Positions 1-64,000 of a stretch of 64,000 bases of DNA are shown one piece after another (position 1 is the first letter of the stretch; each line of letters starts with the position of its first letter). Below the pieces are notes generated by a model that searched no databases, had not been told where the DNA came from, and was given only the letters and a program-made list of their open reading frames with translations. The translations under genes and the position numbers were made by a program. Source of the DNA: Hydrogenophaga sp. SL48 (GTDB lineage Bacteria > Pseudomonadota > Gammaproteobacteria > Burkholderiales > Burkholderiaceae_C); contig NZ_CP063400.1 in the NCBI RefSeq assembly GCF_021729865.1, forward strand, positions 3,596,001-3,660,000. Direction: 5' to 3'.

Positions 1-600
1 TCACGCGCCGTAGGACAGGGCGCCGGCGGGCAGCGGACGGCCCAGGGCGCTGGTCAGCACGGTGAAGTGCATGGTCTCGTCGGCGGCCAGGCGCGCGGCG
101 ACCTTGGCCAGGTCCTTGCTGCCCAGCGAGGGGATCACGCCGAGGTAGGCGTTGGTGGCGCCCAGCTCCAGGCGGGCGGCGAGGTCGAGCACGTCGGCCT
201 GGCTCTTGAGGGCGCCGGCGTTCAGCGCCTTGGCGTACTCGTCGAGCTTCATCTCGGCCACCGGCTTGCCGCCCAGTTTCTGGATGGTGGCGATCAGCGC
301 GTCGCGGTGCGCCTTGTGGTGGCCCTGGAACTGCACCGCGATGTCGAGCACCGGCTTTTGCAGCAGGCCGCTGCCGGCGCCGAGCTGGTAGGCGTTGATG
401 GCTTCGTGCTCCAGGCCGAGCGCCACGTTGAGGATGGACACGTCTTTGGAGACATCGGCGCTCATGCCTTGCGCCAGCACGTCCTTGCCGGCGAGCAGGG
501 CCACGGCCACGGCCGAGAGGGCGCCGCCGCTGCGCATGAAGCCACGGCGCGAGGCGGGGGTGGCGATGAGAGAAGACGAAGGGGTGACGATGTTTGACAT
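1..600 (-). CDS. Tat-exported ferritin-like domain protein
   Basis: 199 residues. A twin-arginine signal lies at residues 18-22 (RRGFM), followed by a hydrophobic stretch and a likely cleavage after the ALA/QG region near residue 45, so the mature protein is probably periplasmic. The mature part is alpha-helical with helix motifs carrying Glu and His (LEHEAINAY, HHKAHRD, DETMHF) typical of ferritin-like (Ferritin_2) domains that bind a di-metal centre. The start at 600 is chosen because it places the Tat motif near the N terminus and has AAGGA about 10 bases upstream; a longer in-frame extension to 927 lacks this logic. The metal and the physiological role are not known. Confidence 0.8.
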   Translation of the reverse strand: MSNIVTPSSSLIATPASRRGFMRSGGALSAVAVALLAGKDVLAQGMSADVSKDVSILNVALGLEHEAINAYQLGAGSGLLQKPVLDIAVQFQGHHKAHRDALIATIQKLGGKPVAEMKLDEYAKALNAGALKSQADVLDLAARLELGATNAYLGVIPSLGSKDLAKVAARLAADETMHFTVLTSALGRPLPAGALSYGA

Positions 601-831
601 GGCGTGGGTCCTTGGAGGTGAGTGAAGTGGGGCGAACAGCCGGTTCATGTTTTGCTGCACCGACGGCCTGGATACGCAGCGGCCCGACGCACTGGATTCA
701 AGAAACCCTCGATCACCAAGGGAATTGACCGCCACTGAATCCGCCGGTGACCGGGCTGCGTAGTGAGTTCGTCGGGTGCGGTGAATGCGCCCGGCCTGTT
801 TCTCCCCACACCGCCCCACCTTCAAATCACC

Positions 832-1782
832 ATGAAACAACCCCACGCCTCCCACCGCCCCACCCCCAAGACCGGCCTGCTGGCGCTGGCCGCTGCCGGG
901 GCCTTGATCGCCGCCGCGCCCGCCCACGCCGACACCGGCAAGCTGCTGCTCACCGGCGGCGTGAGCACCATCGAAGGCGCGGCCGGCGGCGGCCTCTCAC
1001 CCTGGGCCGTGATCGGCAGCCAGGCCACCGGCGGCGAAACCGGTGTCTCGGCCTACGCGAGCCGCGCCGAAACGCAGGACTACGGCCTGAGCGCCTACGG
1101 CGTGGCGGTGGGCATCCACGACCGCGTCGAGCTGTCGGTCGGCCACCAGGACTTCAACACCGGCGTCACCGGCACGCTGCTGGGCCTGCCCGGTCTGCAC
1201 CTGAAACAGAACATCGTTGGCGCCAAGCTCCGAGTGGCCGGCGACGCGATCCTCGACAGCGATTCGCTGATGCCGCAGATCGCCGTGGGCGTGTTGCACA
1301 AGCGCCTCGATTCCAGCGGGCTGGACGCCACGCTGCAGGCGCTGGGCGCCAAGCGCTCGGGCACCGACGTGTACGTGAGCGCGACCAAGCTGTTTCTGGC
1401 CCAGGGCGTGCTGGTGAATGGCACGCTGCGCGCCACCAAGGCCAACCAGGGCGGCCTGCTCGGTCACGGCGCCACGCTGGGCGGTGCCGACAACGGCTAT
1501 CAGTTCATGCCCGAGCTGTCGGTCGCCTACCTGCTGCGCAAGAACCTGGCGGTGGGCGTCGAGTACCGCGCCATGCCCAACAAGCTGAAGAAGGCGGGCG
1601 CCGCCGCCGGCCTGGGCGACGGCCTGCGCGCCGGCGCCTGGAAAGACGTGTTCATCGCCTGGGCGCCGAGCAAAAACGTCTCGCTGACCCTGGCCTACGT
1701 GGACCTGGGCACCGTCGTGCCCGCCACCACCAAGAACAAGAAGCAGACCGGCGCCTACGTCTCGGCCCAGATCGCGTTCTGA
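832..1782 (+). CDS. DUF3034 family exported protein
   Basis: 316 residues. A Sec signal peptide (basic start, hydrophobic run, AAAPAHA cleavage near residue 33) precedes a glycine- and alternating-hydrophobic-rich body (LLLTGGVSTIEG, VAVGIHDRVELSVGH, AYVSAQIAF ending in an aromatic residue), which looks like an outer-membrane beta-barrel. The family is DUF3034 by overall character; no reaction is known. The start at ATG 832 puts the signal peptide first. It leads a co-oriented set with truncated hemoglobin (43 bases on), a cupredoxin-like protein, and a sigma/anti-sigma pair, which suggests an envelope-associated copper, nitric oxide or oxidative stress role by inference. Confidence 0.75.
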   Translation: MKQPHASHRPTPKTGLLALAAAGALIAAAPAHADTGKLLLTGGVSTIEGAAGGGLSPWAVIGSQATGGETGVSAYASRAETQDYGLSAYGVAVGIHDRVELSVGHQDFNTGVTGTLLGLPGLHLKQNIVGAKLRVAGDAILDSDSLMPQIAVGVLHKRLDSSGLDATLQALGAKRSGTDVYVSATKLFLAQGVLVNGTLRATKANQGGLLGHGATLGGADNGYQFMPELSVAYLLRKNLAVGVEYRAMPNKLKKAGAAAGLGDGLRAGAWKDVFIAWAPSKNVSLTLAYVDLGTVVPATTKNKKQTGAYVSAQIAF

Positions 1783-1825
1783 CCCCACCCTTTCATACCG
1801 ACCTCACACCGACCCGATCACGATC

Positions 1826-2320
1826 ATGAAAAAACTCATCGCCCCCATCACCTTTGTCGCCTTCTCCCTGCTGTCCCTCGGCAGCGGCCTCGCCGCCGCA
1901 CAGACCATGAGCCCACCCATGAAGGCCGTCACGCCCGCCTCGGCCTACCCCGTGGCACCCGCCGCCGGCCTGTACCAGGCCTTTGGCGAGCAGGCCGGCA
2001 TCCGCGCCCTGATGGACGACTTCGTGGTGCGCCTGAAGGCCGACGCCCGCATCGGCGAGCAGTTCAAGGACACCAACCTCGCGAACCTCGCCAAGCAGCT
2101 GACCGACCAGGTCTGCCAGCTCTCGGGCGGCCCCTGTGTCTACAAGGGCCCGGACATGAAGGAAGCGCACGCCAGCATGGACATCAACCGGGGCCACTTC
2201 AACGCCCTGGTCGAGGTGCTGCAACAGAGCATGGACGCGCGCGGCATCCCGTTCACGCGCCAGAACCAGCTGCTCGCGCTGCTGGCCCCGATGCACCGCG
2301 ACGTGGTGACGGTGAAATGA
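1826..2320 (+). CDS. Exported group I truncated hemoglobin
   Basis: 164 residues. Residues 1-26 form a Sec signal peptide (MKKLIAPITF..., AAAQ), so unlike most truncated globins this one is probably periplasmic. The globin part begins near residue 50 (LYQAFGEQAGIRALMDDF), and His115 in KEAHASMDI is the expected proximal heme ligand (F8), followed by the usual GHFNALVEVL helix. Truncated hemoglobins bind O2 or NO and often act in NO dioxygenation or redox sensing. Two Cys (97 and 104) bracket a GG loop and could form a disulfide in the periplasm. It sits between DUF3034 and a cupredoxin-like gene in one apparent operon. Confidence 0.85.
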   Translation: MKKLIAPITFVAFSLLSLGSGLAAAQTMSPPMKAVTPASAYPVAPAAGLYQAFGEQAGIRALMDDFVVRLKADARIGEQFKDTNLANLAKQLTDQVCQLSGGPCVYKGPDMKEAHASMDINRGHFNALVEVLQQSMDARGIPFTRQNQLLALLAPMHRDVVTVK

Positions 2321-2403
2321 GCCCCCACGCTCCGCCGCTGCGCGGGTCGCTGCCCCAGGACTGGGAGGGGCCCCGGTCCATGCCGAGTCCAGGGGCTGAT
2401 CCG

Positions 2404-2422
2404 GCTTGGGGCGGCCCGGCGC
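2404..2422 (+). repeat. Short intergenic repeat, copy 1
   Basis: GCTTGGGGCGGCCCGGCGC occurs here, just upstream of the cupredoxin-like gene, and again identically at 18820-18838 beside the IS110 element. It resembles the GC-rich dispersed intergenic repeats common in Comamonadaceae chromosomes. Confidence 0.6.
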
Positions 2423-2457
2423 CGGATCGCTTGAGCGCCCGCGCCCGCTTCGCTTCG

Positions 2458-3102
2458 ATGCGCACCGCGCTGGCCATCGCCGCCGCCCTGTGCGGCACGC
2501 TGGCCCAGGCGGCCACGCTGCAGGTCACCGTGCTGGCGCGCGACGGCCAGCCGCTGGCCGACGCCGTGGTGCTGCTCGAACCCACTGCGGGCGCGGCCCC
2601 GAAAACGCCGGCGCCCGTGACCGCCGCGATCCAGCAGCAGAAGATGCAGTTTCTGCCCGCCGTGAGCGTGGTGCCGGTGGGCTCGAAGCTGAAGTTCAGC
2701 AACCTCGACGGCTGGGAGCACCACGTGCGCGGCGGCCCGGCCGGGCTGGCCGCGTTCACATCCAGCGGCAAGGCCGGCTTCGAGCTGCGGCTGGACGGCC
2801 GCGAAGAAGGCAAGCCGCCGGCCAGCGCCGAGGTCACGGTGGGCCAGGCCGGGCCGATCCAGCTGGGCTGCCACATCCACGGCTCCATGCGCGGATACGT
2901 CTATGTGACCGACAGCCCCTGGGCCGTGAAGACCGGTCCCGACGGTGTGGCGATGTTGCCCGACGTGCCCGAAGGCGCCGCGCGACTGCGCATCTGGCAC
3001 CCGGAGCAGCTGGTCGAGGCCGCCGCCACGCCGGTCACGGTCACGCAGGTCACCGCGCTCAACGTGCCGACCCAGGTGCAACCGCGCAAACGGCGGCCGT
3101 GA
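2458..3102 (+). CDS. Cupredoxin-like exported protein (often called methylamine utilization protein)
   Basis: 214 residues from the ATG at 2458, chosen because it begins a clean signal peptide (MRTALAIAAALCGTLAQA); an earlier in-frame ATG at 2317 overlaps the hemoglobin stop but gives a non-hydrophobic, repeat-derived N terminus. The body has plastocyanin-type features: FSNLDGWEHHVRG near residues 79-91 and LGCHIHGSMRG near 137-147, which supply His, Cys, His and Met as plausible type 1 copper ligands. A C-terminal beta domain (LPDVPEGAARLRIWHP) resembles carboxypeptidase-regulatory-like modules. Likely periplasmic. The methylamine label for this family is historical; no methylamine genes are nearby. 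Confidence 0.7.
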   Translation: MRTALAIAAALCGTLAQAATLQVTVLARDGQPLADAVVLLEPTAGAAPKTPAPVTAAIQQQKMQFLPAVSVVPVGSKLKFSNLDGWEHHVRGGPAGLAAFTSSGKAGFELRLDGREEGKPPASAEVTVGQAGPIQLGCHIHGSMRGYVYVTDSPWAVKTGPDGVAMLPDVPEGAARLRIWHPEQLVEAAATPVTVTQVTALNVPTQVQPRKRRP

Positions 3103-3170
3103 TGGGCAGCGTGCACCCCCTGGGAAGCCCGCGCCCGGCCCCGGTTTTGGCACTGGCCCACAATGCCGGC

Positions 3171-3740
3171 ATGGCAGAACAACCCGACGACATCCTGATG
3201 ACCCTGATCGACCGCGTTGCCCAGCGCGACGAGCTCGCCCTCAAAGCGCTCTACGACCTGACCTCGGGCAAGCTCTACGGGCTGGCGCTGCGGGTGCTCG
3301 GCAAAAACGAGTGGGCCGAAGATGCGCTGCAAGACACCTTTCTGCAGGTCTGGCGCACCGCGCCCGACTACCGCGCCAGTCTGAGCCCGCCCATGGCCTG
3401 GCTGGGCCTGATCGTGCGCAGCCGCTCGCTCGACCTGCTGCGCCGCCGCAAGGCCGACCGCGAGCACCTGCGCGACGAGATCGACGACATGGCCGACACC
3501 CTCGCGGGCGACTCGCCCAACCCCATGGACACCAGCCTCGCCAGCCAGCAGGCCTGGGCGCTGCACCAGTGCCTGGGGCGGCTGGAGAACAAGCAGCGCG
3601 AGGTGGTGAGCCTGGCCTACCTGCGCGACCTGAGCCACGGCGAGCTGTCCGAACAGCTCAAGCTGCCGCTGGGCACGGTCAAGACCTGGATACGGCGCGG
3701 GCTGGACCAGCTGCGCATCTGCATGGGACGGTACGCATGA
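3171..3740 (+). CDS. ECF-type sigma-70 family RNA polymerase sigma factor
   Basis: 189 residues. Region 2 is visible (LYGLALRVLGKNEWAEDALQD then TFLQVWR) and region 4 at the C terminus (LPLGTVKTWIRRGLDQLR) has the helix-turn-helix used for -35 recognition; there is no region 1.1 or 3, so it is a group 4 (ECF) factor. The start at 3171 (MAEQPDD) fits the usual length; an upstream in-frame codon at 3102 would add 23 residues of low-complexity sequence. Its partner is most likely the RskA-type anti-sigma at 3918, separated by an intergenic repeat. Together they probably control the preceding export genes, by analogy with SigK/RskA-type pairs. Confidence 0.9.
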   Translation: MAEQPDDILMTLIDRVAQRDELALKALYDLTSGKLYGLALRVLGKNEWAEDALQDTFLQVWRTAPDYRASLSPPMAWLGLIVRSRSLDLLRRRKADREHLRDEIDDMADTLAGDSPNPMDTSLASQQAWALHQCLGRLENKQREVVSLAYLRDLSHGELSEQLKLPLGTVKTWIRRGLDQLRICMGRYA

Positions 3741-3769
3741 ACACCCCCCGCGCCGCTTCGCCCGCTATG

Positions 3770-3862
3770 GAACACCCCCTGCGCCGCTTCGCGTCACCCC
3801 CCTCAAGGGGGGCGGCACCTGAGGCCCGGCAAAGCCGGTTCCTCGGTGCCCCTGGGTGGCGC
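3770..3862 (+). repeat. Comamonadaceae-type intergenic repeat between sigma and anti-sigma genes
   Basis: GC-rich segment with a self-complementary block around 3797-3816 (CACCCCCCTCAAGGGGGGCG) and a GGCCCGGCAAAGCCGG hairpin. The same order of blocks recurs in reverse orientation at about 10065-10140, including the identical GGCCCGGCAAAGCCGG. The open frame beginning at 3737 runs through it and is not a gene. Confidence 0.65.
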
Positions 3863-3917
3863 TGCTTCATTCGGTGCGGCTGGTGCTTCGGCGCCTTGAA
3901 AAACTGAAGCCTCTCCT

Positions 3918-4694
3918 ATGAAATTGACCCAACACCCTGAGCTGCTGGACCGTCTGGCCAGCGCCTACGCCATCGGCACACTGCGCGGCGGTGCGCGCCG
4001 CCGTTTTGAAACCCTGGCCCGCGAGCAGGCGCCCGTGCGGGCGGCCGCGCTGGTGTGGCAAAGCCGCGTGGCCAGCATGACCGAGCTGCAGACGTCCGCG
4101 GAGCCCTCTCCCGCCGTCTGGACCCGCATCCACAACCTCATCGTGGCGGAGCGCGAGCAGACCGCCATGGCGGCGGCGCGCAGCGCCAAAGCCGCGCCGT
4201 CTGGCGGCTGGTTCCGCAGCCTGGCGCTGTGGCGTGGCGCGGCCGGTGCGGGCGCGCTGGCGACCGTGCTCGCCGTGGTCACCGCCGTGGGCCTGCGCGA
4301 CGACCTGGGCGCGCAGATCGGCGAGCTGCAAGCGGCGCTGAGCGCACAGCCGCAGATCGAATACGTGGCCGTGCTCAACGACGAGCAGGCCAGCGCCTCG
4401 ATGCTGGTGACCTTTGACCCGAAGAACAAGAAGCTGACGCTGCAGCGCGTGGGCGGCTACCAGGAGGCGTCCGACAAGTCGCTGCAGCTCTGGGCCCTGC
4501 CCCCGGGCGCCGCGCCGCGCTCGCTCGGCGTGCTGAGCCAGGAGAAGCTGCTGCAGCTCGCCGCCGACCAGCGCGATGTGAATGAAGTGCCGGCGCTGGC
4601 GATCAGCCTGGAGCCCAAGGGCGGCGTGCCGAGCGAAACCGGGCCGACCGGGCCGGTGCTGTTCAAGGGCGCGCTCATTCAGAAAATGCTCTGA
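3918..4694 (+). CDS. Anti-sigma factor, RskA family
   Basis: 258 residues. The N-terminal 70 residues form a helical zinc-less anti-sigma-like domain (LLDRLASAYAIGTLRGGARRRF), followed by a single transmembrane segment near residues 105-127 (GAAGAGALATVLAVVTAVGL) and a periplasmic C-terminal domain ending in the RskA pattern (LQLWALPPGAAPRSLGVL, PALAISLEPKGG, GPVLFKGALI). It should hold the ECF sigma factor (3171-3740) at the membrane until a periplasmic signal acts. Given the exported hemoglobin and copper-type proteins upstream, the signal may be redox or metal related; this is inference. Confidence 0.85.
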   Translation: MKLTQHPELLDRLASAYAIGTLRGGARRRFETLAREQAPVRAAALVWQSRVASMTELQTSAEPSPAVWTRIHNLIVAEREQTAMAAARSAKAAPSGGWFRSLALWRGAAGAGALATVLAVVTAVGLRDDLGAQIGELQAALSAQPQIEYVAVLNDEQASASMLVTFDPKNKKLTLQRVGGYQEASDKSLQLWALPPGAAPRSLGVLSQEKLLQLAADQRDVNEVPALAISLEPKGGVPSETGPTGPVLFKGALIQKML

Positions 4695-4707
4695 ACGCGC
4701 TGCGCGG

Positions 4708-5556
4708 CTACTGCCGCGCCATGCGCACGTTCGCCGGCGGCAGCTGCGGGTGGCTGCTGCGCCAGGGGTTGATGTCGAGGCCGCCTCGGCGCGTGTAGCG
4801 CGCATAGACCATCAGCCTGTCGGGCTTGCAGCGCGCCATGATGTCCATGTAGATGCGCTCGACGCACTGCTCGTGGAATTCGTTGTGGTTGCGGAAACTC
4901 ACGATGTACTGCAGCAGGCCGGCCTGGTGAATCTGCGGCCCGCTGTAGCGGATCTGCACGCTGCCCCAGTCGGGCTGGCCGGTGACCAGGCAGTTGCTCT
5001 TGAGCAGGTCGCTCACCAGGGTTTCTTCCACCGGTTTCTCGTCCAGCGCGGCGCTCAGCAGCTCGGGGGCGGGCTGGTAGCGGTCGCATTCCACGTCGAG
5101 CCGGTCGATCGACAGCCCTTCGAGCTCCTTGACCGGTTCACAGTCGAACAGCTCGGGCAGCAGCAGGCGCACGCCGGCGCCGGCCTTCACCGGGCCGCCG
5201 CTCCAGATGGCCGCGCTCACGTCGCCGCGGATGCGCTCTCGCACAGCGTCGGCGCTCTCCATCCGGGTGTTGTTGAAGCTGTTGAGGTAGAGCTTGAACG
5301 ACTTGCTCTCGACGATGTGCGTGCTCTCGCAGGGGATCGTGATGTGGGCAATCGCCACTTGCGGCTTGCCCTTCAGGTTGAGCCAGCTCAGCTCGAACGC
5401 GGTCCAGAGGTCGGCGCCCAGAAACGGCACGCTGCCGGTGATGCCGATCTCGCTGCGTTTGGGTTCGCGCGGCAGCGGGAACAGCAGCGAGGGGTCGTAC
5501 TGGTCGGCATAGGCCGAGGGCTTGCCCAGAGGGGAATGGTCGGGAGTCATGTTCAC
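4708..5556 (-). CDS. queF: NADPH-dependent 7-cyano-7-deazaguanine reductase
   Basis: 282 residues from a GTG start at 5556 (an ATG two codons on, at 5550, is also possible), the same length as the long two-domain E. coli QueF. It reduces preQ0 to preQ1 in queuosine tRNA modification. Visible are the QueF motif [13 protein letters not shown] near residues 91-103 and the catalytic pair in [10 protein letters not shown], where Cys forms the thioimide and Asp seven residues later donates a proton. No other queuosine genes are adjacent. It lies 77 bases downstream of the dioxygenase gene on the same strand. Confidence 0.95.
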
Positions 5557-5633
5557 GGGTTCGGTGTCTCGGCGGTCGGCGGTGGGCGGTGGGGGAACAG
5601 GGGGTCAGGGAGGGGATTCGGCCGGGGGCGAGC

Positions 5634-6512
5634 TCATTCAAAAACCCGTTCGCGCAACCACTTGGTGGCCACCCACTTTTCGCCTTCGAGCACGGGCGCA
5701 CCGCCGTGCAGGCTCATGGTGCCGGGGTGCGGCCGGTTGTAGCTGAAGAACACCGCGCTGCCACGCACGGGCGCCACCTCCAGCCCCACGTCGGGGAAGG
5801 TGGTGCCGCCGCCACGCGCCGGCTCGTTGAGGTACATCACGACCGTGCCCACGCGCTGGCCGCCGCGCTTGAGGATGGTCGGCGTGCCAGGCTCGGCCGG
5901 GTCGAAGTAGTCGTAGTGCGGCTTGTACTCGGCGCCCACCTGGTAGTTGAGCACCTGGATGCCCTCGCCGTTCTCGACCGGCCAATGCACCAGGTGCGCG
6001 ATGCGCGCCTCGATGCGCCGGATCAGCTCGCTCTCGCCGCGGTTGAAAAACATGCCGTTGCTCGTTCGGTCGGGGTTCATCTCCTCGCCACCGGTGGCGG
6101 TCTGCACCGTGAGCGAGCGCGCCAGCCGCGGGCGCGCGGCCGCGATCAGGCCGTCGCACTCTTCGTCGCTCAGCAAGCCACCGAGCACCACCACGCGCGG
6201 CTGGCTCATCGACACCACCACATTGACCAGGCGGTCGCCCGCATCGATGCGGCGCGGTGAGCCCGCGAGCACCAGATCGGGCACCTTCACCCCTACCGCA
6301 CCGCGCACGGCCGTGGCGGGCGCAGGGCTCACCGCCCGGCCCGCGCCCAGTTGCTGCAGGTGGTCGCGCAGCGTCTGCTCCAACGCGGCCTCGGCCACGT
6401 CGGGCCGCCAGCCGGCCTGCACCATCGAGGCCAGCACGGCCTCGGGCAGGCAGCCGGCCGACGACTGCTCGATGATCCACTGGCGCAACTCGGGCGTGAC
6501 GGTCTGGGTCAT
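5634..6512 (-). CDS. Prolyl 4-hydroxylase-like 2-oxoglutarate/Fe(II) dioxygenase
   Basis: 292 residues. The N-terminal 50 residues form a small helical domain (LRQWIIEQSSAGCLPEAVL), then a linker and a double-stranded beta-helix dioxygenase domain. The Fe ligands are visible as HYD (KPHYDYF) and the distal His in MSLHGG, with the 2-oxoglutarate-binding Lys in GEKWVATKW. This is the P4Hc architecture; bacterial members hydroxylate proline in protein or peptide substrates, but the target here is unknown. Its ATG overlaps the yaaA stop by four bases (ATGA), so the two are probably translationally coupled. Confidence 0.88.
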   Translation of the reverse strand: MTQTVTPELRQWIIEQSSAGCLPEAVLASMVQAGWRPDVAEAALEQTLRDHLQQLGAGRAVSPAPATAVRGAVGVKVPDLVLAGSPRRIDAGDRLVNVVVSMSQPRVVVLGGLLSDEECDGLIAAARPRLARSLTVQTATGGEEMNPDRTSNGMFFNRGESELIRRIEARIAHLVHWPVENGEGIQVLNYQVGAEYKPHYDYFDPAEPGTPTILKRGGQRVGTVVMYLNEPARGGGTTFPDVGLEVAPVRGSAVFFSYNRPHPGTMSLHGGAPVLEGEKWVATKWLRERVFE

Positions 6513-7303
6513 GGCACTGTGACTCCTGCGGGTTTTTGCTCACGGCGGAACACCAGCCGGTCGGGATCGGACACGGCGGGCACGTAACGGTAGCCCTCCA
6601 GGTCAAAGCCCTGGAGCTGCTCAGGTGTCGCGGCGCGCTGCTGCAGCGCGTAACGCACCATCAGACCGCGCGCGCGCTTGGCGAAGAAGCTGACGATCTT
6701 GTAGGCATCGCCCTTGCGCTCCTCGAACACACAGGTCACCACGCGCGGCTTCAGCGCCTGGCGGTCCACCACCTTGAAATACTCGTCGCTCGCGAGGTTG
6801 ATCACCACCGGGCTCTTGTCGGCCCGGGCGCGCTGGTTCAGGTAGTCGGCGATCTGGCTGCCCCAGAAACGGTAGAGGTTGCTGCCCTTCTCTGTCTGCA
6901 GCCGCGTGCCCATCTCCAGCCGGTAGGGCTGCATGCGGTCCAGCGGGCGCAACACGCCGTAGAGCCCGCTCAGGATGCACAGGTGCTGCTGCAGCCAGCC
7001 CAGCTGTTCTTCGCTCAGGGTCTTCGCGTCCAGGCCGCCGTACACGTCGCCGTCAAACGCGAGCACCGACTGCTTCGAGTTCTTGGCGGTGAACTTCGGT
7101 TGCCAGGCCTGGTAACGGGCGACGTTGAGCCCCGCGAGCTGATCGGACAAATCCATCAACGCAGACACCTGCAGCGGCGTCTTCTCACGCAACACGGCGA
7201 TCAGCGCCGCCGCCTGCTCGACGAACAGCGGCTGGGTGTGGGTCTTGGTGTGGGCCGGCGTCTCGAAGTCGAGGGCTTTGGCGGGGGACAATAGAAACAA
7301 CAT
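6509..7303 (-). CDS. yaaA: Peroxide stress protein YaaA
   Basis: 264 residues, the usual length for the YaaA/DUF328 family, starting MLFLLSPAKALDFETP, which aligns directly with E. coli YaaA (MLILISPAKTLD). YaaA binds DNA and limits intracellular free iron during peroxide stress. Other family blocks visible are YGVLRPLD, NLASDEYFKVVD and GLMVRYAL. It is head-to-head with truC, and the two ATGs share the same CATG tetranucleotide at 7301-7304, so each promoter must lie inside the other gene. It is followed directly by the overlapping dioxygenase gene. Confidence 0.95.
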   Translation of the reverse strand: MLFLLSPAKALDFETPAHTKTHTQPLFVEQAAALIAVLREKTPLQVSALMDLSDQLAGLNVARYQAWQPKFTAKNSKQSVLAFDGDVYGGLDAKTLSEEQLGWLQQHLCILSGLYGVLRPLDRMQPYRLEMGTRLQTEKGSNLYRFWGSQIADYLNQRARADKSPVVINLASDEYFKVVDRQALKPRVVTCVFEERKGDAYKIVSFFAKRARGLMVRYALQQRAATPEQLQGFDLEGYRYVPAVSDPDRLVFRREQKPAGVTVP

Positions 7304-8096
7304 GCTGGAAATCCTGTATCGGGACGATTATCTTGCAGCCGTGCACAAACCCCCGGGTCTGCTGGTGCATCGCACCGGCCTCGACGCGGGCGAGACCCGC
7401 TTTGCGGTGCAAATGCTGCGCGACCAGGTCGGCCAGCCCGTCTGGCCGGTGCACCGGCTGGACAAAGGCACCAGCGGCGTGCTGCTGTTCGCGCTGGACG
7501 CGGGCACCGCGAGCGCGCTGGGCAAGGCGTTTGAAAGCGGCGAAGGGTTGCGCAAAACCTACCACGCCATGGTGCGCGGCTGGCCGGCCGACGAAGGCCT
7601 GATCGATCATCCGCTGAAACGCATGCCCGACGACATGCGGTCTCAACGCGAAGAGCTGCAGTACGCGCAGACACGGTACCGCACGCTGGAGCGATGCACG
7701 CTGCCGCTGGCATTCAGCGGCTTCGAGACCTTGCGCTGTGCGCTGGTGGAACTGCAACCGCTGACCGGCCGGCGCCACCAGTTGCGGCGGCACATGAAAC
7801 ACATATCGCACCCGATCATTGGGGATTCGACCCACGGCAAAGGGCCGTTGAACCGGGCGGTGGCAGCGTGGCTGGGGGTGCAGCGGATGTGGCTGCATGC
7901 GGGGGCGCTGACGGTGTCCCACCCGCACACCGGCCGGCCCTTGTGCATCGAAGCGCCCACCAGCCCCGACTGGGGCCGCTGGGGATGCCTCCCCCAGACC
8001 GAGGTGTCTACTTCAGATCACCAGCCAGACTCGCCAGCGTCTCCGGCCCAATCTGCACGTGCGCCGGGTAGTGGGTGTGATCGCAGCCCAGCTTGA
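7302..8096 (+). CDS. truC: tRNA pseudouridine(65) synthase TruC
   Basis: 264 residues of an RluA-superfamily pseudouridine synthase. The start MLEILYRDDYLAAVHKP matches E. coli TruC (MLEILYQDEWLVAVNKP), and the catalytic Asp54 lies in HRLDKGTSGVLL. The later family block GRRHQLRRHMKHISHPIIGD is also present. It modifies U65 in the T-arm of tRNA. The last 29 residues run on into the tail of the convergent DUF3501 gene for 89 bases and look unlike the family; the functional core ends near PTSPDWGRWG. The start codon overlaps that of divergent yaaA. Confidence 0.93.
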   Translation: MLEILYRDDYLAAVHKPPGLLVHRTGLDAGETRFAVQMLRDQVGQPVWPVHRLDKGTSGVLLFALDAGTASALGKAFESGEGLRKTYHAMVRGWPADEGLIDHPLKRMPDDMRSQREELQYAQTRYRTLERCTLPLAFSGFETLRCALVELQPLTGRRHQLRRHMKHISHPIIGDSTHGKGPLNRAVAAWLGVQRMWLHAGALTVSHPHTGRPLCIEAPTSPDWGRWGCLPQTEVSTSDHQPDSPASPAQSARAPGSGCDRSPA

Positions 8097-8598
8097 CGGC
8101 CGCGCCGGCCTGGATGGCGGCGCGCATGGTGGGGGTGAACTCGAAGCGCACAAAGTGGACCGCGCTGGTCTTCTCGTCGTTCTCGCGGTCCAGGTCTTCG
8201 TCGGCAATCGCGTACACGCGGGCCATGCCCTCGACCTCGACAAACAGGCGGTCTTCCACGCCGATCAGGCGGGCCAGCTCGCGCTTGCGCTCGTTGACGT
8301 CGGTGTACTCGATCATCAGCGTGCCTTTCCAGTTGCCGCCGTCGGGCACCAGCGCCGCGTAAGCGTCGATCTCCTGCTGGATGCCCTCTTCTTCGAAGAT
8401 CTTCTCGATGCGCAGCATCTCCTGGATCTGGTAGCGGATGGTGGTCTCGCTCTCGAACTGCAGGTTGAGGTGTTCGCCGAGCTGCACGCTGCGTTGCTTG
8501 CGGTGCGCGATGACCTCGGGCTTGTGTTGCTTGCGCCACTTGCTGTAGGCCTCCAGACCCATGAGGCTGTCGGGGGTGATGTGTCCGGTGAGTTGCAT
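8008..8598 (-). CDS. DUF3501 family protein
   Basis: 196 residues, starting MQLTGHITPDSLMGLEAYSKW, a typical DUF3501 opening. Mixed alpha/beta soluble protein with a Glu-rich middle (RIEKIFEEEGIQQEIDAYAAL) and a conserved-looking end (LGCDHTHYPAHVQIGPETL) whose Cys and His residues could bind metal. No signal peptide. It is the last gene of a rubrerythrin / Fe-S protein / DUF3501 operon, 11 bases after the Fe-S gene; this trio is recurrent in proteobacteria and probably deals with oxidative or sulfur redox stress. Function of DUF3501 itself is unknown. Confidence 0.85.
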   Translation of the reverse strand: MQLTGHITPDSLMGLEAYSKWRKQHKPEVIAHRKQRSVQLGEHLNLQFESETTIRYQIQEMLRIEKIFEEEGIQQEIDAYAALVPDGGNWKGTLMIEYTDVNERKRELARLIGVEDRLFVEVEGMARVYAIADEDLDRENDEKTSAVHFVRFEFTPTMRAAIQAGAAVKLGCDHTHYPAHVQIGPETLASLAGDLK

Positions 8599-8609
8599 GG
8601 TGGTCTTTC

Positions 8610-9959
8610 TTATTTGAGGCCGTAGGCTTTGGCCACGAGGCTCAGCGGGTGCTGCAGCTCCGGCGCACCCAGGCCGTTGACCTCGAAGCCTTGGGCGATG
8701 TGGTGGCCGCCGAGCGGGCAGTCGGAGCTGATGTAGTCGGGCTTCGCGCCGTCCTTCATGGTGGCCATGGCCTTGAACACCGGCTTGCCGATCTTCATGG
8801 CCTGCTGGTGGTAGGCCTTCTTCACACCGAAGGTGCCGGCGTGGCCGGAGCAGCGTTCGATGGTGTTGACGGTGGTGTCGGGGACCATCTTGAGCATCTC
8901 TTCGGTCTTGCGGCCGATGTTCTGCACCCGGCCGTGGCAGGGGATCTGGTAGCTCACGTTGCCCAGCTTCTGGGGGAATTCGGTCTTGAGCAGGCCGTCG
9001 CGTTTGCGCGCCATCAGGTACTCGAACGGGTCCCACATGTGTTCCTTGACGAGCTGCGTGTCGGCGTCGCCCGGGAACATGAGCGGGATCTCCTGTTTGA
9101 ACATGAGCGCGCAGCTGGGCACGGCGGCGAGGATGGCGAAACCGTCTTTCGCGTACTTCGCGAGCACGGGGATGTTGGCCTCTTTGCTGGCCTGCACCGA
9201 GTCGAGGTCGCCGAGCTCCAGCTTGGGCATGCCGCAGCATTTTTCCTTCTCGACCAGCGTGTACGGGATCTCGTTGTGGTCGAGGATCTTGAGCAGGTCC
9301 AGGCCGATGCCGGGCTCGTTGTAGTTGATGTAACAGGTGGAGAAGATCGCGACCTTGCCCGGTGTTTTTTCACCGTCCACCACCTTCGACGCCTGGGCGG
9401 CCGGCGTGCCCGAGCGGAATTTCTTCGTCGCCAGCTCGGGCAGCCAGGCGTCCTTGTCGACGCCCAGCACGTTCTCCATCACGCCCCGCACGGCCTTGGT
9501 CTTGTTCACCGCGTTGGCGACCTGGACCACGATGGGGATGCCGGCGAAGCTGCCGTGCAGGTCGGTCGAGGCCAGCAGCCTTTCGCTGAGCTTGACCTCA
9601 CCCTTCTTGAACTTGATCGCCTTGGCGCGCAGCATGGTGTGCGGGAAGTCGAGGTTCCACTCGTGCGGCGGCGTGTAGGGGCACTTGGTCATGTAGCAGA
9701 GGTCGCACATGTAGCACTGGTCGACCACCTTCCAGTAGTCCTGCTTGGCGACGCCATCGACCTCCAGCGACTCGCTGTTGTCCACCAGGTCGAACAGCGT
9801 GGGAAACGATCCGCAGAGGCTCACGCAGCGACGGCAACCGTGGCAGATGTCGAAGATGCGCTCCAGCTCGTCGAAACACTTTTCTTCGTCGTAGAAGTCG
9901 GGGTTCTTCCAGTCGAGCGGATGGCGTGTGGGCGCCTGCAGGTTGCCTTCGGTGGCCAT
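8610..9959 (-). CDS. Two-cluster Fe-S protein with CCG domains (GlpC/HdrD-like)
   Basis: 449 residues. Two 4Fe-4S motifs are present: CxxCxxCxxxC at Cys39, 42, 45 and 49 (CHGCRRCVSLC) and CxxCxxCxxxxC at Cys82, 85, 88 and 93 (CYMCDLCYMTKC). The C-terminal half has CCG-type cysteine patterns (KEKCCGMPKLELGD, ERCSGHAGTFG, SSDCPLGGHH) as in heterodisulfide reductase subunits and GlpC. Cytoplasmic electron carrier or catalytic subunit. The start at 9959 (MATEGNLQ) is preferred over a longer frame because the added residues come from an intergenic palindrome. Between rubrerythrin and DUF3501; the electron donor and acceptor are not evident. Confidence 0.88.
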   Translation of the reverse strand: MATEGNLQAPTRHPLDWKNPDFYDEEKCFDELERIFDICHGCRRCVSLCGSFPTLFDLVDNSESLEVDGVAKQDYWKVVDQCYMCDLCYMTKCPYTPPHEWNLDFPHTMLRAKAIKFKKGEVKLSERLLASTDLHGSFAGIPIVVQVANAVNKTKAVRGVMENVLGVDKDAWLPELATKKFRSGTPAAQASKVVDGEKTPGKVAIFSTCYINYNEPGIGLDLLKILDHNEIPYTLVEKEKCCGMPKLELGDLDSVQASKEANIPVLAKYAKDGFAILAAVPSCALMFKQEIPLMFPGDADTQLVKEHMWDPFEYLMARKRDGLLKTEFPQKLGNVSYQIPCHGRVQNIGRKTEEMLKMVPDTTVNTIERCSGHAGTFGVKKAYHQQAMKIGKPVFKAMATMKDGAKPDYISSDCPLGGHHIAQGFEVNGLGAPELQHPLSLVAKAYGLK

Positions 9960-9996
9960 GTGTCGTCTCCTCGTCTCTGCGGGTTGGATCGTGGGT

Positions 9997-10031
9997 TTTT
10001 TGAAAGCGCTGGCCGGCAGCGCTTTCAAAAA
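9997..10031. repeat. Perfect 15-bp inverted repeat
   Basis: Left arm 9997-10011 (TTTTTGAAAGCGCTG), five-base spacer, right arm 10017-10031, perfectly complementary. It lies between rubrerythrin and the Fe-S gene. The T-run precedes and the A-run follows the stem on both strands, so it is not a standard intrinsic terminator; a protein-binding palindrome or RNA processing hairpin are alternatives. Confidence 0.7.
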
Positions 10032-10064
10032 TGCCCTTCCTTCGAGAGAAGGACAGCTCAACCC

Positions 10065-10140
10065 CAGGACACCGCGGCACCGGCTTTGCCGGGCCGCTGG
10101 TGACGCCCCCTGGGGGGTGACGCACCCCTAGGCGCGGCGC
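10065..10140 (-). repeat. Intergenic repeat, reverse copy of the 3770-3862 family
   Basis: Read on the minus strand it has the same block order as 3770-3862: a CACCCCCC...GGGGGCG self-complementary block, GGCCCGGCAAAGCCGG, then CGGTG and a CCTGGG-type block. Located just 3' of rubrerythrin. Confidence 0.6.
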
Positions 10141-10152
10141 GGGGGGATCAAT

Positions 10153-10575
10153 TCAATCCACCAACTCGTTGAGGGCTTTCTGATAACGGTTGGCGTGCGA
10201 GCGCTCGGCCTTGGCCAGGGTTTCAAACCAGTCGGCGACCTCGTCAAAACCTTCGTCGCGCGCGGTCTTGGCCATGCCGGGGTACATGTCGGTGTACTCG
10301 TGGGTTTCGCCAGCGACGGCGGAGGCCAGGTTGTTGCGGGTGGAGCCGATGGGCAGGCCGGTCGCGGGGTCACCGGACTGCTCCAGGAACTCCAGGTGGC
10401 CGTGGGCGTGGCCGGTCTCTCCTTCGGCGGTGGAGCGGAACAGGGCGGCCACGTCGTTCTGGCCTTCGATGTCGGCCTTGTTTGCGAAATAAAGGTAACG
10501 GCGGTTGGCCTGCGATTCGCCAGCGAAGGCGTCTTTCAGGCACTGCTCGGTTTTCGAGCCTTTCAAAGCGGCCAT
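10153..10575 (-). CDS. Rubrerythrin (diiron domain only)
   Basis: 140 residues from ATG 10575. Ferritin-like four-helix diiron protein: helices carry [43 protein letters not shown] and [14 protein letters not shown], giving the repeated ExxH pattern of a di-iron site. There is no C-terminal rubredoxin domain, so it is a short erythrin/rubrerythrin form that needs an external electron donor. Rubrerythrins reduce hydrogen peroxide. It is the first gene of the operon with the two-cluster Fe-S protein and DUF3501, and that Fe-S protein is a plausible donor by context only. Confidence 0.92.
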
Positions 10576-10858
10576 GTGTCTATCTCCTTGTCGTGGGTGG
10601 AACAACGCCCAACGTGGCCGCCCGAACACAGGCCGGACCCGCTGAGACAGGGGCACCTTACGCCCGTTGGCGGAAGGTCGTCAATTGTTCCGGGCTATGC
10701 GCTGCATTGCGCGAGGCTATGGGCGACATCCAACTGATAACGGTTCTCAGCGCCATCGACAAGCCCTCGGGAAACCCTCAAACTGGCGCGGACACCGGCC
10801 TGCAAAGAATTTCGTTTAGATAAATTCGTTATGCTCCGTTGAATTAAGGAGACACACC

Positions 10859-11464
10859 ATGAACACCGCCCTGCCGCCACCCGCCGCCGTCCAGCAGCTG
10901 CACCACTACGCCTACCGGGCCAAGGACGCCGAGGAAACGCGCCGTTTCTACGAAGACATCCTGGGTCTGCCGCTGTACCACATCATCCAGAGCGACGTGG
11001 TGCCCAGCACGGGCGAGTACTGCCCGTACACGCACTTCTTTTTCCGCCTGCAGGACGGTTCGTTCATTGCGTTTTTCGACCTGGGCGATGACGTCGCGGC
11101 GGAGCCTTCGCCGAACACGCCGAAGTGGGTGAACCACATCAGCTTCCGAGTGAACACCGTCGAGGAGCTGGAGAACACCAAGGTTCGTTTGCAGGCGCAC
11201 GGTGTCGAGGTGCTGGGGGTGACGGACCACCACATTTTCAAGAGCATCTATTTCTTCGACCCGAACGGCATCCGGCTGGAGCTGACCGCGCAGCTGGCGG
11301 ACGAGTTTGAAATGTTGCAGGAAAGCAAGACGGCTCACGCGCGGCTGGCGGAGTGGAATGCGCGCAAGGAGCAGTGGCGGCGTGAGCGGGCCGAGGGGAA
11401 GTCGTCTGCGCCGTTGAAGCCGCAGCAGAACGACCGGCCTGAGTTTGTGTCTGCGTCTTCCTGA
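10859..11464 (+). CDS. VOC (glyoxalase/extradiol dioxygenase fold) family protein
   Basis: 201 residues with a good AAGGAG ribosome site nine bases before the ATG. One full VOC module pair is visible: LHHYAYRAKDAEETRRFYED opens the fold, NHISFRV and GIRLELTAQ supply His and Glu residues at metal-ligand positions, along with the DPNG turn. The basic C-terminal 40 residues (WNARKEQWRRERAEG) are a non-conserved tail. It may be a ring-cleaving or glyoxalase-like enzyme; the FAD monooxygenase and DUF2783 genes that follow suggest aromatic compound breakdown. No substrate can be named. Confidence 0.8.
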   Translation: MNTALPPPAAVQQLHHYAYRAKDAEETRRFYEDILGLPLYHIIQSDVVPSTGEYCPYTHFFFRLQDGSFIAFFDLGDDVAAEPSPNTPKWVNHISFRVNTVEELENTKVRLQAHGVEVLGVTDHHIFKSIYFFDPNGIRLELTAQLADEFEMLQESKTAHARLAEWNARKEQWRRERAEGKSSAPLKPQQNDRPEFVSASS

Positions 11465-11506
11465 GTTGTGCTTCGGTGGCAATGGGTTTGGCGTTGATGT
11501 GGCTCC

Positions 11507-11615
11507 GGTCTTCTGCGCCTGGGGTGACCGGCTCCGCTCGTGTCCCCCGCCAACGGCTTCGCCGTTGTCTCCTCCTTTTACCTCGCTGCGCCGGTCACCC
11601 CAGGCGCAGAAGACC
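11507..11615 (-). repeat. Hairpin-flanked intergenic element, copy A
   Basis: Perfect 25-bp inverted arms at 11507-11531 and 11591-11615 enclose a 59-base core. Read on the minus strand the core contains GCAGCGAGGTAAAAGGAGGA, a GGCGAAGCC mini-hairpin and GGGGGACACGAGCGGA. The core is clearly homologous to copy B at 11664-11767, but the arms are unrelated in sequence. Confidence 0.8.
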
Positions 11616-11663
11616 TACCAAGCACGCACACGGTGGGTACCCGTTCGCTCACCCAGGCGTTGT

Positions 11664-11767
11664 GGCTTGGGAGGGCATGGCGTTCTGTGCAGCGAAGTAA
11701 AGGAGGAGGTCCGGCGAAGCCGGGCCGGGGGACATGAGCGGAACAGAGCGCCGTGCCCTCCCGAGCC
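11664..11767 (+). repeat. Hairpin-flanked intergenic element, copy B
   Basis: Imperfect 25-bp inverted arms (22 of 25 complementary) at 11664-11688 and 11743-11767 enclose a 54-base core beginning GCAGCGAAGTAAAGGAGGAG, with GGCGAAGCC in the middle and GGGGGACATGAGCGGA at the end. It lies in opposite orientation to copy A. Together the two copies fill most of the 359-base gap between the VOC and FAD monooxygenase genes; nothing else is evident there. Confidence 0.8.
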
Positions 11768-11823
11768 AGCGAGGAAGATGAGCGAAACCTGAGCCAACCA
11801 AAACAACAAAGAGGACGACAAAG

Positions 11824-13542
11824 ATGCAGCAAAACACATACAAAGAAGCCACCCACACCAACGGCTACGAGTTCACCCAGGGCAGCGGCTACGTGCTGCC
11901 CGAATACCCCTTCGTTCTGCCACCCGAACTCAGCAGCGAACAGACCACCAGACACCCGGTGGTCATCGTCGGCGGCGGCATCACCGGCCTCACCCTCGCC
12001 TGCTCGCTCTCGCGACTCGGCGTCAAAGCCGTGCTGCTCGACGAAGACAACACCGTCGGCGTCAAGGGTGCCTCTTCACGCGGCATCTGCTACACCCAGA
12101 AATCGCTCGAAATCTTCGAACGCCTCGGCATCTACGAGCGCATCGCGGCCAAAGGCATCCAGTGGAGCGTGGGCCGCACCTTCGCAGGCGACGACGAGGT
12201 CTACAGCTTCGACCTGCGACAACAAGGCAACTTCCACCTCTCCAGCCAGCCCGCCTTCATCAACATCCAGCAGTTCTACATCGAGGGCTATCTCGTGGAC
12301 CGCATCCAGGCGCTGGGCGCGGTCGAGTTGCGCTGGCAGAACCGCCTCACCGCCTTCGAGCAGAACGACCAGTTCGCCACGCTCACCGTCGACACCCCCG
12401 CCGGCAGCTACCGCATTGAAGCCGAGCACGTGATCGACGCCACCGGCTCCAACAGCCCGCTGCGCAAGTGGTTGCAGATCCCCGCCGACTCCAGACGCGG
12501 CGACGACCGCTGGTGCATCGCCGACGTGCGCTTCACCAAACAACCGCCGGTCGAGCGCCACACCTGGGTCGAAGCGCCGTTCAACGAAAACCGCGCAGTC
12601 TGGCAGCACCTGATGGCCGACGACGTCTGGCGCATCGACTACCAGATGGCGCCCAACGCCGACCCTGAGTACGTGAGCCGAGAAGACGTGGTGCGAGAGC
12701 GGCTGGCGCGCCAGTTCGGCCCCGACGCCGGGGTCGAGATCGTCTGGGTCGGCCCCTACGCCTACCGCAGCGAGTGCGTGCACCGCATGCGCGAAGGCCG
12801 CGTGTTCTTCATGGGTGACTCGGCCAAGGTCGTCAGCCCCTTCGGCGCGCGCGGCGGCAACACCGGCGTGTCCGACGCCGACAATCTGGCCTGGAAACTC
12901 GCCGCCGTGCTGCAGGGCAAGGCGCACCCCAGCCTGCTGGACAGCTTTAACGACGAGCGGCTCGAAGCCGCGCGCGAGAACGTGCGCGTCACGCAGCGCA
13001 CCGCGCGGTTCCTGCGCCCGGCCGACGGCATCGAGCGGGTGTTCCGCCACGCGGTGATCGGCCTGGCCAAACAGTTCCCGTTCGCGCGACCCATGGTCAA
13101 CACCGGTCGCATGGCCGTGGCCAACCCCTACAACGGCTCTGGCGCCTGCACCAACACACCGGGCAGCGCGGCCGGCCAGAGCGTGCAGAACGTGCGTTTC
13201 ACCTGGGCCGATGGCAGCGAAGGCACGGTCAACCGCCTGCTCGACTGGGCGCACGGCGACCTGTTGCTGCTGGTGTTCGGCAACCTGCCCTCCGCAGCGC
13301 TGCAGCGGGTGCGCCGCCTGTGCGCCGACGCACCGCTGCGCGCGGTGCAGGTGGTGCCGGCGGAGGGCCGTTCGCAGTGTGTGGAACACGTGCTCGACCC
13401 CAAGGGCCACCTGCAGGGCGCCTGCCAGGTATTCGGCCACGCCTGGGCGCTGGTACGGCCCGACGGCTACCTGGCGGCCACGGGCGAGGCGGTGGACGGC
13501 CGGCTGGTCGCCGCCATCGAACGCTCGCTGGGCCTGCGCTGA
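11824..13542 (+). CDS. FAD-dependent aromatic monooxygenase-like oxidoreductase
   Basis: 572 residues. An N-terminal extension of about 40 residues precedes the FAD-binding Rossmann motif VVIVGGGITGLTLA near residues 46-59. The second FAD motif is RVFFMGDSAKVVSPFGARGG near residue 330 (the GD motif of group A flavoprotein hydroxylases), followed by NLAWKLA. A C-terminal thioredoxin-like domain is suggested by the last 130 residues. These enzymes (MhpA/PheA type) add one oxygen to phenolic rings using NAD(P)H. The DUF2783 gene directly downstream is a frequent companion of this family. Substrate unknown. Confidence 0.85.
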   Translation: MQQNTYKEATHTNGYEFTQGSGYVLPEYPFVLPPELSSEQTTRHPVVIVGGGITGLTLACSLSRLGVKAVLLDEDNTVGVKGASSRGICYTQKSLEIFERLGIYERIAAKGIQWSVGRTFAGDDEVYSFDLRQQGNFHLSSQPAFINIQQFYIEGYLVDRIQALGAVELRWQNRLTAFEQNDQFATLTVDTPAGSYRIEAEHVIDATGSNSPLRKWLQIPADSRRGDDRWCIADVRFTKQPPVERHTWVEAPFNENRAVWQHLMADDVWRIDYQMAPNADPEYVSREDVVRERLARQFGPDAGVEIVWVGPYAYRSECVHRMREGRVFFMGDSAKVVSPFGARGGNTGVSDADNLAWKLAAVLQGKAHPSLLDSFNDERLEAARENVRVTQRTARFLRPADGIERVFRHAVIGLAKQFPFARPMVNTGRMAVANPYNGSGACTNTPGSAAGQSVQNVRFTWADGSEGTVNRLLDWAHGDLLLLVFGNLPSAALQRVRRLCADAPLRAVQVVPAEGRSQCVEHVLDPKGHLQGACQVFGHAWALVRPDGYLAATGEAVDGRLVAAIERSLGLR

Positions 13543-13574
13543 ATGTCCACGGATATATCTATGAACCCCCACGT

Positions 13575-13643
13575 TCGACACTGTGTTCTCACTGCCCCTC
13601 GAGGGGGCGCAAGCCTCCCTTGAGGCGGCTCGGCAAGAGGCTT
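13575..13643 (+). repeat. Comamonadaceae-type intergenic repeat
   Basis: Contains GCCCCTCGAGGGGGC, a near-palindrome, followed by CCTCCCTTGAGGCGGC and CGGCAAGAGGC. Similar in style to but different in sequence from the 3770 and 10065 repeats. It separates the FAD monooxygenase from DUF2783. Confidence 0.45.
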
Positions 13644-13647
13644 GATC

Positions 13648-13836
13648 ATGAAAACCACCCCGAACCTCCAGGACGCCGATGGCTTTTACGAGCAGTTGCT
13701 CGACGCCCACCAGGGCCTGAGCCGCGAATCGTCCGAGCTGCTCAACGCGCGCCTGATCCTGCTGCTGGCCAACCAGGTGGGCGATGCGCGCGTGCTGGCC
13801 GAGTGCATCGCCGCCGCCCGCCAGCCCCTCGAATAA
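13648..13836 (+). CDS. DUF2783 domain protein
   Basis: 62 residues, entirely helical, starting MKTTPNLQDADGFYEQLLDA with AAGAGG eight bases upstream. The family DUF2783 is short and is usually encoded next to FAD-dependent monooxygenases, as here (13542). It contains NARLILLLANQVGD, a conserved-looking helix. It may be a small accessory or interaction partner of the monooxygenase; no biochemical role is established. Confidence 0.82.
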   Translation: MKTTPNLQDADGFYEQLLDAHQGLSRESSELLNARLILLLANQVGDARVLAECIAAARQPLE

Positions 13837-13863
13837 AATCGGGCACTTCCCGAGCTTTCCCTG

Positions 13864-13895
13864 ACGGCGCCCTGCGGGGCGCCGTTGCACTTTTT
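13864..13895 (+). terminator. Intrinsic terminator-like hairpin upstream of valS
   Basis: ACGGCGCCC (13864-13872), loop TGCG, GGGCGCCGT (13877-13885), then TTTTT at 13891-13895. It would end the DUF2783 transcript. Being 12 bases before the valS ATG, it could also act as a leader hairpin for valS. Confidence 0.5.
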
Positions 13896-13906
13896 GCGCC
13901 CACCCC

Positions 13907-16813
13907 ATGTCTGACACCCTGCTCCAACCCGGCCTGCAATCGCTCTCCAAATCGTTCGAGCCCGCCGCGCTCGAAGCCCATTGGGGGCCCGAGTGGGAGA
14001 AACGCGGTTACGGCGTGGCCGGCTTCCGGGGCACCTCTGCCCCCAACGCCGAGGCCGCCGCACAGGGCAAGAACTTCGCCATCCAGCTGCCGCCGCCCAA
14101 CGTGACGGGCACGCTGCACATGGGCCACGCGTTCAACCAGACCATCATGGACTCGCTCACGCGTTACCACCGCATGAGCGGTTTCAACACCGCCTGGGTG
14201 CCCGGCACCGACCACGCCGGCATCGCCACGCAGATCGTGGTGGAGCGCCAGCTGCAGGAGCAGAAGCTCAGCCGCCACGACCTGGGCCGCAAGAATTTCG
14301 TCGCCAAGGTCTGGGAGTGGAAAGAGCAGAGCGGCAACACCATCACCACGCAGATGCGCCGCATGGGCGACAGCGTAGACTGGAGCCGCGAGTACTTCAC
14401 CATGGACGACAAGCTGAGCAAGGTCGTTACCGACACCTTCGTGAAGCTCTACCAGCAGGGCCTGATCTACCGCGGCAAGCGCCTGGTGAACTGGGACCCA
14501 GTGCTGATGTCGGCCGTGTCCGACCTCGAAGTGGAGAGCGAAGAGGAGGACGGCTCGCTCTGGCACATCCGCTACCCCATTGCAGGGTCGGAAGAGTCGC
14601 TGGTGGTCGCCACCACGCGCCCCGAAACCATGCTGGGCGACACCGCCGTGATGGTGCACCCGGAGGACGAACGCTACGCCCACCTGATCGGGAAGCAGGT
14701 CAGGCTGCCCATCACCGGCCGCCTCGTGCCCGTGATCGCCGACGACTATGTGGACAAGGCCTTCGGCACGGGCGTCGTGAAAGTCACGCCCGCGCACGAC
14801 CCGAACGACTACCAGGTCGGCCAGCGCCACGGCCTGGCGATGTTGACCATCTTCAGTCTGGAGGCCAAGGTGTCTGCGGCGGAAGCGTCTGACATCCCGG
14901 CCGCCTACGTGGGCCTGGACCGCTTCGTCGCGCGCAAGCAGATCGTGGCCCAGCTGGAGGCCGAGGGCCTGCTGGTCGAGGTGAAGAAACACAAGCTGAT
15001 GGTGCCGCGCTGCGCGCGCACCGGCCAGGTGATCGAGCCCATGCTGACGGACCAGTGGTTCGTGGCCATGACCAGCAAGGGCAATGAACACAACACCAGC
15101 GGTACCTCGATCGCCGACAAGGCCATCGCAGCCGTGCAGTCGGGCGAGGTGACGTTCGTGCCCGAGAACTGGGTCAACACCTACAACCAGTGGATGAACA
15201 ACATCCAGGACTGGTGCATCAGCCGCCAGCTCTGGTGGGGCCACCAGATCCCGGCCTGGTACGACGAGCAGGGCCAGGTCTACGTGGCGCGTTGTCTGGA
15301 AGACGCCCAGGCCCAGGCCGGCGCCGGCAAGGTGCTCACACGCGACGAAGACGTGCTCGACACCTGGTACTCGTCGGCGCTGGTGCCGTTCAGCACCATG
15401 GGCTGGCCCGAGCAAGGCGAGGCCGCCACCGACGACTACAACCTCTACCTGCCCAGCAGCGTGCTGGTCACGGGCTACGACATCATCTTCTTCTGGGTGG
15501 CCCGGATGATCATGATGACGACGCACTTCACCGGCCGCGTGCCATTCAAGCACGTCTACATCCACGGCCTGGTGCGCGATGCGCAAGGCCAGAAGATGAG
15601 CAAGTCCGAGGGCAACGTGCTCGACCCGGTGGACCTGATCGACGGCATCGCGCTCGCGCCCCTGCTGGACAAGCGCACGACCGGCCTGCGCAAGCCCGAG
15701 ACAGCGCCCAATGTGCGCAAGCAGACCGAAAAAGAATTCCCCGAGGGCATCCCGGCCTACGGCGCCGACGCGCTGCGCTTCACCTTCGCGGCACTGGCCT
15801 CGCTGGGCCGCAGCATCAACTTCGACAGCAAGCGCTGCGAGGGCTACCGCAACTTCTGCAACAAGCTCTGGAACGCCACCCGCTTCACGCTGATGAACTG
15901 CGAGGGTCAGGACTGCGGCCTGCTGGAGCACACCAAGGCCGACTGCGAAGTGGGCGGCAAGGCGCACGGCTACATGAGCTTCTCGCAGGCCGACCGCTGG
16001 ATCGTCTCCAAGCTGCAGCGCGTCGAGGCCGACGTGGCCCAGGGCTTCGCCGAGTACCGGCTGGACAACGTGGCCAACACGGTCTACGACTTCGTCTGGA
16101 ACGAGTTCTGCGACTGGTACCTGGAAATCGCCAAGGTGCAGATCAACACGGGCAACGAAGCGCAGCAACGCGCCACGCGCCGCACCCTGATCCGCACGCT
16201 GGAAACCATCCTGCGCCTGGCGCACCCGGTGATCCCGTTCATCACCGAAGAACTGTGGCAGAAGGTCGCGCCCGTGGCGGGCCGCGCCGGTGCATCGGTG
16301 AGCATCGCCGCCTACCCGGTGAGCCAGCCCGAGCGCATCGACACCGAGGCCGAGGCCCATGTGGCCAAGCTCAAGAGCCTGGTGGACGCCTGCCGCACGC
16401 TGCGCGGCGAGATGAACGTGTCGCCGGCCACGCGCCTGCCGCTGTATGTGCTGGGCGACACGGCCTTCATGCAGGCCGCTCGCCCGGTGCTGCAGGCCCT
16501 CGCCAAGCTGAACGAGGTGAAGGTGTTTGACGACGAAGCCGCCTGGGCCGCTGCCGCGCAAGCCGCGCCCGTGGCGGTGGTGGGCGACGCCCGCCTGTGT
16601 CTGTTCATGGAAATCGACGTGGCCGCCGAGAAGGTCCGCCTGTCCAAGGAAGCCGCGCGCCTCGAAGGCGAGATCGTCAAGGCCAACGGCAAGCTGGGCA
16701 ACGAGGCCTTCGTGGCCAAGGCGCCGGCGGCGGTGCTGGAGCAGGAAAAGAAACGTTTGGCCGATTTCACGGCCACGCTGGCCAAGGTGCGCGAGCAGCT
16801 CGCGCGCCTGTGA
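13907..16813 (+). CDS. valS: Valine--tRNA ligase
   Basis: 968 residues, normal class I ValRS length. The HIGH signature appears in [15 protein letters not shown] near residue 68, and the KMSKS loop in [10 protein letters not shown] near residue 563. The editing (CP1) domain lies between them ([26 protein letters not shown]). The C-terminal coiled coil typical of ValRS is visible as [20 protein letters not shown]. It charges tRNA-Val in the cytoplasm. The gene ends convergently with the dehydrogenase-like gene 19 bases on. Confidence 0.98.
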
Positions 16814-16822
16814 TCAGCCCGC

Positions 16823-16851
16823 GGGCGATGCCTCAGCGCGGGGCATCGCCC
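16823..16851. terminator. Hairpin at valS/dehydrogenase convergent ends
   Basis: GGGCGATGCC (16823-16832) and GGCATCGCCC (16842-16851) form a perfect 10-bp stem overlapping the stop of the minus-strand gene. No U-run follows on either strand, so termination is only a guess. Confidence 0.3.
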
Positions 16852-17882
16852 GGGACCATCGCGCCCCACTGCGAGGGCGTCTCGATCTGAGGCCACTCGG
16901 GATCGGGTGAGCTGTCCAGGCTGTCCAGCACCGAAAAATCGCTCATGGGGCCATCGATGCGCACCACGGGTGGCGACAGCGACTCATGGATGCGGTGCGC
17001 CACATACCAGCTCGCACGCAGCTTCGCCTCCCGGGTGTGCGAACCCAGGCGGGGCGTGAGGTGCAGGTTGGGGATGTTGTGCAGCGGCGTGCCCGGTGCC
17101 GCCAGGCCCGGATGGGCCCCGTCGAGCAGGCAGGCATCGATGCGGCCATCGGTCAGCGCGAGCGCCAGCGCCTCGGCATCGAACAGCGAACTGCGGCTCA
17201 CGCCCACCCAGAGCTGACCCGGCTTGCAATGGTTGAGCAGGCGCTCGTTGATCCAGCCGCGAAAACGCGAGGCATAGACCACCTGCAATGAAATCGCGTC
17301 GGAACGGGCCAGCAAATCGGTGACGGAGGTGGGTTCGACGCCCAGCTTCTCCCAGATGGGTGCCGCGTGATGCACCGCAGGGTCGTAACCCAGCAGACGC
17401 ACCCCCAAGCCTTTGAGCATGGGCGCCAGCGTGTGTGCCACAGGGGCCAGGCCGAGCAGGCCGACCGTGCTGCCCGCCAGCTCGCGCCCCATGCGGACCT
17501 GCGCCAGCTTGCGCCCCAGCAGCGCGCTCACCATGCCACGCCGGTACAGCATCAGGAGCCCGTACAGCAGGTACTCCGCATTGGAGCGCACCGTGGCGCT
17601 GCGCGCCTGCACCACACGCACCTGCCGCCGGGCACAGGCGTCCAGGTCGGTGTTGTCGCTGGAAATCTGCATGCGCGCGACCACCTTGAGCAGCGGCGCG
17701 AAATCCAGAAATTCGCTGGACACCACCACGTGGGGAGGCAGCACCAGGGCGCGTGTTTTGTACACCTGCTGGCGTAGGGCCATGGGATCGTCGCCCAACT
17801 CGGGACGGACGGTCACTTCGTGCCGCTCCTGAAGCCAGCTCAGCGCTTCGGGAACCAGCGGGTCGATCAGCAGGACTTCCAT
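16833..17882 (-). CDS. Degenerate D-2-hydroxyacid dehydrogenase family protein
   Basis: 349 residues with the two-domain fold of D-isomer-specific 2-hydroxyacid dehydrogenases (PhGDH family). Key positions are altered. The Rossmann loop reads GLLGLAPVA at 141-149 where GxGxxG is expected, so two glycines are Ala. The catalytic Arg may be kept (VSRSSLF, Arg230). The usual Glu of the DVFExEP block is missing in CLLDGAHPG. The catalytic His position in TPHxxxxT reads TPRLGSHT, with Arg278. It may therefore not act as a dehydrogenase. The last 45 residues are an extra tail. It lies 57 bases downstream of the TusA-like gene. Confidence 0.75.
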   Translation of the reverse strand: MEVLLIDPLVPEALSWLQERHEVTVRPELGDDPMALRQQVYKTRALVLPPHVVVSSEFLDFAPLLKVVARMQISSDNTDLDACARRQVRVVQARSATVRSNAEYLLYGLLMLYRRGMVSALLGRKLAQVRMGRELAGSTVGLLGLAPVAHTLAPMLKGLGVRLLGYDPAVHHAAPIWEKLGVEPTSVTDLLARSDAISLQVVYASRFRGWINERLLNHCKPGQLWVGVSRSSLFDAEALALALTDGRIDACLLDGAHPGLAAPGTPLHNIPNLHLTPRLGSHTREAKLRASWYVAHRIHESLSPPVVRIDGPMSDFSVLDSLDSSPDPEWPQIETPSQWGAMVPGDAPR

Positions 17883-17939
17883 GGGGGTGGTGAGGATCGG
17901 TGGCGATTGCGGCTCACCGCAACCCCCGGAACCGGAACA

Positions 17940-18167
17940 TCAGCGGCGTTTGAGCACCGTGATGAAGTCGGTGCCCTCGGTGGCCTGCTCCAGCAACTCA
18001 TTGCCGGTCTGCTTGGCAAAGGCCTGGAAGTCACGAACCGACCCGGCGTCGGTGGCGATCACCTTCAGCGTCTGACCGCTGGTCATGTCGGACAAAGCCT
18101 TTTTGGCTTTCAGAATGGGCAGCGGGCAGTTCAGGCCGCGGGCATCGAGTTCTTTGGTGGCGTTCAT
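17940..18167 (-). CDS. TusA/SirA-like sulfurtransferase
   Basis: 75 residues, usual for the family. It has the defining CPxP motif at Cys14 (LNCPLPILK), followed by KVIATDAGSVRDFQAFAKQTG. Cys14 would carry persulfide sulfur for thiolation of tRNA or for sulfur trafficking. Small cytoplasmic two-layer alpha/beta protein. The gene could be true TusA or one of the several SirA-like paralogs found in betaproteobacteria; no tus or dsr genes are near. A TAAAAT -10-like element and a palindrome lie upstream. Confidence 0.85.
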   Translation of the reverse strand: MNATKELDARGLNCPLPILKAKKALSDMTSGQTLKVIATDAGSVRDFQAFAKQTGNELLEQATEGTDFITVLKRR

Positions 18168-18223
18168 GGCGGGTTCCAGTAGGTAACAAATTTTAAACGG
18201 GCCAGCCCTGGGTTCGTCGAAAA

Positions 18224-18239
18224 TGTATCAATTGGTACA
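18224..18239. promoter_or_regulatory. Palindromic operator-like site upstream of the TusA-like gene
   Basis: TGTATCAATTGGTACA is palindromic at 14 of 16 positions. It sits 57 bases upstream of the TusA-like start and just past the NUDIX stop, in an A/T-rich gap. The regulator is unknown. Confidence 0.35.
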
Positions 18240-18254
18240 CATCGCGAAGCCGTG

Positions 18255-18782
18255 TCAGCTGGGCGGCAGTTCCATGAACTGCGGTTCAATGCCCAGGGAG
18301 CGCAGCCAGTCGGCCATGGCAAGCCCGGTTCCCGCAGGCCAGCACTTGACCTGTTCGGGGGGCAGCAGCTTGTATTCGACCAGTTCGGGCGACAGCCGGA
18401 TCTCGCCCTCGGCCAGCGCATGGTAGGTGATGAGCACCTGGTTCATGCGCTGAAAGTCGTGCACACCCACCAGGCGCAGGGCGGTGACGGTCAGCCCCGT
18501 CTCTTCGGCGATCTCGCGCCGAATGCCTTCTTCCGGCGTCTCGCCCGCCTCCATGAAACCGGTGATCAGGGCAAACATGCGGTTCTGCCAGGCCGCGTTG
18601 CGCGCGAGCAGCACCTTGTCGCCCACCTGCACGATGCCGGCCAGCACGGGCGTGGGGTTGTTCCAGTGCGTGAAGTCGCAGGCCGTGCAACGCAGGCGCT
18701 CCTTGTAACCGCCGTCTTCCTCGCTGCCGACAAGGGCCAGCGGCGTGGCACAGCAGGGGCAGAAACGAAACTCCGCGCTCAT
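18255..18782 (-). CDS. NUDIX hydrolase with N-terminal zinc ribbon
   Basis: 175 residues. The N terminus has two CxxC-type pairs (Cys8/Cys11 and Cys32/Cys35) forming a zinc ribbon, like the middle part of NudC NADH pyrophosphatase. A perfect Nudix box runs from Gly75 through Glu81, Arg89, Glu90, Glu93, Glu94 and Gly96 (GX5EX7REUXEEXGU). It hydrolyses a nucleoside diphosphate linked to another group; NADH or a nucleotide sugar are possible. The start at 18782 places the zinc ribbon at the very N terminus. The IS110 element is inserted 60 bases upstream. Confidence 0.88.
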   Translation of the reverse strand: MSAEFRFCPCCATPLALVGSEEDGGYKERLRCTACDFTHWNNPTPVLAGIVQVGDKVLLARNAAWQNRMFALITGFMEAGETPEEGIRREIAEETGLTVTALRLVGVHDFQRMNQVLITYHALAEGEIRLSPELVEYKLLPPEQVKCWPAGTGLAMADWLRSLGIEPQFMELPPS

Positions 18783-18819
18783 AAGGCACCCTCCGCTCTT
18801 CGAGCTGCGGTGCGAGCTT

Positions 18820-18838
18820 GCTTGGGGCGGCCCGGCGC
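18820..18838 (+). repeat. Short intergenic repeat, copy 2
   Basis: Identical 19-base match to 2404-2422. The IS110 element begins five bases after it, so the insertion target is the edge of this repeat. Confidence 0.6.
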
Positions 18839-18865
18839 GGCGCTCACTGGACTACCCTCTCTTCC

Positions 18866-19170
18866 CCGTTGGATGAAAGGCGGTGCAGGGTTGTCCACGG
18901 TGGCGGTTGGTCGGCGCTTGCGACGAACCGACCGAGCGCCGCGGTGGGCAACCCGTGTTTGACGTGTTGCCGTGTCCAGGCGGATCGTTCGAATTGACTT
19001 CCGTGCCCTTGCAGTGACTGCCTGCGGCGCTCGCCGTACGACGGCCCGCATGAGACCCGCAGCCTGCAAGGTGCCGGAAGACCCAGACGGGCTACAGGGT
19101 GTTGCGCCGCACTGACCTCAGGGTGTGAGCGCCGATCAGTGAGCGTCCCGCGTGGGCTTCCGGCACGGCC
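18866..19170 (+). ncRNA. Predicted IS110 bridge RNA
   Basis: The left-end region folds into three modules. First, a scaffold stem 18888-18898 with 18944-18954 enclosing CGGCGCT/AGCGCCG. Second, a target loop closed by CCTTGCAG (19007-19014) and CTGCAAGG (19064-19071). Third, a donor loop closed by 19071-19085 with 19153-19166. Target guides: GCGGCGCT at 19024-19031 is identical to the left flank 18837-18844, and CCGCATGAG at 19046-19054 is the reverse complement of the right flank 20423-20431. Donor guides: ACAGGGTGT at 19094-19102 is identical to the right end 20414-20422, and CAGTGAG at 19137-19143 is the reverse complement of 18843-18849. Ends are approximate. Confidence 0.82.
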
Positions 19171-19200
19171 AGTCATACCGCAACTTGCAGGAGTTTGTCT

Positions 19201-20412
19201 ATGAATTCCATCTTCGCCGGGCTGGATTGGGCCAGCCAAACCCACGCCGTGTGCGTCATCGACGAGCGCGGCGCCGTTTGCAAGCAGTGGGAGGTCGCGC
19301 ACGATGCCGACGGCTTGCGTGAACTCTTGCGCCAGCTGCGCGCCTTGCACGTGCTGCGCATCGCCATCGAGCGTCCCTCCGGGCTGCTGGTCGACGCCTT
19401 GGTGGAGGCCGGCTTCGAAGTCGTGCCCATCCACCCCAACGCCGTCAAGGCCAGCCGGCCGCGCTACCGCAGCCACGGCGGCAAGTCCGACGCCTCTGAC
19501 GCCTACTTGCTGGCCGACCTGCTGCGCACCGACGGCCACCGCTTCAAACCGCTGGCCGCGCAGTCCGACGAGATCCGCGCGTTGCGTGCCTTGGTGCGCG
19601 GCCGTGATGACCTGGTGGCCACCCGCGTGCAACTGGCCAACCAACTGCGCGCCCTGCTGGAGTCGTACTGGGCCGGTGCCGCCGAGATCTTCGCCGATGT
19701 GGACTCGCCCATCGCGCTGGCCTTCATCCAGCGCTACCCGACGCCAGAGGTGGCCAGCCGGCTTGGCCCCAAGCGCATGGCCGCCTTCTGCTCCCAGCAC
19801 GCCTACTGCGGCCGGCGCAGCGCCGAGGAATTGCTGCAACGGCTCAGGCAGGCCCCAGCCGTTGGCTTGGGCGAGCTGGAGATGGACGCCAAGGGCGAAC
19901 TCGTCTGCAGTCTGGCGCGCACCCTGAGCACACTGGTCGATCAAATCCGGCTGCTGTCGGGCCGCATCGAGCACCAGGTGGGCGCCAGCGACGATGGCCG
20001 CATCCTCATGAGCTTCCCGCGCGCCGGGCGCATCTGTGCCGCACAGATTCTGGCCGAGCTGGGCAGCGTGCGTGAGCGCTTCGACTCCGACGAACACCTG
20101 GCCGCCGAGGCCGGCGTCGCACCGGTCACCTACGCCTCGGGCAAGCACAAGGCCGTGACCTTCCGCTGGGCCTGCAATCACCGGCTGCGCCGTGCCCTGA
20201 CCACCTTGGCCGACAACTCCCGCCATGCCAGCGCATGGGCCGCCGACGTCTATGCGAACGCGCGTGGCCGAGGCTGCGACCACCCTCACGCCATCCGCAT
20301 CCTCAGCCGCGCCTGGTTGCGTGTCATCTGGCGCGCCTGGATCGACCGCAAACCTTACGACCCCGCCGTCCACGGCGGGCTTCAAACCATGCTCAAAATG
20401 GCGGGGGGTTGA
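19201..20412 (+). CDS. IS110-family RNA-guided recombinase (transposase)
   Basis: 403 residues. The N-terminal RuvC-like DEDD residues are Asp9 (AGLDWAS), Glu57 (AIERPS), Asp97 and Asp100 (KSDASDAYLLADLL). A central coiled coil (VRGRDDLVATRVQLANQL) follows, then the C-terminal Tnp domain with SFPRAGRICAAQILAELGS and the candidate catalytic Ser313 in VTYASGKHK. Members of this family form a synaptic complex with a bridge RNA that pairs with target and donor DNA. All key residues are present, so the enzyme looks active. The start at 19201 has CAGGAG 11 bases upstream; a TTG at 19195 is also in frame. Confidence 0.95.
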   Translation: MNSIFAGLDWASQTHAVCVIDERGAVCKQWEVAHDADGLRELLRQLRALHVLRIAIERPSGLLVDALVEAGFEVVPIHPNAVKASRPRYRSHGGKSDASDAYLLADLLRTDGHRFKPLAAQSDEIRALRALVRGRDDLVATRVQLANQLRALLESYWAGAAEIFADVDSPIALAFIQRYPTPEVASRLGPKRMAAFCSQHAYCGRRSAEELLQRLRQAPAVGLGELEMDAKGELVCSLARTLSTLVDQIRLLSGRIEHQVGASDDGRILMSFPRAGRICAAQILAELGSVRERFDSDEHLAAEAGVAPVTYASGKHKAVTFRWACNHRLRRALTTLADNSRHASAWAADVYANARGRGCDHPHAIRILSRAWLRVIWRAWIDRKPYDPAVHGGLQTMLKMAGG

Positions 20413-20424
20413 CACAGGGTGTCT
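20409..20424 (+). promoter_or_regulatory. Right-end half of a circle-junction promoter
   Basis: TTGACA at 20409-20414 points out of the right end. In the excised circle it would lie 18 bases (8 right-end, CT core, 8 left-end) before TACCCT at 18853-18858, creating a sigma-70 promoter for the bridge RNA. Neither half is a full promoter in the integrated form. Confidence 0.6.
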
Positions 20425-20431
20425 CATGCGG

Positions 20432-21334
20432 TCAGGCTGGGAACACGCCAGTCGAGAGGTAGCGGTCACCCCGGTCACAGACGACGAACGCGATGGTCGC
20501 GTTCTCCACCTGGCCCGCGACCTGCTGCGCCACCCAGCAGGCGCCTGCGGCCGAGATGCCGGCGAAGATGCCTTCTTCGCGCGCCAGCCGGCGGCACATC
20601 TCTTCCGCGTCGCTCTGGCTCACCAGCACCAGCTCGTCCACACCCGAAGGATCGTAGATCTTGGGCAGGTACTCCTGCGGCCACTTGCGGATGCCGGGGA
20701 TGCGCGAGCCCTCGCTGGGCTGCGCGCCGATGATGCGGATCGCCGGGTTCTTTTCTTTCAGAAAGCGCGAGACGCCGGTGATGGTGCCGGTGGTGCCCAT
20801 GGCGCTCACGAAGTGCGTGATGCGCCCGCCGGTCTGCTCCCAGAGCTCCGGGCCGGTGGTTTCGTAGTGGATGCGCGGGTTGTCGGCGTTGGCGAACTGG
20901 TCGAGCACCCGGCCCTTGCCCTCTTTCTCCATCTTGTCGGCCAGGTCGCGCGCGTACTCCATGCCACCGCTCTTGGGGGTGAGGATCAGCTCAGCGCCGA
21001 AAGCCTTCATGGTCTGGGCACGTTCGATCGACAGGTCCTCCGGCATGATCAGCACCATGCGGTAGCCCTTGATGGCGGCGGCCATGGCCAGGGCGATGCC
21101 GGTGTTGCCCGAGGTGGCCTCGATCAGCGTGTCGCCGGGCTGGATCTCGCCACGCTCCTGAGCGCGCTGGATCATCGAGAGCGCCGGGCGGTCCTTCACC
21201 GAGCCGGCCGGGTTGTTGCCTTCAAGCTTGCCCAGCACCACATTGCCCCGGGCCTGGTGGTCGGCGGCGCCGATGCGCTGCAGCGCCACCAGCGGCGTGT
21301 GGCCGATGGCATCTTCAATCGTCGGATAGTTCAT
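20432..21334 (-). CDS. cysM: Cysteine synthase B (O-acetylserine sulfhydrylase B)
   Basis: 300 residues from ATG 21334 (MNYPTIEDAIGHTPLV). The PLP-binding Lys47 is in NPAGSVKDRPA, the phosphate loop is EATSGNTGIALA, and the later GTTGTITGVSRFLKE is also conserved. CysM makes cysteine (or S-sulfocysteine from thiosulfate) from O-acetylserine. An in-frame GTG at 21343 would add three residues. The stop codon abuts the IS110 target, and the gene is intact. Head-to-head with tRNA-Leu. Confidence 0.95.
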   Translation of the reverse strand: MNYPTIEDAIGHTPLVALQRIGAADHQARGNVVLGKLEGNNPAGSVKDRPALSMIQRAQERGEIQPGDTLIEATSGNTGIALAMAAAIKGYRMVLIMPEDLSIERAQTMKAFGAELILTPKSGGMEYARDLADKMEKEGKGRVLDQFANADNPRIHYETTGPELWEQTGGRITHFVSAMGTTGTITGVSRFLKEKNPAIRIIGAQPSEGSRIPGIRKWPQEYLPKIYDPSGVDELVLVSQSDAEEMCRRLAREEGIFAGISAAGACWVAQQVAGQVENATIAFVVCDRGDRYLSTGVFPA

Positions 21335-21346
21335 GAGCGCCACTGT

Positions 21347-21374
21347 GCCATAATTTCGCGCTCCACACAGTCAA
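21347..21374 (-). promoter_or_regulatory. Candidate cysM promoter
   Basis: On the minus strand TTGACT is followed after 16 bases by TATGGC. Transcription would begin only a few bases before the cysM ATG, giving a nearly leaderless message. Confidence 0.3.
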
Positions 21375-21375
21375 C

Positions 21376-21460
21376 GCCCGGGTGGTGAAATTGGTAGACG
21401 CAGGGGACTCAAAATCCCCCGCCGCAAGGCGTGCCGGTTCGATTCCGGCCCCGGGCACCA
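21376..21460 (+). tRNA. tRNA-Leu (anticodon CAA)
   Basis: 85 nucleotides with encoded CCA. The acceptor GCCCGGG pairs with CCCGGGC; the anticodon stem GGGGA/TCCCC holds the loop CTCAAAA with anticodon CAA at 21410-21412. A long variable arm (class II tRNA) and the T-loop GGTTCGATTCC are present. Reads TTG codons. Confidence 0.97.
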
Positions 21461-21465
21461 CATAT

Positions 21466-21498
21466 AAGGCCGCACAGTTTTCGCTGTGCGGCCTTTTT
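21466..21498 (+). terminator. Intrinsic terminator after tRNA-Leu
   Basis: AAGGCCGCACAG and CTGTGCGGCCTT form a 12-bp perfect stem around a six-base loop, ending in TTTTT. Because the AraC gene ends convergently at 21512 it may serve both strands. Confidence 0.85.
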
Positions 21499-21511
21499 GT
21501 TTGTCACGGGG

Positions 21512-22501
21512 TCAGTGGGGCAGCACCTCGCGTTGGCCGCGCTGACCGTGCTGGCGGCGCCAGGCAGCGGGCGGCTGTCCGAATTCGCGCCGGAAGGCGC
21601 GGCTGAACGCGGTGTCGGTCTGGTAGCCGACCTCTTCGGCGATGTGCGCCAGGGGCGCGTTGCTGCGGCACAGCAGGTGGCTGGCCAGCAGCATGCGCCA
21701 CTGCGCCAGGTAGTGCATGGGTGAACTGCCCACCAGTTGCTGAAACCGTTCGGCCAGCACCGAACGCGAGGTGTTGGACGAGCGCGCGAGGGTTTCCAGG
21801 GTCCACGCCTGGGCGGGGGCGGCGTGGATGGCCTTGAGCGCGGCGCCGACGACGCGGTCGTTCACGCCGGCCAGCCAGCCGGTGTGGCCTTCCGGGCTCG
21901 ATCGTTCGTTCATGTAGATGCGCAGCACCTCGATGAACAGCACCTCGGCCAGCTTGGCCAGCACGCCGGCGCCGCCCGGGCGCGGCGAGCGCGCTTCGGC
22001 CAAGGCATAGCGCAGTGAGGCTTCGAGCCAGGTGCCGGCGTTGGAACCGCGCACGTTGACGCGCAACAGCGGAGGCAAGCCGCTCAGCAACATGCGCGCC
22101 AGGCGAGCGTCGCAGGCCAGGTAACCACAGACCAGCCTGCAGCCCGCACCGCCGCCGCCATAGGCCAGCAGGCGCGGGCGCCGCGACAGCACCTCGTCGA
22201 GCCGCGCGCCCGACGCTGGCGCCAGGCCGGGCTCCGAGGTCATGCGGTGGGCGTGGCCCTGCGGAAACACCACGGCGTCGCCCGCGATCAGGTGCACCGG
22301 TGGCTGGCCGTCGAGTTCGACCCAGCACTCGCCCTCGGTGATCAGGTGGAAGATCACCACCCGCTCGGCGTGGGGCTCCAGCAAGGGCGCCGCAGCATCG
22401 GCGTGGGGCGACTGGTAGCACCAGGGGGCGGTGAAGCGCCCGTGGATGAAGATCGCGCCGACCAGGCGCACCACCCGCAAGGTTTCCGACAGGGCGTCCA
22501 T
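21512..22501 (-). CDS. AraC family transcriptional regulator with cupin N terminus
   Basis: 329 residues. The N-terminal half is a cupin-like sensing domain (AraC_binding-type; VELDGQPPVHLIAGDAVVFPQGHAHRM). The C-terminal 100 residues carry two helix-turn-helix motifs (WTLETLARSSNTSRSVLAERF and ALAHIAEEVGYQTDTAFSRA) with the AraC signature FSRAFRREFGQPPAAWR. Its ATG overlaps the OsmC stop by one base (TGATG), so the two are translationally coupled. It probably senses a reactive organic compound and controls its own operon and the divergent methyltransferases; the effector is unknown. Confidence 0.9.
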   Translation of the reverse strand: MDALSETLRVVRLVGAIFIHGRFTAPWCYQSPHADAAAPLLEPHAERVVIFHLITEGECWVELDGQPPVHLIAGDAVVFPQGHAHRMTSEPGLAPASGARLDEVLSRRPRLLAYGGGGAGCRLVCGYLACDARLARMLLSGLPPLLRVNVRGSNAGTWLEASLRYALAEARSPRPGGAGVLAKLAEVLFIEVLRIYMNERSSPEGHTGWLAGVNDRVVGAALKAIHAAPAQAWTLETLARSSNTSRSVLAERFQQLVGSSPMHYLAQWRMLLASHLLCRSNAPLAHIAEEVGYQTDTAFSRAFRREFGQPPAAWRRQHGQRGQREVLPH

Positions 22502-23034
22502 CAGTGGGCTGGCACGTCGATCTGCAGGTCGATGGGCAAGGCGGTTTCGATGGCGTCGCCCACCGGGGAGTGGCGGCAGCTGGCCTCGACCAGCGCCCGC
22601 AGCCGCTCGACCGTCACCCCCGGGGCGGACAGTCGCACCCGCAGCCGCATGTCCAGCGGGCCGGCGGGCACCGGGCGGCCGTCCACCTCGCTCATGCCCA
22701 GCAGGCCACGGGCGTCGCTGCGGCTGCCCGCCTCGACCTCCAGCAGATCGAGCACGATGCCTTCGGTGGCCGCCGCCATCGCAATGCGTGTGGCGGTGCA
22801 CGACGCCAGGCCTGCGCGCATCAGCCAGCCGGGCGTCACCTGGTCGCCGCTGCCGCCGAGCTCCAGCGGCATGTCGGTGTTCACCGCGTGGCCATCGGCG
22901 TGTTGGGTCACCACCCGCATGCCGCCGGTCCAGCGCGACAGGGCCGGCGCGTCTTCGTGCAGGCCCGCTTCCGGGCGGCGCTGAAAAACCGATTGCACCC
23001 GTTGCAGGGCGGCGGCGATGGCGGTGGCGCTCAT
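22501..23034 (-). CDS. OsmC family protein
   Basis: 177 residues. The family pattern is visible: the GG-x-G-x-x-x-TP region (LELGGSGDQVTPGWLM), then AGLASCTATRIAMAA with the peroxidatic-type Cys, and a C-terminal block CRHSPVGDAIETALP with the second Cys. OsmC/Ohr proteins reduce organic hydroperoxides through two cysteines. The start at 23034 is followed by a helical N terminus. First gene of a two-gene operon with the AraC regulator, divergent from two methyltransferases with a 239-base gap. Confidence 0.88.
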   Translation of the reverse strand: MSATAIAAALQRVQSVFQRRPEAGLHEDAPALSRWTGGMRVVTQHADGHAVNTDMPLELGGSGDQVTPGWLMRAGLASCTATRIAMAAATEGIVLDLLEVEAGSRSDARGLLGMSEVDGRPVPAGPLDMRLRVRLSAPGVTVERLRALVEASCRHSPVGDAIETALPIDLQIDVPAH

Positions 23035-23273
23035 GGAGGCTCCGGTGGATGGGGTCTGTCCGCATTGTGGAAGTTGCGGGCCGGGTTGACCAGTGGCGCG
23101 CGGCGCGTCCGTGCGCCGGCGGACGCAGGGGCAAGGCGGCGGGACGATCGGACAGGACGCGCCCACGCCAGCCCCCCGGCCGGACGATGGAGCAACTGCG
23201 GCCGACGCCGGGGCAGGACGTGGCGCACCCGAGGGGCCACAGTGCATCCACCCCCACCCACCGGAGACACCCC

Positions 23274-24086
23274 ATGAACGCACCCGTTGATTTCGCTGCC
23301 CTCAAGACCCGGCAACAAGGCGCCTGGGCCAGCGGCGACTACGCCGTGATCGGCACCACGCTGCAGATCGTCGGCGAGCAGCTGGCCGAGGCCTGCGACC
23401 TGCGATGCGACGAGCGGGTGCTCGACGTGGCCGCCGGCAACGGCAACGCCACCCTGGCCGCGGCGCGCCGGGGCTGCCTGGTCACCTCCACCGACTATGT
23501 GAACAGCCTGCTGGAACGCGGCGCCGAGCGAGCCCGCGCCGAGCGGCTCAACGTGCAGTTCCAGGTCGCCGACGTCGAGGCCCTGCCCTTCGCCGACGGC
23601 AGCTTTGACGCGGTGCTGTCGACCTTCGGCGTCATGTTCGCGCCCGACCAGCGCCGTGCGGCCGCCGAGATGGCCCGCGTCTGCCGGCCGGGCGGGCGCA
23701 TCGGTCTGGCCAACTGGACACCCGACAGCCTGGTGGGCCGCATGTTCAAGGTGCTGGGGCGCCACCTGCCTCCGCCCGCCGGCGTATCGCCGCCTTCGTT
23801 GTGGGGGGTGGAGCCGCATGTGGCGGACCTGTTCGGGGATCGCGCGGCGGGCCTCCAGGTGACGCCGCGCCATTTCAATTTCCGCTACCGCTCCGCCGCC
23901 CATTTTGTCGAGGTGTTTCGCGACTGGTACGGGCCGGTGCACAAGGCCTTCGCCGCCTTGCCGGCCGAACAGGCCCAGACCCTGGAGCGGGAACTGATCG
24001 AGTTGCTGGAGGGCCTGAACAACGCGGGCACGGCCTCGCTGGTCGTGCCCAGCGAGTACCTTGAAATCGTGATCACCGTGCGCTGA
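23274..24086 (+). CDS. Class I SAM-dependent methyltransferase (UbiE-like), copy 1
   Basis: 270 residues. Motif I is VLDVAAGNGNATLAAA near residues 49-64, motif II/post-I FQVADVEALPFADGSFDAVLS follows, and motif III is RVCRPGGRIGLANW. The fold is a standard Methyltransf_11 Rossmann domain. The substrate is not evident. It starts 15 bases after a purine-rich CCGGAGA ribosome site and is followed three bases after its stop by a second methyltransferase of the same superfamily. The pair lies opposite an OsmC-AraC operon, so they may share control. Confidence 0.85.
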   Translation: MNAPVDFAALKTRQQGAWASGDYAVIGTTLQIVGEQLAEACDLRCDERVLDVAAGNGNATLAAARRGCLVTSTDYVNSLLERGAERARAERLNVQFQVADVEALPFADGSFDAVLSTFGVMFAPDQRRAAAEMARVCRPGGRIGLANWTPDSLVGRMFKVLGRHLPPPAGVSPPSLWGVEPHVADLFGDRAAGLQVTPRHFNFRYRSAAHFVEVFRDWYGPVHKAFAALPAEQAQTLERELIELLEGLNNAGTASLVVPSEYLEIVITVR

Positions 24087-24089
24087 ACC

Positions 24090-24917
24090 ATGGACCCGAG
24101 GCTGCAACGCCGTGTCCAGCGCTACGGCTGGGACCTCGCAGCCCCGGGCTACGAGGGGCTGTGGGGCGCGCAGCTGGCCGGCGTGCAGGCGGCGATGCTG
24201 ACCAGCGCGACCTTGCAGCCGGGCGAGCGGGTGCTGGACCTGGCCTGCGGCACCGGCCTGGTGACCCTGGCGGCGGCGCGGGCGGTGGCGCCGTCAGGCC
24301 ACGCGCTGGGCACCGACCTGTCGGGTGAGATGGTCGCGCTGGCCTCGCAGCAGGCCCAACGGCAGGGCGTGAGCAACGCCGGCTTCACCCGCATGGATGC
24401 GGAGCACCTGGCGGTGGCCGACGGCAGCGTGGACGCGGTGCTGTGTTCGCTGGGGCTCATGTACGTGCCCGAGCCCGAGCGCGTGCTGAGCGAGGCCCGG
24501 CGCGTGCTGCGCCCGGGCGGTCGCCTGGTGGTGTCGGTGTGGGGCGAGCGCGCCCGCTGCGGCTGGGCCAGCGTTTTTGGCATCGTCGATGCCGAGGTGT
24601 CCAGCGAGGTCTGCCCGCTGTTTTTCCGCCTCGGGCAGGCGGGGGCGCTGGCGCGGCTGTGTGCCGAGGCCGGCCTGGCGCCCGTCGACGAGCACCGGCT
24701 GCGAAGCACGCTGACCTATGAAGACGGCGAACACGCCTGCGACGCGGCACTGGTCGGCGGCCCGGTGGCGCTGGCCTGGTCGCGTTTTGGTGAGGCCACG
24801 CGGGAGCGGGTGCGGGAGCGCTACCTGGCGTCGATCGCGCCGTGGCGTGTGGGGGCGGGTTACGCGGTGCCGGCCGAGTTTGTGGTGCTGGTGGCGCGGG
24901 CACCGGCGGCGCCCTGA
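24090..24917 (+). CDS. Class I SAM-dependent methyltransferase, copy 2
   Basis: 275 residues. Motif I is VLDLACGTGLVTLAAARA near residue 49, then FTRMDAEHLAVADGSVDAVL and RVLRPGGRLVVSVWGE. It is similar in layout to the upstream gene but clearly diverged, so it is an ancient duplicate or a related partner rather than a recent copy. Spacing of three bases implies co-translation. Substrate unknown; tandem methyltransferases next to an organic-peroxide protein may act on a toxic small molecule, which is inference only. Confidence 0.85.
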   Translation: MDPRLQRRVQRYGWDLAAPGYEGLWGAQLAGVQAAMLTSATLQPGERVLDLACGTGLVTLAAARAVAPSGHALGTDLSGEMVALASQQAQRQGVSNAGFTRMDAEHLAVADGSVDAVLCSLGLMYVPEPERVLSEARRVLRPGGRLVVSVWGERARCGWASVFGIVDAEVSSEVCPLFFRLGQAGALARLCAEAGLAPVDEHRLRSTLTYEDGEHACDAALVGGPVALAWSRFGEATRERVRERYLASIAPWRVGAGYAVPAEFVVLVARAPAAP

Positions 24918-24956
24918 AAGACGGGGCTTGCGTGAAGGCCCGAGCGCGCGAGCCCC

Positions 24957-25712
24957 TCAGCTCCGGTCGGTTTTCACCGTGCGGGCTTTGGGCTGTTCCT
25001 TGACCGGGCGGCTCTCGGTCGCGCCCGCGCGCGCCAGTTCGTCCTTCACCAGGCTCTGGTACACCTTGGGCAGCTCGCGGCTCATGCTGTTGTTTTCGAT
25101 GCCGTAGCCCAGGCTGGTCCAGGTGCCCGAAAGGCGCCTCAGGACCGGCTGAATGCGCCCCTGGCGCAATTGGGCGGGCAGGTTGCCCCAGCGCGACTCG
25201 GACAGCCAGGCGTGGATCACCGCGTCCTGGTACACCGGGGCGAAGCTCAGCCCCACGGCGTCCAGGGCGTCGTCGGTGCGCTGCGGGTGGTACTTGGCCG
25301 CCAGCTCCAGCCAGGTGCTGTAGAGAAGCTGGTAGCGCCCGGCGGCGGTGGAGCAGTTGCCCCGGTTCGGCCCCTGGCCGATCGACTCACAGCGGTTGGG
25401 GTGGCGGTCCAGCGTGCCCACGTAGTCACCGCCATACATGACGTGGTAGGGCCGCAGCACATTGGATTCGCTGGCCGAGATGGTGCGCATGAGGGCGCGC
25501 AAATAGGGGTCGCCGCCTTCCATCACCAGCGGCTGCGTGCCCGGCAACAGCAGCCAGGGGCGCCACAGCCACAGCAGCAACAGCATCACCAGCACCGCCG
25601 CCAGCGTGAGCCCGACCCGGGCGCGCCAAGGCGAATCCCAGAAGCTGGGCAGCGGGACCGGAGGGGGCGGGGTATCGGCGTGCGGAGGCAGGGTGGCGGG
25701 CATGCGAAACAT
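24957..25712 (-). CDS. Membrane-anchored lambda-endolysin-like (GH104) lysozyme
   Basis: 251 residues from ATG 25712 (25703 is an alternative). A proline-rich N terminus is followed by one transmembrane segment near residues 33-51 and an external domain that resembles lambda endolysin: ALMRTISASESNVLRPYHVMYGG, with candidate catalytic Glu82, then TAAGRYQLLYSTW, the GxGRYQ signature. A C-terminal charged tail follows. It would cut peptidoglycan near the inner membrane. No phage genes are near, so it is a cellular anchored muramidase rather than prophage remnant. Divergent from the antiporter gene. Confidence 0.72.
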   Translation of the reverse strand: MFRMPATLPPHADTPPPPVPLPSFWDSPWRARVGLTLAAVLVMLLLLWLWRPWLLLPGTQPLVMEGGDPYLRALMRTISASESNVLRPYHVMYGGDYVGTLDRHPNRCESIGQGPNRGNCSTAAGRYQLLYSTWLELAAKYHPQRTDDALDAVGLSFAPVYQDAVIHAWLSESRWGNLPAQLRQGRIQPVLRRLSGTWTSLGYGIENNSMSRELPKVYQSLVKDELARAGATESRPVKEQPKARTVKTDRS

Positions 25713-25775
25713 CGGGCGGCCAGCGCGGCGCTGACACAATGGAACCATTGTCCAACAACCCGTGAGCCCTGCGCC

Positions 25776-26747
25776 ATGCTGCTGTCCATCCCCGCCCTGC
25801 TGGCCGGCCTGATCCTGCTGGTGTGGGGCGCCGAACGGCTGGTGGAGGGCGCCGCCGCGCTGGCCCAGCGTGCGGGGTGGTCGCCGTTGCTGGTGGGGCT
25901 GGTGGTGGTGGGCTTCGGCTCGTCGGCGTCCGAACTGGCGGTGGCGGTGACGGCGGCGCTGCAGGACCACCCGGCGCTGGCGCTGGGCAGCGCCTGGGGA
26001 TCGAACATCGTGAGCATGTCGCTGGTGCTCGGGGTGACGGTGCTGGTGGCGCCCATCAAGGCGCACTCGCCGGTGCTGCACCGCGAGCTGCCGCTGCTCC
26101 TGGCGGCCATTGTGCTGACCGCGCTGCTGGTGGCCGACGGTGTGCTCTCCCGGCTGGACGCCGCGCTGCTGCTGGCAGGTTTCGTGGCGCTGCTGGTCTG
26201 GTCGTGGCGGCAGTCGCGCCGCAGCGAACCCGACGAACTGGCGCGCGAGACCGCGCAAGAAATGCCCATGCTCCCGCTGCCACAAGGGCAGGCGGTGCGC
26301 CGGGTCCTGCTGGCCTTGGTGGTGCTGGCGGGCGGGTCGGCGCTGCTGGTGTGGGGCGCGGTGGACGTGGCGCACGGGTTGGGCGTGAGCGACCTGACGC
26401 TGGGTTTCACCGTGGTGGCGCTGGGCACCACCCTGCCCTCGCTCGCCAGCTGCATCGCCGCGGCGCGCAAGGGCGAAGACGACATCGCGCTGGGCCATGT
26501 GCTGGGCGCCGGCCTCTTCAACACGCTGGCCGTGGCCGGGCTGGCGGGCTTGATCGAGCCGCTGGACGTGGAGACCACGGTGCTGGTGCGCGATCTGGCG
26601 GTGATGGCCGCGCTGGCGCTGGGCCTCTACTGGGTGGGCCGCGATCCGCAGCGACCGACCCAGCTCGGCCAGACGGCGGGCCGCGTGCTGGTGGCGGTGT
26701 ACCTGCTGCACACCGCCGCGCTGATCGTCACGTCAGGGCCAGGCTGA
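25776..26747 (+). CDS. CaCA-superfamily sodium/calcium-type cation antiporter
   Basis: 323 residues, about ten transmembrane helices in two inverted halves, and similar in length and layout to E. coli YrbG. The first alpha repeat (GFGSSASELAVAV, Glu53; GSAWGSN, Asn77) is normal. The second reads ALGTTLPSLASCI with Ser222 where Glu is usual, and GHVLGAGLFN with Gly246 where Asn is usual. Both positions normally bind the exchanged ion, so stoichiometry or substrate may be changed. Inner membrane protein. Divergent from the lysozyme-like gene. Confidence 0.85.
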   Translation: MLLSIPALLAGLILLVWGAERLVEGAAALAQRAGWSPLLVGLVVVGFGSSASELAVAVTAALQDHPALALGSAWGSNIVSMSLVLGVTVLVAPIKAHSPVLHRELPLLLAAIVLTALLVADGVLSRLDAALLLAGFVALLVWSWRQSRRSEPDELARETAQEMPMLPLPQGQAVRRVLLALVVLAGGSALLVWGAVDVAHGLGVSDLTLGFTVVALGTTLPSLASCIAAARKGEDDIALGHVLGAGLFNTLAVAGLAGLIEPLDVETTVLVRDLAVMAALALGLYWVGRDPQRPTQLGQTAGRVLVAVYLLHTAALIVTSGPG

Positions 26748-26754
26748 AGCGCCG

Positions 26755-27675
26755 TCAGGAGCGCAGGCCTTCGTTCACCGTCGGGTAACGCAGGCTCAGG
26801 CGCAGTTCGGCCTTCATGCGCCGGTTGTCCAGCCGGCGCGACTCGCTCATGAAGCTCAGCAGCATCAGGGGCAGCTGGTCGCCCGCCGCGTCGCGGGCGA
26901 TGCGCGGCGGGCGCGGCAGGCCATACAGGTCGGCCGCGAGATCGACGTAGTCGCCCATCTTGAGCTGGCTGTCGTCCACCACGTTGACATTGCGCTGCGG
27001 CCGGCCGCGCCAGAGCGCGAGCGCGCAGGCGCGCCCCAGGTCGTCGGCGTGGATGTGGTTGGTGTAAACGTCGTCTTGCGCCCGCAGCACCGGCGTGCCG
27101 CGCTGCAGGCGCTCGCGCGGCGTGCCGCCGGCGCGGTCGGGCGCGTAGATGCCGGGAATGCGCAGCACCGAGGTGCGCACGCCCAGCGCGCGGCCGAGCC
27201 AGTGCACCGAGGCCTCGGCGTCCACGCGCCGCCAGGCCCTGGGCGTCTTGGGCTGCGTGGGCGTGGCCTCATTCACCCACCGGCCCTGGCTGTCGCCGTA
27301 CACGCCGGTCGTGGAGCCATAGACCAGCGACACCGGCACCGAGCGCCGGGCCAGCACGCGCACCAGGTCCCGCGTGCGGGGGTCGAGCCGCCAGTCGGCC
27401 TGGCCTTCGGAGGGTGGCGGCGCGAGGTGCAACACGCGCGTGGCCAGACCGGCCAGACGCTGCAGGCTGCGCGGATCGTCGAGGTTGCCTTGCAGCGGCG
27501 TGATGCCCTGGGCACGCAGCTCGGCGTTGCGCTCGGTTGACGAGGTGAGCGCCAGCAGGCGCACCCGCCGCCCCGATCCCAGTGCACGTGCCGCGCGTTG
27601 GCCCACGTCGCCGCAGCCGATGATGAGCACCCGCTCGCGGCGGAAGCGTGCGGGGAGAGCGCCAGAAGGGTTCAT
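26755..27675 (-). CDS. NAD(P)-dependent epimerase/reductase (SDR, YeeZ-like)
   Basis: 306 residues from ATG 27675 (MNPSGALPARFRRERVLII). A Rossmann motif GCGDVGQ at residues 20-26 begins an atypical or extended short-chain dehydrogenase fold; YGSTTGVYGD is the family block near the active site, and ILRIPGIYAPDR and DDLGRACALAL support an epimerase-like protein. The substrate is unknown. It is convergent with the antiporter gene (seven-base gap) and divergent from the flavin reductase gene. A longer start up to 27765 is possible. Confidence 0.8.
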   Translation of the reverse strand: MNPSGALPARFRRERVLIIGCGDVGQRAARALGSGRRVRLLALTSSTERNAELRAQGITPLQGNLDDPRSLQRLAGLATRVLHLAPPPSEGQADWRLDPRTRDLVRVLARRSVPVSLVYGSTTGVYGDSQGRWVNEATPTQPKTPRAWRRVDAEASVHWLGRALGVRTSVLRIPGIYAPDRAGGTPRERLQRGTPVLRAQDDVYTNHIHADDLGRACALALWRGRPQRNVNVVDDSQLKMGDYVDLAADLYGLPRPPRIARDAAGDQLPLMLLSFMSESRRLDNRRMKAELRLSLRYPTVNEGLRS

Positions 27676-27768
27676 GCCAGGCCAGATTTGCGAGAATGAC
27701 GGGTTGCTTGCCGGCTTCACCGGCGCCATGCACAGCCCACAGACAACCACTTTAGCCCTTTTCACACC

Positions 27769-28800
27769 ATGACCTTCACCATCACCGTCGAGCCCAGCGG
27801 CCGTGTCTTCAGCGCCGAGTCCGGCGAAGCCATCCTCGCCGCAGGCATCCGCCAGGGCATCGGCCTACCCTACGGCTGCAAGGACGGCGCCTGCGGCTCC
27901 TGCAAATGCAAGCTGGTGAGCGGCAGCGTGGCCCACGGCCCGCACCAGACCAAGGCGCTGAGTGCCGAGGAAGAAGCGGCGGGCTACGTGCTGACCTGCT
28001 GTGGCGTGGCGCAATCGGACGTGACGCTGGAGTCGCGCCAGGTCACCGAGGCCGGCGCCTTCCCGATCAAGAAGATGCCGGTGCGTGTGAGCAGCCTGGA
28101 GCGCGTGTCGCACGACGTGATCGTGCTCAAGCTGCAGCTGCCGGCGGCCGACGCCTTCCAGTACCACGCGGGCCAGTACGTCGAGTTCCTGCTGCGCGAC
28201 GGCGACCGCCGCAGCTACTCCATGGCCAATGCGCCGCACACCCAGGCCAGCGGCAACTGGGTCGAGCTGCACCTGCGCCACATGCCCGGCGGCAAGTTCA
28301 CCGACCACGCCTTCGGCACGATGAAGGAAAAAGACATCCTGCGCATCGAGGGGCCCTACGGCAGCTTCTTCCTGCGCGAAGACAGCGACAAGCCCCTGGT
28401 GCTGCTGGCCTCGGGCACCGGCTTCGCGCCCATCAAGGCGCTGATCGAGCACATGCAGCACAAGGGCATCACCCGCCCGGCCACGCTGTACTGGGGCGGC
28501 CGCCGCCCGGCCGACCTGTACCAGAACGCCTGGGTCGAGGCGCAGCTGGCCACCATGCCCAACCTGCGCTACGTGCCGGTGATCTCGGACGCCTTGCCCG
28601 AAGACGCCTGGACCGGCCGCACCGGCTTCGTGCACAGCGCGGTGCTGCAGGACTTCCCCGATCTCTCGGGCCACCAGGTCTACGCCTGCGGTGCCCCCAT
28701 CGTGGTGGATTCGGCCCGCGCGCAGTACATCGCCGAGGCGGGCCTGCCCCCCGAGGAGTTCTATGCGGACTCGTTCACCAGCGCAAAGGACAAGGCATGA
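27769..28800 (+). CDS. CDP-6-deoxy-delta-3,4-glucoseen reductase-like ferredoxin-flavin reductase
   Basis: 343 residues in three domains: an N-terminal plant-type 2Fe-2S ferredoxin (Cys37, Cys42, Cys45 and Cys77/78; GCKDGACGSCKC), an FAD-binding domain (RRSYSMANAP) and an NAD(P)-binding domain (LVLLASGTGFAPIKALIEH, YACGAPIVVDSA). It passes electrons from NAD(P)H through FAD and the cluster. The annotation as an AscD homologue is common in Burkholderiales, but no dideoxysugar genes are near. It may serve a nearby oxygenase or act as general flavin reductase. Confidence 0.85.
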   Translation: MTFTITVEPSGRVFSAESGEAILAAGIRQGIGLPYGCKDGACGSCKCKLVSGSVAHGPHQTKALSAEEEAAGYVLTCCGVAQSDVTLESRQVTEAGAFPIKKMPVRVSSLERVSHDVIVLKLQLPAADAFQYHAGQYVEFLLRDGDRRSYSMANAPHTQASGNWVELHLRHMPGGKFTDHAFGTMKEKDILRIEGPYGSFFLREDSDKPLVLLASGTGFAPIKALIEHMQHKGITRPATLYWGGRRPADLYQNAWVEAQLATMPNLRYVPVISDALPEDAWTGRTGFVHSAVLQDFPDLSGHQVYACGAPIVVDSARAQYIAEAGLPPEEFYADSFTSAKDKA

Positions 28801-28807
28801 GCGCCCA

Positions 28808-28858
28808 CACGGCCGTTCCGAAGGGCGCTCGCCCCGCAGTGCGCAGCACGGAGGGACT
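28808..28858 (+). repeat. Comamonadaceae-type intergenic repeat fragment
   Basis: Segment with CGGCCGTTCCGAAGGGCGCT and CGCAGTGCGCAGCACG between the reductase and Bug genes. It is open in frame but resembles dispersed intergenic repeats, not protein. Confidence 0.35.
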
Positions 28859-28862
28859 TCAA

Positions 28863-29843
28863 ATGAACACCCGCCGCCAACTGATCGCCCGCACGGCATT
28901 GACCCTCGCGGCGGTCGCCGCCCCTGCCCTCGCGTGGGCCCAGGCCGACAAGGTCACGCGCATCGTCGTGCCCTTCGCGGCCGGTGGTCCGATCGACGTG
29001 ACGGCACGCATCCTGGCCGATGCGGTGAAGGGGTCACTGGGCACCGTGATCGTGGAGAACCGGCCCGGCGCCGGCGGCAACATCGGCGTGGCGGCTGTGG
29101 CCAAGGCCGCGCCCGACGGCCTGACACTGGGCATCGCGACCACCGCGTCGCACGGCATCAACCCCTGGCTGTTCTCCAGGCTGCCCTACGACCCGGTGAA
29201 AGACTTCGCGCCGGTCACGCAGATGCTGCGCGTGCCCAACGTGCTGGTGATGAACGCCGAGACAGCACGGCGCCTGAACATCGCCACGCTGGCCGATCTG
29301 ATCCGCTACGCCAAGGCGAACCCGGGCAAGCTCAACTACGGCTCGGGCGGCAACGGCAGCGCCGGCCACCTGGCGGGCGAGATGTTCAAGCACCAGTCCG
29401 GCGTGTTCGCGGTGCACATCCCCTACAACGGTGGCAACCCGGCGCAGCTCGGGCTGCTCTCGGGCCAGGTCGATTTCAACTTCGACAACCTGGCCACCGC
29501 CTCGGCCAACATCCGTGCCGGCAAGCTCAAGGCCCTGGCGGTGACCACCGCGCAACGCAGCGCGGCCATGCCCGACGTGCCTGCCGTGGCCGAGACACTC
29601 AAGGGTTTCGAGATCGACACCTGGTGGGGCCTGGTCGCGCCCGCCGGCACACCGGCCGACACCGTGCGCAAGCTCAACGCCGCGTTCACCGAGGCGTTGA
29701 AATCACCCGAGGTCAAGACCCGTTTCGCCGCCTTGATGGCCGAACCCGCACCGAGCTCGCCCGAAGCCTTTGCCGGCTTTCTGAGCAGCGAGCGCGCCAA
29801 GTACCAGCGTGCGGTCAAGCTCAGCGGAGCGACGGTGGATTGA
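28863..29843 (+). CDS. Bug-family (TctC-like) tripartite tricarboxylate transporter receptor
   Basis: 326 residues. A signal peptide (MNTRRQLIARTALTLAAVAA, cleavage near AWA/QA) precedes the two-lobed binding protein. Diagnostic blocks are RIVVPFAAGGPIDVTARIL, VIVENRPGAGGNIG, VPYNGG-type HIPYNGGNPAQLGLLSGQVDF, and WWGLVAPAGTP. These periplasmic proteins bind carboxylates or aromatic acids. They are strongly expanded in Comamonadaceae and usually lack adjacent TctAB genes, as here. Ligand unknown. Confidence 0.92.
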   Translation: MNTRRQLIARTALTLAAVAAPALAWAQADKVTRIVVPFAAGGPIDVTARILADAVKGSLGTVIVENRPGAGGNIGVAAVAKAAPDGLTLGIATTASHGINPWLFSRLPYDPVKDFAPVTQMLRVPNVLVMNAETARRLNIATLADLIRYAKANPGKLNYGSGGNGSAGHLAGEMFKHQSGVFAVHIPYNGGNPAQLGLLSGQVDFNFDNLATASANIRAGKLKALAVTTAQRSAAMPDVPAVAETLKGFEIDTWWGLVAPAGTPADTVRKLNAAFTEALKSPEVKTRFAALMAEPAPSSPEAFAGFLSSERAKYQRAVKLSGATVD

Positions 29844-30236
29844 GGCGGCTCCGTGTTCACACAGTCCTCGTTTGATCTTCGGTGCTCGGGCCCCCAGGGC
29901 AGGAGGTCCGGGCGGGCGTTCCCCGTCCCCCGAACCTCCTACCCCAGTGAGACGTGGGAACGCCTGCAGGAGCTCGACCGTCCGTTCGATATCTGAGGGT
30001 GCCCGGTGGAGTGCCCACCGGTCTTTCAGGTCGATGGTGGTTCCCCCGGGCGCAGGCCCCATTCGCCGTTGCCACAGAGTCGGCGTGCGCTGGCTGCGTT
30101 GACGCAGTGGTGTCGGCCCGCACACGCGCCTGACGGCGAGCGTGGGCTGGAGAACGGGGGTACCGCCATTGGCCTGCGCGAGGTGCTGGCGCGAAAGGCC
30201 CCGGAATCTTTCAACTGGCCACTGCCGACGGCACTC
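29844..30236. other. Non-coding gap with a strong hairpin
   Basis: No supported gene in about 390 bases. A GC-rich hairpin at 29901-29940 pairs AGGAGGT with ACCTCCT and CGGG with CCCG, and GGCGTTCCC (29915-29923) also recurs inverted as GGGAACGCC about 40 bases on. The hairpin has no T-run. Short minus-strand frames here have no recognisable domain and may be debris. Confidence 0.5.
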
Positions 30237-30268
30237 AAAAGAAAGGCACCCGAAGGTGCCCTTCTTTT
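30237..30268 (-). terminator. Intrinsic terminator of the ctaA-ctaB-sco transcript
   Basis: AAAAGAA and GGCACC around a CGAA loop pair with GGTGCC and TTCTTTT. Read on the minus strand the stem ends in TTTCTTTT just after the Sco stop. Confidence 0.75.
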
Positions 30269-30282
30269 GAAAGAAGCAGCGT

Positions 30283-30888
30283 TCACTCCGCCAGCAGCTT
30301 CTTCACATCGTCGGCCAGCGCCTGGGCACCGCCGCCGTAGCGCGTGTACAGGCGCACGCGACCCTGCGTGTCGTACACGTAGCTGCCCGCCGAGTGGTCC
30401 ATGGTGTAGCTGGTGGGCGTCTTGCCCTCGACCTTCTTGTAGTAGATGCGGAAGCTCTTGGTGAGCTCGGGCAAGGCGTTGGGGGCCGCGTAAAGCGCGA
30501 GGAAGCCCGGGTCGAAATTCGCCATGTAGGCCTTCATGATCTCGGGCGTGTCGCGCTCGGGGTCCACGCTGACAAACAGGCCCTGCAGCTTGTCGCCGTC
30601 GGCGCCCAGCAGCTGCTTGGCCTGCGCCAGCTCGGTCATCGAGGTGGGGCACACGTCGGGGCATTGCGTGTAGCCAAAGAAGATCACCACCACCTTGCCC
30701 TTGAAATCCGCGAGGGTGCGTGCCTGGCCGTTGTGGTCGGTGAGCGAAAAGCCGGTGGCGTAGTCGGCACCGGTGATGTCCACGGCGCTGAAACTGGGCG
30801 CTTCTTTGCAGCCCGCAAGGCCCAGCCCCGCAGCGACCAGGCACAGCGAAAGAAAGTGGCGGCGAACGCCAAGGGTGGAACGGGTCAT
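30283..30888 (-). CDS. SCO1/SenC family copper chaperone lipoprotein
   Basis: 201 residues. A lipoprotein signal ends in LGLAGC with Cys27. The thioredoxin-fold copper site is CPDVC (Cys76 and Cys80) with His165 in TMDHSAG, the three expected Cu ligands. It delivers copper to the CuA centre of cytochrome c oxidase subunit II, on the periplasmic side of the inner membrane. The ATG overlaps the ctaB stop by four bases. Last gene of the cta assembly operon. Confidence 0.93.
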
Positions 30889-31790
30889 GGCAGGTAGTGG
30901 TCGATCAGCAGCGCCGCGAACAGCAGCGACAGGTGGATGAGGGAAAAGCGGAAGGTCTTGCGGGCCAGCGCATCGGAGTAGTGGCGCCACAGCGCGATGG
31001 CGTAACCACAGAAACCGATGCTGAGCACCACGGCCACCGCGAGGTAGAACCAGCCGCTCATGCGCATGATGAAAGGCATCAGGCAGGCGGCGAACAGCAC
31101 GAAGGTGTAGAGCAGGATCTGCAACCGCGTGAACTCCGAACCGTGCGTGACCGGCAGCATGGGCAGGCCGGACTTGCGGTAGTCCTCCACGCGGTAGAGC
31201 GCGAGCGCCCAGAAGTGCGGCGGTGTCCAGAGGAAGATGATGAGGAACAGGATCAGCGCCTCGGGCGCGACCACGCCGGTCATGGCGGCCCAGCCGAGCA
31301 CCGGCGGCATGGCGCCCGAGGCACCACCGATCACGATGTTCTGTGGCGTCAGCGGCTTGAGGATCACGGTGTAGATCACCGCGTAGCCGACAAAGGTGGC
31401 AAAGGTCAGCCACATGGTCAGCGGGTTGACGAGGAAGTACAGGATGGCCGAGCCCAGCGAACACAGCCCGGCCGAGAAGCTCAGGGTCTGCAGGTTGCCC
31501 AGCTCGCCCTTGGCCGTGGGGCGCCAGGCGGTGCGCCGCATCTTGGCGTCGATCTGTTGTTCGACCACGCAGTTGAAGGCCGCCGCGGCACCCGCCACCA
31601 GCCAGATGCCCAGCGAGGCCCAGGCAGCCAGTTGCACCTGCGCCCAGCTGGGCACGCCGGGCACGGCGAGCACCATGCCGATCAGTGCACAGAACACGAT
31701 CAGCTGGATCACGCGAGGCTTGGTCAGCGCATGGAACTGGCGCCACACGGACGGTGGCGCGGGAACGGTGGAAGGATTCGCGGTGCTCAT
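30885..31790 (-). CDS. ctaB: Protoheme IX farnesyltransferase (heme O synthase)
   Basis: 301 residues, seven to nine transmembrane helices, UbiA superfamily. Diagnostic block: [19 protein letters not shown] near residues 69-87 (the NxxxDxxxD-type prenyl diphosphate site), with a second acidic block around [15 protein letters not shown]. It adds a farnesyl group to heme B to make heme O, which CtaA then converts to heme A. Its start overlaps the ctaA stop (TGATG) and its end overlaps the Sco start, so the three are tightly coupled. Confidence 0.96.
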
Positions 31791-32947
31791 CAGGTCGATC
31801 GGGAAACGTTGTATCGGGGTGCGCTCACGGTGCCGTGGGCGCTGCGGGTGCCGAACACGGCGCCGGTCAGCACGATCACCAGCCCCGCCGCGCCGGCCGT
31901 GTGGCCCACGGCGGCCAGCAGGGGCCAGTCGAACACCACGTTGGTGAGCCCGCTGGCGAACTGCCACAGCAGCAAGGCCAGCACCCAGCGCGCGGTGGTC
32001 CGCATCGCGGGCACCGACCACAAACGCCACGCCATCCAGCCCAGCGCGGCCAGCACGGCGTACGCCGCGAGCCGGTGCACGTAGTGGATGGCGGTGAGCG
32101 CGGCGAAGGTGATGGGTTGACCCTCGGCGTTCATGCCGAGCGCGCGCCACAGCGAGAAACCCTCGCGCAGGTCCATCGGCGGCCACCAGCCGCCCTGACA
32201 GGTGGGGAACTCGCTGCAAGCGAGCACCGCGTAGTTGGTGCTGACCCAGCCGCCCAGCGCGATCTGAACCCACAGCAAGGCGTACACCAACCCCAGCGCG
32301 ACGCGGGTCGGGTGGTCCAGTGAAATCCGCCCTGCGCTGTCGGGCGCGGTGATTTGATACGACACCGCCTGCGCGCGCAGCAGCGCCAGCAACACCAGTC
32401 CACCGAGCAGGTGCAGGGTGACGATGGCAGGAAACAGCTTCATGGTGACCGTGAGGGCGCCAAATGCGCCTTGAAGACAGACCCAGAACAGCGTGAGCAG
32501 CGGCCAGCCAAACGACACACTCAAGCGCCGCCGCTCCACCCAGCTCACCGCGGCCAGCACCAGGATCAACACGCCGACGGCCGTGGCCAGGTAGCGGTGG
32601 ATCATCTCGACCCAGGCCTTGGAGAACGTGACCGGGCCGGTGGGCATGGCCTCCTGGGCGGCAGTGATGGCGGCGCTGGCGCCCACCGGGCTCACGCTGC
32701 CGTAACACCCGGGCCAGTCGGGACAACCCAGCCCCGAGTCGGTCAGGCGGGTGAAAGCGCCGAACAGCACCAGGTCAAAGGTGAGAAAGAGCGTGAGCAA
32801 GGTCAGCACCTGCAGCCGGCGCGCCACGCTCGCCTGCCGGTTGCGCAACCACACCCAGGCCAGCGGGGCCAAGGCGATTACCACACCCAGCAGCATCAGG
32901 CGAGCGACAGGCGCAAAGTCGTACAGGGCGGGCGTGTTCATGGACAT
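31790..32947 (-). CDS. ctaA: Heme A synthase (COX15/CtaA)
   Basis: 385 residues, about eight transmembrane helices. The heme-ligand histidines appear in [31 protein letters not shown] and VGHTAGAAG. The Cys pair region CPDWPGC is the conserved periplasmic loop. It oxidises heme O to heme A. Start MSMNTP at 32947 (an internal ATG at 32941 is possible). Four bases after the upstream Sco-like gene. Confidence 0.95.
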
Positions 32948-32950
32948 GCA

Positions 32951-33643
32951 TCAACCGCCGTTCACGGCCGCCACACCCACTCGACCACCCTTGTCCCAGA
33001 ACGCCGACGCGCGCAGCAAACGGTCCAAGTCGCGCTTGATCTGCTTCGGGTCGGCCTGCGCAGGGAAACGCATCATCCAGTTGCCGATCGGATCGACCAC
33101 GTACAGGTGGTCCTGCAGCCGCTGGCCGGCGGCGGGGGTGAGCCACGTGGCCAGCAGCTTCTCATCCACGTGCAACACGGTGGCGCTGGCGGTGGCCTTC
33201 TTCAGCGGTTCGGCGAGTTCGGGCGCCCCCGTGCGAAGCCAGACCCAGTCCAGCCGGTCCTTGTCCTTGCCCAGGCCTTCACGCAGCTGGTGCTGCACAT
33301 ACAGGTGCTTCTGGCAGGCATCGTCGCAGGCCGAATCGGCGACGCTGATGAAGAGCCACTGGTCTTTGAGCTGGGTCAGCGGCACCGCGCGGCCGTTCGC
33401 GTCCACACCGATGAACGCGGGCAGGGGCAACTGGGGGTCAATGAGTTCGCCGTAGTTGCGCCGCCCTTCCGGCCGGATCACGTAGTAGGTGAAGTACGAC
33501 GCGATCACCGGTGCCGCGCAAGCCAGCAGCAGCAGGAGCATCTTCCAGCGGCCGGAACGGGTCATGGCCGCCGTGTCGGAAACGTCCGCGCGCGGCAGGC
33601 TGTGGACCGTGAGGGTCAGGGGTTCATCGGGGGTCTGGGCCAT
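32951..33643 (-). CDS. SCO-like thioredoxin-fold cytochrome oxidase assembly protein
   Basis: 230 residues. An N-terminal cytoplasmic segment and one transmembrane helix (MLLLLLACAAPVIASYFTYY) are followed by a periplasmic thioredoxin-like domain with CDDAC (CxxxC) as a possible copper or redox site. The third SCO ligand His is less obvious (VLHVDEKLL is a candidate). Members are common between SURF1 and COX15 in Burkholderiales cta clusters. It probably helps to assemble the copper centres; its precise role is not known. Overlaps the SURF1 gene by 20 bases. Confidence 0.8.
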   Translation of the reverse strand: MAQTPDEPLTLTVHSLPRADVSDTAAMTRSGRWKMLLLLLACAAPVIASYFTYYVIRPEGRRNYGELIDPQLPLPAFIGVDANGRAVPLTQLKDQWLFISVADSACDDACQKHLYVQHQLREGLGKDKDRLDWVWLRTGAPELAEPLKKATASATVLHVDEKLLATWLTPAAGQRLQDHLYVVDPIGNWMMRFPAQADPKQIKRDLDRLLRASAFWDKGGRVGVAAVNGG

Positions 33644-34370
33644 GGAATGAGTGTGATCGACGGGGGAAAATCAGTTGGAACCAGACATACAGGCCGGCGA
33701 TGACCGCGCACATCGCAAACCACTGGGCCGCGTAGCCATGGTGCTTCTGCACGGCGGCTTCGAACCGCGGCCAGTCGCGCAGCAGGCCTTCCGGCGATGC
33801 GCCGGTCTGCAGCACCGACACCGGCATCAACGACAGGCCGGTGTCCCGGGACATGCCGTCGATGCTGAGATTTTGCCGGATGGGCCCGCGCTCCGCTTCG
33901 CCCAGCTCGAACAGCTGGCTGGGCGGCGGGGCCAATCGCCCGGCCACCTCGACCCAACCCTCGGGCGTGGGCACCGCAGGCACTTTGCTGCGGTCGGTGA
34001 AGTCGCGCGGCACCCAGCCTCGCTGCACCAGCAGCGACCGCTCGCTGCCCTTAAGCCGCAGGGGTGTGACGAGAATGAACCCGCTGCGCCCGCCCATGGG
34101 GCGGTTGTCCAGAAACACGCTGGCCCCGGACACCCATTCGCCGCGCAACAGCACGGGGCGGTGCAGCGCATCGTCAAGAGCGGGTCCATCCGGCAGCCCA
34201 GCCTCACTCAACGGTGGCAATGCGGCCCGCCCGTTGATGCGGTCCTCCAGCGCCTGTTTCTGGGCGGCGCGCGACAGCTGCCACATGCCCAGGGACGCGG
34301 TCAACCCCGCGCTCAGCACGGCGGCCACCGTGATGAGCCAGAAGCGGAAGCGGGGGGATGTGGAACGCAT
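33624..34370 (-). CDS. SURF1 family cytochrome oxidase biogenesis protein
   Basis: 248 residues with two transmembrane helices, at residues 10-30 (WLITVAAVLSAGLTASLGMWQL) and near the C terminus (WFAMCAVIAGLYVWFQLIF), enclosing a periplasmic domain. SURF1 blocks seen: LGMWQLSRAAQKQALE, LDNRPMGGRSGFILVTPL, and LVQRGWVPRD. It helps insert heme A into subunit I of cytochrome oxidase. Divergent from the twin transmembrane gene; the first gene of the assembly operon reaching Sco. Confidence 0.93.
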   Translation of the reverse strand: MRSTSPRFRFWLITVAAVLSAGLTASLGMWQLSRAAQKQALEDRINGRAALPPLSEAGLPDGPALDDALHRPVLLRGEWVSGASVFLDNRPMGGRSGFILVTPLRLKGSERSLLVQRGWVPRDFTDRSKVPAVPTPEGWVEVAGRLAPPPSQLFELGEAERGPIRQNLSIDGMSRDTGLSLMPVSVLQTGASPEGLLRDWPRFEAAVQKHHGYAAQWFAMCAVIAGLYVWFQLIFPRRSHSFHGPDPR

Positions 34371-34435
34371 GCGAGGGCAATGAATGGTGGGAGCAGCGGC
34401 CTGGACGAGGTGATCAATGCACCGATAATCCGGCC

Positions 34436-34672
34436 ATGACCTACATCGTGATTGTGGCCTTTGTGGCCATCCTGGGCAGTCTGGCGGCCGCGCTGGTGTT
34501 CATGATGCGCGGCGGATCCAGCTCGGACAACCCCGCAGAGACCCCGCGCAAGAACCACATGGCGCGCGCGCTTGCCTTCCGTGTGGGGTTTTCCATCCTG
34601 CTGTTTCTGGTCGTGCTCATCAGCTACTGGATGGGCTGGATTCAACCCACCGGGTTGCCCCTCAAGGGTTGA
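34436..34672 (+). CDS. Twin transmembrane protein (DUF2909-like)
   Basis: 78 residues with two transmembrane helices (TYIVIVAFVAILGSLAAALVF and AFRVGFSILLFLVVLISYWMG) joined by a short polar loop. This small protein is regularly found inside cta clusters of beta- and gammaproteobacteria and is believed to be linked to oxidase biogenesis. It is the only plus-strand gene inside the cytochrome oxidase locus here and ends in a clear terminator. Confidence 0.85.
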   Translation: MTYIVIVAFVAILGSLAAALVFMMRGGSSSDNPAETPRKNHMARALAFRVGFSILLFLVVLISYWMGWIQPTGLPLKG

Positions 34673-34675
34673 AAC

Positions 34676-34701
34676 AAAAAAAGCGCCTCCTGGCGCTTTT
34701 T
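34676..34701. terminator. Bidirectional intrinsic terminator
   Basis: AAAAA, AGCGCC, a short CTCC-loop and GGCGCT followed by TTTTT. It can end both the twin-TM transcript and the convergent ctaE transcript. Confidence 0.85.
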
Positions 34702-34740
34702 CTGGGCCGGCTCCTGGCGATTCCGCCCGGAACCGGGCGA

Positions 34741-35622
34741 TCACATCCAGTACACGAGGATGTACAGGCCCAGCCAGACCACGTCCACAAAGTGCCAGTA
34801 CCACGCCGCGCCTTCGAAGCCGAAGTGGCGCTGGGCCGTGAAGTGACCTTTCTGCAGTCGAAGCGTGATGAACAGCAGCATCAACATGCCCACGAACACG
34901 TGGAAGCCGTGAAAACCGGTGAGCATGTAAAACGTGGACCCGAAGATGCCGGAGGTCAGCTTCAGGTTGTAGGCGCTGTAGGCGTGGGCGTATTCGTAAC
35001 CCTGAACAAACAGGAACACGATGCCCAGGATGACCGTCATCCACATGAAGGCGATGGTCTTGCCACGGTTGCCGGCCTGCAGGGCATGGTGGGCGATGGT
35101 CAGCGTCACGCCCGAGGTCAGCAGCAGCGCGGTGTTGATGGTGGGCAGCCAGAAAGGTCCCATGGTCTGAAACGGCTCCACGATCCCGGCGGGCGAAGCG
35201 GTGGCACCAGCCTGCAGGCTCGGCCACACCGAGGTGAAATCGGGCCAGATCAGCGAGTTCTCGATGTTGCCGAGCGCAGGCACCGAGTGGACACGGGCCC
35301 ACCAGAGCGCGGTGAAGAAGGCACCGAAAAACATGACCTCGGAGAAGATGAACCAGCTCATGCTCCATCGGTACGACAGGTCGATCTTGTGACCGTACAT
35401 ACCACCTTCGCTCTCGGACACCGACTCACGGAACCACTGGAACAGCACGATCAGCCAGAACGCCATGCCAAAGGCCAGCGAATACATGCCCCAGTCGGCG
35501 CCGTTGATCCACTGGCCCGCGCCCAGGATCACGAAAAACAGGCCAATGGCCGCCATCACCGGGTGCCGCGACGGGCCTGGGACGTAGTAGTAGGGCGTCG
35601 TGCCGTGTGTTGCTGCTGACAT
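34741..35622 (-). CDS. ctaE: Cytochrome c oxidase subunit III
   Basis: 293 residues with seven transmembrane helices. Subunit III blocks: YYYVPGPSRHPVMAAIG at the start, WSMSWFIFSEVMFFGAFF, TINTALLLTSGVTLTIAHHAL, and FYMLTGFHGFHVFVG (the HGxHV region). The start at 35622 (MSAATHGT) is favoured over an upstream in-frame ATG. It stabilises the catalytic core and may supply protons. It lies 63 bases after the DUF2970 gene. Confidence 0.97.
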   Translation of the reverse strand: MSAATHGTTPYYYVPGPSRHPVMAAIGLFFVILGAGQWINGADWGMYSLAFGMAFWLIVLFQWFRESVSESEGGMYGHKIDLSYRWSMSWFIFSEVMFFGAFFTALWWARVHSVPALGNIENSLIWPDFTSVWPSLQAGATASPAGIVEPFQTMGPFWLPTINTALLLTSGVTLTIAHHALQAGNRGKTIAFMWMTVILGIVFLFVQGYEYAHAYSAYNLKLTSGIFGSTFYMLTGFHGFHVFVGMLMLLFITLRLQKGHFTAQRHFGFEGAAWYWHFVDVVWLGLYILVYWM

Positions 35623-35685
35623 GCTCACTCCTAAATGCTTTCGCTTGTATGGATATCGGAAATCAATGAACAACCGGTGGAGGGC

Positions 35686-35892
35686 TCAACCCACCACCCA
35701 GTTGACAATCAGGATCAGGGACAGGACAAAAAACAGCGCCATCACGATACCGACCACAATGAGGTGAATCGGGTTGAGGCGCGCCACATCGTTTTGGTAG
35801 TCCGTGTTGCGGCGCACGCCCAGAAAGCCCCAGAGCACGGCCTTGACCGTGCCCAGCACCGAGCCCTTGCGCTGGTGAACGGGTGTGCTCAT
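35686..35892 (-). CDS. DUF2970 domain membrane protein
   Basis: 68 residues. One C-terminal transmembrane helix (IHLIVVGIVMALFFVLSLILI) after a soluble start (GTVKAVLWGFLGVRRNTDYQ), the DUF2970 pattern. It is encoded between ctaG and ctaE with a four-base ATGA overlap to ctaG, so it is probably a small oxidase-associated subunit or assembly factor. No function has been shown that I know of. Confidence 0.88.
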   Translation of the reverse strand: MSTPVHQRKGSVLGTVKAVLWGFLGVRRNTDYQNDVARLNPIHLIVVGIVMALFFVLSLILIVNWVVG

Positions 35893-36503
35893 ACCGCACC
35901 CCCGGGCCGGGCGACAGGGGCCACCACAGGCACCTTGGCCACATCCTGCGGCGCGGGTGGCACCTTGCCGCCCACTTCGAAAAAGGTGTACGAGAGCGTG
36001 ATCGTGGACACGTCCTTGGGCAGGCGCGGATCGATCACGAACGCCACCGGCCAGGCTTTTTTCTCACCTGGCGCAAGCGTGTATTGCGTGAAGCAGAAAC
36101 ACTCCAGCTTGTTGAAGTGGGACGCGGCCTGCATCGGTGCGTAACTCGGGATCGCCTGTGCGGCCATCGTCCGGTTCTGGATGTTCTGGAACTCGTACAT
36201 CACGGTGGTCAGTTCACCGGGGTGAACCTGCAACGAACGCACCGCCGGCTTGAAATGCCACGGGCCACGGGCATTGACATCGAACTCCACCGTGATCGTG
36301 CGCGAGGTGTCCACCTGGGTGTTGAGCGCGGCCTTCGGCTGGGCTCCAGGCACCTCGCGCTCGGCCAGCGCCAGCACATTGATGCCGGTGGCTTCGCAGA
36401 TGGCCTTGTAGATGGGCACGAGCGCGTACCCAAAGGCGAACATGCCCAGCGCGATCACGCCGAGCTTGCCCACCATCTTGAAGTTTTCTCGACGCAGTCC
36501 CAT
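35889..36503 (-). CDS. ctaG: Cytochrome c oxidase assembly protein CtaG (COX11)
   Basis: 204 residues. One N-terminal transmembrane helix (VGKLGVIALGMFAFGYALVPIY) anchors an external domain that carries the copper-binding CFCF motif (Cys135 and Cys137; KLECFCFTQYTLAPGEK) plus Cys36 after the helix. It inserts CuB into subunit I. Next to the small assembly ORF and ctaD, the usual order. Confidence 0.96.
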   Translation of the reverse strand: MGLRRENFKMVGKLGVIALGMFAFGYALVPIYKAICEATGINVLALAEREVPGAQPKAALNTQVDTSRTITVEFDVNARGPWHFKPAVRSLQVHPGELTTVMYEFQNIQNRTMAAQAIPSYAPMQAASHFNKLECFCFTQYTLAPGEKKAWPVAFVIDPRLPKDVSTITLSYTFFEVGGKVPPAPQDVAKVPVVAPVARPGGAV

Positions 36504-36512
36504 ACAAGCCGA

Positions 36513-36629
36513 TCAGCCGCCCAGCAGCACCATCTTGCCCACGAAGCCGAGGAAAAAGACCACGGCCACGGACGCGAGGATCAGACCCAGACGGGCGTTC
36601 TGTTTTTTGCGGTCGGAGGACATGGTCAT
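36513..36629 (-). CDS. Small cytochrome oxidase assembly protein
   Basis: 38 residues from ATG 36629, or 36 from ATG 36623. It reads MSSDRKKQNARLGL then ILASVAVVFFLGFVGKMVLL and ends LGG, a single transmembrane helix preceded by basic residues. It sits between ctaD and ctaG, where a peptide of this kind is conserved in Burkholderiales. Length and helix suggest an accessory subunit or assembly peptide of the aa3 oxidase. Confidence rests on position and the clean hydrophobic segment. Confidence 0.8.
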   Translation of the reverse strand: MTMSSDRKKQNARLGLILASVAVVFFLGFVGKMVLLGG

Positions 36630-36655
36630 TTCTGTGTCTTCAATGCAGGGTCAAC

Positions 36656-38284
36656 TCAGCCAATCACCTTGGTGGCGGTGGCGTCGAGCTTGGGCGGGGT
36701 TTCGAACGTGTGGAACGGTGCGGGCGAAGGCACTTCCCACTCCAGGCCTTCGGCACCTTCCCAAGGCTTCTGCGACGCCTTGGGGCCTTGACCGCGCATG
36801 GCCGGGATCACCACGGCGATGAAGAAGTACACCTGCGCAAAACCGAAGAAGAAACCGCCCACCGACGCGATGGCATTGAAGTCGGCGAACTGCATCGGGT
36901 AGTCGGCATAACGACGGGGCATGCCGGCCAAGCCAAGGAAGTGCATCGGGAAAAAGGTGACGTTGAACGAAATCATCGACCACCAGAAGTGGATCTTGCC
37001 GCGCGTTTCGCTGTACATCACGCCGGTCCACTTGGGCAGCCAGTAGTAGATGCCGGCAAACATCGCAAACAGCGAACCGGCCACCAGCACGTAGTGGAAG
37101 TGGGCCACCACGTAGTAGGTGTCCTGGAAGTTGATGTCGATCGGCGCCATGGACAGGATCAGGCCCGTGAAGCCACCGATGGTGAACACGAAGATGAAGC
37201 CCACGGCCCACAGCATCGGGGTCTCGAAGGTCATCGAACCCTTCCACATGGTCGCGATCCAGTTGAAGATCTTCACGCCTGTGGGCACGGCGATCAGCAT
37301 GGTCGAGTACATGAAGAACAGTTGGCCCGTCACCGGCATGCCGGTGGTGAACATGTGGTGTGCCCACACGACGAAGGACAGGATGGCGATCGAACCGGTG
37401 GCGTACACCATGGAGGCGTAGCCGAACAGCTTCTTGCGCGCGAAAGCGGGCACGACCTGGCTCACGATGCCAAAGGCCGGCAGGATCATGATGTAGACCT
37501 CGGGGTGACCGAAGAACCAGAAGATGTGCTGGTACATCACCGGGTCACCGCCGCCGGCGGGGTTGAAGAAGCTGGTGCCGAAGTGGCGGTCGGTCAGCGT
37601 CATGGTGATGGCACCGGCCAGCACGGGCATCACGGCGATCAGCAGGTAGGCGGTGATCAGCCAGGTCCAGCAGAACATGGGCATCTTCATCAGCGTCATG
37701 CCGGGGGCACGCATGTTGAGGATGGTGACGATGATGTTGATCGAGCCCATGATGGACGACGCACCCAGGATGTGCATCGCGAAAATGCCGGCGTCCATCG
37801 AGGGGCCCATCTGCAGGGTCAGCGGCGCGTACAGCGTCCAGCCGGCGGCGGGGGCGCCGCCTGGCATGAAGAACGAGGACACCAGCATCAGTGCGGCCGG
37901 GATCATCAGCCAGAAACTGAAGTTGTTCATGCGTGCGAAGGCCATGTCGGACGCGCCGATCTGCAACGGGATCATCCAGTTCGCGAAGCCCACGAAGGCC
38001 GGCATGATGGCCCCGAACACCATGATCAGGCCGTGCATGGTGGTGAGCTGGTTGAAGAGCTCGGGGTTGACCAGTTGCAGGCCCGGCTGGAACAGCTCGG
38101 CACGGATCAACAGCGCGAGAACGCCACCCACCATGAGCATGGTGAAAGCGAACAACAGGTACAGCGTGCCGATGTCTTTGTGGTTGGTGGCGTAGACCCA
38201 CCGGCGCCAGCCCGTGGGGGCGTGGTGATCGTGGTGGTCGTCGTGCGCGTGAGCGTCATGGGGATCGAGTACTGCACTCATCAT
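36656..38284 (-). CDS. ctaD: Cytochrome c oxidase subunit I
   Basis: 542 residues, twelve transmembrane helices. Heme and CuB ligands can be seen in TMHGLIMVFGAIMP, GHPEVYIMILPAFG (His-Tyr cross-link pair), WAHHMFTTGM and HFHYVLVAGSLF. A His/Asp-rich N terminus (DPHDAHAHDDHHDHHAP) is an unusual extra that could bind copper. Catalytic subunit of the aa3 oxidase, reducing O2 to water and pumping protons. Start at the first of two tandem ATG codons (38284 or 38281). Confidence 0.98.
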   Translation of the reverse strand: MMSAVLDPHDAHAHDDHHDHHAPTGWRRWVYATNHKDIGTLYLLFAFTMLMVGGVLALLIRAELFQPGLQLVNPELFNQLTTMHGLIMVFGAIMPAFVGFANWMIPLQIGASDMAFARMNNFSFWLMIPAALMLVSSFFMPGGAPAAGWTLYAPLTLQMGPSMDAGIFAMHILGASSIMGSINIIVTILNMRAPGMTLMKMPMFCWTWLITAYLLIAVMPVLAGAITMTLTDRHFGTSFFNPAGGGDPVMYQHIFWFFGHPEVYIMILPAFGIVSQVVPAFARKKLFGYASMVYATGSIAILSFVVWAHHMFTTGMPVTGQLFFMYSTMLIAVPTGVKIFNWIATMWKGSMTFETPMLWAVGFIFVFTIGGFTGLILSMAPIDINFQDTYYVVAHFHYVLVAGSLFAMFAGIYYWLPKWTGVMYSETRGKIHFWWSMISFNVTFFPMHFLGLAGMPRRYADYPMQFADFNAIASVGGFFFGFAQVYFFIAVVIPAMRGQGPKASQKPWEGAEGLEWEVPSPAPFHTFETPPKLDATATKVIG

Positions 38285-38322
38285 CGTTTCCTTTGGAATT
38301 CAAATAGCTATCAGTGCCCGGC

Positions 38323-39528
38323 TCACTTGCGCGCAGCCACCACCTCGGCAGGCTGCACGATTTGTTCGGTTTTGTTGGACCAGCTGTTCTTGGCGTAGGT
38401 CATGACCGCAGCCAGCTCGGTGTCTGACAGCTGCTTCCAGGACGGCATGGCGCCGCCAGCGGCGCCGTTGAGCAACACATTGATCATGGCGGCATGGTCG
38501 GTGCTGGTCACGATGGCCGAGCCGTCCAAGGGCTTGATGGGGCCGGCGCCTTTGCCGTTGGCCTGATGGCAGGCCACGCAGTTGGCGGCGTACACCGATT
38601 CGCCACGCTTCACCAGATCAGCCAGGGTCCACACCTTGGACGGATCGTCGGCCAGCGCCGCCATCTTCTTGTACTCGCCATCCACCCACTTGGTGTAATC
38701 CTCGGCCGACACCACCTTCACGTGGATGGGCATGTAGGCGTGTTCCTTGCCGCACAGCTCGGCACACTGGCCATAGAAATCACCGGTCTTCTCGGCACGA
38801 AACCAGGTGTCGCGCACGAAGCCGGGGATCGCATCCTGCTTGATACCGAAGGCCGGCACCATGAAAGCGTGAATCACGTCGTTGGCGGTGGTGATGATGC
38901 GCACCTTCTTGCCCACGGGCACCACCATCGGGTTGTCCACCTTGAGCAGGTAGTCGTCGGTGGCCGGCGGGTTGCCGCTGCTGGACATTTCACGGTGCTT
39001 CACGTCGAGCGTGGAGAGGAAACCGATGCCCTCGCCCTCACCCTTGATGTAGTCATACCCCCACTTCCACTGCATGCCTGTGGCCTTGATGGTGATGTCG
39101 CTGTTGGTGGTGTCCTTCTGGGCCACCAGCACCTTGGTGGCTGGCAGGGCCATGCCGATCACGATCAGCAGCGGGACGATGGTCCATCCAAGCTCGACCC
39201 AGATCGGCTCGGGCAACTCCTGGGCCTTGTGGCCAACCGACTTGCGGTGCTTGAGGATGGAATAGAACATCACCCCGAAGACGATCACGAAGATGACCGT
39301 GCAAATGATCATCATGAACCAGTGCAGCCAGTGCTGCTCTTCAGCGATCTTGGTGGCTGCGGGAGCAAAATTGAGCTGATTCACCGCCGGGCCACCGGGC
39401 AAGTCATTGACGGCGTGGGCAGCTTCGGTCACCCAGACCGCAGAGCCGAGGGCCAGCGATGAAACCAGGGTGCGCAGGCCACCCAGTCGATCAAGCAAAG
39501 AATCACCCGTCTGTTTTGTCGTACTCAC
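38323..39528 (-). CDS. ctaC: Cytochrome c oxidase subunit II with C-terminal cytochrome c domain
   Basis: 401 residues from a GTG start with GAGGCG seven bases before it. A signal segment and two transmembrane helices (residues 66-95 and 113-135) precede the CuA domain: VIHAFMVPAFG and CAELCGKEHAYMPIH supply the CuA ligands. A fused c-type cytochrome domain follows with heme motif CVACH and a Met ligand likely in GGAMPSW. This is the caa3-type subunit II. An FNR/Anr-type box lies 24 bases upstream. Confidence 0.97.
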   Translation of the reverse strand: MSTTKQTGDSLLDRLGGLRTLVSSLALGSAVWVTEAAHAVNDLPGGPAVNQLNFAPAATKIAEEQHWLHWFMMIICTVIFVIVFGVMFYSILKHRKSVGHKAQELPEPIWVELGWTIVPLLIVIGMALPATKVLVAQKDTTNSDITIKATGMQWKWGYDYIKGEGEGIGFLSTLDVKHREMSSSGNPPATDDYLLKVDNPMVVPVGKKVRIITTANDVIHAFMVPAFGIKQDAIPGFVRDTWFRAEKTGDFYGQCAELCGKEHAYMPIHVKVVSAEDYTKWVDGEYKKMAALADDPSKVWTLADLVKRGESVYAANCVACHQANGKGAGPIKPLDGSAIVTSTDHAAMINVLLNGAAGGAMPSWKQLSDTELAAVMTYAKNSWSNKTEQIVQPAEVVAARK

Positions 39529-39551
39529 GTTTAACGCCTCAAATATAAGTA

Positions 39552-39565
39552 TTGATTTATATCAA
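39552..39565. promoter_or_regulatory. FNR/Anr-type box upstream of ctaC
   Basis: TTGATTTATATCAA matches the TTGAT-N4-ATCAA consensus perfectly. Its centre is 30 bases from the ctaC start codon, too close for class II activation from the usual -41.5 position, so repression of the aa3 oxidase under low oxygen is the more natural reading. Confidence 0.65.
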
Positions 39566-39953
39566 TGCTGATTAGAACAAAATTTCCGGGGACCGCCCAC
39601 TCAGGGAATACCCAACCATCACTCAAACTCAGCTCGGTGCGGCCCTGCATTCAGGGGCCAGCACAGGGCACGAATACAGAGGACACGAAGCAGCCCTACT
39701 GGCACGGACTGACCGCCTCCGCGCACCAGGAAGGCCATGAACACCGCCAGCCATGCCACGGCCCAAGAGGCAATACCATCCACGCGCCCAGGCACCCGAA
39801 GAATCCGTCCAACGTCAGGGCACCGAATGGCATCGCAGGATCCACTGAGCCCCATCGGCGGAGACTGAGGCTAGGGGGCTCACCTTGCAGTTCCCACCCT
39901 TCCTCGACGACAGAACGTGGCGACCACAGGCACACGAACACGCACAGGCGTGT
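39566..39953. other. Non-coding gap upstream of ctaC
   Basis: About 390 bases with no supported gene. Frames here have no start with a ribosome site and no family resemblance. It lies between the ctaC regulatory region and the terminator of the methyltransferase gene. Confidence 0.4.
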
Positions 39954-39976
39954 CAAAAAACCCGCCACAGCGGTTT
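39954..39976 (-). terminator. Intrinsic terminator of the BioC-like gene
   Basis: On the minus strand a short CCGC-TGTG-GCGG hairpin is followed by GTTTTTTG. It lies 86 bases after the methyltransferase stop. Confidence 0.55.
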
Positions 39977-39988
39977 GATTTATGTCAA
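39975..39988. promoter_or_regulatory. Second FNR/Anr-like box
   Basis: TTGATTTATGTCAA matches the FNR consensus in both half sites (TTGAT/GTCAA). It is 446 bases upstream of ctaC and next to the methyltransferase terminator, so its target is unclear. Confidence 0.4.
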
Positions 39989-40061
39989 TTGTAGCCGTCG
40001 AAAAACACGGCTTGACGCCCACCGCCCGTGGAGCCTGCAGCGCAGGGAAATGGCCCCAGTC

Positions 40062-40940
40062 TCAGGAGCGACGGTCTCGCAGCATGGCGCGCATCTCATC
40101 CATCGACACCGACTGGCTGTCGCTACGCCGGGGACGGGGGGTTGCCTTGAAGGCATGGCCATAGATGACCTCGAACGTGAGCAGCAGGCGTCCGTCCTCT
40201 GACCTCGGCAGGCCCTGATCAATGGCCCGCTCCAGCGAACGCCGCCAGGCACGCCCGCGCAACGCCCCGAATCGCCCGGCATTGAGGTTGCGCCCCAGTG
40301 ATCGAAGCTCGTCCAGCAAGGGACCAGCGCCACTAAAGGACAGCGAGATGCGCTCCATGTCCATGACGGGCTCCGCAAAACCGTTGTGCACCAGCATGTC
40401 GCCCCAGTCGTGCATGTCGGTGAACGGGTGCGCTGGATCGGGCCAACCTGCCCGGGCGTACACCGCACGCAGCTCTCGAAGGCTGTCAGGCCCCAGGCAA
40501 GAAAACATCAGAAAACCGTCTGTCTGTATCTGTCGATGCCACTGTCGAAGCAGCGGTTGCGGGCGTGCCACATGATGCAACACCATGTTGGCCCACAACA
40601 TCGCGACTGGCGTGTCAACTCCGGCCGCGATCTGGCCCCGCCTCCACTGCAAGGGATTCCATGAACGCCGGGACGGGTCTCTGGTGGCCGCAAGGGCCAG
40701 CGGCATGTCGTGCGCTGCCACGTGACAGCGGGCTGCGGGCAAGTGCTCCACCAGGCTGCGATGGGCCTGGAGACCACCGAGCACCGGCTCCCAGTGCAGC
40801 CAGCTGGCCGGCGGATCTCGAAACCACTGCAGCCTCTCGCCCATGCGGCGGGCCACCTCTTCGTGCAACCAGGGACTCTGGTTGCGTGGGCGGGACAACC
40901 ACCGCTGCGCGGCCACAGGGTCGAGGCCAGGCACAGGCAT
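40062..40940 (-). CDS. BioC-like SAM-dependent methyltransferase
   Basis: 292 residues from ATG 40940 (MPVPGLDPVAAQRWLSRP). The Rossmann motif I is weak (WLHWEPVLGGLQAHRSLVEH), but downstream motifs are typical of BioC-related proteins: VAMLWANMVLHHVARPQPLLRQW and GFLMFSCLGPDSLRELR, plus WGDMLVHNGFAEPVMDMERI. BioC methylates malonyl-ACP to start biotin synthesis, but no other bio genes are near and the missing glycine loop makes SAM binding uncertain. Divergent from comF. Confidence 0.7.
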   Translation of the reverse strand: MPVPGLDPVAAQRWLSRPRNQSPWLHEEVARRMGERLQWFRDPPASWLHWEPVLGGLQAHRSLVEHLPAARCHVAAHDMPLALAATRDPSRRSWNPLQWRRGQIAAGVDTPVAMLWANMVLHHVARPQPLLRQWHRQIQTDGFLMFSCLGPDSLRELRAVYARAGWPDPAHPFTDMHDWGDMLVHNGFAEPVMDMERISLSFSGAGPLLDELRSLGRNLNAGRFGALRGRAWRRSLERAIDQGLPRSEDGRLLLTFEVIYGHAFKATPRPRRSDSQSVSMDEMRAMLRDRRS

Positions 40941-41025
40941 GTCTTCGGGTTCGGGGTTCAATGGGAATGCAAATTGGGGGGGAAGGCCCTCGCGGGGCTG
41001 GCGCCGCCAGTATATTGGCGCCACC

Positions 41026-41745
41026 ATGACCCGTCTGCCCTCGCCACTCGAGCGCGCACCGCCTCTGCCCAGCACTTGCCAGGTGTGCGGGCGGTGGCCT
41101 GCACAGCCTGTGTGCTCTGCCTGCATGCGGCGCTTCGCGCCACCGACAGAGCGCTGCACGGTGTGTGCGTGCCCGGTGCCAGACGGCATAGGGGTGTGCG
41201 GGCGTTGTCTTGCCAGTGCGCAACCGCCGTTGATCCGTCGTTGCGCAGCGGCGGTGGAGTATGGATACCCCTGGGACAGGTTGATTGCGCGGTTCAAGTT
41301 CCGTGGCGAACCCGGGTGGGCCGCTGTCCTGGCCGAACCGATGCTGAAACAGGCCTTGGCCCACGATCTGCTGCCACCAGACGCGATCCTCGTGCCCATC
41401 CCCGTGTCGTCCCGCCGCTTGGCCGAGCGCGGTTACAACCAGGCGTGGGAACTCGCGAAGGCGGTGCAGCGCCGGACCGGTCGGGCCGCGCTGGCCGACG
41501 CCCTGGTGCGCGTGATCGAGGCCCCAGACCAGCATCAGTTGCCGCAGACCCAGCGGCTGAACAACCTGCACGGCGCTTTCGCGGTGCACCCCGATCACGT
41601 GCCGCGCCTGACTGGTGCCCGTGTGGTGCTGGTGGACGATGTGCGCACCACGGGCGCCACGCTGAACAGCGCTGCGCAGGCCCTGCAACAGGCGGGCGTG
41701 GCCGACATCGGCGCGCTCGTGCTGGCGCGCACGCCGTCGGATTGA
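41026..41745 (+). CDS. comF: ComF family phosphoribosyltransferase-like protein
   Basis: 239 residues. The N-terminal zinc-ribbon cysteines are CQVCGRWPAQPVCSAC and CTVCACPVPDGIGVCGRC. The phosphoribosyltransferase domain has the PRPP loop VVLVDDVRTTGATL and the family blocks AERGYNQAWELAKAV and NLHGAF. ComF proteins take part in DNA uptake in competent bacteria. The ATG sits just after GGCGCCACC and a TATATT-like stretch. Convergence of zinc ribbon and PRTase supports the call. Confidence 0.9.
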   Translation: MTRLPSPLERAPPLPSTCQVCGRWPAQPVCSACMRRFAPPTERCTVCACPVPDGIGVCGRCLASAQPPLIRRCAAAVEYGYPWDRLIARFKFRGEPGWAAVLAEPMLKQALAHDLLPPDAILVPIPVSSRRLAERGYNQAWELAKAVQRRTGRAALADALVRVIEAPDQHQLPQTQRLNNLHGAFAVHPDHVPRLTGARVVLVDDVRTTGATLNSAAQALQQAGVADIGALVLARTPSD

Positions 41746-41754
41746 ACAGAATCC

Positions 41755-41779
41755 AACACCCCGTGCACGGTGTTTCTTT
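41755..41779 (+). terminator. Terminator-like hairpin after comF
   Basis: AACACC and GGTGTT around CCGTGCAC, followed by TCTTTG. Weak. Confidence 0.35.
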
Positions 41780-41875
41780 GCCCGCAAACAATGCGCTTAT
41801 CATCGCGGCGTTGCAGGGGGAACCACACAAAAACAGACCACTGGTTGACACTGCCAAACCGCGTCCATTGAACCC

Positions 41876-42349
41876 ATGTTCCGCATTGTTCTGGTAGCAC
41901 CACAGATCCCTCCCAACACGGGGAACGTGATCCGCCTGTGCGCCAACACCGGCTGCGATCTGCACCTCATCGAGCCGCTGGGTTTTTCAATGGACGACAA
42001 ACAGATGCGCCGTGCGGGTCTCGATTACCACGAATACGCTCGCGTGCGGCGCCACGCCGACTGGTCCACCTTCATCGCGACCGAACGACCCGATCTGCAC
42101 CGGATGTACGCCTTGACCACCCGAGGTCAGGGCGAGGCCCATGGGCAACGCTACATGCCAGGAGACTGGCTGGTCTTCGGGTCGGAGACCGATGGCCTGC
42201 CCGGCGAGGTCCGTGAACACATTCCCACCACCCAGCAACTGCGCCTGCCCATGCTCGACGGCCAGCGCAGCCTGAACCTGTCCAACGCCGTGGCGGTTCT
42301 CGTCTACGAAGCCTGGCGGCAACAGGGATTTGGAGCCACACCACCGTGA
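41876..42349 (+). CDS. trmL: tRNA (cytidine/uridine-2'-O)-methyltransferase TrmL
   Basis: 157 residues, the usual minimal SPOUT length. Blocks: FRIVLVAPQIPPNTGNVIRLCANTG at the N terminus, LGFSMDDKQMRRAGLDY, VFGSETDGLP and LNLSNAVAVLVYEAW, which form the trefoil-knot SAM site. It methylates the 2'-OH of nucleotide 34 in tRNA-Leu isoacceptors. Its 3' end is followed by an unrelated small gene. Confidence 0.95.
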   Translation: MFRIVLVAPQIPPNTGNVIRLCANTGCDLHLIEPLGFSMDDKQMRRAGLDYHEYARVRRHADWSTFIATERPDLHRMYALTTRGQGEAHGQRYMPGDWLVFGSETDGLPGEVREHIPTTQQLRLPMLDGQRSLNLSNAVAVLVYEAWRQQGFGATPP

Positions 42350-42497
42350 CGCAATTCACCCACGGGCTGAGGTGCGCACCTCACCCGGACCGCAAAACCG
42401 ATCACACAATACAACCCCGCTGTCGAGCTCAGCGGTGCGCTGCCGTTCGGCCATGCCGACGGTTCAGCTTCCCCCCTCAGGCATCCCGGAGATCCGT

Positions 42498-42821
42498 TTG
42501 ATTCCGACACTCACCAGGTTCTTCAAGGGCACGATGGCGTCGCGCAAACCCGTGAGCGCCAAGGCCAGCCTGAAAGACCTTCAGTGCATTCGCACCGCCT
42601 TGCTGCACTGCATGGACGACTGCGACAGCGTGCAGGCGCAACGCCTGCGGCACAAGATCGCCCAGGCGAAGACCGCCCAGGATCTCTGGATGCTGCGCAA
42701 CGACGCGTACCAGCTGATCTCTCAACAGACCAGCCAGGCGGTCGCCGCCGAGCGCATCAACAACCTGATGTCTGCGTTCGAAGGCTGGCTCGAACCCCGT
42801 CAACTCGTGCGCATCAAGTAG
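42498..42821 (+). CDS. Hypothetical helical protein
   Basis: 107 residues from a TTG start at 42498, chosen because GGAG lies six bases upstream and the resulting protein opens IPTLTRFFKGTMASRKP; an ATG at 42453 and one at 42330 are in frame but have poor sites. The rest is helical with a Cys-rich spot (IRTALLHCMDDCDSVQ) and an even spread of basic and acidic residues. No family recognised. Ends 18 bases before the convergent MaoC gene. Confidence 0.6.
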   Translation: MIPTLTRFFKGTMASRKPVSAKASLKDLQCIRTALLHCMDDCDSVQAQRLRHKIAQAKTAQDLWMLRNDAYQLISQQTSQAVAAERINNLMSAFEGWLEPRQLVRIK

Positions 42822-42839
42822 CCGCGCCCCACCTGCCGC

Positions 42840-43295
42840 TCAGGGGTAGCGGCGCACCAGTGCTTCGGCCACGCACACCGGTTTGTCCACTCCTTCGCGT
42901 TCAACCGACACCCCCCAGGTCATCTGAACGCCATGGTGCTCGATCGGTAAGGCCGCCATCAGGGTCATGCGGGCGCGCAGGCGGCTGCCCACCGGAACCG
43001 GCGCGGTGAAACGCACCTTGTTCAATCCGTAGTTCACGCCCATGCCTGACTGGCGGATCTCAAATGCCGTGTCGAAGAACACGGGGAGCAGGGACAAGGT
43101 CAGGAAACCGTGCGCGATCGGTGCGCCAAAGGGTCCCGCCTTGGCGCGCTCCACATCCACATGGATCCACTGGTGATCGCCGGTCGCATCGGCAAAACGG
43201 TTGACCTGGTCCTGGGTCACGGTGACCCAGTCGCTCACGGCGACCTCTTCGCCCACGCAGGCCACCAGATCGTTCAGTGTGTCAAAGCTTCTCAT
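42840..43295 (-). CDS. MaoC-like (R)-specific enoyl-CoA hydratase
   Basis: 151 residues, a single hotdog fold. The hydratase-2 motif is FADATGDHQWIHVD near residues 33-46, with Asp and His of the active site, followed by GPFGAPIAHGFLTLSL. It hydrates trans-2-enoyl-CoA to the (R)-3-hydroxyacyl-CoA, a step linking beta-oxidation with polyhydroxyalkanoate synthesis. Start at 43295 (MRSFDTLND) is favoured. Not in an evident operon; the ParA-like gene is 70 bases upstream. Confidence 0.88.
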   Translation of the reverse strand: MRSFDTLNDLVACVGEEVAVSDWVTVTQDQVNRFADATGDHQWIHVDVERAKAGPFGAPIAHGFLTLSLLPVFFDTAFEIRQSGMGVNYGLNKVRFTAPVPVGSRLRARMTLMAALPIEHHGVQMTWGVSVEREGVDKPVCVAEALVRRYP

Positions 43296-43365
43296 GGTCA
43301 CCGACTCTAGTCGGCCATCCCAGGCACCGCTGTCGGCACCGCGACAGGCCACACGACGGGCCTGC

Positions 43366-43983
43366 TCAGCGCTCCAGCCAGTCGCAGATGCCCTGCCATT
43401 GCTCAAGGTCTTTCTCCACCCGGCTGGGCGCCACGTCAAACAGCGTCAGGCCACGCGCCGCAAGGTGGATGTAGTTCTGCGTGTCGCGCAGGAAGCCCAG
43501 CACCGGCAGACCCAGGCCGTTCACGAACTCGTGCAGCTTATCGGCCGCGATGGTGCGCGCGTCCACGCGCATGCCGACGATGCCCACCTGCAGCTTGTCG
43601 GCACGCCGTGACTCGGCCAGCTCGTCCAGAAAAGCGCGCGTGGCGTAGATGTCAAAGATGCTGGGCTGCAGCGGCACGAGCACCTTGTCGGCCAGCTTGA
43701 GCGCCTCCTTGAAGAGTCCACCATGCAAGCCCGCCGGCGTGTCCAGCACCACATGGCTCGTGCCCTTGGGCGGCCGGGCGATCGGGTCGCCCGAGAGGTC
43801 CCAGGTCTGGATGGGTCGGGCAGCGGGAGGGCGCAGGCGCAGCCACAGCGCCGAAGACTGCTGGCGATCGGCATCGCCCAGCATCACAGAATGCCCCCGG
43901 CTCGCGAAGAAACCGGCCACGTTGGTCGACAGGGTGGACTTGCCCACACCCCCTTTGGGATTCGCGATCACCACCACCGGCAT
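43366..43983 (-). CDS. ParA-family ATPase
   Basis: 205 residues. It starts MPVVVIANPKGGVGKSTLSTNVAGFF with the deviant Walker A (KGGVGKS), then DADRQQSSALWL and VVLDTPAGLHGGL (Walker B). No ParB or partition sites are near, and it is shorter than plasmid ParA, so it is an orphan ParA of the kind that positions chemoreceptor arrays, carboxysomes or other cellular cargo. Cargo unknown. The stop overlaps nothing; the TauE gene is upstream. Confidence 0.85.
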   Translation of the reverse strand: MPVVVIANPKGGVGKSTLSTNVAGFFASRGHSVMLGDADRQQSSALWLRLRPPAARPIQTWDLSGDPIARPPKGTSHVVLDTPAGLHGGLFKEALKLADKVLVPLQPSIFDIYATRAFLDELAESRRADKLQVGIVGMRVDARTIAADKLHEFVNGLGLPVLGFLRDTQNYIHLAARGLTLFDVAPSRVEKDLEQWQGICDWLER

Positions 43984-44016
43984 ATCCAGCCTCCTTGGGC
44001 GCAAGACAAACGGCTG

Positions 44017-44772
44017 CTATGTTAACGGCCAGCTGTCCCACACCAGCTTGATCCCGGTGAGGAACATGCCGCTGTACACCAGCCGGTAGAACAACACCGG
44101 GTGAATGCGGTGCGCGATGCGCACCCCCACCCAGACACCGATGGGCGCGAACGGCAGCAACGCCAGCGAGGTCAGCATGTTGCGCATGTCCAGCAGGCCC
44201 AGCCAGGCGTAGGGAATCCACTTGGCAAGGTTGATGAAGAAAAAGAAGAACGCCATGGTGCCTGTGAACAGCACCGGCGTGAGCTTCAAGGGAATCACGT
44301 AGGCGTTGATCGGCGGCCCCCCCGCGTGGGCGATGAAGCTGGTGAATCCCGAGGTCGTGGTCAGCAGCGCCCCCAGCCACCGGGGTGGCGGCGGGCTGTC
44401 GGGCTTGGGCGGAAACAGCAGGCGCTGCGCGAGAAACAACAGCGTGAAGCCACCGACGATGCCCGCCACCACCTTCGCATCCAGCACCTTGAACAACAGC
44501 GTGCCGATCACGATGCCGAGCAGGCCGAAGGGCAACAGAAAGCGCAGGAGCTGGCGATCCACGTTGTTGCGGAATGCCGCCATGCCCAGCAGGTCCATCA
44601 ACAGCAACACCGGCATCAGGATCGCCGCCGCCTGCGGCACCGTGACCGCCAGCGCCATCATCGGCACCGCCAGGGAACCGAAGCCGGCCCCAAAGCCGCT
44701 CTTGCTCACGCCCAGGAGCAGCACCGCGGGAATCGCGACCGCGTAGAAAAACGGATCGCTGATCAGCGGCAC
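44017..44772 (-). CDS. TauE/SafE family sulfite or organosulfonate exporter
   Basis: 251 residues with eight or so transmembrane helices. The N-terminal repeat (GVSKSGFGAGFGSLAVPMMAL) and second repeat (LTTTSGFTSFIAHAGGPPINAYVIP) are the TauE signature. It moves sulfite, sulfoacetate or related anions across the inner membrane. No sulfonate genes are near, so the substrate is unknown. 33 bases upstream of the ParA-like gene. Confidence 0.9.
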   Translation of the reverse strand: MPLISDPFFYAVAIPAVLLLGVSKSGFGAGFGSLAVPMMALAVTVPQAAAILMPVLLLMDLLGMAAFRNNVDRQLLRFLLPFGLLGIVIGTLLFKVLDAKVVAGIVGGFTLLFLAQRLLFPPKPDSPPPPRWLGALLTTTSGFTSFIAHAGGPPINAYVIPLKLTPVLFTGTMAFFFFFINLAKWIPYAWLGLLDMRNMLTSLALLPFAPIGVWVGVRIAHRIHPVLFYRLVYSGMFLTGIKLVWDSWPLT

Positions 44773-44821
44773 GTCACAACCCCCGCCGAACGAAGGCGGC
44801 AGCGTCGCGTTCGTCGCCCGT

Positions 44822-46024
44822 TCACACGCGCTCGATGATCAGCGCAATGCCCTGCCCCACGCCGATGCACATGGTGCACAGCGCGTAGCGACCGCCGGTG
44901 GCGTGCAGGCGGTTCACCGCCGTGGTGGCCAGCCTTGCACCGCTGGCACCCAGCGGGTGGCCCAGCGCGATGGCGCCGCCCCAGGCGTTGACGCGTTCAT
45001 CGTCGTCCTTCAGCCCCAGCAAACGCAGCACCGCCAGCCCCTGTGCCGCAAAGGCCTCATTGAGTTCGATGACATCAAGCTGGTCCAGCGTCAATCCGGT
45101 AAGCGCCAGCACCTTCTGCGTTGCCGGTGCCGGGCCGATGCCCATGATGCGCGGCGCCACCCCGGCCGTGGCCATGCCGACGATGCGGGCCTTGGGGGTG
45201 AGTCCGTTCTTCGCAGCGGTGGCTTCGTCGGCCAGCAGCAGCGCGCAGGCGCCGTCGTTCACGCCGCTGGCGTTGCCGGCGGTCACCGTGCCGTCGGGCC
45301 GCACCACGCCTTTGAGTTTGACCAGCGTCTCCAGGCTGGTCTCGCGCGGGTGTTCGTCGGTGTCCACCACCAGCGCATCGCCCTTCTTTTGCGGAATCGT
45401 GACCGCGCAGATCTCGCGCGCCAGATGCCCAGCCTTGATGGCGGCCACGGCCTTCATCTGGCTGGCCAGGGCCATGCGGTCCTGTGCTTCGCGCTCGATC
45501 TTGAAATCGGTCGCGACGTTCTCGGCGGTTTCGGGCATGGAGTCCACGCCGTACTGGGCCTTCATCAGCTTGTTGACAAAGCGCCAGCCGATGGTGGTGT
45601 CGTAGACGGCGTTGTTGCGAGAAAAGGCACTTTCGGCCTTGGGCATGACGAAGGGCGCGCGGCTCATGCTCTCGACACCGCCGGCGATCATCAGACCCGC
45701 TTCGCCGGCCTTGATCGCGCGCGCGGCCGTGCCCACGGCGTCCAGACCAGAACCACACAGGCGGTTGATGGTGGCCCCCGGCACCTCCAGCGGCAGGCCG
45801 GCCAGCAGGCTGCTCATGTGCGCGACGTTGCGGTTGTCTTCGCCGGCCTGGTTGGCGCAGCCGAAGAGCACGTCGGTGATCGCGGCCCAGTCGACGTTCG
45901 GGTTGCGCGCCATCAATGCGCGCAGCGGAATGGCGCCGAGGTCGTCGGTGCGCACCGAACTGAGCGCGCCGCCGTAGCGACCGAACGGGGTGCGGATCGC
46001 GTCGCAGATGTAGGCATGGGTCAT
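44822..46024 (-). CDS. pcaF: 3-oxoadipyl-CoA/acetyl-CoA acyltransferase (thiolase)
   Basis: 400 residues. Active-site Cys90 lies in NRLCGSGLDAV, and the C-terminal GHPLGASGAR (His) and CIGVGQG (Cys) complete the thiolase triad. RTPFGRYGGALSSVRTDDLGA and PRIMGIGPAPATQ are typical of the PcaF/PaaJ branch, which cleaves 3-oxoadipyl-CoA into succinyl-CoA and acetyl-CoA. Other pca genes are not near, so the precise substrate is inferred from sequence; a general thiolase is possible. Confidence 0.88.
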   Translation of the reverse strand: MTHAYICDAIRTPFGRYGGALSSVRTDDLGAIPLRALMARNPNVDWAAITDVLFGCANQAGEDNRNVAHMSSLLAGLPLEVPGATINRLCGSGLDAVGTAARAIKAGEAGLMIAGGVESMSRAPFVMPKAESAFSRNNAVYDTTIGWRFVNKLMKAQYGVDSMPETAENVATDFKIEREAQDRMALASQMKAVAAIKAGHLAREICAVTIPQKKGDALVVDTDEHPRETSLETLVKLKGVVRPDGTVTAGNASGVNDGACALLLADEATAAKNGLTPKARIVGMATAGVAPRIMGIGPAPATQKVLALTGLTLDQLDVIELNEAFAAQGLAVLRLLGLKDDDERVNAWGGAIALGHPLGASGARLATTAVNRLHATGGRYALCTMCIGVGQGIALIIERV

Positions 46025-46102
46025 GTCGTGTCTCCTGAATGTTGGGCGCTACTGTACCCAAGCGCGGGGCGGGCCGTCGCAGCTTGAGGGACAATCCCAG
46101 GC

Positions 46103-46540
46103 ATGTTCAGCCCTTCCCAAGCCGATGTGCGGCGCTTTTTCTGCTCTGTCCACGCCAAGCGCCTGGGTGGACAACCCATGGAGGCCATCGAGACGCTGGC
46201 CGGTCAGTGGATCGCCGAACATCCCGAGCATCATGCGGAGCTGGCGGATGTGGACGCCGCCCTCGCCCGCCTGGGCGCACCCGGTGACACCGCCGCCGAC
46301 AACCCGTTCCTGCACCTGTCCATGCACCTGTCCATCAGCGAGCAGTGCAGCATCGACCAACCGCCCGGCATCCGCCAGGCGGTGGAACTGCTGGCAGCGC
46401 GCCGGGGCGATCTGCACGCCGCGCACCACGAGGTGATGGAATGCCTGGGCACCATGCTCTGGGAAAGCCAGCGTGCCGGCCGCCCGCCCGACGGCCAGGC
46501 CTACATCGACCAGGTGCGACGCCGTGCGACGCAGGATTGA
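46103..46540 (+). CDS. DUF1841 family protein
   Basis: 145 residues. Entirely helical, with the DUF1841 pattern FSPSQADVRRFFCSVHAKR at the start, NPFLHLSMHLSISEQCSIDQPPG in the middle and HEVMECLGTMLWESQRAGRPPD near the end. Cytoplasmic; the His/Met/Cys-rich centre could bind metal. Function unknown. Followed by a clear terminator shared with the convergent cytochrome gene. Confidence 0.88.
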   Translation: MFSPSQADVRRFFCSVHAKRLGGQPMEAIETLAGQWIAEHPEHHAELADVDAALARLGAPGDTAADNPFLHLSMHLSISEQCSIDQPPGIRQAVELLAARRGDLHAAHHEVMECLGTMLWESQRAGRPPDGQAYIDQVRRRATQD

Positions 46541-46569
46541 CCCCTTCTTCGAAGCTTCAAGATCGCAAC

Positions 46570-46597
46570 AAAAAAGCCGCTCTGTGAGCGGCTTTTT
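46570..46597. terminator. Bidirectional intrinsic terminator
   Basis: AAAAAA then GCCGCTC, loop TGT, GAGCGGC then TTTTT. Serves DUF1841 and the convergent cytochrome c4 gene. Confidence 0.9.
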
Positions 46598-46615
46598 CAT
46601 GGGGCGTGGCGCCGA

Positions 46616-47284
46616 TCAGCGGAAGCGCGATTGCGGCACGGTCTGCAGGTCGCCGTCCAGCGAACCCAGGTACTTGGCGATCTCGCGCATTTCGGCCGGT
46701 TTGAACTGCTTGGCGATGCCGGCCATGATGCCGTTGGAGCGGCCGACCACGTTGTTGCCTTCCACCGAATAGGCCTTGAGCGCCACGTACAGGTAGTCGG
46801 CGTGCTGGCCGGCGATCTTGGGGTAGGTCGGGTCGATGGGTTTGGCGAAATTGGCGCCGTGGCACGAAGCGCAGGCACCCTTTTCAATCAGTGCAGCAGC
46901 CGCGGCGCTGGCGGTCTTGGGCGCATCGGCCGGGGCCTTGCCCGCCTGAGCCGAGTAGAAGGCGGCCAGATCGGCCATGTCCTGCTCAGACAGCGAGGCG
47001 GCGATGCCGCGCATGGACGGGTGCTTGCGGTCGCCCTTCTTGTAGGCGGTCAGCGCCGACACGATGTACTTGTCGGACTGGCCCGAGATCTTCGGCACCT
47101 TGTGGATCTCGGGGAAGCTGTTCTGGTAACCCGCGATGCCGTGGCAGCCGATGCACATCTCGGCCTTCTTCTGGCCCGCGTCAGCGGAGCCGGTCACGCC
47201 CTGAGCCTGAGCGGTCGTGGCGACCACCAAAAGGGTCGCAGCGGCGACAACGGTACGGGTGATCAGGGGCAACAGTTGGTTCAT
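46616..47284 (-). CDS. Diheme cytochrome c4-type protein
   Basis: 222 residues. A signal peptide (ATTAQA cleavage) is followed by two cytochrome c domains with heme motifs CIGCH (44-48) and CASCH (138-142). Distal Met ligands are probable in HPSMRGIA and NGIMAGIA. It is periplasmic and a likely electron donor to the cytochrome c oxidase encoded upstream in this window. The start at 47284 puts the signal peptide first. An FNR/Anr-type box lies 26 bases upstream, the same arrangement as at ctaC. Confidence 0.92.
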   Translation of the reverse strand: MNQLLPLITRTVVAAATLLVVATTAQAQGVTGSADAGQKKAEMCIGCHGIAGYQNSFPEIHKVPKISGQSDKYIVSALTAYKKGDRKHPSMRGIAASLSEQDMADLAAFYSAQAGKAPADAPKTASAAAAALIEKGACASCHGANFAKPIDPTYPKIAGQHADYLYVALKAYSVEGNNVVGRSNGIMAGIAKQFKPAEMREIAKYLGSLDGDLQTVPQSRFR

Positions 47285-47309
47285 TTTGCAAGCACAATGA
47301 GATGGACGA

Positions 47310-47323
47310 TTGATAAAAATCAA
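47310..47323. promoter_or_regulatory. FNR/Anr-type box upstream of cytochrome c4
   Basis: TTGATAAAAATCAA, perfect TTGAT-N4-ATCAA. Centred 32 bases from the cytochrome c4 start codon and 95 bases from the MoxR gene on the other strand, so either could be the target. Confidence 0.6.
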
Positions 47324-47411
47324 TGGACGATTATATAGACTCGATCATCGTCAACCGCTTATTGAATACCCTGATCCGCTGGCCCGCCGCAGCGTCAACC
47401 GCGTCACCTCC

Positions 47412-48254
47412 ATGAAATTCCAAGGCTCTGAAAACTACGTCGCCACACAAGACCTGATGCTGGCCGTCAACGCCGCCATCACGCTCAAGCGACCGCTGCT
47501 CGTCAAGGGCGAGCCCGGCACCGGCAAGACCATGCTGGCCGAAGAAGTGGCGCAGGCGCTCAACGTGCCGCTGCTGCAATGGCACATCAAGAGCACCACC
47601 AAGGCGCAGCAGGGCCTGTACGAATACGACGCGGTGAGCCGCCTGCGCGACTCACAGCTCGGCGACGAGAAAGTCAAGGACATCCACAACTACGTCGTCA
47701 AGGGTGTGCTCTGGCAGGCTTTCACGGCCGACCAGCCGGTGGCGCTGCTGATCGATGAAATCGACAAGGCCGACATCGAGTTCCCCAACGACCTGCTGCG
47801 CGAACTCGACCGCATGGAGTTCTACTGCTACGAGACACGCGAACTGGTCAAGGCCAAACACCGCCCGCTGGTGTTCATCACCTCCAACAACGAAAAAGAA
47901 CTGCCCGACGCCTTCCTGCGCCGCTGCTTCTTCCACTACATCAAGTTTCCCGAAGCGGAGACCATGCAAAAGATCGTGGATGTGCACTTCCCCGACCTCA
48001 AGCAAGACCTGCTGAAGGTGGCGATGAAGACCTTCTACGACGTTCGCAACCTGCCCGGTCTGAAGAAAAAGCCGAGCACCAGCGAGCTGATCGACTGGCT
48101 CAAGCTGCTGATGGCCGAAGACATTCCGCTCGAAGCACTGCAAAGCGCCGACAGCAAGGTCGCCGTGCCACCGCTGGTGGGCGCACTGCTGAAGAACGAG
48201 CAGGACACCACGCTGTTTGAAAAGCTGGTGTTCATGAACCAGCGGAACCGGTGA
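47412..48254 (+). CDS. MoxR-type AAA+ ATPase
   Basis: 280 residues from ATG 47412 (MKFQGSENYVATQDLM). Walker A is GEPGTGKT (33-40), Walker B LLIDEIDKAD near 113, sensor 1 FITSNNEKELPDAF and the arginine-finger region FLRRCFFHYIKFP. MoxR ATPases act as chaperone-like remodelers with a VWA partner. That partner, the VWA gene at 50670, is normally adjacent but here lies 2.4 kb away behind an insertion. A FNR box upstream may give oxygen control. Confidence 0.92.
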   Translation: MKFQGSENYVATQDLMLAVNAAITLKRPLLVKGEPGTGKTMLAEEVAQALNVPLLQWHIKSTTKAQQGLYEYDAVSRLRDSQLGDEKVKDIHNYVVKGVLWQAFTADQPVALLIDEIDKADIEFPNDLLRELDRMEFYCYETRELVKAKHRPLVFITSNNEKELPDAFLRRCFFHYIKFPEAETMQKIVDVHFPDLKQDLLKVAMKTFYDVRNLPGLKKKPSTSELIDWLKLLMAEDIPLEALQSADSKVAVPPLVGALLKNEQDTTLFEKLVFMNQRNR

Positions 48255-48268
48255 AGGAGGATCGACCC

Positions 48269-48427
48269 ATGAACCACATGATGAAGAAACTGACCTTTGT
48301 GGCTGTACTCATTGGACTGCTTTCGGCCTGCTCAAGCCCTGCGAGTGGCGGGCGCTGCGACAAACCGAAGCGCGCGGACGGGGCACAACCCTATGACCCC
48401 TATTGCAGCGGCGAATACAACAAGTAA
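48269..48427 (+). CDS. Small lipoprotein
   Basis: 52 residues, starting 14 bases after the MoxR stop with an excellent GAAGGAGG ribosome site. The signal MNHMMKKLTFVAVLIGLL ends in the lipobox LSAC, so a lipoprotein of about 30 mature residues with three more Cys (in GGRCDKP, and DPYCSGEY). No family recognised. The strong ribosome site and consistent lipobox support it as real. It would be co-transcribed with the MoxR gene. Confidence 0.75.
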   Translation: MNHMMKKLTFVAVLIGLLSACSSPASGGRCDKPKRADGAQPYDPYCSGEYNK

Positions 48428-48599
48428 GAGGCCATCAACGTCGTGGGCCACTGGAACTTGCCATCCTGTGGTGACTTCCTGCGCGAGCACTCGCCCGACA
48501 TCACCGCCCTCTCGCTGGCGGGCGACATGGCCGTCATCACCAACGACCTTCGCGAGTTTCTGCGAGTGCCAGGGTTGTGGGTTAAAGACAGGAGCTTAG
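48428..48599 (+). pseudogene. Gene remnant truncated by the IS5-family element
   Basis: An open frame in phase with the preceding lipoprotein after its stop reads NVVGHWNLPSCGDFLREHSP then DITALSLAGDMAVITNDL and stops losing sense just before the IS left end at 48600. It has no start codon and no continuation past the IS. It looks like an internal piece of a lost gene; the parent family is not recognised. Confidence 0.45.
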
Positions 48600-49770
48600 G
48601 GCTACGCTGAACAAGTCCATGGGTGGCGCGAGGTTTGCATGTATCGAGGTCCCTGATACACGGAGGTGAAGATGAAGCAACAGACCCTGGCGATGGCAGC
48701 CGATCAAGGCGACGGATTCGAGCAGTACCGCAAGCCGACCAAGCGCGATGCGTTCCTGGCGACGATGGAACAGATCGTGCCCTGGCAGGCGCTGTGCTCG
48801 GTCATCGAACCTCACTACCCCAAAGCCGGCAACGGGCGCCCACCGATCGGGCTCGAACGCATGCTGCGGATGTACTTCGTGCAGCACTGGTTCAACCTGG
48901 CCGATGAGGCCTGCGAAGAGGCCCTGCTCGACAGCACGGCGCTGCGCCGCTTTGTGGGCATCGATCTTGGGCGGGAGCGTGTGCCTGACGGGACCACCCT
49001 GCTGAAGTTTCGCCGCCTGCTGGAGCAGCACAAACTGGGCGAGGCCCTGTTTGCCAAAGTGGGGGAGGTGCTGCAGGCGCGAGGCTTGAAGGTGGGCACC
49101 GGCACCATCGTGGACGCCACCATCATCGGCGCGCCCAGTTCGACCAAGAACGCCGACAAGCAGCGCGACCCCGAGATGCACCAAACCCGCAAAGGCCAGC
49201 AGTGGTATTTCGGGATGAAGATGCACATTGGCGTGGACAGCCGCAGCGGGCTGGCGCACAGCGCTGTGGTGACAGCAGCCAACGTGCACGACAAGCACCC
49301 GCTGCCCGATCTGCTGCACGGCAACGAGCAGCGTGTGTATGGCGACAGTGCCTACGCCAGCCAGAAAGCGTTGATCGGATCGAAGGCCCCCAAGGCCAAG
49401 GACTTCACCAACCAGCGCGTGCGCAGGGGTGGCGATATCGACGAGGCCGAGCGCTCCAGGAACCACAACAAGTCCAAGGTCCGCGCCCGGGTCGAACACG
49501 TCTTTGCTGTGGTCAAACGGCTCTGGGGCTTTGCCAAGGTGCGCTACCGAGGTCTCGCCAAGAACGCCACGCGCTCGTTCGTGGTGCTGGGTTTGGCCAA
49601 CATCTACCTGGCGCGTCAGCGCCTCATGGCATGAGTGCGTCCGTTGCGCACGACGGGTGCGCGAGCACGGCTGGTATGTCCAGGGAACGCGGTCGAATCG
49701 CGCCGCTTGCCCGCGTCGGCAACCCTTTGCGTAGCGGGCCACTCAATTCGGCTACTTGTTCAGCGCTGCC
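48600..49770 (+). mobile_element. IS5-family insertion sequence, complete
   Basis: 1171 bases. Terminal inverted repeats are 17 bases: GGCTACGCTGAACAAGT at the left and ACTTGTTCAGCGCTGCC at the right, with two mismatches. A direct TTAG lies at 48596-48599 and 49771-49774. TTAG fits the YTAR target preference of the IS5 group, so this is a four-base duplication. One full-length transposase gene is inside. It sits in the MoxR-VWA interval. Confidence 0.93.
48672..49634 (+). CDS. IS5-family DDE transposase
   Basis: 320 residues from ATG 48672 with GGAGG five bases upstream. The N-terminal IS5 blocks are PWQALCSVIEPHYPKAGNG and LERMLRMYFVQHWFNLADEA. DDE residues are expected in GTIVDATIIGAP (first Asp), YGDSAYAS (second Asp), and RARVEHVFAVVKR (Glu); all are present. 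It looks full length and probably active. Confidence 0.95.
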   Translation: MKQQTLAMAADQGDGFEQYRKPTKRDAFLATMEQIVPWQALCSVIEPHYPKAGNGRPPIGLERMLRMYFVQHWFNLADEACEEALLDSTALRRFVGIDLGRERVPDGTTLLKFRRLLEQHKLGEALFAKVGEVLQARGLKVGTGTIVDATIIGAPSSTKNADKQRDPEMHQTRKGQQWYFGMKMHIGVDSRSGLAHSAVVTAANVHDKHPLPDLLHGNEQRVYGDSAYASQKALIGSKAPKAKDFTNQRVRRGGDIDEAERSRNHNKSKVRARVEHVFAVVKRLWGFAKVRYRGLAKNATRSFVVLGLANIYLARQRLMA

Positions 49771-49799
49771 TTAGGTGAGCCCTGCTGCTGGAATGACCA

Positions 49800-50657
49800 A
49801 TGAACACTGACAACTCCGCCGAAAAAGAAAGCGCTATGGAGCGTCTTTTGAAACAGCTGATTCCAGGAATCGCCGGGCTTTTGGTGGTGGTTATGGGCGC
49901 GTACCTCGTGTGGTTTTCGTCTGCGAAGGTCAGTCATGACTCGGGAGATTGGGGCACCTTGGGGGACTACTTCGGCGGTCTGATGAACCCGGTCATCTCG
50001 TTCGCGACGTTGTTGGTTGCCTACGAGGTTTGGAAACAGCAGCGAAAGGAACTGCGTCAGACAAAGGAAGCCTTGGAAGACCAGGCGCAGACGGCAGAGT
50101 GGCAACGAAAAGAACAACGTTTTTTCGATTGCCTGACCGTATATCAACGCTTAGTAGATGCGCAGATTTCTAATGGGACGGTCGGCTCCCGATCCACAGC
50201 AGAGCAAGGACGAGAAGCACTTTTCGTGCGAGCGAAGATTGCGATCAACACTGGCGAAGTTCATCAACTAACCAGTCCAGCCATCTCACGCTCAATCGGC
50301 CACACTCCGGAACCACCAATTCCAACTCTTGTCGAACTACGGTACACCCTACCTCATGAGTTGCGAAAACGCATTGGCCTTACAAAGTCTGATGCTTACT
50401 GCAGAGGAGTGCTCGCGACTCTGCTGACCTGTGAAAACGTTCTGGGGGACGCGAAAGATCGCTTCCTGCCCCTGTTGCTAGAGCAACTCACACAAGAAGA
50501 ACTCAGTCTGCTTGCGCTTTTTCTACTCTTCGCACCAGATAGCGATCGCTATTGGGGAGTTGCGGAACGCACACACCTTTTCGCCAACCTTGACACCGAG
50601 GGTGTGCTTCAACTGAGCAAAGAGCATCTGCCAGTTTCTTGCTTCGAAAGAAGCTAG
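49800..50657 (+). CDS. Putative AbiC-like phage abortive infection membrane protein
   Basis: 285 residues. Two transmembrane helices at residues 22-41 and 57-76 flank the family block SGDWGTLGDYFGGLMNPVIS, which resembles the GTFGDxxGGxxNPxxS motif of putative AbiC-type phage-resistance proteins (putAbiC). A coiled coil (KQQRKELRQTKEALEDQAQT) leads into a cytoplasmic helical region. Base composition is visibly lower in GC than the neighbours, and the gene follows directly after the IS5 right end, all signs of transfer. Expected role: membrane-associated arrest of infected cells. The trigger is unknown. Confidence 0.7.
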   Translation: MNTDNSAEKESAMERLLKQLIPGIAGLLVVVMGAYLVWFSSAKVSHDSGDWGTLGDYFGGLMNPVISFATLLVAYEVWKQQRKELRQTKEALEDQAQTAEWQRKEQRFFDCLTVYQRLVDAQISNGTVGSRSTAEQGREALFVRAKIAINTGEVHQLTSPAISRSIGHTPEPPIPTLVELRYTLPHELRKRIGLTKSDAYCRGVLATLLTCENVLGDAKDRFLPLLLEQLTQEELSLLALFLLFAPDSDRYWGVAERTHLFANLDTEGVLQLSKEHLPVSCFERS

Positions 50658-50669
50658 AAGGACCAAACC

Positions 50670-51857
50670 ATGCTGATCGACTTCTTCTACACCCTGCGCG
50701 CGGCCAAGTTGCCAGTTTCGGTCAAGGAATACCTCACGCTGCTTGAAGCCTTGAAGCAGGATGTGGTGGGGCCGACCAACCCGGACGCCTGCACCATGGA
50801 CGACTTCTACTTCCTCAGCCGCACGGCGCTGGTGAAGGACGAGAAGCACTACGACAAGTTCGACCGCGCCTTCGCCGCCTACTTCAAGGGCGTGGAGATG
50901 ATCGCGGACTTCACCAAACCCATTCCAGCCGACTGGCTGCGCCAGGAGATGGAGCGCATCCTCTCCGACGAGCAGAAGGCCAACGCGCCCAAGATGGACT
51001 GGGACGAGCTGATGGAGACACTCAAGAAGCGGCTCGAAGAACAGAAAGAGCGCCACGAAGGCGGCAGCAAGTGGATCGGCACCGGCGGCACCTCGCCGTT
51101 CGGTCACAGCGGCGCCAACCCGCAGGGCATCCGCATCGGCGGCAAGGGTGGCAACAAGTCGGCGGTGAAGGTGTGGGAGCAGCGCGCGTACCGCGACTAC
51201 GACGACACACAGGAGCTGGGCACGCGCAACATCAAGGTGGCGCTGCGCCGCCTGCGCAAGTTCGCGCGCGAGGGCAACGACCTGGAGCTGGACCTGCCCG
51301 ACACCATCCGCTCCACCGCGGCCAACGCGGGCTGGCTGGACATCAAGATGATCCCGGAGCGGCACAACAACGTGAAGGTGCTGCTGCTGATGGACGTGGG
51401 CGGCACGATGGACGAACACATCCAGCGCGTCGAAGAGCTGTTCAGCGCTGTCAAGAGCGAGTTCAAGCACCTGGAGTTCTATTACTTCCACAACTGCGTC
51501 TACGACTTCATGTGGAAGAACAACAAGCGCCGCTACGCCGAGAAGTTCCCGACGCTGGACATCATCCGCAAGTACAACAAGGACTACAAGCTGATCTTCG
51601 TGGGCGATGCGACCATGAGCCCCTACGAAATCCTGCAGCCGGGCGGCAGCGTGGAATACAACAACGAAGAGGCGGGCGCCGAGTGGTTACAACGACTCAC
51701 ACACGCGTTTCCCAAATTTGCCTGGATCAACCCGGAACCTCAGGGCGTGTGGCAGTATCGACAGAGCATCAGCATCATTCAGCAACTCATGAGCCAGCGC
51801 ATGCACCCGCTGACCCTGCGTGGGCTGGAAGAGACGATGAGAATGCTCTCGAAATAG
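50670..51857 (+). CDS. VWA domain (CoxE-like) protein
   Basis: 395 residues. The N-terminal half has a charged, helical region ending in a Gly-rich linker (GGTSPFGHSGANPQGIRIGG). The VWA fold follows with the MIDAS-like LLLMDVGGTMDEH, a DxGxT variant of DxSxS, and FVGDATMSPYEI. It works with a MoxR ATPase, here at 47412. The start at 50670 is followed immediately by LIDFFYTLRAAKLPVSVKEYL, the usual CoxE-like N terminus. It is six bases before tamA. Confidence 0.9.
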   Translation: MLIDFFYTLRAAKLPVSVKEYLTLLEALKQDVVGPTNPDACTMDDFYFLSRTALVKDEKHYDKFDRAFAAYFKGVEMIADFTKPIPADWLRQEMERILSDEQKANAPKMDWDELMETLKKRLEEQKERHEGGSKWIGTGGTSPFGHSGANPQGIRIGGKGGNKSAVKVWEQRAYRDYDDTQELGTRNIKVALRRLRKFAREGNDLELDLPDTIRSTAANAGWLDIKMIPERHNNVKVLLLMDVGGTMDEHIQRVEELFSAVKSEFKHLEFYYFHNCVYDFMWKNNKRRYAEKFPTLDIIRKYNKDYKLIFVGDATMSPYEILQPGGSVEYNNEEAGAEWLQRLTHAFPKFAWINPEPQGVWQYRQSISIIQQLMSQRMHPLTLRGLEETMRMLSK

Positions 51858-51863
51858 ACCTGA

Positions 51864-53831
51864 ATGAACCTTCGCTTCCGGGGCCGTGTGGTGAGCACAC
51901 GGCTCTTTTGCTTTCTGGCGCTCTGGCCGGTGGTGGCGGTGGCGCAAAGCCCCGAACCTGCGGCCGTCAGCGCACCAGCGCCCTCGCCGATCGTCTCGCC
52001 TGAGGCCGAGGGCGACGCACCCGCGAGCGAGCGCTTCGGCATCCGTGTCGACGCCCCATCGCCGGCGCTGCAGGCCTTCTTGCTGCGCCACATGGAGCTG
52101 CAGCGGTTTCGCACGCTCTCCGATCTCGACGCGGGCGAACTCGACCGCCTGCTGGTCGCGGCGCCCGAGAACCTGCGCGACCTGCTGGGCACCCAAGGCT
52201 ATTTTTCCCCCGAGATCTCGGTGATCCGCGAGCCGGCGGCGCCGGCGGGCGGCGCTTCCCCCAGCCTGGGAGAGGTGCTCGTGCGCGTGACGCCGGGCCC
52301 GACCACCCAGGTGGCCGCCGCGACCGCCTACCTCAGCGGCGACATCGCCAGCGCCGACGCGGCCGCCGGACAGCGGGAGGCCCTGCGCCAACGCAGCCAG
52401 CAGGCCGTGGGCCAGGGCTTCACGCAGGCCGGATGGAGCCGTCTGAAGTCGGACCTGCTGCGCGAACTCACCGCCGAACGCTACCCGCGAGGGCGCATCG
52501 TCAACAGCCTGAGCGACATCGACAACCGCGCGAACCAGGCGTTCTGGCACATCGAGCTCGACTCAGGCGCGCCGGTGACGGTGGGCGAGGTGCGGCTGAA
52601 CGGCGCCGAGCGCTACGACCCGGTCACCGTGCAGCGGCTGGTGCGGCTCGCGGGCCTGGGGCCGGGCACCGACTACAGCCTCACGCGGCTGCAGGACGCG
52701 CAACAGCGCATCGTCGACACCGGCTACTACAGCTCGGTGTTCGCCTACGTGGACCTGGACGCGACCGACAACGACCAAGCCGCACCCGCGCCCGTGGTGG
52801 TGCAGGTGAAGGAAGCGCCGTTGCAGAGCATCGTGCTCGGCGTGGGCGGCAGCACCAACAACGGCCCGCGCCTGTCCGCCGAACACAAGCACCTGCGCCT
52901 GACCGGCCTGGGCTGGCAGGCCCTGAGCAAGCTGCAGCTCGAACGCAACGACCAGTTGCTGTCCTCGGACTGGACCGCACCGATCGAAGACAAGGGATGG
53001 CAGTGGCTCGCAGGCGGCCGGCTGGCGCGCCAGATCAACGACGAAACCACCGTCTCCAGCCTGCGGCTCAGTCTGGGCAAATCGCAGCCCACGGCGCGGC
53101 TGGACCGGCGCTATTTCGTGCAGTACGACCGCGCGCGCACCGTCAACACCGTCTCGGCGCTGGCCTCGTCCGACGGCAACGAGGCCGCGGTATCGGCCAA
53201 CTACGGCTGGACCTGGCGCCGCTTCGACACCCTGCCCTACCCCAACGAGGGCTACGGTCTCGGGCTCACGCTCGGCGTGGGCACCACGCTGGACGGCGCG
53301 CGCAAGCCCTTCTTCACCAGCCAGGCCCGCTGGCTGGCCTACTGGCCGCTGGGCAGCGCGCCCACCGTCGCAGCGGACAACCGCCCCTCCGACATCACGG
53401 CCGCGCGCAGCCGGCTCGGGCGCCTGGCGCTGCGGTTGCAGGGAGGCGCGGTGCTGGCCCAGCAGAGCGCGCCGATTCCCGACACGCAGCTGTTCCTCAC
53501 CGGCGGCGACAACACGGTGCGCGGCTACGGCCTGCGCGACATCGGCGTGGAGCAGCCCGACGGCAGCGTGACCGCCGGCCGTTACCTCGCAGTGGCAAGT
53601 TTCGAATGGCAGCGCCCGATCTGGCGCGAAGGCGTGCGCACCGACTGGGAAAGCGTGCTGTTTGTGGACGCCGGCACCGTGACCAACCGCACCACGCCCT
53701 CCACGGCGCGGGTCGGCGTGGGCGCGGGCGTGCGCTACAACAGCCCGGTGGGGCCGCTGCAACTCGACCTGGCCTATGGCGTCACGCCGAAGCGGCTGCG
53801 CCTGCACCTGAACGTGGGCTTCAGTTTCTGA
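51864..53831 (+). CDS. tamA: Translocation and assembly module outer membrane protein TamA
   Basis: 655 residues of Omp85 type. A signal peptide (FLALWPVVAVAQ) is followed by a Pro/Ala-rich linker, POTRA domains (for example VRLNGAERYDPVTVQRLVRL and LTRLQDAQQRIVDTGYY) and a 16-strand barrel with FLTGGDNTVRGYGLRD, the conserved RGY motif of the lid, ending in LHLNVGFSF (C-terminal Phe). It inserts autotransporters and other proteins into the outer membrane with TamB. Five bases separate it from tamB. Confidence 0.95.
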   Translation: MNLRFRGRVVSTRLFCFLALWPVVAVAQSPEPAAVSAPAPSPIVSPEAEGDAPASERFGIRVDAPSPALQAFLLRHMELQRFRTLSDLDAGELDRLLVAAPENLRDLLGTQGYFSPEISVIREPAAPAGGASPSLGEVLVRVTPGPTTQVAAATAYLSGDIASADAAAGQREALRQRSQQAVGQGFTQAGWSRLKSDLLRELTAERYPRGRIVNSLSDIDNRANQAFWHIELDSGAPVTVGEVRLNGAERYDPVTVQRLVRLAGLGPGTDYSLTRLQDAQQRIVDTGYYSSVFAYVDLDATDNDQAAPAPVVVQVKEAPLQSIVLGVGGSTNNGPRLSAEHKHLRLTGLGWQALSKLQLERNDQLLSSDWTAPIEDKGWQWLAGGRLARQINDETTVSSLRLSLGKSQPTARLDRRYFVQYDRARTVNTVSALASSDGNEAAVSANYGWTWRRFDTLPYPNEGYGLGLTLGVGTTLDGARKPFFTSQARWLAYWPLGSAPTVAADNRPSDITAARSRLGRLALRLQGGAVLAQQSAPIPDTQLFLTGGDNTVRGYGLRDIGVEQPDGSVTAGRYLAVASFEWQRPIWREGVRTDWESVLFVDAGTVTNRTTPSTARVGVGAGVRYNSPVGPLQLDLAYGVTPKRLRLHLNVGFSF

Positions 53832-53836
53832 CACCG

Positions 53837-56800
53837 ATGAGCGCCACCGACGAGACGCCCCCCACGCAGCCAGAACCGGCACCCTCGCCGCGCCCGAAAA
53901 GGCGCGTGGTCCGGTTCGTGGTCCGTTCGCTGACCGTTCTGCTGGCGGTGGTGATCACCACATTGGCCACCACCTGGTGGTGGGCCGGCACGCCGGGCTC
54001 GGCGGCGCAGGCGGTGGACTGGGCCGTGCGCTGGATGGAGCGGCGCGCCGACACGGTGGGCACGCTGCGCACCCAGGGCGTCGAGGGCAGCGTGCGCGGC
54101 GGCGTGAAGGTGGCGGCGATGGACTGGCACCGGGGCGCGCTGGCCGTGCACGCGGAAGGCGTGGTGCTGCAGTGGGACGACGCGCTGTGGCTCGGTCTCC
54201 TGCGCGGGCGGGGCGTGCACCCCAGCGCGGCACACCTGCGGCTGCTGCGCATCACCGACACCCGCGAACCCACGCCCACCGAGCCGCTGGAGCGGCTCGT
54301 GCTGCCGCTGCCGGTGAGCCTGGCCTTCTCGGTGGATCGCTTCGAGCGCATCGGCACCGACGCCTCGCCGTTCACGCTCAGCGACATCCGGGGTCACTAC
54401 AACTATGGCCTGCTGGCGCCCTCCAGCGACACGCCCGCGCTGCCCGAAACCACCGGCATCGCCTTCGCCCACCGGTTGCGGCTGGACACCCTGCAACTCG
54501 CCGACGGCCGCTACCAGGGCGCACTGACCCTGGGCGCCGAGGCGCCCATGCCGCTGGCGCTGGACCTGCAAGGCACCTTGCCCACCCGGGTGCCCGACGG
54601 CGAGGCCATGAACCTAGCGGCCCAGGCGCAGGTGCGCGGCAACCTGGGCGGAGCTGCAGCGGCACTGGACATCACGGCCCAGGTGCAAGGCAGCGCCGCA
54701 CCCGCAAGACCAACCGACCCCATGCCCTCGCTCGCGCTCACCGCGCGCGTGATGCCCTGGGCGAGCCAGCCACTGGTCAGCGCCGATGCCAACGCCCAGG
54801 CGCTGAACCTGGCCGCGCTGTGGCCCGCCGCGCCGGTGACCGCGCTCAGCGGCCGCCTGCAGGCGCAGCCCGACGGCGCCGCCTGGCGCGCGAGCGTGAC
54901 GCTGGCCAACGCCCTGCCCGGCCCGGCCGACCAGGCGCGGCTCCCGCTGCAGAGCCTGAGCGCCGAGGTTCATCAGCGCGGCGTGCGCTGGACCGTGTCG
55001 GACCTGCGGGCCGAGCTGGGCGGCGGAACCTTGAAGGCCCAAGGCGCGTTCGACCTCGACACCGCTGGCGGCGCCAGCCTGCCCACCGCCTGGCAAGGCG
55101 AAGCCACGGCCAGCGGCGTTCGCCCGGCCCTGCTCTGGAGCACCCTGCCACCGGCGGCCCTGGACGCCCAGGCCAGCGCGCGCGCCGCGCCCACCGCCAG
55201 CGCGCCGCAGGCTGTGGAGCTGAGCGCCCGGGTCACGCCCTCGGTGCGCCAGCCGGCCGGCGTGTCGCTCGCCTCGCTGCGGCAAAGCGAGGTGCGGGTC
55301 AAAGGGCAGTGGCAACCGGCTCCGACCGTGGCGGGCACACCTGCGCCACCGGCCTGGCACGGCCTGCTGCAACTGGCGGAGGCCCACATCGCCCTCGCGG
55401 GCGCGCAGCTCGACGCCCAAGGACAACTGGACACGGCGCGGCTGCGCCACGACGGCCAGGGCAGCCTGGCGCTGCCCGGCCTGAACCTGGCGTGGAAAGG
55501 CCTCACTTCGCACGCGCAGGGCCAGGGCGAAACCACGCTGCAACTCGCGAGCGCAGCGCGCGCACTGGCCTGGGTGCGCAGCCTGCAGGCCCTGCCCTGG
55601 GTGGGCGAGCCCGTGCGCCAGGCGCTTGCGGCGCTGGGCATGCAGAGCGCCGAGGGTGAAGCGAAGGCCTCTTTGAAATGGACCGGTGGGCTGGGCGCGC
55701 TCGGCTGGCCGGCCGCGCCGGGCACCACCCCCGATGCCGTGGCGCCGCTGCGCCTGGAGGCGGCGTTGAACGTGCCAAGGCTGGCGCTGGAGAGCGACGC
55801 CACCGGCCCGCTCGCGTTCGCGGGCATCGCGCTGCAGGCACAGGGGCCTTTGCAGGCGTTGCAGGTCAACGCACAGGGCAGCGCCACCGCAGCGCCCTGG
55901 CGTGCGTCGCTCGACGCGGCCGGGCAGTTGCGCGCCAACGCGGTGTTGCGTGAAGGGGGTCAACTCGATTTGAGCCGCCTTGCCCTGCGACTGAACCCGG
56001 TGCCCAACCCCGCCGACCCGAAAGCGACCGCCACAGGCTGGGCGCTGGAGAGCCCGCAGCCGCTGCGCATCGGCTGGACGGGAGCGCCGGGTCAACCCCT
56101 GTCGCTCGACGCCGGCACCGGCACCTTGCTCCTGCGCCCGATGAACGCGGGCGCCACCGCCCCCGACACCCCGCTGTCCCTGGCCTGGCAGCGATTGCGC
56201 TGGCAAGGCGCATCGCTGGAGACGCAGGGCCGGCTGCAAGGCCTGTCGCTGCCCTGGGTCGACATGCTCGCCGCCCTCGCGCAACCGGATGCGCGCGGCC
56301 CGCTGCAGGCGGCGGGGCTGAGCGGCGACCTGCTGTTCGACGCTGAGTGGGACGTGCGCCTGCCCGCCGACGCGAGCACCCCGCCCGCGCTCACCGCCAA
56401 CCTGCAACGGCGCAGCGGCAGCCTGCGCTGGCGCCAGGGGGGAGGGTCCCCCAGTCCAGCCGACGCCACATCCGCCAACGGCAACGGTTCGCTGGACGCT
56501 GGCGTGCGCGACGCGCGCGTGAGCCTGGCCTTGCAAGACCGCCGCTGGCGCGCGCAGCTGCGCTGGGACACCGAGCGCCTGGGCCAGGCCAGCGCCGAGT
56601 TGAACGCCACCGTCGCCGCGGGCGGCGCACCGTCCGAGGCCAGTCTGCTGGAGCGCTGGTGGCCCGCCAACACCCCGATCCAGGGCAGCGCGCAGGTGCG
56701 GCTGCCGCAGGTGGGCGTGTGGTCGGTGCTGGCGCCGCCCGGCTGGCGCATGCAGGGCACGCTCAACGCCGATGCCACCGTCGCGGGCACCCGGGGTGCG

Positions 56801-57997
56801 CCCACCTGGAGCGGCACGCTGCAGGCCGACGAGCTGGCCCTGCGCTCGGTGGCCGACGGCATCGCGCTCACCAACGGCCAGTTGCGCGCCACGCTCGCGG
56901 GCGACCGCATCCGCGTCGACCGCTTCAGTCTGCAAGGCCCGGGCGGCGCCGAAGCCGGCGGCACGCTCGACGCCAGCGGCGAGGCCACCTGGCGGCCGAC
57001 GGCCAACGGCCTGTCGCGCGAACCGCTCATCAACCTGCAGGCCAGGGCGCAACGCCTGCGCGTCTCCAACCGGCCCGACCGCCGCCTCACGCTCTCGGGC
57101 GAGATCAACGCCCAGCTTGAAGGCGCGCTGTTGCGGCTGCGCGGGCAGCTCAAGGCCGACAGCGCCATGTTCATCCTGCCCGACGAACTCGCGCCCACCC
57201 TGGGGAACGATGTGGTCGTGCGCAGCACCCGGACCCTGCCCACCGAGGCAGGGTCGGCGCAGCGCGTGCAGGCCGACGTCTCGATCCAGCTCGACCTGGG
57301 CCCGCGTTTCGAGGTGCGCGGCCAGGGCCTGCAGACACGGCTCGAAGGCCAGCTCACGGTGCAGGCCACGCCGGCGCTGCCCACGCCGCGCGTGCTGGGC
57401 GAGGTGCGCACCGCCAGCGGCACCTACCGCGCCTACGACCAGCAACTCAACATCGAATCGGGCGCGCTGCGTTTCACCGGCCCCTACGACGACCCGGCGC
57501 TCGACATCCGCGCGGTGCGCAAGCTGCCCGCCAACGTCGAGCAGCGCGTGGGCGTGCAGATCAGCGGCAACGCGCAGGCGCCCCGCGTGAGCCTGTTTGC
57601 CGACCCCGACATGCCCGAGGCCGACAAGCTCGCTTGGCTGGTGCTGGGGCGCCCGGCCTCGACCGCCGGGGCGCAGGCGTTCGTGTTGCAGCAGGCCGCG
57701 CGGCGCCTGCTGTCGCAAGGCGGTGAACCGCTGGACGGCGCGCTGGCGCGCACCCTGGGCCTGGACGAAATCGGCTTCGCGGCCCCCAGCACCGGCAGCG
57801 ACGGCACCACCACCCAGGCCGCAGTCACCGTCGGCAAACGCCTCTCCAGCGACCTCTACCTGAGCTACGAACAGAGCCTGGCCGGCGCCATGAGCACCGT
57901 CTCCATCCTGTACGACCTCTCGCGCCGCCTGACCCTGCGAGCCCGGGCCGGCACCGAAAACGCGATCGACCTGATCTTCACCCACCGCTTCGACTGA
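53837..57997 (+). CDS. tamB: Translocation and assembly module inner membrane component TamB
   Basis: 1386 residues. An N-terminal transmembrane anchor near residues 27-50 (RSLTVLLAVVITTLATTWWW) precedes a long beta-taco repeat region rich in LALxA patterns, and the conserved TamB/DUF490 C-terminal domain (ELAPTLGNDVVVRSTR, TASGTYRAYDQQLNIESGAL, MPEADKLAWLVLGRP, YEQSLAGAMSTVSILYDLS). It links TamA to the inner membrane and helps pass outer membrane proteins and lipids. The start at 53837 is right after the tamA stop; a much longer upstream frame overlaps tamA and is not used. Confidence 0.95.
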   Translation: MSATDETPPTQPEPAPSPRPKRRVVRFVVRSLTVLLAVVITTLATTWWWAGTPGSAAQAVDWAVRWMERRADTVGTLRTQGVEGSVRGGVKVAAMDWHRGALAVHAEGVVLQWDDALWLGLLRGRGVHPSAAHLRLLRITDTREPTPTEPLERLVLPLPVSLAFSVDRFERIGTDASPFTLSDIRGHYNYGLLAPSSDTPALPETTGIAFAHRLRLDTLQLADGRYQGALTLGAEAPMPLALDLQGTLPTRVPDGEAMNLAAQAQVRGNLGGAAAALDITAQVQGSAAPARPTDPMPSLALTARVMPWASQPLVSADANAQALNLAALWPAAPVTALSGRLQAQPDGAAWRASVTLANALPGPADQARLPLQSLSAEVHQRGVRWTVSDLRAELGGGTLKAQGAFDLDTAGGASLPTAWQGEATASGVRPALLWSTLPPAALDAQASARAAPTASAPQAVELSARVTPSVRQPAGVSLASLRQSEVRVKGQWQPAPTVAGTPAPPAWHGLLQLAEAHIALAGAQLDAQGQLDTARLRHDGQGSLALPGLNLAWKGLTSHAQGQGETTLQLASAARALAWVRSLQALPWVGEPVRQALAALGMQSAEGEAKASLKWTGGLGALGWPAAPGTTPDAVAPLRLEAALNVPRLALESDATGPLAFAGIALQAQGPLQALQVNAQGSATAAPWRASLDAAGQLRANAVLREGGQLDLSRLALRLNPVPNPADPKATATGWALESPQPLRIGWTGAPGQPLSLDAGTGTLLLRPMNAGATAPDTPLSLAWQRLRWQGASLETQGRLQGLSLPWVDMLAALAQPDARGPLQAAGLSGDLLFDAEWDVRLPADASTPPALTANLQRRSGSLRWRQGGGSPSPADATSANGNGSLDAGVRDARVSLALQDRRWRAQLRWDTERLGQASAELNATVAAGGAPSEASLLERWWPANTPIQGSAQVRLPQVGVWSVLAPPGWRMQGTLNADATVAGTRGAPTWSGTLQADELALRSVADGIALTNGQLRATLAGDRIRVDRFSLQGPGGAEAGGTLDASGEATWRPTANGLSREPLINLQARAQRLRVSNRPDRRLTLSGEINAQLEGALLRLRGQLKADSAMFILPDELAPTLGNDVVVRSTRTLPTEAGSAQRVQADVSIQLDLGPRFEVRGQGLQTRLEGQLTVQATPALPTPRVLGEVRTASGTYRAYDQQLNIESGALRFTGPYDDPALDIRAVRKLPANVEQRVGVQISGNAQAPRVSLFADPDMPEADKLAWLVLGRPASTAGAQAFVLQQAARRLLSQGGEPLDGALARTLGLDEIGFAAPSTGSDGTTTQAAVTVGKRLSSDLYLSYEQSLAGAMSTVSILYDLSRRLTLRARAGTENAIDLIFTHRFD

Positions 57998-58037
57998 ACC
58001 AGCGCGTGGAGCCCACTTACAATCCAGCCTCGCCTTC

Positions 58038-58112
58038 GCCGCCATAGTTCAATGGATAGAACGAGCGCCTCCTAAGCGCTAGATACAGGTTCGATTCCTG
58101 TTGGTGGTACCA
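58038..58112 (+). tRNA. tRNA-Arg (anticodon CCT)
   Basis: 75 nucleotides including CCA. The acceptor GCCGCCA pairs with TGGTGGT; the anticodon stem AGCGC/GCGCT holds CTCCTAA with anticodon CCT at 58071-58073. T-loop GGTTCGATTCC present. Reads AGG codons. A TACAAT-like -10 lies at 58018-58023. Confidence 0.95.
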
Positions 58113-58117
58113 CCTTG

Positions 58118-58152
58118 AAAGCCGGAATGGTCCAAAGCCTTCCGGCTTTTTG
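58118..58152 (+). terminator. Terminator after tRNA-Arg
   Basis: AAAGCCGGA pairs with TCCGGCTTT across a 14-base loop and is followed by TTTG. A usual tRNA terminator. Confidence 0.75.
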
Positions 58153-58253
58153 CTTTCTGCCTATGAAAGGCATCAGCCTGTTGCCGAGATGGTTCTGAAT
58201 GGTGCAGGGACATACCGAGGCACATGGGGGCACATTTGGGGGTACAGAAATGC

Positions 58254-58751
58254 TCATGCCGCCGCCATCCAGCGGTTCAGTCGCGGTTTGATCAGAAAGG
58301 CCATCACCAGGCCGATCACCACACCGACCGGCAGGGAACGCAAATAGGCCGTCACCCATTGCGCAGGGAACGCCGCGCTCAGCCCCTGGTTGCTCAGCGT
58401 CACGGCGGTGGCCATCAGCAGCTCCATCACCAACGCCGTGCACAGCGCCAGCACCAGCGTCGCCAATCCGTGGGGCCAGGCCGACAGTCGCGGCCCGAGC
58501 ACGCGGTCCAGCGCCACCAGGATCAACATGCCCAGAGGCATCACGGGCAGGGCGGTGGCAAAAGCCAGCATCCAGCGCGAGAAAAAGTCATCGACCCAGC
58601 CCAGATTGACCCAGGTGATCACGCCACTGAGGATCAGGGAGATGGCCGGTATGACAGTGACCAGCGGCACCAGGCGGCGCCAGCGAAAGCCCGGGGCGGG
58701 CGAAGGAGCCGGGGTCGCCGGCATGGTGGAGGTCACATCAGAGGTTTTCAT
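58254..58751 (-). CDS. DUF2798 membrane protein
   Basis: 165 residues with four transmembrane helices forming two DUF2798 repeats (VPLVTVIPAISLILSGVITW, WMLAFATALPVMPLGMLILVA, ATLVLALCTALVMELLMATAV, WVTAYLRSLPVGVVIGLVMAF). Inner membrane; function unknown, but the family is often under MarR or TetR control and linked to solvent or drug response. It diverges from a MarR gene, with two palindromic operators in the 67-base gap. Confidence 0.85.
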   Translation of the reverse strand: MKTSDVTSTMPATPAPSPAPGFRWRRLVPLVTVIPAISLILSGVITWVNLGWVDDFFSRWMLAFATALPVMPLGMLILVALDRVLGPRLSAWPHGLATLVLALCTALVMELLMATAVTLSNQGLSAAFPAQWVTAYLRSLPVGVVIGLVMAFLIKPRLNRWMAAA

Positions 58752-58760
58752 GCGGATCAA

Positions 58761-58810
58761 TTTGGTTGACAATGTCAACACAATAACGCATTTGGTTGAC
58801 CTTATCAACC
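58761..58810. promoter_or_regulatory. Tandem MarR-type operators
   Basis: Two palindromes lie between the divergent genes: GTTGACAATGTCAAC (58765-58779) and GGTTGACCTTATCAACC (58794-58810). Both begin with TTTGGTTGAC, exactly 30 bases apart (about three helical turns). They are candidate sites for the adjacent MarR protein, repressing both directions. Confidence 0.7.
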
Positions 58811-58818
58811 ACTCAAGT

Positions 58819-59289
58819 ATGAGACAACCCTCCACGATCCCCCAAATCGCTGCCCTAGAGTCTCTGATGTCGCTGTTTGGCAGCGTCAAGCAGGCCATGC
58901 GCCACGAACTGCAGGACGGCGCCGAACCGGCTGTGGCGCCCATGCTCCTGCGTATGCTGCAGCTTTGCCAGCGCACCCCGGGCATCACCCAGCAGGGCCT
59001 GGCCCAGCGGACCGGCCGCGACAAGGGCCAGGTCGCGCGGCTGGTCAGGGAGCTGCTGGACCTAGGCCTTCTGGTCAAAGAAGAACACCCGGAAGACCGA
59101 CGCAGCCACCGGCTGTTACCTACTCCGGCCGGTGTGGCGAAGGTGCAGCGCTTCGAGCAGGCCGAAGCGGGTGTGGCCGAGCTGCTTTTTGGTGGGCTGC
59201 GGGCAGCCGATCTGCGCTCGCTGACCGAGCAGCTTGTGGCACTGAAGCAGCGCGTCGAAACACGACTGCCCTCGGACGAGACGGATTGA
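58819..59289 (+). CDS. MarR family transcriptional regulator
   Basis: 156 residues from ATG 58819. Winged helix: RTPGITQQGLAQRTGRDKGQVARLVRELLDLGL and the wing EEHPEDRRSHRLLPTPAG, the DxR signature. It likely represses the divergent DUF2798 gene and itself through two palindromes 8-54 bases upstream of its start. A start upstream in frame would begin within the operators and is less likely. Confidence 0.9.
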   Translation: MRQPSTIPQIAALESLMSLFGSVKQAMRHELQDGAEPAVAPMLLRMLQLCQRTPGITQQGLAQRTGRDKGQVARLVRELLDLGLLVKEEHPEDRRSHRLLPTPAGVAKVQRFEQAEAGVAELLFGGLRAADLRSLTEQLVALKQRVETRLPSDETD

Positions 59290-59487
59290 CACCAGCGTTG
59301 AGCTGACTGCGCCTTGAAACCTTCTATTGGGTCGAGGCATTCTGCATGGTGATCGACCGCTTTCGCACGCACCGAGGCATCAACAACGGATCAAGGCAAG
59401 TGGGCCAACGTGACCAAACAAGCCACATGCCAGCACCTTGCGGCAGAGAGTGAGAATCACCCCAGAGCGCGCCGTCAAGCGCAGGCG

Positions 59488-60741
59488 TCACAACTCTTTT
59501 ACGGCACGAACCACCTGTGCGCCCAACTGGCGAGTATTGAGATCATTGCCACGTCCGTTTTGCGGCAACAGTTGCAACTTCATCGCCAACTCTCTGAGCA
59601 CTGGCTTGACCGGCTGCATCGGAACACCGTTTCGCTCAACCTCAATGCTTCCGTTCTCCCGTTGCCGAATCACGTGCTCGCCATAGGTCACCTCGTCAAC
59701 GACCTTTGTAGTAGGCGCGTATGTGACCGGTGCTCCTTCGGGCATGAGCTTGTTGATGTTGTCAATGGCCTCGCGCGTTCGTGATCCCCATTGCGTGGAA
59801 AACGCATAGGTCTTTCCGCCGATATGAAAGATGTCCTCGTCGGCGCTGTAGTAGCGAGCCAGTGACTTTTCGCCGCCCACAGATTGAAAGGTCAAGGAGT
59901 CAAGTTGCCCATCTGCCGAAAGAAATATCGTGCTTTCTCTCCAAGGCACAGCTGCACCGATCTGACTGGGTGTCAAGCCACGACGCAGAGCCTCCTTCAC
60001 AACCTCATAAATCAGACGACGCTTGGGAAGATTCGTGAAGATCTGATCGCCGATTACAAGGTCAAAGCGAGTCCAATCTCGTGAGGATGGACGTGCAGCA
60101 GCCTGTTCCATAGACTTCTCGCGAACCGCTACCTGATATTGCTCAGCTTCGGGGAGCGGGATCACTTGTTGTATGTCGATCAATACCCGCTGATCTACCA
60201 AGTGTGGTCGCATTTGGACGCAACGGATATCCAAGCCTTGTTTGTTGAGCCAGAGAACAGTCGTGGTCAGCTCTTGTGGAAAGTCTGACGCCGCCAACAC
60301 GATTCTGACCTCCTCTGACAACGCAACCTGGCCATCCTCAATCTCCAAAAAGTCTCGTATCGCCTGCTCGGGATCTTCAGATGAACCCATTGACTTTAGG
60401 TACTTGCGATGTGCTTCCACAGCTTGATCGAATCGCATCGTCGAGACCATGGCCGCATATCGCAAAGCCTGAAGCTCCATATGGGCTCCGTCCTCCCGCT
60501 TCAGTTCGACGACCACCAGCCGAGCTTCTTCGTCCAAGCAGAGCAAGTCAATTCTCCGATTGGCCCCTACCCAATCACCAAACTCTTCAGCCAAAACCAT
60601 GGTCCTCACACCTGGCGTGATGGCCGCGATGTGCGCTCGCACGGCTCGCTGAATATTGGCCCGTTCTTGAAACCCCAACTCAGTAAATGTCTTTTGGGCA
60701 ATCGGTGTGAGGCTGTCCCTCGTGATCTCATAAAGCGGCAT
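59488..60741 (-). CDS. PD-(D/E)XK nuclease-like protein (NucS/RecB-like core)
   Basis: 417 residues. After a helical start (MPLYEITRDSLTPIAQK), residues 52-95 carry a restriction-nuclease-type core: EEFGDW, Asp65 in RRIDLLCL, Glu79 and Lys81 in VVVELKR, and QALRY (Gln91, Tyr95), the RecB-family QxxxY motif. Residues 180-417 contain no domain I recognise. Base composition is lower in GC than the neighbours, and it is a lone gene between MarR and an iron transporter. A defence or repair nuclease is likely; substrate unknown. Confidence 0.65.
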   Translation of the reverse strand: MPLYEITRDSLTPIAQKTFTELGFQERANIQRAVRAHIAAITPGVRTMVLAEEFGDWVGANRRIDLLCLDEEARLVVVELKREDGAHMELQALRYAAMVSTMRFDQAVEAHRKYLKSMGSSEDPEQAIRDFLEIEDGQVALSEEVRIVLAASDFPQELTTTVLWLNKQGLDIRCVQMRPHLVDQRVLIDIQQVIPLPEAEQYQVAVREKSMEQAAARPSSRDWTRFDLVIGDQIFTNLPKRRLIYEVVKEALRRGLTPSQIGAAVPWRESTIFLSADGQLDSLTFQSVGGEKSLARYYSADEDIFHIGGKTYAFSTQWGSRTREAIDNINKLMPEGAPVTYAPTTKVVDEVTYGEHVIRQRENGSIEVERNGVPMQPVKPVLRELAMKLQLLPQNGRGNDLNTRQLGAQVVRAVKEL

Positions 60742-60829
60742 GTGGTTCCTCTGAATGGGGCTATATACAAGACAAGGTGCGCAAGTGAGCTGTTCGCATG
60801 CGAGGCTTCGTCCAACAGCCGTCCTGCCC

Positions 60830-62437
60830 TCAGCGCTGGCGCAAGGTGCGGCTGAGCAGGATCACCGGCAGCAGGCCCACCAGCACCAGGGTGAGCGCGG
60901 GCAGCGCCGCCTCTCCGAGCCGCTCGTCGCGCGCGAGCTGGTAGGTGACCACGGCCAGGGTGTCGCTGTTGAAGGGCCGCAGCACCAGGGTGGCGGGCAG
61001 TTCTTTCATCACGTCCACAAACACCAGCAGCGCGGCCGCCGCCGTGGACCGCCTGAGCAGCGGCCAGTGCACACGCAGGGCCAGGCCCAGTCCGGTGGTG
61101 CCGAGCATGCGCGCCGAGTCGTCCAGGCTGGCCGGGATGCGGGCATAGCCGCTCTGCACCGACTGCAGCGCCACCGCGGTGAAGCGCACCATGTAGGCCC
61201 AGACGATGCCCAGTGCGGTGGCGGTGATCCAGTAGCCCACGCTGGACTCGGGGCGCGCGACCATCCACCAGCCCACGGGCAGCAGCAGGCCGACCACGAT
61301 GACCGCGCCCGGCACCGCGTAACCCAGGCTGGCGAGCTGCACCACGAACCGGGTCACGAAGCCCGGGCGCGCGCGCGCGGCGAACGCCAGAGCCAGCGCC
61401 AGCGCTGTGGCCACCGCGGCGCTCAGGGCCGCCAGCCGAACGCTGTTGCCCGACCACTGCACGAACTGCGTCCAGGGCAGGGACTCCCAGCCGCCCAGCA
61501 GCGGGCGCAGCATGAAGATCACCGGCAACACAAAGCCAAACAGGATCGGCAACCCGCAGGCCAGCCAGACCACGGCCGCCCGCGCGCCGCGCAGGCGCAC
61601 CGGTTGCGCCTCGGCACTGCCGGCGCGCTGACCCCGCAGCGACGCGAAACGCATGCGCCGCTGCGCCCGCTGCTCCAGCCACAGCAGCAGCGCCACCAGG
61701 GCCAGCAGCATGGTGGCGAGTTGCGCGGCCGCCAGCGGCATGTCCATCGACAGCCAGGCCTTGTAGATGCCGGCGGTGAAGGTCTGGATGCCGAAATAGC
61801 TCGCCACGCCGAAGTCGGCCAGCGTCTCCATGAGCGCGAGCGCCACCCCGGCCGCGACCGCCGGGCGCGCCAGCGGCAGCGCGACCTCGCGGATGCGGCG
61901 CGAGAGCGGCGCGCCCAGCAGGCGCGCGGCCTCCATCAACTGCGCGGCGCGTTCGGAGAGCGCGGTGCGCGCCAGCAGGTAGACATAGGGGTAGAGCGAG
62001 AAGGTGAACACCCAGACCGCACCCGCGGTGTTGCGGATTTCAGGGAACACCCGGCCGCGCAGCCCGAAGCTGTCGCGCAGACCGGTCTGCAGCGGGCCGC
62101 TGAACTGCAGGAAGTCGGTGTAGGCGTAGGCCACCACATAGGCCGGCATGGCCAGAGGGAGCAGCAGCGCCCACTCGAACACCCGGCGCCCGGGAAAGTC
62201 AAACAGCGTGACCGCGCTGGCCGCCGACATGCCCACCACCGCCACCCCCAGCGCCACGCTCAGGCACAGCAGCAGCGAGGTGAACACGTAATCCGGCAGC
62301 ACGGTGCGCCCCATCTCGGCCAGCACCTGGCGGGCGGCGGCGTCCAGCTGCAGCCACGAACCCAGCAGCGACAGCACCGGCAGGGTCAGCAACAGGGCGA
62401 GCAGCAGCAACAGGGCGGTGGGCCACCAGCGGGTCAT
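60830..62437 (-). CDS. Fe(III) ABC transporter permease (FbpB-like)
   Basis: 535 residues with about twelve transmembrane helices in two fused permease halves, each with an EAA-type loop (MEAARLLGAPLSRRIREVALP and SARMLGTTGLGLALRVHWPLL). Usual for ferric iron importers of the FbpB/AfuB type. Start at 62437 (MTRWWPTALL) begins the first helix. Divergent from the ATPase gene, with a shared 142-base regulatory region. No periplasmic binding protein gene is adjacent. Confidence 0.9.
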   Translation of the reverse strand: MTRWWPTALLLLLALLLTLPVLSLLGSWLQLDAAARQVLAEMGRTVLPDYVFTSLLLCLSVALGVAVVGMSAASAVTLFDFPGRRVFEWALLLPLAMPAYVVAYAYTDFLQFSGPLQTGLRDSFGLRGRVFPEIRNTAGAVWVFTFSLYPYVYLLARTALSERAAQLMEAARLLGAPLSRRIREVALPLARPAVAAGVALALMETLADFGVASYFGIQTFTAGIYKAWLSMDMPLAAAQLATMLLALVALLLWLEQRAQRRMRFASLRGQRAGSAEAQPVRLRGARAAVVWLACGLPILFGFVLPVIFMLRPLLGGWESLPWTQFVQWSGNSVRLAALSAAVATALALALAFAARARPGFVTRFVVQLASLGYAVPGAVIVVGLLLPVGWWMVARPESSVGYWITATALGIVWAYMVRFTAVALQSVQSGYARIPASLDDSARMLGTTGLGLALRVHWPLLRRSTAAAALLVFVDVMKELPATLVLRPFNSDTLAVVTYQLARDERLGEAALPALTLVLVGLLPVILLSRTLRQR

Positions 62438-62528
62438 GGGCGGGCTTGTGGGGATGGATGGGATGAGGGCATGGCCGTGATCATGGCATGGCCTCTTTGG
62501 CCACACCGGCCGCTGCGCGCCGCCTGGC

Positions 62529-62563
62529 TTGACCTGCGTCAACACAAATGAGAATTGTAGTCA
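62529..62563. promoter_or_regulatory. FNR-like and Fur-like sites between permease and ATPase genes
   Basis: TTGACCTGCGTCAA (62529-62542) matches the FNR dyad with TTGAC/GTCAA halves. TGAGAATTGTAGTCA (62549-62563) matches 10 of 14 positions of the Fur 7-1-7 consensus TGATAAT-N-ATTATCA. Both precede the ATPase gene start at 62580. Confidence 0.45.
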
Positions 62564-62579
62564 TCTAGAATGACCCACC

Positions 62580-63707
62580 ATGTTCCTCAACGTCAGCCAC
62601 CTGAGCGTTCAGTACCCCGGCCAGCCGCATCCCGCCGTGGACGGCGTCTCGCTGGGCTTGCGGGCGGGCGACATCGGCGTGCTGATCGGCCCCTCGGGCT
62701 GCGGCAAGACCACCCTGCTGCGCGCGGTGGCCGGCCTGGAGCAGGCCCACAGCGGCAGCATCACGCTGGAGCGCGAGACGGTGAGCGATGCAGGCCACCA
62801 CGTGCCCGCCGAAAAGCGCCGCATCGGCATGGTGTTCCAGGACTACGCGCTGTTTCCGCACCTGAACGTGGGCCGCAACGTGGCCTTTGGCATCGCCTCC
62901 CTGCCCCGCCACGAGCGCGACCGGCGCGTGGCCGAGGTGCTCCAGCTGGTGGGCCTGGACGGCATGCAGGCGCGTTTCCCCCACGAGCTCTCCGGCGGCC
63001 AGCAGCAACGCGTGGCGCTGGCCCGCGCGCTCGCGCCGCGCCCGCGCCTGCTGCTGCTCGACGAACCGTTTTCGAACCTCGACGTGGACCTGCGCGAGCG
63101 CCTGGCGCACGAGGTGCGCGGCATCCTGAAGGCCGCCGGCGCCACCGCCCTCTTCGTCACGCACGACCAGCTCGAAGCCTTTGCGATCGGCGACGTGATC
63201 GGCGTCATGCACGAAGGCCACCTGCACCAGTGGGACGACGCCTACGCGCTCTACCACCGGCCGGCCACGCGCTTCGTGGCCGAGTTCATCGGCCACGGCG
63301 TGTTCACGCCGGCCCAGATCCAGCAACACGGCGGCGACGTCGTGGTGCAGACCCCGCTGGGCGCACTGCTCGACGTGGACGAGTGCCCGCTGCCCACGGC
63401 CTACGAAGCGGGGCTGTGCGACGTGCTGCTGCGGGCCGACGACATCGTGCACGACGACCTTGCACCGGTGAAGGCGCAGATCACCCGCAAGGCCTTCCGG
63501 GGGTCCGAGTTTCTCTACACGCTGCGACTGAACACCGGCGAGACGCTGATGACCCACGTGCCCTCGCACCACAACCACGCCGTGGGTGAGTGGATCGGCA
63601 TCCGCGCCGAGGTGGACCACGTGGTCACCTTCGCGCGCGGCGGCCTGGCCACCTCGCCGCCCGCGCCGGGCGTGGCGCGCGTGGCGGGTCTCGCCGCTCA
63701 GCGCTGA
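62580..63707 (+). CDS. Fe(III) ABC transporter ATP-binding protein (FbpC-like)
   Basis: 375 residues. Walker A GPSGCGKT (37-44), signature LSGGQQQRVALARAL, Walker B LLLLDEPFSNLD, H-loop VTHDQLEAFAI, and a C-terminal TOBE-like domain. Ferric-type ABC ATPase (FbpC/PotA cluster). It pairs with the divergent permease. Convergent with the PepSY gene at the window edge. Confidence 0.93.
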   Translation: MFLNVSHLSVQYPGQPHPAVDGVSLGLRAGDIGVLIGPSGCGKTTLLRAVAGLEQAHSGSITLERETVSDAGHHVPAEKRRIGMVFQDYALFPHLNVGRNVAFGIASLPRHERDRRVAEVLQLVGLDGMQARFPHELSGGQQQRVALARALAPRPRLLLLDEPFSNLDVDLRERLAHEVRGILKAAGATALFVTHDQLEAFAIGDVIGVMHEGHLHQWDDAYALYHRPATRFVAEFIGHGVFTPAQIQQHGGDVVVQTPLGALLDVDECPLPTAYEAGLCDVLLRADDIVHDDLAPVKAQITRKAFRGSEFLYTLRLNTGETLMTHVPSHHNHAVGEWIGIRAEVDHVVTFARGGLATSPPAPGVARVAGLAAQR

Positions 63708-63726
63708 GCGGCGCACCCTTCGGATC

Positions 63727-64000
63727 TCAGCTCAGCGCGGCCTTCACACCGGGCAGGCGGGAAATCACCAGCCAGTCCAGCAACAGCACACTCAGCAACA
63801 CCGCGCCCGACAGCGGGAAGGCCAGCGCGGCCACCAGCATCACCACCGCGCCGGTCTTCCACAGCGCAAGGTTCTGGGGCCGTGGCGGCGCGGCCAGGCG
63901 CCCCGAGCCGGCCGGGCGGCGCTTCCACCACATGACGATGCCGCTGACGCACAGAAACGCCACGCCCGAACAGAACAGCACGTTGAGCCACGCGCTCCAC
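63727..64000 (-). CDS. PepSY-associated transmembrane protein, C-terminal part
   Basis: The gene runs off the window; the last 90 residues or so are visible. They contain WSAWLNVLFCSGVAFLCVSG, WWKRRPAG (the family pattern xGxxMWWKRRP) and two further hydrophobic helices (AVVMLVAALAFPLSGAVLLS, LLDWLVIS). PepSY_TM proteins are inner-membrane proteins often near iron uptake genes and are proposed to act as ferric reductases. This fits the iron ABC neighbour. The N terminus and PepSY domain lie outside. Confidence 0.82.
   Translation of the reverse strand, partial: WSAWLNVLFCSGVAFLCVSGIVMWWKRRPAGSGRLAAPPRPQNLALWKTGAVVMLVAALAFPLSGAVLLSVLLLDWLVISRLPGVKAALS

Follow-up and report, generated by a model that had tools for sequence, protein, structure and literature searches.

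Bridge RNAs encoded in the left ends of IS110 elements have already been described (PMC11208160), and the IS621 system, as set out in the sections of two papers drawn on here (PMC11208160, PMC11208158), resembles the element analysed below, which lies in a 64,000-nucleotide stretch of DNA (the window). Both have a left-end bridge RNA with two loops, each with a left and a right guide on opposite strands, as well as a CT core, DEDD plus Ser residues in the transposase, and REP-type repeats as common targets. They differ in that the element of the window targets CTCAY at gene joints, has a left end with a Shine-Dalgarno (SD)-like stretch and a start codon, carries an extra hairpin upstream of the RNA, and has a candidate bridge-RNA promoter inside its left end, whereas the IS621 promoter spans the joined right and left ends. 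ISEc21 (seekRNA; PMC11187229, in the part cited) is likewise of IS110 type, with an upstream non-coding region that yields a guide RNA and with no target duplication, but its target apparently lies inside IS3-family transposase genes, and the sole mention of a ‘start codon’ in that part of the paper concerns protein curation.

IS900 of Mycobacterium, also of the IS110 family, has the target motif CATGNNNNNNTCTCCTT and is said to target translation initiation signals (PMC8141618, section on this element). Compared by eye with that motif, the right flanks in the clade of the window’s element read CTCA and then T or C, with no TCTCCTT in common. Insertion of IS900 parts the start codon and the ribosome-binding site, and its gain is reportedly, going by the title of Doran’s 1997 work, expression of the element’s own hed gene. 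The element of the window, in contrast, brings the signal itself and keeps the neighbour’s stop codon; IS900 is a partial precedent. In the excerpt of PMC3706429 used here, an IS110-like element among the virion genes of mycobacteriophage Omega has CACTG at both ends, read there as a 5-bp target duplication; CACTG are also the letters after the CT core in the left end of the window’s element, and one may only guess that the Omega element, too, entered a start-like site by way of a CT core. Dispersed host repeats serve as landing sites for IS elements that target REP sequences (PMC1525189, passage cited), whereas the landing point here is the joint between a repeat and the end of the next gene, and joints without a visible repeat are also used. 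For other elements, the relevant passage of PMC3196728 discusses IS ends so near a start codon that no Shine-Dalgarno sequence would fit in between. A limited literature search, covering few subscription journals and some papers in part, found no account in which an IS110 element enters stop-start overlaps or in which its left end provides a start.

We consider it likely that the window contains a bridge-RNA-guided IS110 element that inserts at stop-start joints and whose left end gives the downstream gene a new start. Neither the operon-joint pattern nor the start signal in the left end was part of the earlier note on this DNA.

The element, its boundaries and its copies

The element and its neighbours are as follows, in coordinates of the window.

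18843..20424, plus strand: IS110-group element, 1582 bp with the CT core counted at both ends; delimited by four identical copies, their flanks and the empty site L127
18843..19200, plus strand: left end with the predicted bridge RNA; RNA stretch aligned to 15 relatives
19201..20412, plus strand: IS110 transposase gene, 403 aa from ATG (PF01548, PF02371, NF033542)
20409..20422, plus strand: right end, TTGACACAGGGTGT
18837..18844, plus strand: left target plus core, GCGGCG-CT, equal to the left target guide
20423..20431, plus strand: core plus right target, CT-CATGCGG, reverse complement of the right target guide
18255..18782, minus strand: NUDIX hydrolase gene, left neighbour (PF00293)
20432..21343, minus strand: cysM, right neighbour, left whole by the insertion (NF008735)

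The host genome, a single contig of 5.43 Mb, contains four copies of the element, each of 1582 bp and 100% identical, which argues that it is active or was recently active. The flanks of the four copies read GGCGGCG|CT|CATGCGA, CGCGGCG|CT|CATGCGG, GGCCGGG|CT|CATGCCA and CGCGGCG|CT|CATGGGG; all four thus have a G before the core and CATG after it. The three insertions other than that of the window retain guide-like flanks, as the guides read in the earlier note would predict, and the expectation that every copy occupies a GCGGCG-CT-CATGCGG-like site holds as far as G|CT|CATG is concerned, but is loose on the left at copy 3, where the left target guide matches 4 of 7 positions.

The genome of a relative, G041, contains two of these sites without the element. 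At L127, the window’s site, GCGGCG-CT-CATGCGG is present with a single CT beside a cysM gene that is 95.7% identical, and L157, the empty site of copy 3, also has a single CT. Both are consistent with the boundaries proposed earlier (CT at 18843 and at 20423), and at both the window’s copy and copy 3 the element has inserted at a dinucleotide core without a longer duplication. No exact empty site for copy 1 was found among the loci of 29 relatives.

The layout of the element, with a non-coding left end of 358 bases and a right end of about 12, is that of the IS110 group, and its transposase belongs there as well. The protein covers positions 1-154 of the 155 of DEDD_Tnp_IS110 (PF01548) and 2-86 of the 87 of Transposase_20 (PF02371), and passes the NCBIfam model NF033542, ‘IS110 family RNA-guided transposase’, with 189 bits against a cut-off of 140; the original assignment to IS110 is thereby borne out by both domains at near full length. 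Residues D9, E57, D97, D100, S313 and G314 are invariant across 12 transposase sequences and were matched, by spacing and motif rather than by structure alignment, to D11, E60, D102, D105, S241 and G242 of IS621 (PMC11208158, residues as given in the part used). A search against PDB sequences gave no match at E 0.01. We classify the element within the IS110 group and regard the arrangement of joint plus start as a variant of that group.

Relatives of the element are present in 8 of 399 family genomes, host included (profile search, E 1e-100). At E 1e-120, a profile search of 399 order and 369 class genomes returned nothing beyond the host’s four copies; the element’s clade therefore looks rare. 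The relatives compared below came from 12 loci on genome contigs, from the 8 of 399 family genomes, from 18 plasmid records (four fetched) and from two viral contigs. Right-end pieces of the same kind, without a transposase match, were seen in genus genomes at L007, L008, L009, L027 and L030, with CTCA directly after the piece in all of them.

Guides and fold of the predicted left-end RNA

Four short guides and three larger structural features were located in the left end.

19024..19031, plus strand: left target guide (LTG), GCGGCGCT, identical to 18837-18844
19046..19054, plus strand: right target guide (RTG), CCGCATGAG, reverse complement of 20423-20431
19094..19102, plus strand: left donor guide (LDG), ACAGGGTGT, equal to the right end at 20414-20422
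19137..19143, plus strand: right donor guide (RDG), CAGTGAG, reverse complement of 18843-18849
19001..19005, plus strand: 5' arm of the basal stem, pairing with 19164-19168 (helix 1, 98.8% paired over 16 elements)
19007..19071, plus strand: target-binding stem-loop (helices 2 and 3), with a small hairpin at 19033-19045 between the guides
19071..19166, plus strand: donor-binding stem-loop (helices 4-7)

All four guide matches, which the earlier note had reported, proved exact to the base on direct reading. Could they be chance matches in a GC-rich left end? When the left end (18861-19200) was shuffled 20,000 times, single guide matches were not rare, arising 32 to 524 times (524 for the 8-mer, 395 for the 7-mer), but neither all four matches together nor three or more of them arose once. 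Chance is also refuted by covariation of the guides with their sites and ends across 15-16 elements, and we give it practically no credence. For this comparison, sixteen distinct bridge RNAs, including that of the window’s element, were aligned. The LTG matches its own site better than the sites of other elements (4.22 versus 3.01 of 7 positions, 15 elements), as do the RTG (6.14 versus 4.84 of 8), the RDG with its own end (5.38 versus 3.87 of 8) and the LDG with its own end (9.38 versus 7.93 of 10); none of 20,000 permutations did as well for any of the four. Individual pairs of RTG and site illustrate the pattern: GTGTGAG with CTCACAC in L077, CTGTGAG with CTCACAG in L079, and AAGTGAG with CTCACTT in L080. 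The LTG is the weakest guide, with 1-2 of 7 matches in L035, L037, L080 and L089 and the 4 of 7 already mentioned for host copy 3; the lowest RTG score is 4 of 8, in L035. L036 was left out of the LTG test because its contig starts at the element and has no left flank, and L117 and L118 stand outside the guide and fold tests, their left ends not being delimited; the LTG of L078 was placed by hand (one extra base), and that of L124 lacks the CT.

The predicted RNA also has a conserved fold. Of the 43 pairs in the alignment fold, 15 are changed on both sides (compensatory), and 96.1% of cells are paired, with pairing falling to 35-42% in slid versions of the fold; on four of five measures, none of 500 shuffles was as good. 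Folded as a single sequence, the RNA stretch alone is unexceptional (z -1.58, with 12 of 200 shuffles as good), whereas the whole left end is exceptional (z -3.11, with 0 of 100 shuffles as good). The stem of the target loop, CCTTGCAG (19007-19014) with CTGCAAGG (19064-19071), and that of the donor loop, 19071-19085 with 19153-19166 and one bulge, are both present as first proposed. A small hairpin had been proposed between the guides of each pair; that of the target pair stands, at 19033-19045, and the donor stem-loop is supported as helices 4-7. A search of the window with the curated RNA families of Rfam at gathering score returned two tRNAs and no bridge RNA match, a result not weighed against membership. 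Taken with the covariation of all four guides with target and donor, the conserved fold agrees with the earlier reading of a bridge RNA that has a target and a donor loop and guides pairing to opposite strands, and the left-end RNA is supported as a predicted bridge RNA.

Two further features lie upstream of the RNA.

18959..18964, plus strand: TTGACG, candidate -35 box of the bridge RNA; TTGACN kept in 12 of 16 left ends
18889..18953, no strand: long hairpin (predicted fold), outside the bridge RNA core

Relative to the RNA, TTGACN stands at -39 or -38 in those 12 left ends, where its distance from the left tip ranges from 59 to 227 bases; since the spacing to the RNA is fixed while the distance to the tip varies, an internal promoter for the bridge RNA may lie in the left end. 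A scan of 18780-20500 for consensus promoters and terminators found no full promoter, no usual -10 box and no terminator. The right end contains TTGACA. In 8 of the 16 left ends, just 56-62 bases precede the RNA, leaving no room for the long hairpin, which is thus not part of the RNA core.

The long hairpin (TTGTCCACGG..CGCTTGCGACGAAC..CGCGGTGGGCAA) has further occurrences next to transposases of unrelated types (IS3/rve, IS21 IstB, Mutator/IS256), and one close to a tyrosine integrase (L200). Besides the window, its loci include L011, L029, L201, L202, L203, L205 and L206, and 25 matches, four of them in the host’s element copies, were found in 12 of 200 family genomes, with none for the reversed control. 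It sits directly behind the transposase gene in several loci, and could be a shared insulator or terminator.

Insertion at stop-start joints and the dispersed repeat

The right half of the target in the element’s clade is CTCAT or CTCAC. On the opposite strand this reads RTGAG, in which a TGA stop codon overlaps a start codon. In a first set of 21 insertions, 14 have an opposite-strand frame that is 80 codons or longer and stops precisely at the target TGA, as do 10 of 14 in a second set (24/35 pooled); among control CTCATG sites, the counts are 7 of 36 for the window and 27 of 116 for genus loci that overlap in content. The threshold of 80 codons was chosen with the first set already in view, and the second set, of 14 right flanks, was read later; with a line at 100 codons, the counts are 13/21 and 10/14 against 6/36 window controls. 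TGA-ending frames with a Pfam family above cut-off were present at 21 of the 35 insertions (12/21 and 9/14) and at 3 of the 36 controls (Fisher p = 3e-6, with insertions taken as independent). Long frames without such a family were those of L003 (weak Bactofilin), L039 and L007. L041 (the same insertion as L006) and L118 (the same as L117) were omitted, L043, which has no right end, is not among the 35, and L040, with a run of N at the test position, was scored as a miss. All controls were CTCATG, whereas the targets also include CTCAC and CTCAT followed by another base; a wider control (87/342) includes element copies and overlapping loci and was not used.

Joints could be named by Pfam in several cases: transketolase-type E1 with lipoyl domain E2 (L037), CagX with TrbI (L124), Nitro_FeMo-Co with DUF269 (host copy 4, L004), NAD_binding_11 dehydrogenase with TctC (L087), and MFS with a cyclase (L078). 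The first three pairs we take to be known operon partners. At L157, the unoccupied site of copy 3, the ATGA overlap is intact. Eleven of the 35 insertions have no TGA-ending frame of this length, among them the window’s own copy, where cysM stops 8 bases away. Elsewhere in the window (48657-49631), the frame of a DDE transposase (PF01609) ends at a CTCATG site.

Of 10 exact host sites that carry no copy, five likewise coincide with the end of a frame 80 or more codons long; the motif may thus have a bias of its own towards junctions. This bias suits an alternative that we consider unlikely, in which the element is an ordinary bridge-RNA IS110, the joints are a by-product of guides that read the edge of an intergenic repeat, together with the loss of harmful insertions, and the SD-like stretch is an inverted repeat. 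The repeat in question adjoins the element in the window.

18778..18842, no strand: dispersed host repeat of 65 bp; the left half of the target forms its right edge

Of 102 first-look candidates in the host genome, 40 were scored, giving at least 26 matches to this repeat. Host copies 2 and 4 abut its right edge and copy 1 abuts a cousin of it, so that repeat-like sequence adjoins three of the four copies, as it does, by eye, at L078, L082, L085, L087, L089 and L116; moreover, the host repeat is itself mostly found at such joints. Against a by-product of repeat edges, no repeat was seen at host copy 3, L037, L039, L124 or L125, and yet each of these insertions occupies a stop-start joint and has its left end in frame.

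The repeat itself could be a short non-autonomous element with the same type of site and left end, part of one bridge-RNA ecology with the IS; this tentative idea, doubtful on present evidence though compatible with guided insertion at joints, draws on its CT flanks and on its start, which resembles an IS left end (at host copy 1 the two read CTCACTGGACCACCCTC and CTCACTGGACTACCCTC, and in L116 both read CTCATAAGGCAACCTCC). In addition, the NUDIX gene adjoins cysM in 27 relatives, of which L127 alone has the host repeat there. However, the right end of the repeat, GGCGCGGCG, is unlike any right end that the 16 LDGs read, no element with a donor loop to fit it came up incidentally, the left ends of its other copies vary, and its likeness to the IS left end may reflect just a shared start signal. 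Across L090-L115 the repeat has CT on both sides, begins like the IS left end and lies mostly between a stop and a start; it is possibly a small mobile element in its own right. The repeat in the window encodes a short frame, MSAAPGRPKQARTAARRAEGAL, ending in ATGA on the next start, and one host repeat lies at the copy-1 joint in L168. Other repeat-like sequences occupy the space between cysM and the NUDIX gene in L128, L134 and L146, ending in GCGTCATA, GCGTCATG and GTTTCATG.

The left end as a possible start signal

The left end carries letters that could give the downstream gene a new start.

18845..18859, minus strand: GTG start codon (18845-18847) preceded by SD-like GAGG (18856-18859), both oriented towards the left flank

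Read outward, the left ends begin with ATG or GTG followed by AG (RTG-AG) in 16 of 16 cases. GGAG, GAGG or AGGA lies 4-11 nt before the start in 12 of these 16, with AAGG in the other four; in letter shuffles of the same stretches, 12 of 16 was reached in 0 of 2000 trials, the maximum being 9, although the 16 left ends are related to each other and thus not independent. In L003, L037, L039, L124 and L125 the left gene’s frame begins at the element’s codon itself, and at other loci a repeat of ~65 bp lies in between, with its own start for the left gene. Length of the left-side frame alone showed no enrichment (10/21 insertions, 16/36 controls). Frames on both sides were found at 9 of 21 insertions versus 4 of 36 controls, and at 19 of 116 control sites in genus loci. 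We infer that the downstream gene would be translated from the element’s left end.

Conservation of the SD-like stretch has another possible reason, in that it overlaps a sub-terminal inverted repeat, GGAGGTTGAC in the right end and GGAGGTTGCC on the other strand of the left end. That this short inverted repeat is visible in the element’s ends favours the alternative of an ordinary IS110 element with an incidental SD-like stretch; yet the right ends of L124 and L125 lack GGAGG, while their left ends retain AAGG at 7 nt.

Guided insertion that hands over a start would proceed as follows. A DEDD/Ser recombinase would be steered by the left-end bridge RNA, the target loop reading GCGGCG-CT-CATGCGG-like sites and the donor loop reading the joined right and left ends. 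A circular intermediate, its assembly with the RNA and cleavage after CT are proposed by analogy with IS621, as are the chemistry and the expression of the RNA. Exchange at the CT core would give a clean insertion without further duplication. The upstream gene would keep its TGA through the core plus flank, and the element’s left end would bring ATG/GTG-AG with the SD-like stretch, giving the downstream gene a new start in the same frame; insertion would probably do little harm to the operon. The guides, the ends, the two empty sites, the conservation of the fold and the preference for joints can all be read from the sequences themselves.

On balance, we lean somewhat towards a further interpretation, in which the RTGA overlap, a common operon joint, is read by the target guide and is a safe harbour for this clade. 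The left end would have been shaped together with its own donor guide and would hand over a complete ribosome-binding site and start, allowing many operons to be entered with neither gene broken. With four copies and two empty sites, the rules of a bridge RNA can be read end to end in a natural element. These findings suggest a means of harmless spread, through the choice of guides and through an end that also serves as a translation start. Should this hold, such left ends would be natural parts for adding DNA between the genes of an operon with translation kept.
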